From the NCBI GenBank assembly GCA_026874595.1, contig CM049308.1, positions 75,687,124 to 75,751,123 on the forward strand: DNA of 64,000 bases, read 5' to 3'. Of the stretch, positions 1 to 64,000 are shown in pieces. This stretch comes from Sipunculus nudus (lineage: Eukaryota; Annelida; Sipuncula; Golfingiida; Sipunculidae). The notes beneath the pieces are model-generated. The model was given only the letters and a program-made list of their open reading frames with translations. It did no database searches and was not told the origin of the DNA. The translations under genes and the position numbers were made by a program. Within the stretch, counting starts at the first letter, position 1, and each line of letters opens with the position of its first letter.

Positions 1-436
1 TCTGAGCTTTGATTTTGAAGTCAAGTATTAGAGTGTACTCTTGTTAGCTTACCTCGACAATGCCTGGGTAGATTTACGGTTTAAATAGTTGACCACCTAT
101 ATATTTTTCACCTGATAAAATAACAGTTTATTGGTATGTTCAGCTTTATGAACAAATTTCCGTTCCATGGCTGAGGACGGAGTCGTTTTCTAGGTGAATC
201 ATAGAAAACAATGCTTCTCAGAAACAGATGAATGAACTGTCCTGGCTTATCCTTATAATTTAAAGGACACCCTATGGTAGACTGGACTACAGATAAGTAC
301 AAAATAGAAGATATAGTTCACCTGAATAGTCCAAACCTTAATCCACTCTTCCTTAAACCAAGACACTTTTCTTCATTTCATGGTTGACAGCTGGCGGCAT
401 ATCAGCTAGGTCTATTATAAACGGATAGATAAACTG
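1..436. other. non-coding stretch, no feature seen
   Basis: No splice-flanked or conserved coding frame, RNA gene or clear repeat is seen. Short open frames lack coding character. Confidence 0.5.
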
Positions 437-842
437 GAAATATGCATTCTCAGGAATACAGGTCTTCGCCATGTGGGCGGTACTTAATGTGGAATGCTTC
501 CCGAGATGTGATTGTATTATCTTATTTGGCCCATACGGTCAGGTGCATTCGTGCAAATGTTCCCTCGACACTGTTTGCATTCACCTATTCGACCCATATT
601 CCCAGGTTCATTCGTGATAAAATGTCTGTACATTTGTGAATATCCTGGAAGTCCTTCTTGGACCCGAAACATGAGGCGGATCCACATCAAATCTAATCGA
701 TTCTTAATTGTCCCATTCCTGAAATGCCCTGAAAAAAATTCAAGGAATTTAGTTCATGATTGCGTGAGTGCAGTTGTGAACAAACACACAAACAAAAACG
801 CAACGAACGGGAATGAACGTATATCATCCTGACGGAGGCAAC
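437..842 (+). repeat. dispersed repeat family A, copy 1
   Basis: About 400 bp that recurs at 8299-8690 and, as its 3' two thirds, at 28128-28383. Shared landmarks in order are a block around CGCCATGTGGGCGGT, a block around TTTGTGAATAT, TTCATGATTGCRTGAGT, and a distal GAATGAACG followed by a GGCGGAGGCAA-type end. The copies differ by many substitutions and small indels, so the insertions are old. No TIR, poly-A tail or coding frame is shared, so the element class is undetermined. Confidence 0.7.
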
Positions 843-3440
843 AATTAATACACATAGGCAGGAATCTAGAAAAAAAACTGATAAACAGAAGGAGAGACCT
901 TCTTGGATAAAAAATAAGGGTAGTAAGGAGAGGCATTTACCGGGGTGTTAAGATAGGTTAACAATTCTAGGCGTGAAGACCTGGCACTATGGATGAATTG
1001 ATCATTGTTTGGGATGTATGTGAGGCCTATGGCCGGCATGGTTTGTTGGTCGAGGATAGACCTAGCAATACTGTACAAAAAACACTGCTTGCGTTTTTCA
1101 GTTTCCAACAAACATGACTTAAACAACATAGCCAAGAACCTTTTTGCTGGCGACATCTGGTGTGCATATATTAAACTATTTATTTGTTTTCACACAGGCA
1201 CTTGAATCCCTATTTGTGGTTGTGTTTTTATCTAGAATTGGACGAAACTGTGCTCTAATGAGTCGTTCCTTGCTTAGTATAGAGATAGCGTGTATCACTG
1301 AAGTGGGTGGTCAAAACATGCATTTGTCCTATGCTCTGTCGGTTTCTTCTTATTTCCCCCTACAATTCAAGCGATTGTTGTCTTTCTTGTAACCATTGAT
1401 CTGGTGCATGGATAATGTTTTTGTCGACGACAGTTTACCTTTCTAACAGATTCCTAAAGGTATTAACACCAAATGTATATACATCCGTCTCAGAGAGTTG
1501 TTCTGGTTCTTTAAAGTTTGCATGCACCCACTTATAAAATTCAGTTAAGACACTGTTTCAATTTAACACGAGTGGTGGCAGCACTTAATGTTTGGAAGAA
1601 TAAGAATCCTTTGTGAGGATTTTTTTGGTATTTTCTTCAATAGTGTGACTGTTATATGAATTTTCAACAGATTGAAAATAAATAAGCTGATAGCAGCAAT
1701 CTAATACAATAAAGGAACCCATGCATCACAAAAACATCTGTGTTAAAATGCATCGTATATCAGTACAGTAAAATATTAAACGAGATACTTTGCTGAGCAT
1801 TGTTACTAATTTATAGCACAATAACGAAATATGTATTATACGCACCATACACTTTCAGCTCTCCTAAGACTACGTATTTTTAAACTAATATTTTTGTATA
1901 ATTCATAGAAACCTGTTTATTTGAGGGACAACTAAGAATCAGAAGAAATCAAGAAGAATCAGGGAAATTTTACAATAAAACGACGGTACGACGGTTCATG
2001 TTTTATTCTAGAATTCCCATGATCTGACAGAGAAACTGTGTCCCAGTTTTAAAGTCATCTTTGCTTTGCCTCATTATGTTTTAAAGATGTTACAAGACAT
2101 AATCCAATCTTCAGCTGTCAAATGTTACTAATATGCAAATGACCTATGACCTATGAGGGACTGATAAGCTTTGAACCATAAACTTATTTCTCAGAATTTT
2201 AATTTGATTAGGTTATGCATGGTTTATCGGAATATATCGGTAGCTACAGAAATTTCTTTCGAGTAATTTATTGTAAATTAAGTTCATTAATAATGTTTCC
2301 AATCAAAAATAATATTCTGTATAATTTTTAATAATGCTGATTAATGATAACTCATGGGAGAGATAGAGACCAAATACACCAGTATACAAGACCAGAAAAA
2401 AACACAATGGCTAGATGATTGAGTAAAGAGCCACACTATTGAAAAGCATGTGATCAACGGGGATTGATACACCTTGTTGACCTCTTGGTCGATTGAACTG
2501 ATTATCCGTTACATCCGCCTGCATGATCCCTGAGGATTAGAGTTGAGGTCACATGGTGCACCATACGAGTCTATTTTTTGCCTCTTCTCGCAGCACAGAG
2601 TAAGTTAAATGCAATTTGCTGCGGGGCTTATTTCATTTATTTTATCTGACACCGGTAGCACCAGCAGAGCGCCTTTGGTTTATTGGGGCATAATATAGAA
2701 GGTTTGGTGACGTTTAATTACGACAAATATCATTAGAAATAAGGCAACATGTCATTTAACATACTCTTCCAAGAGAACATAACAGCATCGTGATTATTTA
2801 AGCACTCCTTGCGTACCATCTTTAGGCAAACCTAGTCCGTCTGCAGTCATCCGTCATCGAAATTATCTTCTCACAACTTTAATTTCGTCATATTTTACCA
2901 TGTTAATTATTAAATATACACTTTTTAATGTGTATTTTGGTGTCCTAAATTACTGCTTGAATAAGGTGAATAAGTATTATGTTTTGGACGTTTTTAAACT
3001 AAATACATCTTTTTGTCAAAAGTGAATATCATTTTATTATAATGAATATCATTTTATATTAAAATTATTATCAACTTACATTTTGCTATGATTAGTGTTA
3101 ACATAATATGGGTAAAGTTTTTGCGAAACGTCCAAGCCTCATAGAATACAATGTCTGCTTATTGCTTTAATAATATATCACCGATACGAATATAGTTAAA
3201 TATTTAATGAAATATCAGTTTCAACATATATGTATAAAATTCTGAAAATAAAATCATAAAACAAAATGTTATAAGAAATCCATTTTACTTAAATCAAAAG
3301 GATCTTCGACTGTAGGTAAACTTTAATACAAAATAAAAAACAAAAAAAGATGAAGATAAGAATAAAGTAAAAGTCACAAAAGCATATTCAATGATGGGTA
3401 ACAATTTCTGCCCGAATATATGTGAATCAAACGTTCGCAA
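843..3440. other. AT-rich non-coding stretch
   Basis: About 2.6 kb of AT-rich sequence. No exon-like open segment with good splice sites on either strand and no large inverted repeat was found. Frames near 866-1392 are short and unsupported. Confidence 0.45.
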
Positions 3441-3454
3441 ATAAAGTCGTCCTC

Positions 3455-3660
3455 CGATCTACCGATTTTTCCGGCCGGAAAAATATGTAGGATCGGAAGA
3501 TGAGAGGTTGCTGATTTTTTTAAACCGGCAGGACAAATCGGCTGTAAAAATCCTTGACAATGTCAAGGATGTTCCAGCTGATTTTAAAGCGGTCGAAAAA
3601 TCCGCTAGATGTGATGACGGAACCGAAAAATAAACTGATTTACAACCTAACAATCCTTCT
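3455..3660. repeat. cluster of short perfect palindromes
   Basis: Contains an 18-bp perfect palindrome TTTTTCCGGCCGGAAAAA near 3466-3484, and a 10-bp perfect inverted repeat with a 1-nt centre, ATCCTTGACA / TGTCAAGGAT, near 3549-3570. The block is GC-richer than its flanks. A 64-residue minus-strand frame (3653-3459) overlaps it but has no recognised similarity. It may be the remnant of an inverted-repeat element. Confidence 0.5.
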
Positions 3661-4069
3661 TTTTATCATTCCTGACGCCAATAACAATACAGGAGACGAA
3701 ATCAGAAAAGAAATCTGTTGATTAATGGTGAAGAATCGGCAGATGTGCGGGCATTCACCTGTCGGGGAACCTTGTAAATTTTTTCCCGTCCGGTTAAAAA
3801 TATCGGGGGACGGGATGCCGGCTTAACGATTTTCCGGGAAATTTTGCGTCAGTTATGTTCGCTCGAAAAAAGTACGTTTCACAGTATATTGATCCGTGTG
3901 ATTTTAGTCTCCATTGAACTTAGATTTGAGTTATCGATCAAAGAGTATTTCTACAGCATCATTGCCTATCATTTCATTTTACAAAGGGAACTTAGTCCGT
4001 ATTACACATATTCTATTTTTTTATCATTTCCTAAGTATATTACTGTCAAAACTTACCATTAACCCGTAC

Positions 4070-4200
4070 ATATTCTTGAAATACCGGGATTCGAACCCAT
4101 AACGGTGGCGCACAGGTCCGGCGTTTCAACCGCTTCGCTAGCAAAGCAAGCTTCCCTAGAGAGACAGTTCGGTCCGCTTTTATGTCATCCCGAAACAATA
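4070..4200 (-). repeat. tRNA-derived SINE (pol III A and B boxes)
   Basis: Read on the minus strand, an A-box-like TAGCGAAGCGGTT (4140-4128) is followed at tRNA-like spacing by a perfect B-box GGTTCGAATCC (4097-4087). The flanking sequence does not fold as an intact tRNA: the region 5' of the A box is too long and no clean acceptor stem pairs. The 5' head contains a 25-bp stretch around GACATAAAAGCGGACCGAAC (about 4193-4165) that recurs at 6733-6758, which supports a dispersed SINE over a tRNA gene. Confidence 0.75.
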
Positions 4201-4639
4201 AAAGAAATAGCTCACCCAACACAATAAGAAAGACATCTGTAACAAAATAAAGAAGAGGGATTCTGGTAAAATTATTGGGTCGGTATATAGTCGCAAAATC
4301 GGAGGTTAACTATATAGCCTAACGATTATAATATCACCGCCTTCCATTTAAAGAACAGATATATCTATCGTACAGTGGCAAAAATAGTTTTTGAAAACAC
4401 GACATTTTGTAGTCCATGTAATGTAGCCCTGATTTCGGGTCGGACCCGCTCGGATGGACAGTTTAGAGGATTGTAGTTTGAGACGAGCGCGAACAACGCA
4501 ATCTTGCAATAGACCTCTCTAAGCGGGTTGCCGGGCACACGCTGTAAACACTGATTAATAAATAATCAGATTGGCCGTGTGTTCACAATCACCACTTTCT
4601 TTCTGGCTCCTACACTCCAAACCACACAGACAGGCAAGC

Positions 4640-4705
4640 ATGGAGACCAAGATCCAAGCATCATACCTCGACTTTGAAGGGATTTATACATATGTTCAAG
4701 GAAAG
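4640..4705 (+). CDS. candidate first coding exon, unknown protein
   Basis: An ATG in reasonable context opens 22 in-frame codons (starting METKIQASYLDFEGIY) and ends exactly at a donor-like GTAGGA at 4706. The 5' flank has an AT-rich TAATAAATAATC element near 4555-4568 that could act as a TATA-like box. A possible next exon after an acceptor at 5450 (TTTTTCTAG) stops after 15 codons, so no convincing continuation is seen. This may be a chance frame; no family is recognised. Confidence 0.25.
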
Positions 4706-4759
4706 GTAGGACAATCCTGTATCCATTATCTATTGAAAATTTCAGAATTCAAAACTTAA

Positions 4760-7700
4760 CTTTGTTATTGAACACGGAACTTCAAGATTGGTGAAAATCA
4801 CGTGGATTATATCCGAGTTTGTGACACAGTATGGGATCTTTATACGCCCTCTACTTTCCGTGGTCCGTGTGAGTTATTCTTGACCTTCATTGATTTTTCT
4901 GACCTATTTTCTTTCGGCTCCAAAGCCTGACCTTCCTCAGTATTTTCGTTACAAGGGCACGATGTCTATCTGAAGCTGTAAAGAAAAAGAATATATAGAT
5001 TATCACCCACAACGTCGACGTTACTACGATAGCTAATACTCGGACTACTAGTATTACTCATGTTGTCTGTTGTACAATATGTTTACTGTTGTTGCCATGG
5101 TAATCCTTTAATCATATAGAGGTTGCTATATTTTTAAAATGTTTGTATATATGTGGCCCTTAGAAGCTGACATCCTCTACTTAATGGACAAAATGTGATT
5201 TTAATTCTACAACAGTATAACAGTTTCGGTTGTAACATTTACAAAAATGTTTAACATTTCAATTAAAACTGCAGCCATTACCATATCTTATTGATTAAAG
5301 TGTCGGTAAAAAACGGAAGATTAATCAAAGAACATGGTTTGTCTTTTCTGATGATAATTATACTGGAAATCCTTGATACTTGGACTAGTTTCTTCCAAAT
5401 AGAAAATCTTTGAAAGTGTAAATAAGTCAAATGTTACTTGCTTTTTCTAGGGCAGCATAATGACATACCCTTCAACTAGAGCTGAACAAATTTGCTAAAT
5501 TCCTTAGCATCCCAACAGTCCATCGAAATACTGAAGAGGCCCAGGTACTTCAGGTGTTTTGGCATTTGGATAAATTTATTTATGTGCAGCGCATATAGGC
5601 CTATCATATATTTTTACATATGATCTATAATTATTTACCTGTATATTGCGACTGATGACAGGTGACGAATGAAAAACACATTATATGAAAAAACCTTTTC
5701 AGACTTTCACCTAAAACGTGATGCATTGCTGTATGAAGATCAGACTGTCAAAAACAGATCATATAAACCCCATGGCATCCATTAAGGAAAAAAAATAGAA
5801 AGAAAAGAATATCTTCACAAAATGGACCTATATGAAATAATAATAGCAGCAGTATTGTGTTAATATATATTGGAAATTTGCTTCACTCTCTTGCTGGATG
5901 GAAGCAGAGTCGCCGATCTTTCGACTGAATGTAAGTATTCTTTAGCCAGGCACGCTACACCTGGAACTACACCAAGACTTAAGTAATGATGTTTTACAAA
6001 CAAAAAAAATGACTTGACCTTACCTATCATGACCATTGTTATATAAAGATGTTAAATTTCAGTGCAAATATATTAAAAAACTATTGATTAAGATTGTCGG
6101 ATTATAATATTCAAATTTCTTTATAATTCAGATATTTGATGATAAAGATACTTTTTTGCTGGTGTAACCTTACCCATGAAGACTTATTCGTCAATAATTA
6201 ATGTTTAAAATATCCATAAGAACATAAAAGAAAACTGACTTATAAATAGTGCATACGTATTTTGTTTACAACCTAACGCCTCTGTTAAAAATGCAGAACA
6301 TTAAAGCCGATAGATGACTATTTCTCCATCATTGAACTCGTAAGGGATTTCTTGATCTCTCAGATTCAATATCCATGAAAAAAAATAAATTTAACTAATT
6401 AATGTAACCAAGGGTTTACCAAGGACTCTTTACAGATTTAATAATCCATGAAGGTATATGGTATTATATGTATTCGTTAATATAGCAAGACAAACTTGTA
6501 TAATACAACCGTGTATTAGGTCAGAATGAATTAATCATCTTGGATCATGCTGATGCCATCATTATCAATCTACCATATATACTTTTTAAAACAATTAAAT
6601 ACTGACATATTTATAATATATTTCAAATCATTGTGTTATATTGTTTTATTTTATAAAATTTATTTGAATTAGGTTCAGTATAGAAGATGAAAGAAGTTAT
6701 CTGTCGAAAGAAGTTATCTGTATATTGTTACGGGGTGACATAAAAGCGGTCCGAACTGATTTGTCTTCGTAACAATATACAGTCCAAGTAATCAGTATTA
6801 TCTTCATCAATAAGAAAGAAAGAAAAATGAAGAAACATAATGATGAAAAATAAATAACATTCATATGATAAAGTTAGCAGAAAATGAACACTGCTCAAAG
6901 AAAGATCTAAATAATTATTAATTATTTCTTCGGTTTACAGCTTAAGAACAAGAGAAATTAATCATCTTTTAATTTCCAATATACTCTTGTTATGTCTTGC
7001 ATAACATAGTAATTATTGTTTTATATTGATATCTCTTGGGCAACCATGTGTGCCTGATACTTGAGACTCCCGCATACGACTCTCGTGGGAGTCGAAATGA
7101 GGCGTGACCCAGATAAACAACTCTTGCCGAAGAAAGGCCATTCAGGGCGATATTAAGTCACGCACACCGACGTGGTCTTACTAAGAACAAATTATCCGTT
7201 AGTAAGGCAATAACACGAAATTTCTCCTGGATTATTTTTTGTTCAAAGTGGTTTCGTCTTCTGATTAATTGCAACCATGAAACATCATTTTGTTTGATCA
7301 AATGAGTCCTTTACGTGATGAAAATAATACTTTTTATGTGTTAATCTACCATTGATATACGCCAACATGATTCATTGTTAAATCTTTTGTATCGGTAGAA
7401 AAATCACCAGAGCAAGCTTCATGTTGTTTTAGCTTGTAGGTTGCTATATGTTTTGTCTAAAGATATGCACAAAAATAGATAAATTAATTGGTTGCGGGAA
7501 AAAAGAAAAAATAAACCGAAAATTACACATATATTTATCTTCTAGGAATACCGCAAAGGGTCTTATTGTTCACAGTGCATGTTTTAGAATATTACCTGAA
7601 GATGGAGTATTGTTAATTATATTTTTTTTCTGTATAACCATTACAATATTATTGACCCTATATGTAAATATTGAATTCTATTCCACTTGTTGCCATTCAT

Positions 7701-8298
7701 GTGTTCATGCATGGCCTAAGTCAGTATCGAAACTAGAGACCCGAGGGTATAATGTTCACTCTGGGCCGTACTTTGCATGATAATGGATTATTAAGAAGTA
7801 AACCGAGAAAGCGAAAGTACAATTTCAACAGTATTCGAACACAAGTGGCACTATTTATGACTTGGATCCTGTTACCAGTCTTATAATCAATAACTGCAGC
7901 GATTTCCGAGATATTTGGTGACGGTCATTATATTATTTGATAAATCAAATGAAATATATATATAATTTAAATTTCCATAGATCAATTCAATTCATACATA
8001 TAATTTCACTTGCTCTACAAAATTACTTATCATAATATGAAAGCAGGATGATAATGTTTTTCCGAATTGTCCATGAAAAATCACTTTGCACAGCATATTC
8101 AGCACAGTATAGCGCAATCTGCAGCTTATAATCAGACAGCAGTAACAATTTCATTTTTTTTTATCAAATATGATGCTTATGGCTGTAGCTGTTCCTGGGA
8201 TATCTCGTAAAAGAAATAGCAACATATATGAAAACTAATCAAATTGTTAATTTTCCGATCGACCAATTTAGAAGATCAGCACAGACATCATTTTAAAA
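4760..8298. other. AT-rich non-coding stretch with scattered repeats
   Basis: No supported gene. It contains the hairpin at 6719-6781 and a smaller inverted repeat GACTCCC / GGGAGTC near 7065-7094. An open frame at 7448-7780 is AT-driven and has a low-complexity hydrophobic stretch, with no support as a gene. Confidence 0.45.
6719..6781. repeat. 14-bp perfect inverted repeat enclosing a SINE fragment
   Basis: Arms TGTATATTGTTACG (6719-6732) and CGTAACAATATACA (6768-6781) are perfectly complementary around a 35-nt centre. The centre contains the 25-bp block shared with the head of the SINE at 4070-4200. It could be a miniature element or a chance hairpin. Confidence 0.55.
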
Positions 8299-8690
8299 AC
8301 TGGAAATGTAAATTCTCAGGAATGCAGGCCATCGCCATGTGGGCGGTCCTTAATGTGGAGCAGACTCCTCAACCCGTGTTTTCATTCACATATTGGCCTT
8401 TGTTCGAGGTTCATTGGAGCATATATTCCTAATAAGTGTTTGCATTAATTTATTCTTCGGTCATTAATCCCATGATCATTCAGGCATATGTGACTTATAT
8501 TTGTGAATATTCCTGGAACTCCTTCCTAGATCCGGATCATGAGCCGGTCCACAACAAAATGTAATCGATTCTTCATTGGCCCATAAACAAGGTGCCCTGA
8601 AAATTCCATGGGAATCTGTGATGATTGCGTGATTTATGTTGTGAACAACACACACACACGAACGGGGATGAACGGAATTCCTCATGGCGG
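8299..8690 (+). repeat. dispersed repeat family A, copy 2
   Basis: Second copy of the repeat at 437-842, same orientation. The GCCATGTGGGCGGT block, the TTGTGAATATTCCTGGAACTC block, the GATTGCGTGA block and the GAACGGGGATGAACG end occur in the same order. It contains a short CA run (about 8648-8659). Confidence 0.7.
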
Positions 8691-10329
8691 AATCAATAAT
8701 TCAATTAAGTTCGTACTCATTTGATATTCTTTTCTCTATGATCTGAAAGCTAAATGTTTAAATCTTTTCTGATTTCTGCAAAAAAAAGCAGAAAATTTTG
8801 CTTTTGCTCCCAGGAAGTGAGCCAACATGGATGGCGCTTTCTGCAGCTCAAAATTATATAGTAGTTTCATGATCCATATTCCTGTGATATTTGGTGATGA
8901 GGAATCTAGTCGTTCCGGAGATATTTGGTAACGGACATCACATCATGTACATGCAAACACATCTTTTTGTCAAATATTGCGATTTACCAAATAAGAAGTT
9001 TCTTACAGAATCCATTTTGAAAATAATTTGACTAAATGTATATCATTTTATTTCCCTTTTCTGTAAGTAATTGTTCACTATGATACGATAGTCAAGATAT
9101 TACTTTCTGACATATATCTTGAACAAGGGACACATGGGTCACGGCGCTTAGTTGAACTTTGTAAAATTTAAGCAAATGCTGAATGTACTTATTTCTATTT
9201 TTACATATTAGCATTTGAAAAGCTAAAAGGAAATGGCCTTGCTATTTGGTGATAACAAATAATAATAAATATTTGAAAGCAAGACCAATACTTCATAGGC
9301 ACTTTTTGGACTACATCAAAGATGCTTGAGCCTCTCATGATCAAATATTTGTAAAACTATCTGTAATCAACTATGTAAAGTAATATGTATTTGAAATACA
9401 CACTAGAAAAGCATGAAACCCTTGAACATACAGAATAAAGAAGAAAGTGGAAATGAGCTGATATATAATAATACACATACATACTGCAAGAAAATTAGAA
9501 TTGTATATCTTCAAATGAGCATAAACGAAATCTAATAAGTATATATTGTATTCTGTAATGTGTACTTGAAACCATTTAATCATGCAAGAAGGTAAAAACA
9601 ATTTGGACTTAAGTGTTATACTTAAGGATATATTTGACAAACAAAATAGTGTAAATGTATGTAATAATACTATAAACAGTTTAAAATATTGCCGAAAGAG
9701 CTGAAGAGTAAATTCCAGGAAACTTTGCTAAATTTTGATTGAGTGTACCAGTGGTATGCATGGCAAGAGATATTAATGGAATGTGTACTTTAACTATTTT
9801 AACCCCTTGTGATACAATATAAAATCTTTAATGTAGCAAAATTAATGAATAATAATGAATTCAATAGAGAAATTTATAACATTCATAACATGTGTGTGTG
9901 TGAGTGTGTGGGGGGGGGGGGGGGGGGGTCGAAGCCAAGCTTAGCTTGACCAAGTTGAAGCCTGGCTAAGCTAAGCAGCACGGATAGTGGAGTTATTACA
10001 TAAAACAGGTGAGGGCTCCATCACCCACAACACACCATTTTTAAACTGGGCTGGCCTGATGTAAACAATACTTGACATGGTGTCAAAGACTTGAATTAAA
10101 GCTACTCTTTTCAATCAATTCCTTTAAAATTTCAGATTTCAAAAGATTAAATCCTTGTGTATAAATGCTGTGAAATTAAATGAACAGTGCTTACAGGCTA
10201 CAGTTAGACAAAATTTAAGGTATTGTTTTTTTTTATTTTAGATAATAACTTAAAAACAAATGAGAAATGCAGATCTCATTTTGGGTATACAATTGAATCT
10301 TGATTATAAAAGTTATATCTCATCTCAAA
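8691..10329. other. AT-rich non-coding stretch with TG and G tracts
   Basis: No supported gene. A TG run followed by an uninterrupted G tract lies at about 9891-9928. The long minus-strand frame at 9640-9371 is hydrophobic and AT-driven, and is unsupported. Confidence 0.45.
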
Positions 10330-10745
10330 TGAGTAAATATTTTTCCTGATTTTTTACAAAGTGCATTATGTGCTGGCCCATAACTTTCAGAATTTACGCA
10401 ATATCGACCTTATTTCTGGCATGTACATAGCAAATGTATAGAGAAATATGCATAATAAATATGAATAAAGTCAGGTCAGTGGTATTGAAATTAGGAAATC
10501 TTGAAGTGTAACAATGGGTCTTTAATGGAAATTTGAGGTTTTCCTTAATATCTCAAAGGAACGAAGTCCTAGTGACCCAATTTTCGGAATGGTAGGAGAT
10601 TGTTAGGTCATCAAACTGTATGCCGAATTTTAGATACGTAGGTCCAACGGTTTCATAACGTGCCCTGTTAACGGATGGCAGGCCGGACGATGAACAAAGG
10701 ACTATGACTATAGCTCAGATGCCATAGAAAGTAGGACAACATAGG
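10330..10745 (-). repeat. dispersed repeat family B, reverse copy
   Basis: Reverse-complement copy of the repeat at 61829-62460, with a partial match to 47847-48080. Shared landmarks, read minus to plus, are a CTATAGTC end near 10715, CTCCTACCATTCCGAAAATT, a CTTCGTTCCTTTGAGATATT block, and AATTTCTGGCATGTA-type sequence near 10425-10410. No coding capacity is visible. Confidence 0.7.
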
Positions 10746-11758
10746 TAGCGCCACCTTCAGCCATAAATCACATAATAGTTACATGATCATAATACCTGTG
10801 AAATTGTTATGCTGAGGGATACAGTTGTTCCCCAGTTATCAGGTAAAAGACATTTCGTCATGTAATGCAAACGCTATTTGGGGGGAAAAATGACTGATTT
10901 ACACTTATCTTATTCACTTTTTTGTGAGGAACAATTGACTATGATAAAAAAAGCCGAAATATTAATATTTCATTAATTATTTTGAGACAGGAAAGAAAGA
11001 ACATTTCTGCCTGCAGAAAGAAGATCAACATAGAGGTTGCCCTCAGAGCTTATTTTTTTCATTTCATAGCATTATCAATAATTCTTCAAAGTTTCATGAT
11101 GACAGCTGCTTTGGTTGTTGAGATATTTGTAACAGGCGGTGAACGACGCCACCATGTACTTTCACATAGGAACTGATATTGTATTTAAAGTGCTAGTTCT
11201 TTGCAAGGAGAAAATGCGCAGACCACATCAACTCCAAAAGGTCTTCTTGCACTTTTGCAGCTCCTTGAGTAGTAACCTGCATGGTTGTAATAATTATATT
11301 TCGGAGGTTATAGTTGGCCACACATTTTTTTTAATTAAGGACTGGCATTGAAACACCTGAAACAAAAGAATTAATCCTAACTTCTCCCTTTAATTAAAAA
11401 AATATTTTTTTAATTACTCTTTATAATACAGAAATATATCAGTTTATAAGAGTCCTATATTGTTTGCATAGAATATATTAAATACCAAGTGCGTAGTAAG
11501 GTAAAACTGTGTGAAAAATAGATTTTCCTTAACTCCCATGTACAATATAAATAACCATTATATCCTCCATTGATGGTGTATTATCATAACAGCTAACATT
11601 ATTATTACAGTGGTTATAGCGAGCAAAAATTATATTCACTGCTGCCCTAACCTCCGTTATACTAATGTCATTCAGAAGTAGCATCATTCTGAATCGATCA
11701 ATCCTGCTGCTACGTCTTATATAACTGCCCATATGAGAGTTTAAATAACTCTGGCTGT
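10746..11758. other. non-coding, diverged repeat segments
   Basis: Holds phrases such as ATATTTGTAACAGGCGGTGAACGACGCC (here in two parts near 11120-11145) that resemble segments near 8850-8960 and 7890-7930. This suggests another old dispersed family. No gene is supported. Confidence 0.4.
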
Positions 11759-11920
11759 TACAGTGGATATACAGCCCGCCTTGCGACCACCCCACAATTA
11801 CGACCACTTGTCTTGGTCCCGAAATATGATCCATGTTACATTTCACAGATACGACAACATCCAAATTACAATCACTTTAGTCAGTCCCCAAGATGGTCGT
11901 AATTATGGGGTTCAACTGTA
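11759..11920. mobile_element. short TIR element (MITE), 4-bp flanking repeat
   Basis: TACAGTGGA at the left end faces TTCAACTGTA at the right, and the inverted similarity continues inward through blocks containing AATTACGACCA. Both sides are flanked by CTGT (11755-11758 and 11921-11924), a possible 4-bp target duplication. The element is 162 bp and non-coding. Superfamily is not assigned. Confidence 0.55.
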
Positions 11921-12299
11921 CTGTTATGTCAGTCATTAGGGCGTTTATCCTGCTGCGCCCGCCTTTTTTTTTATCTGCATCAAAATTTGATCTGGTATTA
12001 CCTTGCCCATGTCACATACCACCACAAAGTTTCGTGTTCAGGTTGTTTTTGTTTGATCCTACAGGCAGACCAGCAGACAATTAACCCAACAAAAAAAATT
12101 GAAAACAAGATGACCAGAGGTCACGCGCTTGCCGGAAATGGAAATGATAGAGACAGATAGACAGAGAGTGCATGTAGAAACAGTCATATGAATGAGCAAC
12201 ATTGTGGGGGCAGCAGAAACGGATAATATGTTTATTTATGCATGCTGAACTTTAACAGCTGCATATCTTTCTAGTGTAAAAGGGACCAAGTTCAAAATT

Positions 12300-13435
12300 T
12301 TTTCATGAAATCCCGTTAATCTCGTTTGACAAGAAGCAGTGAGACGTTTTCAGGTTTGTCATGTCAAGCTGGCCAAATGATATAAAATGCCGAAAAGTAG
12401 ACCTGTCTAGCTATAAAAGCCGCTGAGTTATAAGCATTTGCATGAAATCTCGTGTTTTCTCGTTTGACGGGAAATGGTGCGAGCTTTGGCGAGATTTCCA
12501 GTTTTGTCATGTCAGGTTTGTCAAATATTACAAAATGCCGGAAACTAGACCTGTCTAGCTGCCAAAGTCGCCGTGTTATCAGCATTTACGTGAAATCATG
12601 TTTTTTTCTCGCTTGACGAGATATAGTACGAGATTTGGCAAGACGAGCAGTTTTATTATGTCAAGACGGCCAAACGTTACGAAATGGCGAAAACTAGATC
12701 CGTCTAGCTGTAAAAGTCGCCGAGTTATAAGCATTTCCGTGTACTCTCGTGTTTTCTCGTTTGACGAGATATGGTGCAGGATTTGGCCAGTCTTGTAGAT
12801 TTGTCATATCAAACTCTCTAAATGTTATGAAATGGCGAAAACTACATCTGTCTATCTGTAAAAGTCGCCGAGTTATTAGCATTTCTGTGAAATCTCCTTT
12901 TTTATCGTTTGACGAGATATGGTGCGAGATTTGGCCAGTCTTGCAGGTTTGTCATGTCAAGCCGTCCAAATGTTAATGAATGCCAAAAACTAGACCTGTC
13001 TAGCCGTGAAAGTCGCCGACTTATATGCATTTCTGTGAAATCTCGTTTTTCCACATTTGACCAGATATAGTGCGAGATTTCGCCAAGTATCGCAGTTTTA
13101 CTATGTCAAGTTGGCCAAATGTTACCAAATGCCAAAAACTAGACCTGAGTAGCTGTAAAAGTCGCCTAGTTATAAGCATTTTCATGATATCTTGTTTTTT
13201 CTCGCTTGACGAGATATGGTGCGAGATTTGGCCTGATTTCTTTTCTGGCGTGTCAAGCTGGTCATATGTTATGAAATGCCGAAAACTAGACCTGTGTAGC
13301 TGTAAAAGTCGCCGAGTTATAAGCATTTCCGTGAAATCTCGTTTTTTCTCGTTTGACAATAAATCGAGCGAAATTTGACGAGACTTGCAATTGAATGACT
13401 AAGAACCAAGGGGAAGCAGCCTTATGCAAAAAACT
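12300..13435 (+). repeat. tandem satellite, about eight units of ~148 bp
   Basis: The landmark CTCGTTTGACGAG (or a close variant) occurs at 12321, 12459, 12608, 12756, 12904, 13052, 13201 and 13348. Spacing is 138 bp once and then 147-149 bp. A second landmark, around CTAGACCTGTCTAGCTG, recurs with the same period. The CTCGT-TTG-ACGAG landmark is itself a small palindrome. A diverged unit lies near 13790-13900, so the family extends into the larger array. Short open frames on both strands here are satellite frames, not genes. Confidence 0.9.
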
Positions 13436-13952
13436 AGACCCTTGAAACATAAATATTAACCGAGATAGAAGCCAAAAACTGCATATTTTCAGATCGTCAA
13501 GTTTAACCCACAAATTTGGTAACCATGGTAACGGCAGCACAAAGCTACATGTGCGGAGGAATAAGCCAATGTTCCTAGTTTAAGATAAAACGATAAAAAT
13601 TGTGCCATGTTTAAAATTATTTTAGATATTGCAGAAAAATGATATGTTACAGTGTTTCAGGTACCACGCCCCCTGGTGGCTATTTCCAAAAAATGAAAAA
13701 CTGATTTCGAGATATTTATAAATAACACAAAATATATCAATTTCAAAGCCATTGTTAAAAAAATGCAACCTGTAGGTCATATTTAATGAAATCTCGAAGA
13801 CTCTCGTTTGACGAGAAATGGTGCGAGATTTGGCGAGACTTTCAGTTTTATCATGTCATGCTGCCTATAAGGTACATAATGACCAAAACCAGACGTCTGT
13901 AGCTTAAAAATTGACAAAGTTACAAAAAATTATTTCCGATTTCCATGATTTT

Positions 13953-14213
13953 TGCCCAAAAAATGTAACCATGGTAACAGCAAATTTAAGTAAGCTACAT
14001 GTCAAAAGAAAGGCCAGGTGATGACGAAAAAAATGAGCTATTGCAGAAGTGGATAAGCCTATTTATGGCGAAGTTATAGTGCAAAAACCGTTAACCATAC
14101 CTGTCGTGACCTTGACCCTTGACCAAAAACAATAGGGCACCTAGAAATCGGTTTGTCAATCAAGCCTGTAAGTTTCAAGTTGATTGATGCAAAAGTGTGG
14201 CCTGGAGAGTCGT
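13953..14213 (+). repeat. left ~260-bp direct repeat flanking the array
   Basis: Almost identical to 18445-18724: the same order from TAACCATGGTAAC through GGCCAGGTGATGACG and TAAGCCTATTTATGGCG to GTGTGGCCTGGAGAGTCGTG. This copy lacks 17 bp present in the right copy. The missing segment is bounded by TTGA on both sides in the right copy, as expected of a microhomology deletion. Confidence 0.85.
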
Positions 14214-14221
14214 GACAAACA

Positions 14222-16142
14222 AACTAGACGACCATAGGTCGAACGCTTGCCGGAAATCGGAAGTGAAACACAGACGGACAGACAGAACATATTGTCGGTT
14301 TTCTATTTATGGAATGACTCTCAGGGACATTGCTGAGAATATGTGGCCCGTTGAATTACATATGAAACAAAAGAACAGGCAAGCAGACAAAGCTGACAAC
14401 AAAAGACGAACAGACAGACATAGTGACTTAGTGAGACAAGATTGACACCAGATGACATAACCTAGTGATTGAGAAGATTCAAAGGAAGAAAATGATTTAT
14501 GCAATTTAGATTTATAGTTTTGGAGGTATGGCGAATTTATGATATACTTGGGAGGCTCGACTGTAGCGCCCTCTAGCAGACATATTCCCAAGACGACAAA
14601 TGCGTTTCGTATTATTAGTGTATGACATGAGATGTCCCAGTTTCAAAAGGATTCCTTCAAAGCTGTGGCCTGTAGAATGCTATATGTAAGGCGTAAGAAC
14701 CAGCAAGAAGGCGACTTTGAGGATAACGTACAAACAGATGGACACACTGACAAAGTGACAGAAGATTGAAACCAGATGCCTTAATCAGGTTATGGAGAAG
14801 ACTCAAAGGAAGACAATAAGCTATAGTTTATGTAACTGAGGCTTTGGGTGTAGAGATATGGCCAATACAATGGTATGTGTGTGAGGGGCGTGTGCAGCGC
14901 TCACTAGTGGCCACATCCGGAAAATGAAAAATTTATTTCTAGATATTAGTGTAAGACACAAGATGTAATAGTTTCAAAAGGATTCCGTCAAAACTGTGGC
15001 CTATGGAATGCTATATGTGAGACGCAAGAGCCAACAAGCAGGCGAATTTGAGGACAACTGACAAACAGACGAAAACACTGACAAAGTGACTCAAGATTGA
15101 GTCCAGATGACTACTCCAGGTTATGGAGAAGACTCAAAGGAAGAAAAAAGCTACAGTTTATGTAACTGAGGTTTATAGTTTTGGAGATATTGCCAAAGCA
15201 TGATATGTTGGGAGAGGTACGAGTTCAGCGCCCCCTAGCAGCCATATCCGGAAAATGAAAAATTTGTTTCGAGATATTAGTGTAAGACTTAAGATGTTAT
15301 AGTTTCAAAAGGATTCCGTCAAAACTGTGGCTTGTAGAATGCTATATGTGAGACGCAAGAGCAAGCAGGCGAATTTGAGGACAACTGACAAACAGACAGA
15401 CACACTGACAAAGTGTCACAAAATTGTGACCAGATGACTACACTAGGTTATGGAGAAGACTCAGAGGAAGAAAATAAGCTATGGTTTATGTAAATGAGGC
15501 TTATAATTTTGGAGATATGGCCAAAATATGATATGTTCGGGAGGTTCGCATCCAGCGCCCCCTAGCGGCCCTATTCAAAAAATGAAAAAACTATTTCGAG
15601 ATACTAGTGTAGGACTTATAATATGTCAGTTTCAGAAAGATTCCTGCAATAATGTGGCCTTTGGCGCAAGATGAATGAAATCTCGAAATATCTCTATTCA
15701 CGAGATATTTTACGATATACTGCAAGACTTGTAATAAAATCTTGTAGTACTAGTTGACTGCTACCAGATGCAAAAAACTAGATCACTCTAGCTTTAAAAC
15801 TGACAAAGTTAGAAAAATAAGACCCCTTATTTTCGAATATCATGACTTTTCCCCTAAAATGTGTAACCATGGTTACGGCAAATTTGAGTCAGCTACACAC
15901 CAGATGACAGGCCTTGGAATGGCGATTAAATAAGCTATTGTTGAAGTAGATACGACTAATAGTCACAAAGATATGAAGAAAAAAACGTTTTGAGAAGTTT
16001 TGACGACCTTGACCTTGACCTTTGACCTATTTTAACCAAAAACAATAGGGCACCTAGAAATTATGTTTTTGATCATCCCTGTAAGTTTCAAGGTGATTGT
16101 GGCAAAATTGTGGCCAGGAGAGTGCAGACAAACAAACAGACA
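14222..16142 (+). repeat. 1.93-kb tandem unit A with ~330-bp sub-repeats
   Basis: Aligns to 16143-18060 at an offset of 1921-1929 bp. Inside, a motif around AGTGTAAGAC followed by AGTTTCAAAAGGATTC recurs at 14617, 14949, 15279 and 15606, giving sub-repeats of 327-332 bp. Each sub-repeat also carries a CAGCGCCCCCTAGCGGCCATAT-type block (quoted here only as family consensus in part: GCGCCCCCTAG) and a run of GACAAACAGACGGACACAC type. No coding frame is conserved. Confidence 0.88.
16016..16028 (-). promoter_or_regulatory. DR1 nuclear-receptor-type motif in repeat unit A
   Basis: On the minus strand the sequence is AGGTCAAAGGTCA, two perfect half-sites spaced by 1 bp, followed by TCAAGGTCA, which fits the extended half-site of ERR/SF-1 type receptors. 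DR1 elements are known sites for RXR and HNF4 dimers. Whether any receptor binds this repeat is not shown. Confidence 0.4.
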
Positions 16143-18060
16143 GACTAGACGACCATAGGTCGAACGCTTGCCGGAAATCGGAAGTGAAACACAGACGGAC
16201 AGACAGAACATATTGTCGGTTTTCTATTAATGGAATGACTCTCAGGGACATTGCTGAGAATATGTGGCCTGTAGAATGACATATGAGACAAAAGAACAGG
16301 GAAGCAGACAAAGCTGACAACAAAAGACGAACAGACAGACATACTGACTTTGTGAGACAAGATTGACACCAGATGACTTTACCTAGTTATGGAGAAGATT
16401 CAAAGGAAGAAAATGAGTTATAATTTATGTAATTTAGATTTTTAGTTTTGGAGGTATGGCGAATTAATGATATACATGGGAGGTTCGACTGTAGCGCCCT
16501 CTAGCGGACATTTTCCGAAGACGACAAATGCGTTTCGTATTATTAGTGTATGACATAAGATGTCCCAGTTTCAAAAGGATTCCGTCAAAGCTGTGGCCTG
16601 TAGAATGCTATATGTAAGGCGTAAGAACCAGCAAGAAGGCGACTTTGAGGATAACGTACAAACAGATGGACACACTGACAAAGTGACAGAAGATTGAAAC
16701 CAGATGCCTTAATCAGGTTATGCAGAAGACTCAAAGGAAGAAAATAAGCTTTAGTTTATGTAACTGAGGCTTTGGGTTTAGAGATATGGCCAATACATTG
16801 GTATGTGTGTGAGGGTCGTGTGCAGCGCCCACTAGTGACCATATCCGGAAAATGAAAAATTCGTTTCTAGATATTAGTGTAAGACATAAGGTGTAATAGT
16901 TTCAAAAGGATTCCATCAAAACTTTGGCCTATAGAATGCTATATGTGAGACGCAAGAACCAGCAAGCAGGCGAATTTTAGGACAACTGACAAACAGATGG
17001 ACACACTGACAAAGTGACTCAAGATTGAGTCCAGATGACTACTTCAGGTTATGGAGAAGACTCAAAGGAAGAAAAAAGCTACAGTTTATGTAACTGAGGT
17101 TTATAGTTTTGGAGATATTGCCAAAGCATGATATGTTGGGAGAGGTTCGAGTTCAGCGCCCCCTAGCAGCCATATCCGAAAAATGGAAAATTCGTTTCGA
17201 GATATTAGTGTAAGACTTAAGATGTAATAGTTTCAAAAGGATTCTTTCAAAACTGTGGCCTGTAGAATGCTATATGTGAGACGCAAGAGCAAGCAGGCGA
17301 ATTTGAGGACAACTGACAAACAGACGGACACACTGACAAAGTGACACAAGATTGAGACCAGATGAAATTATCAGTTTATGGAGAAGACTCAGCGGGAAAA
17401 AATAAGCTATAGTTTATGTAATTTAGGCTTTGGGTTTTAGAGATATGGCCAATGTAATGATATGTGTGTGAGGGTCGTGTGCAGCGCCCCCTAGGAGCCA
17501 TATTAAAAAAATGAAAAAACAATTTCGAGATACTAGTGTAGGACTTATGATATGTCAGTTTCAAAAAGATTCCTTCAATAATGTTGCCTTTGACGCAAGA
17601 TGAATGAAATCTCGAAATATCTCTATTCACGAGATATTTTACGAGATACTGCAAGACTTGTAATAAAATCTTGTAGTACTAGTTGAATGCTACCTGATGC
17701 AAAAAACTAGATCACTCTAGCTTTAAAACTGACAAAGTTAGAAAAATAAAATCCCTTATTTTCGAATATCATGACTTTTCCCAAAAAAATTGTAACCATG
17801 GTTACGGCAAATTTGAGTCAGCTACACACCAGATGACAGGCCTTGGAATGACGATTAAAATGAGCTATTGTTGAAGTAGATACGACTAATAGTCACAAAG
17901 ATATGAAGAAAAAAGTTTTGAGAAGTTTTGACGACCTTGACCTTGACCTTTGACCTATATTGACCAAAAACAATAGGCTTCTTGCATTTTTGATTATCTA
18001 TAAAGTGTGTAAGTTTGAAAGTGATTGGTGCAAAATTGAGACCTGTAGAGAGATGACAGA
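16143..18060 (+). repeat. 1.93-kb tandem unit B
   Basis: Second copy of unit A, with the same four-part sub-repeat structure (landmarks at 16545, 16876, 17207 and 17535). Differences from unit A are mainly point substitutions and short indels, so the duplication is much younger than the divergence among the 330-bp sub-repeats. Confidence 0.88.
17944..17956 (-). promoter_or_regulatory. DR1 nuclear-receptor-type motif in repeat unit B
   Basis: The same perfect AGGTCAAAGGTCA as in unit A, kept through the duplication along with the adjacent extended half-site. Confidence 0.4.
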
Positions 18061-18444
18061 CAAACAGACAAACAGACAGACATCCGCGACTGACCAACCA
18101 GCTTGCGAAAATCGAAGATTTCCGGCAAGCAACAAACAAAAAAAAGTTTTACCCCAAAAATAGAGAAATCTGGCAATAGCGCACTTTTTCACCTATGCGC
18201 AAAAATAAGCCCATGGACTCTAGTTTAAGGTGCTGTGATGGAAATGGCCCATTGTTTAATAGTTGTGGAGGTATAGCACCAAAACAAATTTTCATGTTTT
18301 TTCATCTGCAACGCCCCCTGGCGGCCATTTCCAAAATCTGAAAAAACAATTTCGAGATATTCTTATGTTACATAAAATATCTCAGAATCAGGGCGATTGC
18401 TGCAAATTTGAAAAATATCATGATATTCCATGATTTCTCCCCAA

Positions 18445-18724
18445 AAAATGTAACCATGGTAACGGCAAATTTAAGTAAGCTACATGTCAAAAGAAAGGCC
18501 AGGTGATGACGAAAAAAATGAGCTATTGCAGAAGTGGATAAGCCTATTTATGGCGAAGTTATAGTGCAAAAACCGTTAACCATACCTGTCGTGACCTTGA
18601 CCCTTGAACTTGGAGCAATGTTGACCAAAAACAATAGGGCACCTAGAAATCGGTTTGTCAATCAAGCCTGTAAGTTTCAAGTTGATTGATGCAAAAGTGT
18701 GGCCTGGAGAGTCGTGACAAACAA
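18445..18724 (+). repeat. right ~280-bp direct repeat flanking the array
   Basis: Near-identical partner of 13953-14213, in direct orientation. It keeps the 17-bp segment that the left copy has lost. Together the pair bracket the two 1.93-kb units. Confidence 0.85.
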
Positions 18725-18842
18725 AGCAACAAAACAAACACAACTGACGAACATGCTTGCCGAAATCGAAGATTTCCGGCAAGCAATAACCCAGAGGCCA
18801 TTTTCCTCACTATGCAGGGTCTTGATTTCGCGGTTAAACAAC

Positions 18843-19284
18843 TACAGTGAAACCTGTGAAATAAGACCGTCTATGGGACTGGCCAAAAATGGTCCCAATT
18901 CACAGGTGGTCTTATTAGAAATGAAGGTCATGTATAACCAATGTATGACCAAGGATAGGTCCATGGTCTGTTGGTGGCACGGTCTTTTGAATAAGGATGA
19001 AGGTATCTATATGAAAAGAATGATATGTTATTATTCAGCCTTCTAGAGTTTAGGTTTATGTGCACGGGGTTAGGAATAATCCAGAAGTCATAATCTGTTA
19101 AGACATTAGAGCGAATCTCTGAGGTTCAACAAGTTTTCACCATTATGCTATTGAGGCACCGACGAGGTTCAACCAAGGAGACCTTCAGCTCCGAAGTCCA
19201 ACGCCTTAACCACTGGACTACGTTCTGTCCCCTCTTAAGGGTGGTTTGACTAGACGGGTGGTCTTTCTGACAGGTTCCACTGTA
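18843..19284. mobile_element. TIR element containing a tRNA-like segment
   Basis: Left end TACAGTGAAACCTGTGAAAT pairs with the reverse complement of the right end (TACAGTGGAACCTGTCAGAA), about 25 bp with a few mismatches. The TACAGT-GAACC ends resemble those of the element at 11759-11920. No matching target duplication is evident. A tRNA-like SINE segment lies inside. Confidence 0.5.
19125..19232 (-). repeat. second tRNA-like SINE segment
   Basis: On the minus strand, an A-box TAGTCCAGTGG (19220-19210) is followed by GTTAAGGCG and, about 36 nt later, a decayed B-box GGTTGAACCTC (19174-19164). The A-box half resembles tRNA-Ser-type genes. The B-box has a changed core and no acceptor stem is found, so it is a SINE or tRNA pseudogene, not a functional tRNA. 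Confidence 0.55.
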
Positions 19285-20990
19285 CATTAACACTTTCATA
19301 CTAGGCAGAATCGGACTCACAAGGGTACAACTATGCTGTTAAAGGTACCCAATCACCTATAAAGCATATTGAGTTAACACGAAAAATAGCTTCTTCCCTT
19401 CAAAATAAATATGTACCTGCCAAAATATTGCCCTGAAACCATTTGTTTTCTCCTGTTAACAAATGTTAAAAACGATGGACCGGGCGCGATGAAAGGTGTC
19501 AGCATAAACATAACGCGTTTGGCTGTGTGCATCTCTGAGCCATAACACGTGTCAATCAGGAGATGCCCTGTCTGACTTGGCCCCAAAAAAATGTGATCGT
19601 GTTTCTGCTGGCTAATGCCCCTCTTAATCGGACCTCCGGTCACGCGGCCTTTTTATGGTACACATACTGTGTTTACCAACATACAGAGCTATAAAATGGT
19701 GTTAAACAACCGTATGCGAGGAAATAAGACCTCGTGCTGGAATAGTTTTGCTTGGAAACATTTGTATAAAGCAAAACTGAACAGATAGTTTGAAAGAATA
19801 GCCATAATTTAGCTCCTGGTTATGTCCCTTTAAGGGTTTGCGGGCGTCCCAATCTTACCCCACAATACACAGTAGCTGCTACATGCACAGTGGCGTAGGT
19901 ATAATAAATGTAGTGAAGAAGGTAGTCCGTTAAAGTACGGTGGATGAGAATTGTTTCAAGGCAAATGACACAGAAATGGGTGTTTTTCATTCATGTTGGT
20001 GGTAAGGACTTCAAGGAAAAAATTACATTTTGCAGGCATGCGCATGTGAAATGTAAACAGATGTTTCCTTGAAATGTAACACATTTGGAATTAAAAGTTT
20101 GACAGTTGAGAAACGTATAATAGCGGCCGTCCTTCATTGCCTGACAGGAAGCATTCTTCACACAGTAGGTCTATGTATGAATATCAAGGAAGAGCTGGTC
20201 AACCCGGTAGCCGGGCTTTTAATTGGGCTTGGGGATGTATTAAATGAGATGAGGAATATTGGCTCAAGGACGTCCGGACCTCCCCCTCCCCCCCCCCCTC
20301 CCCCCCCCCCTTTTTTTCAAGACCTTATCTTTTATTACGTTTTGTCGTAAATCCTCCTGGATTTGACCCCTCCTTTTCCTAAATCAAGTGTCACATGATT
20401 CTCACATTTACTGACCATGCAAGTGGACAAGTGACTGGGTCAAATGTCAGGCCAAACATGCTTAAATCCGTCACTGACAGCAGGGGTTTATTCATATGCA
20501 CAATAGACCTTAATCCTGCGATTGTGTCACACTCCTGCCTGTGTTGTGTAGATCACGGGGGCATTCCGGTCCTTGTCGAAGGCAGTTCGGCTGTTCCGGT
20601 CGTAGCCTCGATGCAATTTCAATAGCGCGCAAAAATCAGTTTTAATGATGTGTACATTAAAAATGATTTATTCTCATACCGGCAAGGTCACTGTAAGAAC
20701 AATAACCTTTAAAATGAAGTATAACACAGTGTTATACACAACGCGGTTTCAGAAAACATTGAGGACAAAAGTTGACCAAATTATCTTTGTATTTATAAGA
20801 TAAACGGCCTGAATACATCCTTTCACTCATCACGCTTTGATATGCCGAAATCGAGCTATTGTGCATAGGAATTGTAAATTGCAAAAATTAAGTCAATGGA
20901 GCAAACATAGAGCATGCACGAACAACATTTATTCCAAATACAATGGTTATAAAGAATATTATTGTCTTTTTGTTTGAAATTCCGTAATAC
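19285..20990. other. non-coding, C tract
   Basis: No supported gene. A near-pure C tract lies at 20281-20310. A frame running through it at 20069-20350 gains a polyproline run only because of the tract. 20395-20640 is GC-richer but shows no splice-flanked exon. Confidence 0.4.
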
Positions 20991-21445
20991 CCGGGGAACT
21001 ACATTGCGGCGCGATATCGGTGACGTGGTGGTGTAAACGTATACAAACAAATACCACGTGGCACCCGCATTAAACACGTGTTTGGTCGATGGGCGTGATT
21101 CTGTGGTGACGTCCGGTTCCCATTCGGAAAACCTAGCCTCACCTTTGGGTGGTCTCTCCAAGTCCCCGCTGGCGTTGTACGAACCATTCGATGCTTAATT
21201 GACGTAAAGCGAAGCAAAGTTGAAGGGGCTACTCCGATATCTGACATCTGTCAAAAAAATAATCCCTTGAACCTTTAATAAAAAATGAGTCAATCCCATG
21301 GGGTATAGGTGCTGCCTTTTGTTTATATCCACACGGTTATAACATAGGTCGGGGATGGGGCGCAAAATGGCCGCCGGTCGTAATCGAAACACTTCCGACA
21401 GAGACATTTGGCTTCAATTCAGAAATTACAGTGTTTTGTAAATGA
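20990..21445. promoter_or_regulatory. GC-richer promoter-like region with E-boxes and a possible first exon
   Basis: CpG-richer than its surroundings. It contains CCACGTGG (about 21053-21060), ACACGTGT, and TGACGT-type half-sites near 21020 and 21110. At 21364-21376 the sequence CAAAATGGCCGCC combines a strong Kozak ATG with a YY1-like element. From 21367 an open frame of 24 codons (starting MAAGRNRNTSDRDIW) ends at 21441, or could splice at GTAAAT (21437). No downstream partner exon was found, so this may only be an untranslated leader. Confidence 0.3.
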
Positions 21446-21516
21446 CAAATATTGCATTGCTTCATATGCTCTCACGAACATCAACTACAACTAGGAATCT
21501 TTCAGTGTTAAATCTC

Positions 21517-21530
21517 CCCCCCCCCCCCCC
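21517..21530. repeat. poly-C tract
   Basis: Uninterrupted C run in otherwise AT-rich sequence. Confidence 0.8.
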
Positions 21531-22839
21531 GGTTACATGTTTTTCTGTATGTTTACATTGGCTCAAATACCTTGTGTACAAATAGTCTGTAGATAAAAAG
21601 CTTATAAATCAGTCAAAGTGGCGTTATAAGAACCTTTCCCAGCAGGGATTACCTTCAGTTCTTTAATATGTATATGCAGGGTAGGCCATTAATAAATACT
21701 ACTAATAAAGCAGGTGAATAGTGGCTTAAAGACCAAAGCAGAGCATTTTGTTGAAAGAAAATCAGGATGAGAGATGATCAATATGTACAATATTTACAAA
21801 CAAAAATATAGGATTAACACATAACGAAAGCTAAACAAAGTTTCATGTATGCCTGGTAACATAAAGAAATACTTAACTGAGTCCAGTCCAATTCGACAAT
21901 CAAAAGATTTTCGTGGAGATTCCCAGTTCACAAATAAAAGCCCGGTTCAAAGAAATTCCATTCACCTATTTTTATAGACGCAAAGACCCACAGGATATTT
22001 AAAATTTCTCATTGGACGGAGACGTGAATTGAGTCTGTGGATTCGAAAGGGCGGACATCGAAGGAAGCTTTTTTATTAAACCTATTAAAGGTAACAACGT
22101 TGGGTGTTTTTTCTGGGCTAGATACGAGCTCTCGCCCCATTAGGAATTACATATGCAGACTTGACCGAATGTATGTTTCTGTAATAATACGCATGTTTAA
22201 GCTAATGATGCTTATTGGTTGGGGGAAATTTTAAAGACTACACATATATTGGTCCATACACATGAAGCGACCTATTCACATCATATGTTCTCATATGTAC
22301 GAATTGATGCAGCCTATTGTGTCATGGTACTCGCACATTTTGAATCCTTAGAAACTCAAGAGGGAGGGGCTCTAACGCCTGGCATACACACCCTCTTGTT
22401 ATGATATCATACAGAAAAGAAAATTAGAATTGAGCACACACAAGGGCCCAGCTATAAACATTTGTTTTGTTATTTATCAAAACAAAACTTACCCATTTAT
22501 AAAATAAAGACAAACAAAATTGATCATTCAAAAGTATGAAAAAACATTGAAACTTGAAAATATTAATGTAAGGCAAACCGATACCCCATAATAATCGATG
22601 TTATGCTCTAAATATTCTGCTGAATTTGAAGTTTATTTTATTCATCCGTGTTAATTATAAATAACTAGTAGCTTGAATTACTCTTCCCTGTGTGCGGTTA
22701 CTATATTTATGCAGCTAATCAGCTTATGGGAAATTTGATTTATGGCATGCACATTATAAAACGCGTATGGTCTTATATATTTATACAACTTAATTTGGTA
22801 AAAGCATTTTAGATCGGTAATATATATGTCAGAGACGAG

Positions 22840-23130
22840 ATTGAAATCCAGGCGGATTTTAAATTCGCCTAGACGAGATGGCGATTGTGATCTCGCCTAG
22901 GCGAGATTGCAATTGTGATCATGGCTAGACGGATTTTAAACTCGCCTAGACGAGATCACAATTGCAATCTCGCATAGGCGAGATTAAAATCCATCATAGA
23001 CCAGGCCAGAATTTTAATCTCCCCTAGGCGAGTTTAAAATCTGTCTGGTGTCATCCAGGCGAGTTTAAAATCTGCCTGATGTTACTTAGGCAAGTTTAAA
23101 ATCTGCCTAGGCGAGATTAAAATAGTGATC
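22840..23130. repeat. palindrome-rich element with CCTAGG cores
   Basis: Short modules of the form TCTCGCCTAGGCGAGA (a 16-bp perfect palindrome) alternate with TTTTAAA-containing spacers. A larger stem is also present: about 29 nt at 22893-22921 pair with 22953-22981 with one mismatch, through GATTGCAATTGTGATC and its complement. At least seven GCCTAG or CCTAGG cores occur. No coding frame is found. It may be a foldback element or a palindromic satellite fragment. Confidence 0.75.
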
Positions 23131-23846
23131 TGATCTAATTTCCTAATATATTAAGCATTGTTATTGACATATGAAAGATGTTTTCAATATTTTAACACTG
23201 AATGGTTATATATAGTTAACAGGTAATAAATTTATAAAATTTACAGAATATTATTGTATTAATGTAATAATTAACTTTTTTACAGTAATGTAATAATTAT
23301 TCATGTAATAATTAACATTAATTTTGGAAATAGAATTATGAAATTGATATTTGATTATTACTTGCATCTTTGATGTGTTTCATGTTGTCTACATCATCCA
23401 TGTCATACCAATTGTTTGCTAAACATAAATTAATCTTTATTTTTTCCCCATTTTTTTTAACAACCTTGGGGTTGTAAATATAGGTAAAAGTTGATACACA
23501 GATGTATGCATGTGAATATTTCTTTGTCTTATTTAGTCTTTTGTCTAACGTATATAATATTCTTCTGATCTTCTTTTTTAATGTTTTGTGAGGGATTATC
23601 ACAGTGAAGCTTCAATACTTATGTAGACTGTGTAATAAGATAACTGCCTTTTTTTGACAGTATTATATCATATCAGAAATGATATGATTTCTTAATTCAT
23701 ATATTAATAGACCATTTATGCATGTGAACATGCGCTGAATTATATTGATAAATAATAAATGAGCAATGTATCCTTTTGTCTTTACAAAATACTAAGGCGC
23801 CCCCTCTGAATCCGCTACTGATAGCATATATCCGCCCCTGATTTAA

Positions 23847-23849
<3 letters not shown>

Positions 23850-23897
<48 letters not shown>

Positions 23898-23964
23898 ATT
23901 AGATTATGTGAAATGCCGAAAGGACGGCGAGTACTGGATGCGACCGGGGCGGGGGGGGGGGGGG
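23850..23964. repeat. AT microsatellite and nearby G tract
   Basis: An AT dinucleotide run (23850-23893) is followed by a G-rich tract (23945-23964). The flanks carry GATTCCGCCCCTG-like and GGCTACGACCCTG-like phrases that resemble decayed ends of hAT-type elements. Assignment is weak. Confidence 0.6.
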
Positions 23965-24562
23965 CCCATGGCCCCCTGCGGCCCCCCCTTGGCTACGACC
24001 CTGAATAATCAGCAGCAGCCCACATCATATATCATTTAAATATGCCATATACAATACCAATGTAAGTTTCTTATTACCTAGTTTATTAATAAAACTATAA
24101 AAAAATTAATATTAATTATTACATTAATAATATAATATTCTTTAAATATTAATAAATATATATTATATGTGAACTATACATAACCATGTTATCATGAAAC
24201 AGCCACCGTGCTGAATCTCATATTCTCTTAAAAAATCCTTGAAACAAAAGTGTATTATGGTGAGCAAAAATACCTTTCAATATAATTAATTGTTCATCGG
24301 TGTTACATAAGTTTCGTCAACAAAGTTTCGTCAAATCCTCTCATAACCGATTGAGTTAAGTTGCTTATAACAGAAAAATAGGCAAAACTTTACCTAATGG
24401 CGAAGATAAAACAACCAGACACGGGTGAACCATAACCTTTGTTATGGAGGAAATTAACGTAATTGCCGCCTCGGCACTTTATTACTTTAGGTAACGAAGT
24501 CACATTGCGACGGGGGATGTAGTTGTACCAACACAAACAAACAGACCGAGAATGTTTGAAAT

Positions 24563-24740
24563 CATATAACCCCAATCTACATTGACAGAGTGTCAGAGTA
24601 AAATCATCACACGAGCTTTTACTCCAGAGCCCACCAAGTTGTCTTTCGACTTTGCGGCCATGACTGTTCGTCGTGAATCTTTAATTAGACTTGATCCAGG
24701 GCAGAGAGTAATAAAAGCGATTCAGTCAATGAATGAATAA
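24563..24740 (+). promoter_or_regulatory. possible TATA promoter and short leader ORF
   Basis: CATATAACC near 24563 could act as a TATA box. About 95 bp further on, GCGGCCATGA places an ATG in strong context (24659), opening a 26-codon frame (MTVRRESLIRLDPGQR...). A weak donor GTAATA follows codon 16. Splicing from there to the acceptor at 25590 would not join the main frame of the downstream gene, so this could be its untranslated leader exon with an upstream ORF. This is inference. Confidence 0.25.
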
Positions 24741-25590
24741 TGTAATCAGCACCTACTACATTTGTGATATAAATGGCAGTTTAAATCAATAATTTTAGAG
24801 TTTTATGAATGATAATCTGTCTTTTGAGGAAAAATGTAAATACTAGAATTGAACCTGACAAAGATAGTGATTTGGAGATTTCCAGTTTCATTTGTTCAGG
24901 ATTTAAAATGCGGTTCCAGAGTAAAATATAATGGCGACTTTACTCTTAAAGTCTTGATTATTTTGTAAGTTTTAGTCATTAACAAGTGTTTGATGTAAAA
25001 TCTTTTGAATATGTATGTATGTAAAGGCATTGCAAGGGCGGCTGCATGACTTTTTCCCCCAAGGTTCATGGGGTCTAAGGTGCTCAGATACACACACACC
25101 CACACACATACCAAATAATGGTATATGATAATTTAAGTTGCAGATTTTAAGGATAGTTCAAGCAAATTCTTAGTCCAGAACACAATCTGAGGTAAGGAAA
25201 ATAGGAAAGATATCCATACAGATACAATCGGTTGGTTAACCTTTGTGTGGGTTGAAGATTGATGTTGACCTACACAGTCCGAGTTTACCAGAGGGTACAC
25301 TGTCAGTACCAAATCTAAAGGGAAAGCATAAGGTGCTCTACTCGAGGAATGCATTGGTACCTAAAAGAATGAATACTTGCCTTTATGACACCTGTAATGA
25401 TTTTCATGAAGAGATGAAGGCAGTCCTGAGCACCAAAACAGCCACATTACCGAGTACCTCGTGTTCATCCACTAAAAAAAATAAATCCGTGATAAAATAT
25501 GGAACTTTTTTTACACTGGTGGTCTTCTTGACAAATTCACATTGAATTTGATGTTAAACAGATTAGACTAAAATAATGATTTTTTTACAG

Positions 25591-26776
25591 GTATCCTTGT
25601 CGGCGAGGCCGACCATGACAGGATGTTTATTGGATGGTCATGCTGCGAAAGTATACGAATAATAAGATGGACGTATCAATCCTGGTTGACTCATACGACG
25701 CGGAAGCGGATGCCCACGTGGTGTGTCCTATCCAAGAAGACGAGGAACCAAAACCTCTGCATCCGGCCCTCAGACCGGAAATGTGGAAAATCACGCCCTC
25801 CCAGGAATACAGAGACGCACAGCAAATGTACAGGAACAGAATGAAACGCCAAACGGCAGTGGTTGTGGCCCCTGGCGAAAAATATGCACAAGATTCTGGC
25901 GGGTTTAGGCATAAACCTAATTCTCGCCCATTAACTCCTTCCGGTCCCACATTCTCGCGAGATTTATCCTCCTCCGGTAGACGTAGGATAAGTGACGTCA
26001 CATTCGCAGACAGTATGGAGCAGGAATATCCTAAATGCCGTAGCGTGGATTCTGATTATGAGTCAGGATTTATATCTGGTGGTAATAGCAGGCCAATGTC
26101 TAGCAGGTCAACTGGTTTACAAACTTTCGGCAGCTCATCAAATTTGTCCTATTTTTCTGGTCAAATGACATACGGTAGCAGTCACGTTGGTGATGAGGTT
26201 ACCTTTGACGACTCATACGCGTCTAGTAGCCAGTTAAAGATGTATCCTTCCGATTTCACTGTTGCTGATCAACGGAAGTTTCATCGGCCGTCTGCTTACT
26301 TACGGGGGAGACAAGATCCCGCTAAAGTCACAAAACGAAAGCAGTCCCACAAGGTGCCAAACGCCCTCTGTCCGCAGGATCGGTACACAAGAGGCGCTCA
26401 GAAAACTGAGAAATCTGTAAAAGTAATACAGGGTCAAAATATGACTAAACCTCGGTGGTGCCCCCCTCCCGGACAGGCCCCTCCTGTCAAGAAAAAAGAC
26501 GCCGCCACGGAATGTGAAATAATCAAAATGGTGGATAAATTAGACATAGGAGTTCAATGTTCACCTGAGATGCGTACCGTAGGAACACAGCTTCCCAGGA
26601 AAACTAAAGTCGCGTCAACACAGACTTCTATAAAGACGCGTAACTGCAGGGTGCAGGTAGGCCATAAGACTTACAGTACTGCTGAAACTCAGTGTGGGCC
26701 TCCGCCTCATCGTAACGTCGCCACGATGACCCAGGTCAAGGTCGTCTATCCAGAGTGCATGACCTATCTCGAATAA
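25591..26776 (+). CDS. unrecognised 380-residue Ser-rich basic protein with C-terminal TQT-type repeat array
   Basis: A good acceptor (TTTTTTACAG) ends at 25590. The longest frame opens at 25634 and stops at 26776 (TAA), with an in-frame TGA at 25616 just upstream, so translation starts in this exon. The ATG at 25667 (residue 12; A at -3, G at +4) has the best Kozak context and may be the real start, giving 369 residues. The protein has no signal peptide or membrane segment. Residues 130-200 are Ser/Gly/Tyr rich (SVDSDYESGFISGG region) and residues 215-290 are basic. Residues 289-372 form an 11-12-residue repeat with cores TEC(292), VQC(307), TQL(318), TQT(329), VQV(340), TQC(352) and TMT(364). 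The TQT core matches the established LC8 (DYNLL) docking consensus; the others match it loosely. A short upstream ORF from 25615 overlaps the start. No family is recognised. Confidence 0.8.
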
Positions 26777-27031
26777 GCAGCGCCATCTATACTGCCTTCG
26801 TAAAATGGATACTGGTGCTTAACTCGATGACGTAATAAGTGTATATAGTAAGTATAGCGAACACTGGATCATTGGCAGGTTGTTGTTATTAAACGCCGAA
26901 TCTTTCTTATATGTAAATCTAACAAACTAACTCAGCGTGGTCTGATTTTTGGGGGTATGAGCAAAGAATATATGACGAACAACGAGAAGGGCATTTTTCT
27001 CATGCATGTCTAAGTTATTACTTTAATGTGC

Positions 27032-27037
27032 AATAAA
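27032..27037 (+). terminator. polyadenylation signal of the 25.6-kb gene
   Basis: AATAAA 256 bp after the stop codon at 26776, in the plus orientation, followed by T-rich sequence. It is the first canonical signal downstream. Confidence 0.6.
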
Positions 27038-27247
27038 TCTTATTGTATTTAAACCCAGTTGTTATTTATTTAGATGATCCTTAAACATTCAGGTGACGCT
27101 CAGTAAAGCCAGGATATAAGGCGTTTTAATGCCAGATGTTAGTAAAATAATTAATTTTTTGTAAATTTTAATTAAGGGCAAAATGAGCTTTTGATTAAAC
27201 ATATTATGAATTTTTCTCCATCCTGAAAATATAGGAAACATAATAAA

Positions 27248-27430
27248 TATTCTTTTCATGCTGCAAAACTAAGAAATATATAACAAATATTCTCTCACTG
27301 CTCGACAAGTATGAAACATAAATATTCTCTCCATGCCGCACAACTAAGAAACATATAACAGATATTCTCTCCATGCTGCACAACTAAGAAACATATAACA
27401 ACTATTCTCTCCATGCTACAAACCTGCAAC
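27248..27430 (+). repeat. 40-bp minisatellite, five copies
   Basis: The phrase TATTCTCTCCATGC starts at 27248, 27288, 27323, 27363 and 27403: period 40 bp, with one unit shortened by 5 bp. Each unit also carries CTAAGAAACATATAACA. The last three units are nearly identical. Confidence 0.9.
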
Positions 27431-28127
27431 GGAAAATGAAAAATAAGACAGCGATGTCCAGGCAACGTCGGATCCAAGATTTCGGTAAAGGAGTTGTCTA
27501 ACCCAGGAGGTCTAAATCACCTATAAACAGTTCCCAAGGTCTGGAAAAGCGTCTTAAAAATGACCTTAAAATGAAGCCTTAGGCTTAATAACTAAGCGTG
27601 CTTTAAATGCCACCGTGCCACCTTAAAGCAAGACACCTTTTCGCGAAATGTGTGGGATCACAGGGAAAGCCGGGCGAAGTCTTTCGTCTGTTGCCAAAAG
27701 GCTCAAAGGGTAACGTTATCGTTGCGTGTCCGTTGAATAATGCATGGTTCTCATGTATTAAAGAGGGATCTGGTCTTTAATCTTGATACAAGTTCTCGCT
27801 TAAGTTATTGGTAAACCACTTTGAAAATTTATTGTACACTGTAAAAAGCGCTTTTGAAACCTAAATCTATCTCCTCGTCTTCAATCTGGAAAAGGCTTTC
27901 TCTTCGACAGGAAGAGCTGTATACTTTGACCTACAACTACCTTTAACGCTTAAATCTGAACAGAAGACTTTGAACTCCAAAGAAACCATAAAGGTTGGTT
28001 CTTTGAGAGTACTGGTCTGTTGAAGAATATATGAGATCCCAGATGATTTTCGTAAAAGTATTCTATAGAACTAGATATCCGCATTCTACTGAATACAAGC
28101 CGCCCCACTCCCCCCCCCCCCCCCCCA
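27431..28127. other. non-coding stretch
   Basis: No supported gene. A C tract lies at about 28111-28126, immediately left of repeat A copy 3. Confidence 0.45.
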
Positions 28128-28383
28128 TTCACTTATTCGGCTCATATTCCCAGGTTCAGTCGTGCACAGGTAACTCTATATTTGTGAATATTCTTTGATG
28201 ACGTTTCTGTATCAGGATCATGTGCCGGATCGACACCAATATCAATTCATTCTTTATTGACCCCTTTCCGAAATACCCTGAAAATTTCTTGCGATTCCGT
28301 TCATGATTGCATGAGTTATGTTGTAAAAAACAAAAAAAAAACGCGAAGGGGAATGAACGCATACCCTCCTGGCGGAGGCAATT
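28128..28383 (+). repeat. dispersed repeat family A, partial copy 3
   Basis: Matches the 3' part of the repeat at 437-842: CATATTCCCAGGTTCA, TTTGTGAATATTC, GATTGCATGAG, an A-rich run, and an end with GAATGAACG then GGCGGAGGCAA. The 5' part is missing, cut at the C tract. Confidence 0.7.
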
Positions 28384-28561
28384 ACACTGGAGACAGTATA
28401 AATTTTTTTTTTCTCATATAGATTCTTACTAAACATGCATTAATTTTAATAATCTCTGAGTTTGTGGTAAAATTTATAATATTCTTGGAAACGGCATGGC
28501 AAGCCTTGAAACATAAATTGGTGCCTATCCCTACATGCGGCATTGTCAGCGGCCATCTCCA

Positions 28562-28592
<31 letters not shown>

Positions 28593-28871
28593 ACCAAGGG
28601 TTAATAATAGTGAGGATTACATATTCTTTTCATACAGAAAAATAACCAACTGTAGCAAACGCATTTAATTGTAAGTATTCAATATTCAATTTAAATTTAT
28701 TTATTTTTAACCTAATATTCGGTCAAGCATACTTGTGAACATTTTTCTCAGAAGACAAGCTTGGGGGCGGAAGAGGATTAAACGGAGTCTCATCAGTCAT
28801 CGTTAAGCTTGCATGTACACACTTTATGCAGCGGTTATACACTGTAGTTGTTCCAGATCTCCTTCGTTCTA

Positions 28872-29082
28872 ACCACTGCTTCGTTTAACAAAGATTCTGT
28901 GGTTTTAACCACCAGGGCTCGTACAGAAAAAAATTGTATTAAGACCAATGAGAGCATGGTATCGCATTGTGCATCAAACTCCGAACGTTTAAATCCACGC
29001 ACGCCGCTCTCGTTGGTCTTATTCTTGGGCCTGTGCCAAACCTGGTGTTAAAACCTGAAAACTTGCTAAACAAAGCAGCGGT
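28872..29082. mobile_element. Tc1/mariner-type MITE with TA target site
   Basis: Left end ACCACTGCTTCGTTTAACAA and right end TTGCTAAACAAAGCAGCGGT are inverted repeats. Similarity continues inward for about 45 bp through GGTTTTAACCACCAGGG / CCTGGTGTTAAAACC, then a further AAGACCAATGAGAGC / GCTCTCGTTGGTCTT pair. TA dinucleotides flank both ends (28870-28871 and 29083-29084). The 211-bp element is nearly a full foldback and non-coding. Confidence 0.75.
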
Positions 29083-29384
29083 TAACAAAGTTGAGTTTAA
29101 ATTGAATGACGTCGGTCTTCTACCACACGTGTTCTTTGCAAAAGCTGCATGGCCCCGTTACACCACGGATAAAGGTCACACCCCTGAAGGACTGGACGAC
29201 AAGATTATTTTAAACGGTAAACCAAACCAGCTATTACTCTCACATACACTCCAAATGACAAAAGTAAACAAACAATAAAATATATTAAATTACACTTACA
29301 TTTATATCCAACTAGTATTAATATATATCGATCATCACTATAGTCCACATAATTAAACACAATCACTACGTCCTGTATACTCCT

Positions 29385-29951
29385 TTGGTATTCACAGCGC
29401 TCGAAGTTCACTTGTTTACACTTCTCCGAATTAAATGTTTGACGCGCACACGTGACATCGGAATGCCTCTTATCTCAGACCGCCCTCATTGTATACATAC
29501 ACAGGGATTCGCCGGCGCTTCTACTAATCATCACTGTTCCTCAATGAAGCACGCGCTTTTCCCTCAAAGCAAAGTCCAGATAGCACTGACAGATAGGCAC
29601 GCAGTCTCCTCTGTAGGATTGTTGAGGAAATGTCTATCACAGCTGATGTCACCTGGATTCATCCAGTACGAAGTAACTTAATTTTCCTACCCACGACAAT
29701 CAGAGTCGCTACAATTTCACGTTAATCGCCCTGGCCTGTTACTGGATGCACTCATGGTAGATACACATCGCCGGATTACCAGTCCGTCGGCAATTGCGAT
29801 ATCCACTCTGAAGTCCTTTACAGAGGTATCTACGGGGCCATCCTCAGACACTGACGCCCTACGTTCAGGAACATCGTCTTCTCAACTGTTTCAGACAATG
29901 AACAAACAAAATTCGCCTGTGGACTGCAGACAACCGTCAGACTACATCTAA
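29385..29951. other. GC-richer block next to the CRE/TATA promoter
   Basis: Two unrelated plus-strand frames (29385-29681 and 29754-29951) and minus-strand frames are open here, but none has recognised similarity or clear splice sites. Higher CpG content fits a promoter or leader region, possibly the first exon of a minus-strand transcript. Confidence 0.3.
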
Positions 29952-30010
29952 CTTGCGCGCTGACTCAAGGCGTTTGTAACGAGGTTCTATATACGCTTCT
30001 GACGTCACAA
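29940..30010 (-). promoter_or_regulatory. candidate minus-strand promoter (CRE + TATA)
   Basis: Read on the minus strand, a perfect palindromic CRE TGACGTCA (30006-29999) lies about 10 bp upstream of TATATAGAA (29992-29984). Transcription would start near 29955-29960. The sequence from 29400 to 29960 is unusually GC-rich for this window and could be a leader exon. The first minus-strand ATG frame there is only 14 codons, and no coding exon was identified further left on this strand. Confidence 0.4.
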
Positions 30011-30181
30011 GTTCTTACCGTCTTCTGCCCAATCATTTTACAGAACTATACGGCTTGACATTAACTGTATGAATGTTAAAATTGTCATGCCTCTAGAGTA
30101 GAAACCCCGTAAAAAGCAAAATATGCAGCTGCGCCGCCTTGGATGTCTACAATTTTGATGTCAACGTAGCTCAGAAGCTGA

Positions 30182-30240
30182 TCGGGGGCGGGGGGGGGGG
30201 TCAAAGGGGGACTGACCCCCGCCCCCCCCCCCCCTTTTGG
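30182..30240. repeat. G tract and C tract in near-inverted arrangement
   Basis: A G-rich run (30183-30200) and a C-rich run (30217-30235) flank GGGGGACTGACCCCC, so the block can fold back. An open frame through it is tract-driven. Confidence 0.65.
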
Positions 30241-31059
30241 AGCCGAAACAACCTGTTTTTTAGGGTATCAGACCATATTTGCGACCCTTACCCCCTCCTT
30301 CCCGGACCAGAGGACCTTATCTTAAGATTTAATTTCAGTCTTCCTCGGCGTGACCCTCCCCTTTCCAAAATCCTGGATCCGCCCCTGTTGCTATAAACAC
30401 CGTCTTGACATGATTCGGTCCTAAAATTAGCATCAAACGAGGCACCTGTATTCTCTAAACATGATACTCCATATTAATGTACAATAAATTATAACAAGGC
30501 CTATGGGCCTAATGCAAACCTGTGCATTGGGAAATACACCAGGTATAATGCTTCAATGCTGGACCATTACTTTTCATGTATATGAACAATGCAAGTACTA
30601 AACATTTTTAATAAAAAACAATTACACAAACATCACTGCTGAAATTCTGGCATGGGTGCACACAACACAAAAATGATTGTAGCTGGCACCACCAGTCTTG
30701 TATACAACGAAGCTATCAGAGATATATACATATGCCCAATTTCAGACTGATATATCAAACCCCTCCTGAAAAATAAGCAGGGACACAAACTGTGCAAAAT
30801 TTATTATAGGTGTCAGCAACAGTCTTGCATACGAAAAAGCTATTCGATATGTATAAATATGCCAAATTTCAGGCTGATATATCAAATTCCTCTGTAGAAA
30901 TAAGCTGGCACATACACTGTGCAAAAGTCACTGTAGGTGGCGACACCTGCCTTGTGAACGAGAAATCTATCAAAGACACATAGACAGGCTAAAATATCAG
31001 GCCAAAACATCAGACTTACCTTGAGTCTGATGCATGGGGCTGACCAGGCTTAGATGAGA

Positions 31060-31690
31060 AAGGCAGTTGCCCCGAGTGAACTGGGATACATTGCTAGCTC
31101 AGGCTACTGCACTGAGTGAACTCATGACCTGCACCTGGCTAGACTGAATTAACTTTTGACCTGTACCTGGCTTCACTGAGTGAACTCTTTACCTATTGCA
31201 TAATCTGACACAGTGGGCAGTCTGCCAACACTATAAATAGAATGCAGCTACTGCATTTAGTGAACTCCTGACCTATATCTGGCCGCACTGAGTGAACTCT
31301 TGACCTGTTGCCTTATCTGATACAGTTGGCAGTCTGTCGAAGCTATAAATATATCCAGACTGAACTTTGGCCTGTTGCTAAATCTGAAATAGTACCCACA
31401 CCATTGCATAAGCTCACAGATTGGCTCCACATGCAGCCCTGAGGGGCATGACACACATGAGGTGATCATAAGATACTCATGAGGTGATCACATGCTATCT
31501 ATGAGGTGATCACATGGTGCCCATGAGGTGTTCACATGTCACCCATGAGGTGCCTTGTGCTTGGCTTCACTGATTGAACTCTTGATCTGTATCTGGCTGC
31601 ACTCAATGAACTCTTGATCTGTTGCCAAATCTAAAACAGTTGGCAGTTTCTCAACCTATTAAAGGATACAGACAATCTTGGCCTGTTGGT
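31060..31690 (+). repeat. irregular repeats around CACTGAGTGAACTC
   Basis: Phrases such as CACTGAGTGAACTC, GACCTGTTGC and ACAGTTGGCAGTCTG recur several times between 31110 and 31690 at irregular 60-130 bp spacing, around the 22-bp array. No coding frame is shared. Confidence 0.6.
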
Positions 31691-33740
31691 AAATCTGTTT
31701 ACACATACTGAAAGACTTTGGGTAAAATGCTTTTTTTTCAAGCTGACATATTCATAAACTTGTTATCATGATAGAATCATAAAAGATGCAGTCCTTTCAT
31801 TGTTAAAGGTCCAATAATTCTGCAAAAAATCATTCAAGTAAACTTGAACAGAGGCCACCTAAGAATAATTTTTGTGCAATGTTACAGAAGTTATAATTGA
31901 AACAATAATTTTGTAGAAGAACACTATTGCAGTCCTCAGTTTGAAATAGACATAATAATGGCCATTAGACCAACTTAGGCTTTTCATGACTCAATCAAAA
32001 ATCAACAAACTCAATATATTCTGATATGATTGAAAGAACCCTGTCCTAAGATAATTCTTTTGAAAAACTGAACGATTCAACTTGACAGTTTCATCATAAA
32101 CATTTTAAGCTGAAAGAGGCTAAAATTATGAGTTTTTTGCCCATAAAAAACAGGTCAATGTAGGTAGCACCATGAAATCTGCAAATTCAAATATGAGTCA
32201 TGTGACCAACATTTGCACAATACTTGATAATGCTAGCTTCTGTCATTTCTGAGATTACTATGTCAGTATGCTTACTTGGCCAAATGACTGAGTTCAAATT
32301 CGTGTAACTCCGCTGAAATTCATCAAATGCAAACCATTTGAACAAACTTGAGAGGGCTTGCTGGGATAATTTCTGTAAAATACTGAACAATTTGGCTGGA
32401 CCATTTACAAGAAGTAGCCTTTTAAAGGTTTTACAGCCTTTTCCCTATAAAATCTAAGTAAATGCAGATAGCAAGAAAAAAATAAGCTGAATCCCACAAC
32501 ATTTGATATGCGACAGATTATTGCATAAAATCTAGGGATGGTAGCTCCTGCTATTCCTGAGAAATAATGGGTTAATGTACAGATGACCAATATTCCCCGT
32601 ACAAAAAAAGGTCAATGCAGGTGGCGCCACCAACACCTGAAATTCATATATGACTCATGTGAACAACACTGGCATAAAATTTGGTGCTGATAGCTCAGGC
32701 CGTTTCTGAGATTGTCATTTTAATATGCTTTTTTGGACAGATGACAAAGATCAACTTTAAAATTCATTCTTTGGAACCATAAAAGACAATTATTATAAGA
32801 ATTATCCAGGGGATTGTTCTTGTAAAATATTAAACAAATTGGCCCAAGTTGCGTCAGTCAAAAAACGTTTTGCAGGTTTATAACTCATATGGGACAATAC
32901 AGCAAAACGGTTAAGTTAAGCTTCCCATAACTCAGCCAAAAATCACTGAACCAAAACCATTTGAACAAACTTGAATTATCAACATCTAGGGGTAATCAAC
33001 GTGTCAGATGTAACAATTTGGCCCAGTGGTATTTGAGAAGAACATCTTTGTAGCCACTAAGCTAAAATGGGCTGTTATGGCATATGACTATATTCAGCTT
33101 CTAATAACTCAGCCAAAAGTCACTGAACTTAAACCATTTGAACAAACTTCAGAAAGCACCACCCTAGGATCATTTCTGTGCAATATTAAACAATTTGGCC
33201 ATATGGTTTCAGAGAAGAAGTTTTTTTGTAGCTGTCAGTATGATACAGGCACTGATGACTCCCGTACAAAAATGGCCGATGCAGGTGGCGCCACCAATAC
33301 CTCAATTTCAGATATGACTCATGTGACCAACATTGGCATAAAATTTGGTGATGATAGCTCCAGCCGTTTCTGAGATTGTAATTTTAGTAAGCTTTTTTGG
33401 ACAGATTACTAAATTCAACTTCCTGTAATTCTGCCAAAAATCACGGTACTCAAACCATTCGAACAAACTTGAGAGAGATTGTTCCAGGAATCATTTCTGT
33501 GAAATATTGGACAATTTGGCTGAACATATTCGAGGAAGATTTTTAAAGCTTTTTAGCTTTTTTCCTGTATAATCTAAGAAAATTCAGTTAGCCTAAAATA
33601 AGCAAAATCCGATAGAGTTTTTTTAGATGGCTACATTTTTGCATAAAATTTCGTGATGCTTACTCTTGTCGTTTTCAACATAGTATGGGTTAACGTACAG
33701 ACGACGGACGACGCCACACCATTGCATAAGCTCACAGGTT
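31393..33740 (+). repeat. 2.3-kb repeat block bounded by ACACCATTGCATAAGCTCAC
   Basis: The 20-bp phrase in the name occurs at about 31397 and 33716, at both ends of the block. Inside, modules recur about four times: GTGGCGCCACC, GACTCATGTGACCAACATT, GATGATAGCTCCAGCCGTTT, and AAACCATTTGAACAAACTT with following AATTTGGC. Module spacing is roughly 300-450 bp. The distal end has GACGACGGACGACGCC. It is probably an old, internally duplicated dispersed element. The open frame at 33026-33373 belongs to it. Confidence 0.65.
31457..31555 (+). repeat. 22-bp tandem repeat, five units
   Basis: ATGAGGTG starts at 31457, 31479, 31501, 31523 and 31545, exactly 22 bp apart. Units carry GGTGATCACATG, with an internal TGATCA palindrome. 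Confidence 0.9.
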
Positions 33741-33946
33741 CGCTAAAAACAATAATCTGGTTATACTCCTTACGTAAATATATGCAATAAAATAACACAG
33801 TCACAGACCTCTGGTGACATTGAAGACTGGAACATAGCCCTTAATGCTGCATTACAAGCTCTATATTACAGCTTTTCTGTCTTTCCCAAAGGTCAGGGCA
33901 CATAAGAAAAGCAGCATGGATAGAAAGGGGATCGAGAAATACATCA

Positions 33947-34242
33947 GGCCCGTTTTCCATGTACGCTTTTCTGCGCGCTTTTCATCGCGCAGAAAAATCA
34001 AGACAGATTTTTTTAAAAAAGTTGTAGCATTTCCATGTAAGCTTTTCATCGCGATGAAAAAAAGTCGATTCCTGTTCGACTTTTCTGCTCGCTTTCTTGC
34101 TCAGTACAGTAAAAATTGTAAACAGTGAACAGTACCTCGGATTCAGCGAGCGGAATAGTGCACATTGAAAATATATTCAGCGCGGTTTTCAGCTTGCTGA
34201 TTTCAAGCGCGATGAAATATAAGCGTACATGGAAAACGGGCC
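33947..34242. mobile_element. PIF/Harbinger-like MITE, 3-bp flanking repeat
   Basis: Perfect terminal inverted repeats of over 20 bp, starting GGCCCGTTTTCCATGTACGC at the left and mirrored exactly at the right. The element is flanked by TCA on both sides (33944-33946 and 34243-34245). The 3-bp duplication and the shared GGCCC-TTTTCCATG end with 52367-53090 point to one family. It is 296 bp and non-coding, with internal GCGCG- and TCGCGATGAAA-type words. Confidence 0.75.
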
Positions 34243-34250
34243 TCAAGCTT

Positions 34251-34498
34251 TGTTTCCATGTGCGCGTATATGCGTCAAAAACAGGTGTTCCCATGTGGGC
34301 GTATACGCGTGAAAATAGGTTATTTCCAAGTGCGCGTATGTGCGTGAACTGACAAATGTATTTATTGGTAGAGTAGATCTAGCGGTGTTCCTCAAAAATA
34401 TGAAATGACGGTCAATTTATCCCGAACCCCCCCCCCCCCCCCCCCCCCCCGAGTCCACGCAGAACCTACGCACATACGCTGACGGACACATGGAAACA
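34251..34498. mobile_element. adjacent TIR element, unclassified
   Basis: TGTTTCCATGTG (34251-34262) is mirrored by CACATGGAAACA (34487-34498), with further inward pairing of GCGTATRTGCGT with ACGCACATACGC. It begins only 9 bp after the Harbinger-like MITE and contains a long C tract (34428-34450). No clear target duplication was found. Confidence 0.5.
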
Positions 34499-34499
34499 C

Positions 34500-35755
34500 C
34501 ACAGTTTTTAAAATCATATGGGCGATTTTTTTCCACGCATTTAAGCACACATGTATGTAGTATGTAGTTTCATAGATATGAGACGCCAAAGAAAGCATTT
34601 GATAATGTGTGGATAGCTTGACATAGGTAGCTTCTATATAGGTTGACACCTGGACTTGAATTGTCAAGCAGGACTGTTCGCACTTTATATTTTTCATCAG
34701 AACGTATTTACGCAAATATTCGTTTGCGAACAATGTGCCGCAAATATTTTAAATTTTATTCTTAAAACAATTAAAACGGCATTACCGAATTGTGGAGATT
34801 TCATGTAATTTAAATACTTTTCACATCATTTAATATGACCGAGATATAATTCGATGGGCTCGTTCTTTGAAATCATCTGCAGCCTGCATACTAATTTTCA
34901 ATGGACTAAGATAACTTTTCTCATCCATATTTTCTCATGTAGTCGGTACTAGTCGCCCTGGGAAATTAGACAACATAACATAATTATAAATCTACGTTTA
35001 GTTAATGAGCCGGTGTCAGAAATAAATCCATCGTGTATAAACAAAGCGACAATTTGCGTGTCTTATAAATTCACATGAATTGTCCCACATGATAATAGCT
35101 GAAGAAAGCCTTGTTATACGACGTCTTTATTCCAGCATAATTATAAATGTTAGTCTAGTTTCTGGACGAATCAAGACCGCCGCTGTTGCGCCGTGATCAA
35201 TCATGCCAACTTCTTAAAGAATCCGTACACGACGTATTGGGAGATTAGCACGAGTTTACGAGTATTTTTATCTGAACCCGTATTATGATTTCATAAGCAA
35301 GGCATATTCTAGTAATGAAAATCACAAATCGTGCTCTGACTGATATACCAAAAACCTTATATATACCACACACGCAGGAAACCAATGTGTACCAAGGTGT
35401 TACAAGTCTATCCAGTGTTCCGATAAAATTCAGAAAACCATGAACTCTTCATTATTTTCTTAATGTATCTAAATTAATTACTAGTATTCAATGGGCAAAA
35501 CGTGTTTTCCACAAACATGCGCTCCTTATAGATGTGTTGTAAAGTGTTTTAACAGCGAAATTGACATAGAATGATTCTGGGGCAAAACTTCCATGGTATA
35601 TCTGCCACATGGTGTATAAATAGAAAACTAGAAAGGCTGAAATACTTTGCTCATAAAACTATAAATGATGAAGAATGTGAGCCTAATACTATGTATGACC
35701 AAGTCATTCCGACCAATATTTTGTACAAGTACTGAACAACAAAGACGTTTGCATA
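34500..35755. other. AT-rich intergenic stretch
   Basis: No supported gene or repeat. This is the region beyond the LIN52 3' end. Confidence 0.45.
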
Positions 35756-35759
35756 CAGA

Positions 35760-35765
35760 TTTATT
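35760..35765 (-). terminator. candidate LIN52 polyadenylation signal
   Basis: AATAAA on the minus strand 734 bp after the LIN52 stop codon at 36499. Other signals may exist; no transcript end can be seen. Confidence 0.35.
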
Positions 35766-36498
35766 ATTTACATGAAAGGTGCAGATTTGATTAAAAATAC
35801 TGGTTGTATCGGTCCAGGTGTAATGACAAGAGCAACCTTTCTCAGGGTCATTTCCCACTTCTGTTGACCACTAGTGAAACAGCATCATGAGCAATGAGCC
35901 AAATGGAGGTTTAATATATTCATATGTAAATCTTCTGATATTGCACAACACCATATTTAAAAGTTTTACTTAACTATATTCTTAACACATGCTGTTAATA
36001 ATTTACATTTGTAGGTTGCAAGGCATGTATAACAGATAATGTTCACAAACTTTAAACACAATCTTTCAGATTCTAGTCTTGCAAAATCAATAAGTTAACT
36101 GTATACATAATTGTGACATTAAACTTTTAGGGATCCATAATTGTTTGGTATTTAAGTTTCATGTATTAGAATAACATATGAGACACAAGGTCACATGCAT
36201 TTTTGTAACTATCTGATGCATAAAACCTTCCTGGACTTTGGTTAAGGCAAATTCATGAAAATCACATGAATGTGAAAATTTCATGTTTCAAATCAAAACA
36301 TACTTCACTGAACTGACTGAATCATTAATAAAATGCATAAAATAATAAAAATGTTCAGCTACAGAAATCCATAAATAGTTTGTACAAAATTAGCAATCTG
36401 ACAGTCAATGGAGTGAGTCAGCCCAGTCTGCAGCACCTAAGACTTTGTATCAGCTGACTGACATATTTACAATGCTGATGAGGTCAGGAGGCATGTGG

Positions 36499-39400
36499 TC
36501 AGCTGCGCTTCACCGTCTTGTCAAGTATGTTCAAGAATCTCCCACGTGTCATCTCATGAGCTGTAGAAGAAAGAGACAGTTATTATTATAAATAAAGACA
36601 GGAATATTTATCATTAAAGTAGTTTCTACTAACCATGTCTGAATGGCACAGCTTGACATATTGAAAATTGTGGTGGAAATCAGGAAAAATAATATGCCTC
36701 ATTTTATATAAAGTCTTGCCATCCATGGATACATCTCACATCAAATAAACCAAAATAATCTCTGAATATGTATGTTTACTTTCTAATGATACCTCAAAAT
36801 GTCAGAAAGTCAGTTCATTAGTGCTGTTGCGGTAAACCCTGCTAAATTTTACACCAAAGTCAACTCTTAATCACCTCTCTTACATTTAAGCATATGTCCC
36901 TTACATTATGAGGCCCTAATTTCTGGAAATTCATACTCTGTGGACATAATGCCAGGCTATTCAAAATCTGTCACCACATCAACAGAAAGCTAAATTTATT
37001 TCAAAAAGGTAATTTTTACACAGAAACATAAGTATAATTCAAATATCTAATTAATCTGGGACACAAAATATGATATAGATAGGAGTAAATTTATGGTGTG
37101 TTGCTTCAATAAGTTGAATTATGCTTGAATAATACTAAACCATTTCTCCAGCTTTGAATGGAATTTTGCAATTGTACACAATCCTGTACAAGGTAATTAG
37201 AATCAGGATTAATTATTCATGTATTTATACTCAAAGCAGAGTGCAAATGCAAGTTTGCTAAAAGATACCCATTTTTGTTGATATTCACACATAAGAAAGT
37301 CTGTTCAAATAAGTTAAATAACACAAAGAATATGCACATTATTCTAGAAAAGTTTACCAAATTGCCTCATTTCTCTGTACTAAGAGCTTCACAGAACTCT
37401 GCTTCAGAATACTGACTGCTAGTTAATTAATGAATTAAGGCTGGAGGACAGCTGAGGATGCTTCAATATTAAAGCAAAATGGTATCCTCATCAAACTGAT
37501 CTAAGCCTAAAATTTTAAAACAGGTACCAATGTAAAGGCATTATTTGATGCAAGAATGTTTGGGACAGCACAAATTGCTATTAGTTTTATTTTGTGAAGG
37601 CAGGAGACCACAGTGACCTAGTTTTAGGCTTGGTGGTAGTTTTAGCCCCTGACTGTGTGCAAAATCTCAGGTCTGAAACTGATGGTTTTGATTCATGTCC
37701 TTTAAAGGGACACCTGGAGGATAGACAGCTGGCTGAGCGACAGAACAGGGGGACATTGTTATTGCTAGAAAAGGTGGATCTCATTTGATATCTCTTGATA
37801 AGGTGTTGAAATGGGATCATCAGTGATCATTAACTTTTTCAAAGATTAAACATAAAGGTTTTCAATTTATATCTGTATGATGTACAGTTATACACTGTTT
37901 CTTTCTAATCTATGAAAATCATAAAGTTGTACAGTACACAGTCCTCTGTGTGCAAATGTTATCTTATTTTGCAAAGACATGAGAATTTCTAGGAAGAATT
38001 TTCAAATTGTTTCAAAAACAAATTCAATGCCATTTTCATCTTAAGGGCATTTTAAGAATCATGACCTTTCTAGCACTGAAATTTAACAAGTCAAATTTCT
38101 TGACCTATTAAAGATTTTAACAGTTACATATGAGCCCTGATAAACATTAATAACCAATACACAACAAGTTATCAATTACCTTCTTCAAGTCCAAGTTGGT
38201 ATGCCAAGCTCTGTAAACCTCTCACTTTTTCCATCAGCTGTGATGTTGTCAGACTTCCAAATTCTATATAGGTACAAGAAATGAGCATTATATTATCATT
38301 TCTGACATCACTAATACTGAAGCTGTTACATGAATACTACATTCATATGTCAGATACTGTTTGTTGATAGATTGTGAAAAAAAATTATGATCCATTCTGG
38401 TATAAATTATGAAACACAACATGAATTTTCCAAGCTAAAACTGCAACTCACGCAGTTTCTGCAGGTTTTCTTTACAGGAGAATTTGAAATATTTCTTCTT
38501 CAATGTAAATAAACAGAATAAACCAAGGGAAAAAACACCCCACTGAAGAAACAGCCAGTGCTGCAACTTCATCTCTATCATGTTATCTACTGGTATCTTT
38601 ATTTTTTCTTTTCAGAGCTACGCCATCAGTCATATGTTAAATAATGAAAATAATATGTTTATCATGATGTCAATAAACTTTATACCTTGTAACATGTTGA
38701 TATCTTCTTTATCAAGCTCTTGCTGAAACTTCTGTGGTGATGAGGTCATTGACGATGGCTGTAAGAAGATGGGAGGTACATAACATCAATGATGGCTTAT
38801 GTATAAATATTGCACAACTATATACTGTATACCAAAAGAGTATCATGAACTTGACTGTAGGGTTAAACACAGTCAGTGTCCATATGAATATATCTGGAAC
38901 AGATACTGATACAATTTTGTATTTTTAACAAGACCTGTGGTCTTTCTCAAGTAAATAGCTTTGGCAAAAACTAATTGTGAAAAGAGGTTTTCTGATAAAT
39001 TTAAGTCTTTCATGATATACTTCATGTGTATTAACTAGGCCAAAAAAAAAAAAGAAAACTATTTCAGCCTCTTTAATATAACTATACAAAAGCTGCATGG
39101 TTATATATCAATAAAATTATCAGGGCCATTTCCGTATTATATAATTATCTTTAAGTATGTTCACTGTAGTCTTTTGTGTTTTACTTTAAAAATACATTTC
39201 TGTAATCACTAAAAACACATTCTCAGAATATAACTTATTTACTTACACTCTTGCCAGATGTGAACTCGGTGACACCTGGAACTGTAAAACAATAGAGATC
39301 ACGTTTATACAGGGAAGACAAATACCAGCACAATGCACTTGTCATGTGAACTAATTGGCAATCATATTTTTCACTACCTTTAAACCATTCCCCCCACTGT

Positions 39401-42400
39401 ATCCCAATTTTTTTAATAAATTATATGTTATTTAAAATCAAGGCATTTAACAATTCATACACTGATTTACTTATCACCAGCTGTTCAGGTGCTTAGTTTG
39501 GTCTACAACTAAAATCAAAGTGATTAATATCTTAATGGTATGTATTATTATGCTAGACTGATGTCTTATGTAAGTGTTTATATTAATACACTGAATGTAC
39601 CAGTATGTAATATATTAAACTTAATGATCTTACTTTGCTCTGGCCACAGATCTGGAGATGCCCTGTCTAACCTCTCCAGGCTGAGCAGGCTTTGCTCAAG
39701 GTCTCCTGAAATAAAAATAATCTTTATAAGCTCCTGAACATGCAGCGTATACTTTAAAGTGAAGCTGACCCCTAGTTGTGCAGTTGTAAATGGAAACCCT
39801 GCAACTGTAATTGTGGGTTTGTGAAATTATAAAATTTAAAATTTTCTTCCTGTCACAGACTGAAAACAATTTTTCACTTATGAGAATGTACAAATGAATT
39901 TCATTAACCACTAATATCTAGGCTACATAGTACCCACCGTAAAACTTGCTCTGGTATGAATTAGCAAACATTGTTTGATTTCTGTAATAATTATTAATAT
40001 ATATATATATATATATATTTATAAATAGTGTCATATTTAAATAATATAATAAATAAGCTATATATATAAATCTGAGATCGATGGATAATGCCTCAAACTT
40101 ATATTGAAAAGGTCTATGTCTCCGATGACCTAAACTGCTTGGCCTTCAACTGCCTCCTGGGTTTTTTCTACAGACTGTATCTTATAACAGAGGCAGCTTG
40201 ATTAAAAGTTTGTGCAATTCTGAAATGGTCATAAAATATACCCTGTGTACAAGACTGGGCCCAAAGGACAATATTTAAATTAACAGTCAGGTGGAGTACA
40301 ATGATCACCACACTGCAGTTATAATCTTTCATTAGAGTTTTTAAGAGTTTCAGTTTCATCTAGTTCCTGAACTTTCTTCTGGGGAAAATATTGAAGAACC
40401 ATTTTCCTTAATGTTAATTGGTCAATAACTGAAACTTTAAATAAATGTAATCTTCAAAGGAAAATAAAATATAAAATAACCACTTTCTCTTCCATTGTTT
40501 TCATGATTATTTATTTTTTAATGTTTCCTGTGAACCATATAACAACCTCCACAGGACCCCATTTGACAGTAATCCCGTTTCATGGTAATATAAACAAATT
40601 TACTCATAAAATTTCCAGAAATAGCTTCTGGAATAAGTTTATTCCTCATGAGCAAATGTTTTAAAAACATTACAAAAAAATTCCATTAGTCCACACTGGA
40701 AATAATTTTCAGAACTTCACATGATCACAAAGAAGATACTTAAGAATTTCAGATTCTTAACAAGCATGTAATTGAACTGTCCTGTACCATGACTGAGACG
40801 GGCCCTGACTCAGTCATGCACGCTACATAAGGGAAAGTATCTGCAGCGCAATCCCCAACCAGGGTCGTGCATAATGAAAGAAAAAACCTATAAATTCTGA
40901 ACCGTTCAGACTGGATAATTTAATGTGATGGAAAGACCAAATGGTATATGACATTTTGGTGGCAAAATAACATTTTCATATGACACAGTTTTTATGATAA
41001 TTACATAGAATACCAGACATGTCTAGCTTATTATCTTGTCACCTGATCATTTATAGTGCTAACTCCCCATACACTGTACACGGGTCCTCCATTTATGTGT
41101 ACAATGAGGGAGGATTCAAGGGAGTTTTGAAGTACACACTCAAGTAGGGTGTTTTATGATATTTATTAAAGCCATATTTGACTTGTGTATTATGTCACCA
41201 GATAGGATTTGTTTTCAGTCATTCTGCTCCTAGTGTGAACGAGCGCCTGCAGATACATTACTGGTTCACTCTTCCACGACGTTGTATGGATGTAACTTGT
41301 GTAAGGAATGTCAACTCGTGACCATGACAAATAATTGAACAGAACACAACTAAAGTTGTCAACTTCTCATTTCTTTTAAATGGTTCTTTTAGCAATCTTG
41401 GATTGTAAAACTGACAAGATAAGATTAATTTCAGTAATCCAATGAATGACAAACTATACATAATAAAAATATAACAGACAATATCAGAATATTATGACAT
41501 ACAAAAATAAAATAAGATGACAAAAAGTTATAAGAGGATCATAAAGGATGGTGCAATAAAGCACTTTTGGAATACTTGTTTGGTTATTTCCACTGTTGTC
41601 CTTAAGATGAGATAAGTACACATGTAGACAACATAACACACATTGTTTACAAACATAGTTATTTTTATGAAAAAATCCATATATTTTAATTTATTAATGT
41701 ATCTACAATTAATATATACAATTATATTACCTAGTTAACTTATAATATTATTGTCTCATCATAGGCTGCTTTATTCTGATTAGCTCTGCTGCTCTACATC
41801 AAAATTTGTGGATTCTGCAACAGGGTTGCGGCCAGGTACAAGTGAAAGTACCTAGGTACTGGTACAGGTACTTGATTTTCACAGAGTACCTAGGTACAGG
41901 TACAGGTACTTTAGAAAGTACCTAGGTACAGGTACATTTATTTTATGATCACTTCAAAGACGTTTTTAAAGATAATAATAGCGGCATAAATTCACATATA
42001 TAAGCAAGTTAACATGCCTTTTTTTTCTATCAAACAGTATTGAAGTTGTTTGCTAAAGTAAATTCTAAATATAAGTATAAAGATTATTATCACACTGATG
42101 GCTTGCTGATTATTTTACACTACAGGTAATCAATTTAATACTTAATGAGGAAAATAACTTTAAAAAAATGAAAATATAAAAATGTACCTGGAGTACCTTG
42201 TACCAGGTACAGGTACTTTAGTTCCAGGTACAGGTACAAGGTACTTCCTACTCACGACCGGCAGGTACAGGTACTGTGAAATATGTACCTAGGTACAGGT
42301 ACAAGTACCTGGCCCCATCCCTGTTCCGCAATAAATAATATTTTAACTGTTGTTAATATTAATATCAATTAACATTTAATTTTGTTTGGTACCTTCATTA

Positions 42401-42776
42401 TAAATTTTCATAAAACAAGCACATAAAACTGGATCAGTGGGATGGGATTTAAGTTGGGAATTATGTGTTTTGTATCAATGGTAAAGGTGGAACAACTCCT
42501 GTCCACCATTCCTCGCATCTCATTAGATGCAGAGCCTTGTCTGTGACAAACCCAGGATAGAGTCACACTCCCAGATGTTTAGCAAAGCAGATAAGAGGTT
42601 AATGCATTCGAATTGTTGATCTCTCATGGTGAAGTCGCAGATCAGAGAATCATGCAGGATCAATAAAAATATCTTTCAATTCATATAAAGAAAACGGGAG
42701 GTTTGAGCTGGGAAAAGACTTCTAGCGTGTAAAAACTTTGATAAAATAATTTTGATTTACCCGGGACAGCTGTCAT
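36499..42776 (-). CDS. LIN52: LIN52, MuvB/DREAM complex subunit (six exons, complete)
   Basis: Coding exons on the minus strand: 42776-42761, 39705-39634, 39281-39247, 38758-38686, 38263-38180 and 36560-36499. All introns are GT-AG and all phases join, giving 113 residues; human LIN52 is about 116. Diagnostic segments are LLSLERLDRASPDLWPEQ (residues 12-29), MTSSPQKF (45-52; family SSP motif), SLTTSQLMEKVRGLQSLAYQ (69-88) and EMTRGRFLNILDKTVKRS at the C-terminus. In the known family, LIN52 bridges p107/p130 pockets or B-Myb to the MuvB core. The first serine of the T-S-S-P segment aligns with the DYRK1A-phosphorylated serine of vertebrate LIN52, which controls DREAM assembly. Exon 1 contributes only MTAVP and one base. 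Intron 1 (3,055 bp) holds a hAT-type MITE. No frameshift or missing motif is seen. Confidence 0.95.
37587..37820. other. GC-richer segment in LIN52 intron 5
   Basis: Open on both strands, but without splice sites or recognised similarity. It includes a TCCTTTAAAGGGACA palindromic phrase. Probably a repeat fragment; the LIN52 frame skips it cleanly. Confidence 0.35.
40788..40818. repeat. 10-bp perfect inverted repeat in LIN52 intron 1
   Basis: CATGACTGAG (40788-40797) and CTCAGTCATG (40809-40818) around an 11-nt GC-rich loop, in an otherwise AT-rich intron. Confidence 0.6.
41821..42323. mobile_element. hAT-type MITE in LIN52 intron 1
   Basis: Ends are CAGGGTTGCGGCCAGGTAC at the left and the complement of CAGGGATGGGGCCAGGTAC at the right. 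The 8-bp flanks are TTCTGCAA (41813-41820) and TTCCGCAA (42324-42331), differing at one base, as expected of a hAT target duplication. Subterminal regions are packed with GTACCTAGGTACAGGTAC-type palindromic modules, oriented inward from both ends. The 503-bp element has no transposase frame. Confidence 0.85.
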
Positions 42777-43040
42777 GGTTGGCAAGCCGGAAGTTTACAT
42801 TTTGTGAGTTCAAAACACAAACCGAAATTGGAAACGGAACTAAATTAAAAACCCGAAATCCTTCGAAATAATAGTGTGATGGATTTTAGATTAAAACAGA
42901 AGATCATTAGAAAGTAATCCTGATAACAGTATACATTTGATTCCGATGATCATTATTTATACATCTTCTTATATTCTCAATCGTCTATCGTTTTAGGTTA
43001 ATTTATATTTTCCAAATAACATTTTGAGGCTATGTTGAGA

Positions 43041-43140
43041 AGACGCCAGTCAAAGTATGAACTAAAACCCGGATGTCGAAAATCGGATGTTGGATGCCAA
43101 GCCAGACGTCAATCTCAGTCGGATGCCATATAATAACCAA
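43041..43140 (+). repeat. CGGATG-rich repeat, copy upstream of LIN52
   Basis: Shares about 100 bp with the reverse complement of 46861-46983: GAACTAAAACCCGGATGT, GAAAATCGGATGTTGGATGCC and a following GCCAGACGTCAATCTC segment. Lies about 265 bp upstream of the LIN52 start codon. Confidence 0.7.
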
Positions 43141-43272
43141 CAAACAGAGGAATTTAATTCATATATGTTTATTTTTCAGTGAAAATGACGTTTTGAGTGT
43201 CCAAACCCATGTTTACACGTGTACTATATTTAATAATATACGAGGAGTCGCTCACCGTTTTCTATATACAAA

Positions 43273-43312
43273 AAAAATACAATTATATTATATTATATTA
43301 TATTATATTATT
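43273..43312. repeat. TATAT pentanucleotide run
   Basis: ATTAT units repeat about seven times without interruption. Confidence 0.75.
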
Positions 43313-43522
43313 GAATCTTGGAAAAATCTCGTACAATATGACACATATCTAGAAGATACTCTAGGCCGACGACAGATATATTTTTAAATCGTAAATAATT
43401 AGATATTTTGATTATTCTTGTCCCTGATCTTTTCCATATAATTTCTTGATGAAACATTACAGATGTCAGACCGAGACAACGTTAATACATCGGCCCGACA
43501 TGCGCCGAATTTGTAAAGTTTC

Positions 43523-43745
43523 ATGGGCCCCATGCATGTGGATTACCCACATGGGGCCCTTCAGTTTTTGCACCTTGGGCCCAATGTGGGTTGGGTGTGG
43601 GTCCCATGTAGGCAACCATGAGGGTCCTATTGGGGCCAATATAATTAAAAAGCTGGAATGTAGACCTGATGGTTGCGTATGGGCCCAATTTGGGCAAACA
43701 CATGAGTCCTTTATTGGCAAGATGTTGGGCCAGTATAATTTTGGT
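43523..43745. repeat. cryptic GGGCCC-rich repeat
   Basis: The words TGGGCCC, ATGTGGGT and CATGGGGCCC recur irregularly on both strands over about 220 bp. All frames are open as a side effect, which explains overlapping Gly/Pro/His/Trp-rich frames in both directions; none is a gene. Confidence 0.65.
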
Positions 43746-43804
43746 TAAGTTTGGTCCTCTGCATGGTGCAGCGGTTCATGAGATAAAAGGTAACAAATGG
43801 TGTA

Positions 43805-43808
<4 letters not shown>

Positions 43809-43863
<55 letters not shown>
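43809..43863. repeat. AT microsatellite
   Basis: About 27 uninterrupted AT units. Confidence 0.9.
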
Positions 43864-43867
<4 letters not shown>

Positions 43868-44100
43868 TACGTGAAATAATAAAATTTCATGACAAAAACA
43901 AAAGTCCTGTGGCCACATAATTTTATTAAAATGATTTCTTTCAGTTGACTTCATTTTTGTACATGGATTTAAAACTAAAGTGTTGTAATTCTTTACTAAC
44001 TCATCTGAAAGAATGTAGAAAGACCAATTTGGGTCTTTTCTATAGATATTTCAAGAGAGTCAGTGCACACCTGCAGGTTATAATCATGGAGAACTAATCA

Positions 44101-44290
44101 AACTAAGGCTTGCTCTGTCCATCTTCCTCCTCTTTGGATTTCTTTCCCCTGTTCTTTGCTCTTTGCTTCCTCTCACTTGTCTTCCTTTTCCAGTCTCTAG
44201 TATTTCCTAGCTTTTTTCATGACTTCTTCCACGTCCAACTTTATGCCATGTACCTCTGTAGGTTTTTCACATAGCATCTTGTTACGGAAC
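44101..44290 (-). pseudogene. possible coding fragment with basic C-terminal tail, frameshifted
   Basis: On the minus strand one frame reads KMLCEKPTEVHGIKLDVEEV followed by MKKARKY and a stop. One frame over, the same stretch continues as a Lys/Arg-rich tail (WKRKTSERKQRAKNRGKKSK, then acidic EEED) ending at a stop near 44106. A single 1-nt shift between them would give a plausible protein end with a nuclear-localisation-like tail. AATAAA on the minus strand at 43926-43921 could be its polyadenylation signal. The fragment starts at a possible acceptor (TTATTAG, about 44291). No upstream exon was identified and no family is recognised. Confidence 0.35.
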
Positions 44291-44299
44291 CTAATAACA

Positions 44300-46860
44300 A
44301 CAGATCGCGAAATCGTGATCAGCACAAATTTTGTTAAGGAGATAACAAAAAATCAGATTCTGTAACACTAGGCAGCGTAAAATGTCTAGGGGAATTAATT
44401 AAGAAGTAAGTGTTTTTTTGATGACAAATAATTCTAATTTATTCTTAGAACAATCCTAACATTTACAATACACTAATTCAATACAATTACACAGTATAAC
44501 AATAAAATGTACAGTACCAGACTGTCCGGATCCTAGGCTTTGATTCTGGATACCACCACTGTCACAGCTGAACAAGAGTCCTTTAAAACCAATAATCCAC
44601 GTAAAAAGTAATAATCCAAAGGCAAACTGGAGACAGACCGTATTAAATCTGTATTAATTCCGTTCAATATCTGACACCACTGCGATTATCGGTAAGGTCC
44701 CAAACTGACGAGAAGGTAACACTCTTAGTGCTCGCTGGTATTTCCTTTCTGCCGGCTGTAAACACAGTCCCTAATTTAAAGCTTCTCACCCGAAAATTCT
44801 AGAAATGGAAAATTCCCAAAAAAACAATACACACATACATGAACAGACCTGAAACATGTAGAACAAAGAACGCTGTGTTTCTACGCTCCAGACCCCACAC
44901 GTGAGCCAGCGCCCAACAAGCGAGGTTCCAGTAGCAACGAACTATGCCTGCGCCACACGAATCAGAATGTCAACAGACACATGTAACACTCCTGCGCCCA
45001 ATAAAACAGACACCTGTATCAATCTGCAATTAAAATTTAAATCTTCTGAGATTAAAATTCAAAAAGTCATTAAAACATGATATATTTTAAATTACAAACT
45101 TTCAAACACAAATATTCACATAAAAATGTTACCCGACCAGGAATATGACAGCAACCAAAATTAAATTGATATTCTCTATTTTTAATATAGAAAACGCATT
45201 TCTTAGTGCCTGAAAGCACCAAGCTTGATAGCGTTTAATGTTAAGACACAAAAACAGCGAATCTTAATGGCCCCAATATAAGTAGGTTTAGGGTATTGTC
45301 ATGGGATCAATATAAGTTAAGTAATCATTTTCGAAAACGGCCTTAGCGCAAATCATCCCTAATTTGAACTTGCTTCAGCTGTACTTTCAAGTCTCAACAC
45401 GAATGTACCGTACAGACAGATTTGCCTCATGCACTAGCAATACTGCTTACATAGTCTGTTGAATCCTGATGTATTTGTCAGTAAGAATAAAAGGACATGA
45501 TTGCATGGATTTGATAAAGCTAAATATCACAACCTGATGATTTTTGGCATCAGAATGACATCGTGATAACATCCGGACACATCAACTTTCTATGGCAGAC
45601 ATGGGGTTTATAAGTTCATCAGTAGCTTAGAAATATGATTAGCAAAGCAGTTTTATATATGTAAATTTCACCACTTAAACTTACTTTCATTTTTTCTTGT
45701 GCTTGTTTTATTCTGGTGGATACCAATGGCACATTCCTTGTAAATGGTTGGTTATGTACCTTCTTATTTCAGCAACAATACACATTTCCGAAATATCATG
45801 ATCGATACACGTTCGTTCATCAAACATCTTAAAATGTTTCAACTTTTTTAATCGTTCTTTAAACGTGGTTAGTTTTACTTTATTTTGAGGTAAATGAAGT
45901 AACTGATCGATTTATGTGGTACTTACTATCATATTCTAACTTTCCGCAAACACCATGACACACCCCATATATATATATATATAATGTTATGTGATAGATC
46001 GGAGTCACTACTGCTTGTTGCTGTTGCTTAAAGGTGCCCATTCACCTACCTTTGGAAAAAAGGTTTATGTGATATTTGGCTTCTCTGTGTATATATTAAT
46101 GATCTAAGGGCAATTCTTGTTATGTAAAAGTTATTATAACGCCTCCGTGAAGGATTATGAAATTGTTTATCAAAAACATGACTGTAAACACAGCAATGTC
46201 GACAAAAGGGAACATCGTAACCTAAGCTGGTATGTTGCATATATGCGGAGGTAGAAAGGTCACTTGTTGCAAAACGCCATTTGCAAAGCTCTTGCTTATA
46301 TCCGACTTGCCATCATGGAGATACCCTTGTTTAATTTGTTTTGATTATTTTGGTGGGCCCCCACATAATATAAACATGTGGATATAAACAAAACAAGCAG
46401 TCTGTGTGCGGTGATATTAACGTTGTCTTGCCTATTTTTTTTATAAAAGTTCCAAGGGATTACCTTAATAAATTTGAAGGTCGGATAAGTGTTCTGGCCC
46501 CTTTAAGTCCAGTCAAGGTGACAATCTTACACATGCATGCATGGCTTAAATGTAGGATTTTGTTCGGACACGGACGTTTCGGACCAGGACATTCCTCACT
46601 AGGACTTTTCGGACTGGCCTTTTGGCAAGGAGGACGTTTCGGACAGATCAATATTATAACCATAAAATAAACTTTTAAAATATAATTTTGAATGTAATCA
46701 ATGAACCAATATGGTTATGCACTTAAATAAAATTAGAATATATTGCCGTCCTAACTTTATTTTTATTGTTAATATAAAACAGAAAGTTAATTTAAAGAAT
46801 CATTTATAATACTGCACTGTTTACGCACAAAATTATTCATGTGATTCTTCTTTTTGCTGA
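44300..46860. other. intergenic stretch between LIN52 and KNTC1
   Basis: No supported gene. 44480-45010 is GC-richer and looks repeat-derived. A short AT run lies at 45968-45982. Near 46556-46648 the words GGACGTTTCGGAC and GGACTTTTCGGAC recur. Confidence 0.4.
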
Positions 46861-46983
46861 TGCACTGCCAATCATCCGAGCTGGGCGTCCGGCTCGGCAT
46901 CCAACCTGGCATCCGACATCCGATTTTCAACATTCGGGTTTTAGTTTGTACCGCCAGTCCGGTGTTTACATCGGAAGTCGACA
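46861..46983 (-). repeat. CGGATG-rich repeat, inverted copy
   Basis: Inverted partner of 43041-43140. Read on the minus strand it carries CTAAAACCCGAATGTTGAA, ATCGGATGTCGGATGCC and GAGCCGGACGCCCAGCTCGG. It ends directly at the candidate leader exon at 46984. Confidence 0.7.
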
Positions 46984-47069
46984 TTGGCGGTATATTCAAC
47001 TTCCGTCGTGTTCTCTTCAGTTTTGACAGCTTCACAAACGCCAGACGTCAGAACTGCCGCGTGCAAGAA
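46984..47069 (+). promoter_or_regulatory. candidate promoter and untranslated first exon, possibly of KNTC1
   Basis: GC-richer sequence with an ETS-like ACTTCCG near 46999 and a CRE-like GACGTCAG near 47045, ending at a strong donor (GAA|GTAAGT at 47069/47070). KNTC1's first coding exon has only 5 nt before its ATG, so it needs an upstream leader exon. This is the best candidate seen on the plus strand, about 7.4 kb away. No transcript evidence is available here. Confidence 0.3.
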
Positions 47070-47230
47070 GTAAGTTAGCAGTATAACAGACTACTAAATA
47101 TTTCCATGTATTCCTTTGTACTTTGATTGTATATCATTTTAAAGTTCACTTAAAGTTGTGTCCGTCACTCAAGTCTCAATATCTACAAATTACAATACAA
47201 GATGTGGTGTCCATCATTTTGGCATTTTTA

Positions 47231-47848
47231 TAGTCCGTTCCAGTGCCCCTGTCTACCTGTTTTTTCGCAATTATCTTTTTGCGAATCAAAGAACGCCAAC
47301 ACTTTTTGACCTGAGGGCAGAAAGAGGAAAAAGCGTAATTAACTATTATAGAAATAATAGCCTACCATATATCATTTTCCTGTAAACAATTTTAAACCAT
47401 TTTATGAGTAACTAGTCTATTCTGTAGCGACATCTTGCCACTAATCTGTGAAATGGGCATTTCAGGAAATAGTGATGACGTCATAATAGACGTGACGTAC
47501 TAACGAGGCACCAACATTCACGGGGCCACTAATAAAGAGCTGCCTACCCCTGTTTACAGAGAGACTTATATTGTGCACGTGCTTCACTATTACGTCACAT
47601 TACTCTATATCCATATCCAAGGAAGATAGACAATGGCCACTTATCAGGGACGCCATGAACCACGGATATATATGAAACATGTCAACCAGGCCGTAAAGTA
47701 AATAATATTTATATCGTGAGTAGGAAAGGTACCAAAAATTACGCTTTTGCCTCTTTATGCCATTGGTGCAAATTTTGTTTGGCAAGTATGACTTATGTAG
47801 AGATAATTGCGAAAAATCAGGTGGACAGGAGGTGTGGAACGGACTATA
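47231..47848. mobile_element. TIR element (TA-flanked, mariner-like size), copy 1
   Basis: About 38 bp of the left end (TAGTCCGTTCCAGTGCCCCT...) is inverted at the right end (...GGTGTGGAACGGACTA), with a few mismatches. TA flanks both ends. The 616-bp element has no transposase frame. A 50-bp CTGTTTACAG-containing core and GTGATGACGTCATAATAGAC are shared with copy 2. Confidence 0.75.
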
Positions 47849-48080
47849 GCTCAGCTGACTATAAGTCATCTGAGCTATAGTCGAGGTCCATTGTCCATCG
47901 TCCGTCCGTCCAGACGTCCGTCCGTAAGACATGCACGTTTCGACACCATTGACCTACGAATCTGAAATTCGGCATACAGTTAGATGTCCCCAAAATCTCC
48001 TACCATGCTGAAAATTGGGTCAATAGGACTTCGTTCCTTCGTCTTCGAGATATTAAAGCCCTACTTCCACCCTCTGGGTG
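47847..48080 (+). repeat. dispersed repeat family B, partial copy
   Basis: Begins with a near-perfect palindrome TATAGCTCAGCTGACT / AGTCATCTGAGCTATA, then GGTCCATTGTCCATC and GTCCGTCCGTAAGAC. It continues through TGTCCCCAAAATCTCC and CTTCGTTCCTTCG like the copies at 61829 and 10745 (reverse). It overlaps the TA end of the TIR element by a few bases, so the two elements abut. Confidence 0.75.
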
Positions 48081-48133
48081 CTTTTGCACATATGAAAGGT
48101 ATGAACCTACAAATAGAATTTATGTATACATTT

Positions 48134-48346
48134 CTGTCATTGGGGAGCTACTATCCGTGATAGGAACGAATTTGTGAAGAGAGTCCCGGGAGCCCCCTGA
48201 AAAAGTTGAGACAGTCCCTGGGACGTGTGTGGCGTCACAACCAGAACCCCGGTTGTGTGTGCACGTGATTCCAGCAAGGCAGACGGGGTGATCTGATCAA
48301 GCGAGGGGGTGGAATCCTCTTCAGATAACAATGTCTGAGACACCAT
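48134..48346 (-). CDS. open frame of 69 codons, possible exon
   Basis: Starts at an ATG (48346) and stops near 48137-48134. The predicted peptide (MVSQTLLSEEDSTPSLDQIT...) has balanced composition and CpG-rich codons unlike the AT-rich surroundings. No splice partner, family or repeat copy was recognised. It may be a fragment of an unrecognised element. Confidence 0.25.
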
Positions 48347-49020
48347 AAAGCGGCGAATTTAGATCTGCAGATGTTTTGGCAACTTTGACATTAGAATCAT
48401 GTTATTTTGAGCCATTTAGTAAGAAAAAGAAGGCAGTCGGTGACAGCGGCCGCTGCAAGCCAACAGGTTTGGTTCCAGTGACAAAGTGACAGGCTGTTCA
48501 AATCGATGATGAAGTCCGTGGGAATTTTAAGGGATATTGTGGTAATCATTATCAAAATAATGAGATAATTCAGTAATATAATATTTTAAGCAATAAAATG
48601 TAGAGATTCAGTATATATGCGGACACAATTCAAGTGATTCTTGAGTTGGTCAAGTTTGTTCAGACGCACACGACGCTTTGCAACAAAGTTTGTTGTTGTT
48701 TTAACAATGTTGTGACTGGTGCTGTGGTGGCATGTTTTTACTCGGTAAAAATCAGCTGCAATCAATTGGTTTTTGCCACAAGAATAAAGCACTGGCCCTT
48801 TCTTTTTATCATTATTTATTATTACATGCTTCATAATCAGAAATACAAAATTGATGTTTTGACATTTTTTTAACAGTAGCATTACTATATAAATTATTCG
48901 TTAATCGAGTTTTTATTTGGCAGGCCTTACCTTACAGTACCCTACACGGGGCTGGTTTTAAATGAAGCTTTATACGTACCACATTCATCCCGATGGAGGG
49001 TAATACTAATTTTATTTTAA

Positions 49021-49039
49021 GGACCCCCCCCCCCCCCCT
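49021..49039. repeat. C tract
   Basis: Near-pure C run in AT-rich sequence. Confidence 0.7.
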
Positions 49040-49239
49040 GACCCCCATCATCGTGGACAATAGTTCATACACTGGATTATTCATATATAATTAAACATAA
49101 ACAATCCTTCATTTTATAATTCAATTATTGAGCGGTAACATCAAGGGTGATGGTGCTATCTTAAACATATTTAACCAGCGTATAAGCCACATGTTTGTGT
49201 CAAATGTACGAGATTTCTTTTACAGAAGAGGTCAAACTG

Positions 49240-49640
49240 GATCTATTTTCATACTTCAGGACTGCCTAATATCAAAACTACTCATCTGGTTTTCTTCATA
49301 TTTACTATAAATATTCCTCTATATAATTCCTATGTACATGCCAGAAATTAAGTCTGTATTATATAATTTTAAAAAGTTATGGGCCCAAACATAATGGACT
49401 TTGTAAAAAAATCAGGGAAGATATTGGGTCAGTTAAGACCAAAAATGTTAAACCTAGGGACTTTTTTTTAAGTTCTACAACTTTAGTTAATCGAAATTTA
49501 ATTGTATACCAAAAATTAGATCAAAATCTGTTTTTTTTTTTTTAATTTGCTAAAATAGAAATTTGGTACCTTAAATTTTGCCCAAGTTTGACCATGGCAT
49601 GTTTCTTTCTTGTAAGTACATTTGATTTACTTTTCACAGT
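49240..49640 (+). repeat. dispersed repeat family B, 3' part
   Basis: Matches 62070-62450: TTCAGGACTGCCTAATATCA, then ACATGCCAGAAATTAA, GTTATGGGC, TTGGACTTTGTAAAAAATCA-type sequence and TTTTGCCCAAGTTTGACCAT. This is the distal half of the family. Confidence 0.75.
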
Positions 49641-49958
49641 CAGTATATATATATATAGATTTAATCTGTTACTGCTCAACTACATAATTAAAACAAAAAA
49701 TTACATCTGTCAAAATGAAATCTTACAGACCTACATACAACAATGGTGATACAATTATATCTGTCACATTTAGCTTAGCGCTGTGACCCATGGGTCCCTT
49801 GTTTGCCTTTTGGGGGAAATTCAACTGCACTGCAGGTGTGCAGCTTTCAGTTTCACCTGTTAAGTTATATCTCAATATCTGTTTACTATTACTAAGTTTT
49901 GGTGATATAAATATACAAGAATGATAATGTATTTAAATGGGATCTAATGATTTTATTA

Positions 49959-50808
49959 TAGTCTGTTCCGGCACCCCTGACCTGTCCACCTGTTTTTGGC
50001 CCAAGTATAGAATCCGGTCTTCATTTCCAAGATGGGTCTAAACTGACTGGATAGTCTCATATTAGTAGTAATCAACATAAGCCATGACATGCCTGATGAT
50101 ATGACATCGACATGTCTCTTACTTCTCCATTACATGATTCCTAAACATCATTACGTCCGTCTGTATACACCCATAACCTTGTCCATGTAGACTGGATTCT
50201 ATACTCACTCCCTGTTTTGTAGCGATTGTTTTTTTTTTTGCGTTTCAAAGTACACTAAAACTTTTTGACCTTAGGACAGAAAGAGGAAAGCGTAATTAAC
50301 TACTATGGAAATAATAGCCTACCTTACGTCATTTTCCTGTAAACAATTTAAAACCATTTTATAAGTAACTAGTCTATTCTGTAGTGACATCTTGCCACTA
50401 ATCTGTGAAATGGTCATATCAAGGAATAGTGATGACGTCATAATAGACCTGACATACTAAAGAGGCACCAACATTCAGGGGACCAATAATCAAAAGCTGC
50501 CAACCCCTGTTTACAGTGCGACTTGTATTCTCTGCATGAACGCGCTTCACTGTTATGTCACATTACTTTATATCCATATCCAAGGAGGATAAACAATGGC
50601 CAATTATTAAGGATGCCATGAAACATGGATATATGTGAGACATGTCAATCTGGCCATAAGGTAAATAATATTTATATCGTGAGTAGGTAAGGTACGAAAA
50701 ATTACGCTTTTGCCTCTTAATGCCATTGGTGCAAATTTTTTATGGCAAGTTTGTCTTATGTAGAGATAATCGCGAAAAATCAGGTGGAAAGGGTGTGTTG
50801 AACGGACT
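49959..50808. mobile_element. TIR element, copy 2, carrying a nested insertion
   Basis: Same family as 47231-47848: the left end GTCTGTTCCGGCACCCCTGA and the right end ending GAACGGACT are inverted, and the interior from about 50265 to 50790 matches copy 1 nearly base for base. The left arm is interrupted by about 215 bp. The right flanking TA is lost or mutated. Confidence 0.75.
49997..50211. mobile_element. nested inverted-repeat insertion
   Basis: AGTATAGAATCCGGTCT (50004-50020) is mirrored by AGACTGGATTCTATACT (50189-50205) with one mismatch. CTGTTTT occurs directly on both sides (49990-49996 and 50212-50218), consistent with a 7-bp target duplication. The segment is absent from copy 1 of the host element, which proves it is a later insertion. 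Confidence 0.7.
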
Positions 50809-51370
50809 GCAATAAGATATCTAGATTGTGCAAAAATGTGAATTTTTGAATTTCTAAAAATGTAAAATAACTTTCAAGCGAAACCAATAGGGGCTGTTCA
50901 CTCTGAATGTCTTATCAGTTGTCCTATCCCAAACCCCTTAAAGGTGCGATTCCTTTTACGCAGCCGTGGTACGGTCGCGGTTGCAGATAGTTGAAAATAT
51001 GATATTCTTATGTTCTTAAGGACTGATTCCTTTGATGCTGTTTCGGTCCGGTAGTTATCCGACCCATCAGCCAACAAAATTTTTGTCGGATCATGTAGCG
51101 ACTGATCCGACAAAAACATTAAAACGGATGGGGTCAGACAAGGAATCCCGCTGAATCATATATGTCACATAGGGTTTCTCAAGGATTATACTGTGTTTAT
51201 CAGTATATGCCAAGAGGAAAAACGATTTCTGTCTGAAAACATTGATTTAAATCATTGTGAATATGGGAAACATCTGTCAGTCATTCACTTGTGAGTGGTC
51301 AGCCCAATACATGTATCTATTTCAACTCAAGCCGCTGGTTTCCTATCTTTTACTGCAACTTACACAATGC

Positions 51371-51375
<5 letters not shown>

Positions 51376-51424
<49 letters not shown>
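51376..51424. repeat. AT microsatellite
   Basis: About 24 uninterrupted AT units. Confidence 0.9.
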
Positions 51425-51428
<4 letters not shown>

Positions 51429-52366
51429 TTTTAAATAAGAATTTGAAGCAAAAAACTGGCATCATTTGATAAATTGTCATCTGTTGAATGTGTCAATGCA
51501 GTATTGTGCCACTCTTTTGTAAAATAAGAATAAGTATGAATGTTTTGTACACCTGATAAGTGCTCTGCTTGATTGTGACTTTTACCACAAGGGGGCAGTG
51601 TCATAGCTGGCAAAAATGGCTGCCATGTCCGGCCATGAACCGAATATGATACCCATTTATCTTAATGTCATAAATTTATGATACAATATTGGATAGATAA
51701 ATCAACAAAAGATTATTTATCAATTGGTGTTACTTTTTATCTTCAAATATGATGTTAGGTGTGTGTTTCATAGTGTTTTGTCACAGGTACCCAAAACACC
51801 ACTGTTTTGGGAGTTCAGGGGGACCGTATACTAAATGATATATATGCATCAAACTGATTTTGCAACTGTCAAAATCCATTTATTATATACTATCATCAAA
51901 TGAGCAACACTTGTGTTAGGGTGTGTCAACAATGGAGGGCTTGATAATAACTTTTGAAATTACTTGCCTTTGTTTGCCTACATATATTTTTACTTGCCAT
52001 ACAGAAATCAGTGATTACAACCACAGACACAAAGTGTGTTCCACATGATAGTGTTTCATGTGCTGTGTTAGACATTAGTGGTGGAAGTTGGTTCCTTTTT
52101 CATAATCGATCATCGGTTTGAGCAAACCAATTGATGATCGATTATTAATCGGTTCAGACAAATATATGCAATTATCAAAGAAATATGCAATTATCTGTGA
52201 AACTGTACCTGCGTTTCCCCGGCAGGTATTCTCCTCTCGCGCACGAGTGTAACGATCCTTCTAAGTATAAAGACACATTCAGACTAATTGTAATGATAAA
52301 ATTAAGCGATAGGCAACGTCGGGTAATATCTTTCAATATGGGAATTTAGAGCATCTAAGAATGTTA

Positions 52367-52704
52367 GGCCCCTTTTCCATGCGCGAGTTTCCGTGCGCTG
52401 AATTGAGCTTTTCCATTTGCGCGGAAAGGCGCGCGTTTTCACAGAATCCCCCCTTCGAGTGACCTGTTTTCACAAGGTATTACCCGTCCCACAGCCTTCC
52501 TGGCATCATGTCAACCATGTGTCTGTTCAGTTTATGCAGGTTTACATTTAAAATTTTGTTATATTTGTGGGAACGTATAGTTTTTATTACGGTAGTGTGC
52601 TATTGACAGGAGGGCAGGGTTGTATATAGGCTATATATGAAAAGACTATTAACCACCGCAGTCGGTAATAAGATATTTAACACCCCCGCCGCACATATGT
52701 ATGT

Positions 52705-52772
<68 letters not shown>

Positions 52773-53090
52773 CATGCATTAAAGTAGACAAGCAGAACAG
52801 CAGTTAAGTATGATTTGTCGCCATGCATGATAGAGGCCTATGCTAAGGCGTCCTCAAGCAGACTGCTTTCGCGTCCTTGTACTCCACAAGCAGGCTCAGC
52901 TGCGCGCGTTTCCACGTGCATGGAAAAGGGTCACATGATTTGCACTGGTGCGATTTTCATTTTCACGATGTTCATTTCACTCGCGCGCAGAAACGCGCGG
53001 TTGAGCCTGCATGGAAAAGATATACGTGATTTAAACTTGCAGAATTTTTTTCAGGGCGCGGAAACGCGCGGCGCGCATGGGAAAGGGGCC
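52367..53090. mobile_element. PIF/Harbinger-like MITE nested in the hAT element
   Basis: GGCCCCTTTTCCATGCGCG at the left is mirrored at the right with one or two mismatches, flanked by TTA on both sides (52364-52366 and 53091-53093). TTA fits the TWA target site of PIF/Harbinger elements. It has the same end sequence family as 33947-34242. It contains GCGCGGAAACGCGCG words and a long AT microsatellite that inflates it to 724 bp. Confidence 0.8.
52709..52771. repeat. AT microsatellite inside the nested MITE
   Basis: About 31 uninterrupted AT units. Confidence 0.9.
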
Positions 53091-54478
53091 TTAGGCCTAA
53101 AGAGGGGCTGTTTTTCTAGCACATAAAGGCAGATTTTACGGGCCCTGGTGCGCTAGGGGCAGATCATCCAAAAGAAAATTGCAGACTAGTCCAAAAAACG
53201 TTCCAACCGAAATCTAAATACTTGACCGGCTGGGTAGCCCCAACAAAGTATTTTTTTAAGGACGACCTAAACAGTACCTGAAATTAGTTAAATAGATTAT
53301 TTCTAAGAGAATCTCGCAAAAATGGCATAGACCTTGAGAATTTATGGAGTATTTTAAGCCCATCCCGCCCATATTTTGCAATGTACATTTCCTTAGAAAA
53401 CTCTCCGCTAATTCTGCAGCTCCCTATGAGTTCACAGATAATAAGTTAATAAATCTCCCGCTCTCGCATCTACCGTGTCATACTCAGTTACATACGGACG
53501 TTATTTGGAACACAGACTCTTTATATGAAGCACGGAATGTGGTAAAATAGAAGAATACTTTTTGCCTATAACATAAAGGCATTCTGGAAAGAAATCATTA
53601 TTATGATGTAATCGATAGTTGCCTTTGGTAATTGAGCGCTTGAAAGTGGCAGGAAACCGACTGACTTTCGATAAAACTCGATGATCGGCCCATCACTATT
53701 AGACATTACACCTGTTCAGATGTTTGTTTGTTTATAATATTTCTCTGTATTCAGCTTAAGTATTTGTACAGATAAACATACAGGTAATTTTAGATGAAGA
53801 GCTACTATTAATCCAAGAAAGAAAAATGGTTAACTGATTTGATCAGATTATGGCCTTTAGGTAAATATTTATGTAGGACCAACTCACCCAGTCAGGCAAG
53901 TAGCTGACCCAGTTATGGCTCTGTAGTATATATGTTACAGTCAATCTGTAAAATTAGCCAATTTGAAAATTGCCAGAAATTTTCAGTCAACTTACAAATT
54001 GCCTGATTCACAGATTCAGTTTGTTTTGCTACTACTGTCCACTTATTTCTTTATGATTATTTTTTTAGCAACGTAAAATGCCAAAAAAGTTTGCATCAAT
54101 GACAGTAAGAGAAAAATGCATTATGTTTGGTATCATATGTACGTTTGCTATAAATGACATTCAATTTATTACCTTATTGACATATTGAATGTCTGTTTAT
54201 ATGTCTGTGGTTCATGTATTTGCTGGAGAGTAACCATTGTTTATTATTCAGGGAAGTGGTCAGTTCCTATGTGAAATGTGCAGGAGGTGAATGCAAGCAT
54301 CACTGTAAAACAGGGTCAGTAGCACTTAATCATGGGTCCATTAGTTATGGATGCCTGTTTTGTTTCTTTTTTTTTCTCATATTGTTTAAAATTATTATTT
54401 GCTTAACTTTGTTCTCTTCATTTCATTTTCACTTATGCAGTAATACGTATATTACATTTTACATATTACTTTTTTTTT

Positions 54479-54485
54479 AGGAGAG
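54479..54485 (+). other. KNTC1: acceptor and 5-nt leader that fix the KNTC1 start
   Basis: A T-rich tract and AG at 54479-54480 are followed by only GAGAG before the ATG, whose peptide aligns with the known KNTC1 N-terminus. The rest of the leader must come from an upstream non-coding exon. Confidence 0.8.
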
Positions 54486-57400
54486 ATGGATGTGTGGGAA
54501 GATTTAGAGATTGGTTTTGGGGGAAGTGAGACCGCTAATTTTGGACCCAGACAGGAGTCTGGTTCAGCTCTGTATCAAGTGGACACTCTGGCTACTATTT
54601 CACCAACAGGAGAGGTACTGTAACTCAATAAATATCTCATATCTATCAGTGTAAATCACGTTTTAGAAACACTCAGAAAATCTGTAAAGATTATATTTGA
54701 TTGGTAAATAAAAGTACAGAACCAACTGTAACCTGCTGCTAATAGCACATGTCAGGCCTGCCAAATCACACTTTTAATAAAGAGTCACTTTTTTTTAAGG
54801 AACACTTTTATAACTCTTTCTTTCAGTGAAAAGAAATTGATATATAATATTTCTCTCCTGCTACAACAGTCCATTTAGAACAAGAATGGGACACTTTGCA
54901 ATTTTTGTGTGTGCAAATGTCAAGCATGTGTCATAATGTGTAGAAAATGCCCTTATCTTCATGCAGGGGGATGTGCAATGTATATTTCTGACTTTTGGAG
55001 AAATACATATAAACTTACTTAGTATGGGAAGCACATTTTTATTCATTTTGTAATAAAAATTTGGGGAATTGCCACTAAATTTACTCTTAATATTTTTTTA
55101 TTTCAAAGAAGGCTACTCTTTCATACAAGAGCACATACTCTTTTTTTCCATTATTCACCTTTGGTGGGCCTGACATGTGGCTGTGTCCTGATAAGGCAAT
55201 GTTAATTAATATGAAAGAAAATTTATTGGATCATTGTCAGTGCAGTAAATTGAAAGCATGATGAAATTATATGTTGAATACATTGAATTAACATTTTGCA
55301 GACTTTTTTCTTTTTTATTCAACAGTTACGTCATATGATTTAAACTCTGCTTAAGCAAAGGGATGTACTACAATTTTTCATTGATTACTTTGAATTTTAG
55401 ACTGTGTCGTTCCATGAATATATACAAAATGGAAACCCTCAGTTTTTCCTAATGGCACCTTACACAAACAATTTATATATACATGTTATCCAGGTGAGCA
55501 AAAACCCAGTGATACAGTTGTGTTCTACTGAGGATCATGTGAGCGTGTGTGCTGAGACAAGGCTGACCCTGTTGGCTGAGGGCTGCCAACAGCATCTGGT
55601 GACACTGTCCCTGGGTAAGGTTTGACCAAACCCTTTAATACCTAAGTAAATGCAATCATGGATCAGTATAAAAATATATGTGTATATAAAAAGTGGATTG
55701 GGAAGCAGGAAACAACGTCTGGCAAAGAAACAACCAACTAGGCTTACAGAGTAAGAAATAGTATAAATTCCACAATATTTTAAGTTAAGGAACTCTATAT
55801 AGATGAAATGCATGTGGTTGGAAATTTTCTTGCATATGTCATGGTTCTAGCATTTTCAGTATTGGATATGCACACAAGGAAATATATATGCCTCAAGTAT
55901 CATTATGTATGTGATGTTTTGCTTGATGGCCTGGACAAATATTGGTTAAATGCTAAATGAATCAAATGCTTTTGATATTTATGATCTGAATATTCTAGCA
56001 AATGATCCCATTCCCATTCAAGGCTGTCATGTCTGTAAAACTGTTTGTATTTTGATTGAAAAAAAAGTATTCACAATATACATCTGCCTTGGTTACAGAA
56101 AACCATGTAATTGCCATGTGTCTGAGTCCTTGTGGCCAGTTCCTGGCCTGGGTGGAAGCTGACGGTACAATGCAGATTTTCCACATGGCATCACAGAAAC
56201 ATCTCTTTTCAAAGGTTGGTGCTGGCTTAGTAGTCTGTGTTCTGGGTGTGTGCAGGTCTTAAAAAAACTTTTAAAGTAACTTGTTTTTAAAAAAGTCAAA
56301 AGTCAGTTTCAAATTTTTTAGGGGCTGTAATCTGTAAAAACAATACATTTTCCCTTTCACTACTTAAAAAGTTGTAGTATTTCCTATTTTCCAAGTGCAG
56401 ATTTTGCAGTAATTAACTTAAGCTTTGTGTGGTTATCATTTTGCATATTTCTTTGTTTTCTTAAGACAGCTTAAGTTAAAACAAAATTGTGGTGTATCAA
56501 ATTGGACAGTATCAAATCTATATATGGTTCTTGGAAAATATGATGGTGGTCTTTGAAAGATCTCCATTCACAAGAAAGTGTACTGACTCTACCTATTACA
56601 AACACATCAGATCTGTTAAGCTTTGGTTATATATCAGATTAAAATGAGATGAAAATAAGATATAGCCTGTTTATATGTAGTCAGGTTTGCATCGCTGCTT
56701 TTTAACCAAAGGCTGTCTCAGCTGGAGGGAGAAGGGATATTGGAATTCACAGTGGGAGAAGTATACACCTAGTACAGGTATACCAATAATTTTGACATGT
56801 GATCTGTGACATCCTGGTTTTAGTGTGTACACAAAATGGCAGCCTCCATGAGTGGTTCTGAGAAACTGGGAGAATCAAACCTGTCAGGGGCATGGGGATG
56901 TAAAAAGAAAGTACCCCGAGGATGGCATCTGCTAAGCAAGAACCTGTCTTCAGAGAGAGTGTGGTGCCAAGGGGATGTGTATCAGCAAAGTTAAGAGTGA
57001 GATAAGGCATCTTTGGGACCACACCCAAATCCTTAAATTATAGTAGGATACTAATTATCTGTTAGTGTCAGTTAGCACGCAATGTTTTCATTTAATTTAT
57101 ATGAGTTAATTTATTAAATATTTATAAATTATTGTGACAGAGACTCACTGAAGAAGATCAGATTGATGCTGCATGTATGCTGATGGATTTTCAGGAAAGC
57201 CAGGTTGAAGGTGAGATGATCAGACCATGTGTTGTACATAAGGTCTCTTTCCAGTGTAAACAAATATTACCCACAGCACTCAAGTTTTGCAATAACTGTA
57301 TCTCTGTATTATTGCAAGAGGTTGTAAATTCTCACAAAAGAAATTATATCTTATTTCATAGATGCAAACTTATTTTACTAGTTACAGCATGTTATTGCAG

Positions 57401-60400
57401 TGTATATTGGCCTCCACATTGGTTAAAAAGTTCTCACAGGTAATTTCAGATTTGTTTGATTTTAAAGTTGGTTTTGGTTTGAAAAAAAAAGTTTTAAAAT
57501 AATGTATGTAGCACAAAGTACCTTACCATGATTATAATTGCTATCATAAATAATTTGTTATGTTTAATATTCCAGACGGTTACAACAACTTGTTGATTGG
57601 ATTGAATGGAAATATTTGGTGCTTCAGCAACATAGCTTTGAGCAAACTTGCAACAGGTAGAGTGATAAGGAGGATTGGACATATATCAGACACTCCCAGC
57701 TAAAACTGATTAAAACTCCCAGCTAAAACTGATTTTTAAAAGTGATATTTTCAGGTTGATTGATTAACTATATTTGTGTATTTTTCTTCCAAGATATTTC
57801 TGCTTTTCAGCAGCAACTGGTATATATTTTGACTTGAAACTGTAGTGCATTATTAATTTTTTTTTTTTATTTTGACTTAGACATTGGATATGGGGAATCA
57901 CTTCAATAAAAAAAATATTTATTCAGAAACAGCTGAACAATTTGATTTTATACAACATTATAATTCTGAAATATTATGACTTTTTTAAAATGATAAAATT
58001 AAATTTTTTAATATGTGATCTTGAAAAATTTTCTATCTATATTTGTATAAAAGATGTAGTCTACTGGTTTATGCATCAGGTTGTTGAGCTCATAGCCGTA
58101 TTAAGATTAATTTGGGCCCTGCTTGAAAAGCGAAGCCCCATATTGATCACTGTGTCAGTTCGTTCTTCCATCTGTCTGTCTGCCAAAGACGCTTTCTTTT
58201 GAGCACAGGTTCTCAATCAGAATACCTTTGGTTTTTCTTGTATTCACAGGGGTTATTGGTGCCTGTAATCTTGGGTATCCCATCCCTTTCGAATTACAGA
58301 CCTGCCCAAAATCAAATATGGCTGCTAAACCACATTTGGTGATTTTCTTTTGCATGTGTTATCTCAAAATATGCTTCCTCTTTCTCAAATTCAGAGGAAT
58401 GATGTGTGCCTGGGACCTGCCAAAAACCAAATATGGTCCCCAATGAAATCTGCAGCTCTTGAGCCCAATATAGTCTTTATGGCATTGACTTTTTGTACTA
58501 TTTCAAATGTTCTAATACTATTTTTTAATATTTTTGAATAAAATCCTTTGGGACATCACTGATAGGGTTAATGTTCTCTTAACAGAGAGTGGCAACTATA
58601 GACTATGGTTAATATCATATAAAATAAACATACATTTATTTCTTGTATTAAGCATACCATGACTGTGTAGGTAGATTACCATTGCTTTTACATTGTAGCA
58701 CTTGAGAAGAAGAACATAGGTCTGGCTAAGCAGGTTCAGGAAGACATGTCAGTCAGCGTTTTTGATGCCAGTACTGTCCATGACAGGACCGAAGCACTGT
58801 GCCTGCTGCAAAAGAGGCTTGGAGGCTGTCCAACTGTTATCACAGGAGTAGGTTTTTATATCTACAAGGCTAAAATACATATATTATGATACATTTATTC
58901 CCTTTGCTATCATGTTAACTGTAGCTGCATTTACATTTATGTACAAATTCTGGCCCATGCTTGCCAGCACAAGTGTTAGCTGTGGAGTATGAAGAACAGA
59001 TAGCTATTGTTATATTAACTTTCATAGGCATTACATTTTGAACATATTCATCTGTAATGTAACATTTATGGGAGATTTAGCTAAATGTCATTAATAATAT
59101 TTTTCGTAATTTTAAATAACAAAAAAAAATATTTTGCATACTGTTTGATTTATCCAGCTTTCTGTTAGACTTACCTTTCCCTAACATAAAAGAATTGGAT
59201 GAAGCATGTTTATGTGTGCTTACCCTCATCAGAATTCCATTATGTCACCTGATGAACTTTTTTTTTATCAGTCCCTGCTTTTCTGCAGCAATACTGCATA
59301 ATTAACATGTTCACCCGTGCCTGTTACCTTGCTTATATTCCCATTTTTGTGTCATATTTATTCTTATTTGGATTTAATTATTGTTTTCTGAAACTTAGCA
59401 TTTGCACACCATGTTTCTATTCACATTGTCCCACCCACAACTATTTAGTCAGACGGCATGATTTGAACTTTTGTGTTTTTCAATCAGCTTTAATAAGTAT
59501 ATTACATAATAATAAATTTGTATAATATTTGCATATGAATTTTATCTGTAACTTTAATATTTGTTTGTAGAGCTGATATATCTTGTTTATATTGTAGGGT
59601 TTTGGAGAGGAGATTTTGTGTGTCTGGGAGAAGAGTAATGAGGAAGATTCAAAATATGTTGCCATGGATACAGTTGGACCTCTGATGCTAGATGAAGGTA
59701 TTGTGAAACTTGCCATAAGTTTATATGAGTGTAATCTTCTCTTGTGTTTGGTATTTAAGGGACATCACCAATAAATTTTGCCTTAAACCATTGACCTTAA
59801 TAGCATTTATTGCAAATTGATCCCTCATATTTTGTTCACCACACTGAAAAATTATCAGTGTTCTTTTGATTGAAATAATGACAAAAGAGTCCTGTGTAAA
59901 GTATTTTTGCGAATGGATAAGATTTATGTAAAATCATTGCCTGCTATATGTAGAGCCCAGTTTTTTTCCGTTTTATAAAAAATTATTTTCCGTTTTAATA
60001 AAATCAAAATTCCGGAATTTTCCGTTTTATCTTTATATTTTATGTAATAAAATTGCTACATCTTCTTAAGAGTTAAAACTTTTAAATCCAGATGATTAAA
60101 TGGATTACGTGTTCAATAAGCTGTTTAAAATATTTTAAATTTAATTACTGCTAACATTGATGCCATAGTTACTTTACGTATATTTAAAATTATACCTGGT
60201 CCTTCGCATAAATGGTTATTCGTCAGGCCCACACGTAAGTAATCCAGCGCATGTGTTCACTGAATCGGCAAGACAGTTCTCTGCTCTGTAGTGTCTGCGT
60301 TTTACCGTCTATCATTTCAAACATTTGAAACAAGTATGGTAATATTATATTCAAAGCTATTTCGCCTCTGAGATGCTATGACATGCGGTAATGCGCAGTT

Positions 60401-62838
60401 TGAAAGATTTTTTTAATAAGATATTGGGTGAGAATTTTTTAATTTGCAGTTTAAATCAGCTCTAAATCCGACTTTCCGTTGTATTCCGCGTATTTGATAT
60501 AATTCCGTTTTTGAACCCTAATTCCGTTTTCGAACCCTAATTCCGTTTTTCCGTCCATTTTTCCGTTAAAACGGAAAAAACGGGGCTCTATATATGTTAC
60601 TAGTGTATAATTTACAATGCAGTACATTACCCCAACCTGTCAGTATTTATTAATATATCATATTTAGTATGTCATTCTTCAGAGTATCTTGCCTGTTTTG
60701 TATTTTATTGCAACTTTGTACTTCTTGTGATGTATATATTTTAGCTGCAATTGATTATTACAATATCAATTTCTCCTGAGATGGAAGCAGTACCATTCAA
60801 TATTATAGTGTCTTCTGCAACCTATCATTGCATAATATTTTACATTATGGATGGAGCCCATTACAATTATACCTTACTTCTGCTAGCGTATTTGTATTTG
60901 TGTTTTACTATCACAGTCACAATATTTCACCTTCCAAAGATATGCCCCTCTCTCACATTGAATTTGTCTCACTTTGATTTCATTCTCTAAGGCTTTCAAA
61001 TACATATATTTTATCTTCAGATGCAGGTGTAACAAAGCTGACGACCATACCTGGGACTGATTCAATTCTTACTCTGTTCAGCAATGTAAGTATCAGTGGG
61101 AGAGCTTTAGTAATTCATGTTATATGGGGTTAGTCAAGTGAAAATCCTTTACAGTACCAGGTGATAACCCAGGAGTGACCCACACATGCGCACACACACA
61201 CGTATCAGTAAATGATCTTTGGAAACATTGAACCAACAGTTTAAAACAAAAGAATATGTTTGATCAAGCTGTGATGGTGCATATATATTGATGTGGATTA
61301 TTATAAATACAGGGAAACCTTTGGATTACAGACACTTATGGGACCTGACATTTTGCCCGCAATAGAGAGGTGCCCTTAGATTGGAGTTTATAGATTTCAG
61401 GATATACTTTCAAGGGACAGCCAATTAATGGCTATAAATAGAAGGTGCCCTTAGTACAGAGGTGCATGTAAGGAGAATTTTGTACCTTGTATCATTTGCA
61501 GGAGACCCTGGTGTTTTGGAGTGCACCCACACTGACCATTTTGTACCACTGGGATACCATAGCAGTGAAGGATTTCTTGCTGTTGGATGCTGGAGCTAAA
61601 GACACAGGGTAATTGTAATATATGTAAACACACTCCTAAGATCCCCATTATATCTATCTGTTTGCACCGTATATTGGCCAATATAGTGTCTCATTAGCAG
61701 AGCAATTATCAAATCAAAGTACCTTAAATGTGCTAACTTACTCAAATATATTACAATTTTACCTTTACTTTTGAAAGAGTTGAACTGCTTCAAGATTTGA
61801 TTAAGCTGGATATTAAGTTTGACAATTTTTAGCTCAGCTGACTATAAGTCATCTGAGCTATAGTCATGGTCCATTATTCGTCATCCATATGTCTGTCTGT
61901 AAGACTGGTACATTTTGAAACTAATAGGCCTACGAACTCAAAATTCTGCATACTGTTAGATGTCCAGAAGATCTCCAACCAAACCAAAAACTGTGTCACT
62001 GCAACTTTGTTCCTTTGAGAATTTAGGGAAAAACCTCAAATTTCCATTAAAAAACCTATTATCACATTTCAGGACTGCCTAATATCAAAACCACTTATCT
62101 GTTTTTCTAAATATTTACCATAAGAATTCTCCTATATATTTTCTTTATACATGCCAGAAATTAAAACTGTTAAGTGTAATTTCTATAAGTTATGGGCTTG
62201 AGCATATTGGACTTTGTAAAAAATCAGGAAAAAAAATTGCTCACTTAACATGTAATTCTTTTAAGCTAGGACTTTCTTTCCAAGTGTATACCTTTGTTTA
62301 ATTAAGATTTAATTGTAGACTCAAAATTAGATCTGAACTTTGTAAATTGTTTAAGTTGTTAGCATAAAAATAAAATCAGTACCTTAAATTTTGCCCAACT
62401 TTGAACATGGCAGGTTTTTCTTCCTTTGAGTACTGTTGATTTAATTTTCACAGCATGTAAACATACATATTTAAATTTAAATTCGAAATTTGAAAATAAA
62501 AGCTTGAAAATTAGGCTTGTTATTGATTTTTTTCTTGAGGCTCTGCTGTAGTCACTTGCTTTGTCCAGATGCAGGCAATTCACTCCTGGTCACTGGAAGT
62601 CAGCTATGATTAGTTACAGTCATTGAGGGAGATCCCCTGCTGTGACAGGTGTGCAGTTATTCTCCTATCACTCCCCCCCCCCCCTCCATGCCAACCCTCC
62701 CCACCAAGGGTTATGCAGTAATTATAATTGTTTGCACTGTATTTCCTAAATTGTAATGCTGTTTCCATTCCAGTATACAAAACTTTCCTTGAAAAGTAAT
62801 TCAAGGAGTAATCCAGAAGATGCCAATGTTGTGTTAAG
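54486..62838 (+). CDS. KNTC1: KNTC1 (ROD), 5' part; runs off the right edge
   Basis: Coding exons: 54486-54614, 55494-55614, 56099-56214, 57141-57210, 57576-57656, 58699-58847, 59598-59697, 61021-61085 and 61502-61608; all are GT-AG with matching phases. They encode about 312 residues, starting MDVWEDLEIGF and ESGSALYQVDTLATISPTGE. They align in order, without gaps in key segments, with the N-terminus of animal KNTC1 (about 2,200 residues): NPVIQLCS, CAETRLTLLAEGCQQHLVTL, YNNLLIGLNGNIWCFSNIAL, VITGGFGEEILCVWE and TLVFWSAPTLTILYHWDTI. This is the beta-propeller of ROD, which with ZW10 and Zwilch forms the RZZ complex that recruits dynein and Mad1-Mad2 to unattached kinetochores. A tenth exon is likely at 62774-62838 (ends NPEDANVVL). 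The exon expected between it and 61608 was not found. Confidence 0.93.
56690..57030. other. GC-richer segment in KNTC1 intron 3
   Basis: Differs in composition from the rest of the intron and has open frames on both strands. The KNTC1 frame is complete without it, so it is probably a repeat fragment. Confidence 0.4.
58080..58460. repeat. repeat-like segment in KNTC1 intron 5
   Basis: Contains a CATCTGTCTGTCTGCC run and two related AAATATGG.TGC/CCC phrases 120 bp apart (near 58315 and 58430). Likely an old dispersed repeat; KNTC1 coding is unaffected. Confidence 0.4.
59951..60590. mobile_element. MITE in KNTC1 intron 7, 6-bp flanking repeat
   Basis: TAGAGCCCAGTTTTTTTCCG at the left is mirrored by the complement of TAGAGCCCCGTTTTTTCCG at the right. 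TATATG flanks both ends (59945-59950 and 60591-60596). Near the right end TTCCGTTTT-GAACCCTAA is repeated twice. The element is 640 bp and non-coding; ends suggest hAT-like, but the duplication is short of 8 bp. Confidence 0.65.
61829..62460 (+). repeat. dispersed repeat family B, longest copy, in KNTC1 intron 9
   Basis: Starts with the TAGCTCAGCTGACT / AGTCATCTGAGCTA palindrome and contains both the proximal part seen at 47847-48080 and the distal part seen at 49240-49640. The reverse copy at 10330-10745 spans the same junction, so this is the true continuous order. Confidence 0.75.
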
Positions 62839-62839
62839 G

Positions 62840-64000
62840 TAGCATTTTTAAATAAATCAATTTTCTTTTAAAAGATTTTAACAAATTAAAATATAATTAA
62901 ACCCAACAGTATGCATAAATTTATAAAATATGAAGCAAATTATGGATTTATGAAGGCACAATTAAAAATCGTGAAATCTGAATCAAGTATTATTTACAGT
63001 TATTAATTTTTTTCCAAATTTAAAAAATATATTTTTGTGTTAAAAAATAAATATATCTTTGTATGCATGATGTGGTGTTATCTGATTGAGATTTATGATG
63101 ATGCAGTTAAGAATAATGAATCAACTTTTATATTCAGATATATATATATATATTATATTGGAAATGAATAGAAATATAAACTTAAAATAAAAAAACTGCT
63201 GTGATAATAAATTGAGGATCTTATACAAGCATTTGTTCATTTTTCTGCCTCAGCAGAATTGGAGATCAGGCTCTTTGTTTGCCATGTATGTTTATGCAGA
63301 AAGTGTTGTTAATCCAACAATCTCCCCCCCCCCCCCCCCCCCCCCCACTGCCATTGATTCCTTTGCACCTGTGCACTGGGACATTAGTTTTTATTGCAAA
63401 TGTGTAAAATTTATTTAATTTAAAAAATAATTTGAGTATAAAAAATTAAGATCTGATTGAAACATATTCTTTCCTCGGGAGAATGGAACATAAGGTTGTT
63501 ATCAGCTCTTTCTGTCCATCATATCCCGTTATCATTGAATATATATTAAATATAAAATTTTTCCTATAAGCACTGTTGAAATAACTTTAATATGCTGTAT
63601 GTGTATGGATTAAAGCTATTAAAGTATAAAATTTGAAAGCAACTTATGTATTTAGTTGTATAATATTATATGCTAAACTTTAATTGGATGGTTCAAATTC
63701 CCCCCCCCCCCCCCCAACACACACCACCACCAAGTCCTTGCATCTATGGACTGGGAACATTAGTTATATTTCAACTGTAAACATTTCATAACATTAAAAA
63801 ATACATATATTTAATAATATATATTATAAAAAAAATAGGTCCAACTGAACAAATTTGTAAACTACTGACCAGTCAACAATTTATCAAAAAGCCAACCAAT
63901 AATCAAGGTAATAATATACATCTTATGGTCACAAACTGCTCACATGCTTCAATTTTAAAATAAGAAAATGCATGGTGTGGTCACAAAATATTATTTGCAA
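62840..64000. other. AT-rich intron, no further KNTC1 exon found
   Basis: No segment matches the expected continuation of KNTC1 in the required phase. Contains an AT run at about 63138-63153 and C tracts. Confidence 0.45.
63322..63346. repeat. C tract
   Basis: Uninterrupted C run. Shorter C tracts occur at about 62668-62681 and 63701-63715, each followed by CA- or CCA-rich sequence. Confidence 0.8.

Follow-up and report, generated by a model that had tools for sequence, protein, structure and literature searches.

The window analyzed here, a stretch of 64,000 nucleotides (64 kb) from the annelid Sipunculus nudus, belongs to an assembly of 153 contigs that totals 1.43 Gb, and the features of interest within it are collected in Table 1. 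They center on a frame at positions 25634-26776 that is intact and appears protein-coding. From stop to stop it spans 385 codons, as opposed to a maximum of 191 in 60 first-order Markov simulations, and its period-3 power is 3.02, a value to be set against a maximum of 2.41 among 304 stretches that start outside positions 24400-26800. The stronger Kozak context is that of the second in-frame ATG (position 25667, residue 12), use of which would shorten the protein to 369 aa. Since the in-frame stop that ends the frame upstream (25616-25618) comes shortly after the acceptor-like TTTTTTTACAG, one exon may hold the entire coding part, perhaps with a spliced 5' leader. Rfam gave no match at the gathering threshold, and a scan for bacterial promoters and terminators was disregarded as having no bearing on an animal genome. 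Elsewhere in the window, tandem arrays were seen at 14405-15660 and 16263-17589 (331-bp unit, ~4 copies each, apparently the same unit), at 12351-13389 (148-bp unit, ~7 copies), and immediately 3' of the gene at 27240-27417 (~40-bp unit).

Table 1. Features of the locus, with positions counted from the first nucleotide of the window
Feature	Position	Strand	Basis
Acceptor-like TTTTTTTACAG preceding the frame, possible splice acceptor	25580..25590	+	putative; no transcript
Coding frame, 380 aa from first ATG	25634..26776	+	ORF and translation; start choice putative
N-terminal part, residues 12-91	25667..25906	+	family searches, AlphaFold model
Ser-rich middle, residues 85-205, probably disordered	25886..26248	+	composition, FoldIndex
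Array of TQT-like units, residues 289-372	26498..26749	+	translation, shuffles
Core TEC, residue 292, lacks anchor Q, probably no site	26507..26515	+	translation, scoring
Core VQC, residue 307 (LDIGVQCS), top-scoring	26552..26560	+	translation, scoring
Core TQL, residue 318 (RTVGTQLP), favorable flanks, unusual Leu at +1	26585..26593	+	scoring
Core TQT, residue 329 (KVASTQTS), sole canonical anchor	26618..26626	+	translation, scoring
Core VQV, residue 340 (RNCRVQVG), scores poorly	26651..26659	+	translation, scoring
Core TQC, residue 352 (STAETQCG), marginal	26687..26695	+	translation, scoring
Core TMT, residue 364 (RNVATMTQ), like the weak Drosophila ASCIZ TMT site	26723..26731	+	
TQV366, scores poorly, overlaps TMT364	26729-26737	+	scoring
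ATTAAA, second polyadenylation-type signal	26888		putative
AATAAA, polyadenylation-type signal	27032..27037	+	putative

Searches of Pfam and PDB with the whole protein and with its pieces returned no match above the cut-off; the piece covering the array came back empty from both. The best Pfam match, TCL1_MTCP1 at residues 32-66 (25727-25831; E = 0.088 with the whole protein and 0.0092 with an 80-residue N-terminal piece), lies below the 25-bit cut-off and is probably due to chance. The S. nudus genome yielded the protein itself and no paralogue. There were likewise no homologues in the viral_contigs and genome_contigs collections, which cover viruses and prokaryotes and have no bearing on animals.

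On the basis of FoldIndex and a single-sequence AlphaFold model, the protein is probably disordered. FoldIndex is negative for 285 of its 380 residues and close to zero for the blocks 1-80 and 281-380, and the model has a mean pLDDT of 40.3, with values of 29-37 in the ten-residue blocks of residues 281-380. It is most confident (blocks at pLDDT 75-81) for two strands within residues 2-17, which are uncertain because they depend on the doubtful first ATG; a short helix at residues 57-71 is predicted with low confidence, and no confident coiled coil was seen in the protein. The chain outside the array had been described as disordered and Ser-rich. Serine does make up 23.1% of residues 85-205 and the FoldIndex values mostly agree, but the remaining blocks contain only 3.6-4.8% Ser and block 1-80 is neutral; the description is thus partly right.

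The C-terminal array had been read in the earlier note as seven regularly spaced, TQT-like cores forming a candidate multivalent partner of LC8 (DYNLL). Their positions (residues 292, 307, 318, 329, 340, 352, and 364) and spacings (15, 11, 11, 11, 12, and 12) proved exact. Their likeness to TQT is partial: five of the seven (VQC, TQL, TQT, VQV, and TQC) carry the central Q, but TEC292 and TMT364 do not, and since TMT364 overlaps TQV366, the last core has two registers. Canonical TQT accounts for a single core, a count that is not unusual (shuffle P = 0.12). For broader motif classes, which were defined after the array had been seen, the picture is different. Matches to [TV]Q[TVCL] number six in the protein, TQV366 included, and all six fall within residues 289-380; the shuffle means are 0.73 for the whole protein and 0.49 for the segment, and six was reached in 0 of 20,000 shuffles in either case. 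The wider class [TVI]Q[TVCIL], equally post hoc, gave P = 0.0003 in whole-protein shuffles. Compared with random placement, the regularity of the spacing has a P value of 0.00018 for the seven cores and of 0.0008 for the six Q-centered cores ending in TQV366. Under an independent-residue model, such clusters are expected 0.0001 (general database frequencies) to 0.003 (the protein's own composition) times per 10-million-residue proteome, and the true expectation is higher because real proteomes contain repeats. Recent tandem duplication is unsupported as the origin of the array, given that the repeat scan reported no tandem repeat over it and that the units share pairwise DNA identities of just 0.19-0.47. 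Beyond their cores, the units resemble each other weakly (flank mean 0.03 versus -0.74; P = 0.0004).

An LC8 dimer offers two grooves, which lie at the dimer interface. The S. nudus genome contains at least one full-length LC8 frame (a 92-aa ORF), whose product is identical to the chain of PDB 4qh7 at 85 of 90 aligned residues and retains all seven of the pocket and groove residues that we checked, as these are named in PMC3078936. A second, divergent Dynein_light-type exon gave a weaker match (73 bits; locus L003, ORF 1495-1719 on the minus strand). With spacings of 11-15, linkers of 3-7 residues are left between the predicted 8-residue motifs, and 3-9 residues separate the motifs in the solved two-site LC8 complexes described in PMC12797016; the array spacings of 11-12 are within the range for neighboring LC8 dimers in published complexes. 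A close parallel is QT2-QT3 of Drosophila ASCIZ, with a pitch of 11 residues and a linker of 3 (PMC5963919, PMC10046861). The anchor of QT3 is TMT, with a reported Kd of 36 uM in a longer chain (PMC10046861), and binding of the isolated TMT peptide went undetected at 30 uM LC8 (PMC5963919). According to PMC10046861, the short linkers of ASCIZ lead to heterogeneous filling with LC8.

The single cores were scored with a site matrix of our own (not LC8Pred) built from 28 published binding peptides: 18 "Y" rows of PMC6607443 (19 minus one duplicate, MUC4; its 4 "weak" rows were excluded), 7 ASCIZ peptides, gephyrin, Bmf, and a phage-selected consensus. The ASCIZ TMT peptide is counted as a binder, though its binding as a peptide is too weak to measure. 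As non-binders, 33 of the 43 such rows in the two tables of PMC6607443 were used with the full matrix and 32 in the flank test described below, the 10 dropped rows being duplicates or devoid of a TQT-like anchor. Left-out binders were separated from the 33 non-binders with an AUC of 0.81. VQC307 obtained the highest score, 14.5, which exceeds 30/33 non-binders and 17/28 left-out binders, followed by TQL318 with 12.5 (28/33 and 11/28), TQC352 with 9.9 (22/33 and 5/28), TQT329 with 7.9 (18/33 and 3/28), and TMT364 with 6.4 (16/33 and 1/28). TEC292 scored 2.1 (6/33 and 0/28), TQV366 -3.1 (1/33 and 0/28), and VQV340 -3.5, which is below all 33 non-binders and beats none of the 28 left-out binders. 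Scoring of the cores, which the earlier note had called for, therefore puts VQC307 and TQL318 within the range of binders, leaves TQC352, TQT329, and TMT364 marginal, and speaks against VQV340, TQV366, and TEC292. Outside the array, the stretch RSTGLQTF (central Q at residue 163) scores 6.1, about the same as TMT364. In residues 281-380, five 8-mers reach 4 bits or more, compared with a mean of 0.65 in 3,000 shuffles (P = 0.0003).

These scores can be set beside what is published on individual anchors. Non-TQT motifs are common among LC8 partners: by the figures of PMC5746249, TQT is contained in 37 of 67 known motifs and missing from 30. The same paper found LC8 motifs to be conserved, as a rule, inside a taxonomic group but in many cases not outside it. 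The VQC anchor is found in the LC8-binding peptide of gephyrin, EDKGVQCE (PMC12057147), and both VQC307 and TQL318 satisfy all five of the rules of PMC6607443 that we checked. In the tables of that paper, the one TQL peptide (KY) is a non-binder, as are both TQC peptides, though the latter have other defects. The flanks of TQT329 are disfavored at two positions, -4 (Val) and -3 (Ala), and a hydrophobic residue at -4 was unseen among binders by the LC8Pred authors (PMC6607443). Across the seven units, position -4 is non-hydrophobic in six, -5 is basic in five, and -3 is small in four. A good matrix score is weak proof by itself, because 7 of the 19 matrix-predicted peptides bound in PMC6607443.

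We further scored the flanks alone, i.e., positions -5 to -2 and +2, which played no role in finding the cores. These positions discriminate left-out binders from the 32 non-binders with an AUC of 0.77. The seven units have a mean flank score of 0.34, compared with -7.24 for residues drawn at random from the same segment, and none of 10,000 draws reached 0.34. Random registers averaged -6.61 (P = 0.0002), ten shifted registers gave means of -9.3 to -2.8, and of 120 permutations of the columns two attained the true score, one of them being the true order itself. Omitting the ASCIZ and gephyrin peptides did not abolish the difference (1.30 versus -6.86 at random; 0/10,000). The mean of 0.34 is higher than that of published non-binders (-2.09) but lower than that of published binders (2.84). 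It is driven by VQC307 (7.8) and TQL318 (7.5), with poor scores for TQT329 (-4.4) and VQV340 (-6.0). Collectively, the units look LC8-like position by position, and most of the individual predicted sites seem weak. We consider these register-specific flanks the best evidence for LC8. Their likeness could instead stem from an old internal duplication rather than from selection for LC8, since the unit flanks are alike; even so, the origin would be an LC8-like unit.

Given the clean register, the LC8-like flanks, the lack of a fold match, and a near-identical LC8 in the same genome, we favor, with somewhat better than even confidence, the reading that the protein is a client that binds LC8 multivalently, through sites of which most are weak. 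This would preserve the multivalent partner proposed in the earlier note but not its seven working sites. In our judgment two to five are more likely, because TEC292 has no Q, VQV340 scores below the non-binders, TQT329 has unfavorable flanks, TQC352 is marginal, and the precedent for TQL is negative. The C-terminal ~85 residues would then serve as a disordered, multivalent docking strip, in which each usable core, as a short beta-strand, pairs with a groove in the interface of an LC8 dimer. With two such grooves on every dimer, stacked LC8 dimers would hold two parallel chains of the protein together like a zipper. One moderate site, VQC307, aided by TQL318, might seed the stack, and the weaker neighbors TQT329, TQC352, TMT364, and perhaps VQV340 would be filled through avidity. 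A pitch of 11-12 residues implies linkers of 3-4 residues that would bring adjacent LC8 dimers into contact, and by analogy with QT2-QT3 of Drosophila ASCIZ we expect a stiff, unevenly filled rod that displays the Ser-rich middle and the N-terminal part as a dimer. LC8 binding, its stoichiometry, the dimerization, and a cellular role are all features that we infer for this protein.

If it is an LC8 client, the protein would be a fresh example of an already known type, and one close comparison is ASCIZ/ATMIN, whose LC8 motifs, seven in the fly and eleven in humans, are described as lying in a disordered C-terminal region. Drosophila ASCIZ also shares a TMT anchor and one 11-residue pitch (QT2-QT3) with the S. 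nudus protein, and its sites are individually weak, as is predicted for most of those in the array. As described, it differs in having four N-terminal zinc fingers, TQT in six of its seven anchors, and uneven linkers, whereas the anchors of the S. nudus protein are mostly non-TQT and its pitch is even. Orthology with ASCIZ is unsupported: no C2H2 zinc-finger pattern was found in the six frames of the 64-kb window, and an in-frame stop precedes the frame. In yeast Nup159, a row of five sites for LC8 (Dyn2) gives rise to stacked LC8 dimers (PMC5963919, PMC10046861); judged by its description, it differs in that the LC8 sites precede a predicted coiled coil (PMC3995210). Other LC8 clients are RSP3, Chica, Bassoon, GKAP, and gephyrin, several of them with more than one motif (PMC5963919). 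Of these, RSP3 carries TQT-like motifs (PMC12399478) and GKAP has two non-canonical LC8 sites (PMC12797016), and the group as described differs from the present array in having fewer verified sites. A search of the LC8 literature, made by words rather than by sequence, found no recognizable description of the present protein. A bolder form of the LC8 reading is that the array is an undescribed ladder, with a density and an evenness of pitch that few others would match, in which nearly all sites are sub-threshold and non-TQT and bind through avidity only, on a chain that has no known relative; this we find rather doubtful.

Features of the array that LC8 accounts for less well leave room for other explanations. 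Several cores are poor as LC8 sites, yet core and pitch are regular, and no relative or annotation in Pfam, PDB, the organism's own genome, or the viral and prokaryotic collections names a partner. The units might therefore be short linear motifs for another periodic partner that favors [TV]Q[TVC], such as a beta-augmenting domain or a filament lattice. This seems unlikely to us, as the flanks fit the preferences of LC8 in the correct register. The same flanks, along with VQC307 and VQV340 in register and the 11-12 pitch, are left unexplained if the segment is viewed as an S/TQ cluster and a phosphorylation target of kinases of the ATM/ATR type, a reading that fits formally but more poorly and that we hold to be improbable. 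The formal fit is as follows. Four TQ (318, 329, 352, and 366) occur within 50 residues and satisfy both definitions given in PMC4705472 (three S/TQ in 100 residues and three in 50), neither of which, as published, includes valine-Q cores or a regular pitch. Four TQ are unusual for residues 289-380 (segment P = 0.0024; best 92-residue shuffled stretch, P = 0.007) but not over the whole protein (P = 0.089), and the authors of PMC4705472 caution that an individual cluster may be a stochastic occurrence.

A small ordered repeat, e.g., a beta-structure of 11-12 residue units, is in our estimate slightly less probable again. Short strands are predicted at residues 305-309 and 338-342, and the weak similarity of the units outside their cores is in keeping with such a repeat. 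Against it stand the low pLDDT over residues 281-380, in a single-sequence model that cannot exclude a fold, and the empty Pfam and PDB searches of the array piece; the FoldIndex of about zero over this block is neutral. The least probable reading is that of chance, or of a neutral, degenerate repeat with no binding partner. The core pattern was indeed picked post hoc, but the shuffle and spacing tests argue against chance, and the silent repeat scan and the low DNA identity among units argue against such a repeat.

Multivalent LC8 binding thus remains the best available reading of the array. LC8 motifs are difficult to predict, especially where they are weak and rely on multivalency, and if the array is indeed a ladder of such sites, single-motif predictors would tend to miss clients of its kind. 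With sites that are mostly poor singly and with a register and flanks that fit collectively, the array would lend itself naturally to testing how avidity drives LC8 assembly. If LC8 turned out not to be bound, a partner would still have to be sought for the regular [TV]Q array. If the LC8 reading is true, it would assign a function to a protein of S. nudus that otherwise lacks annotation.
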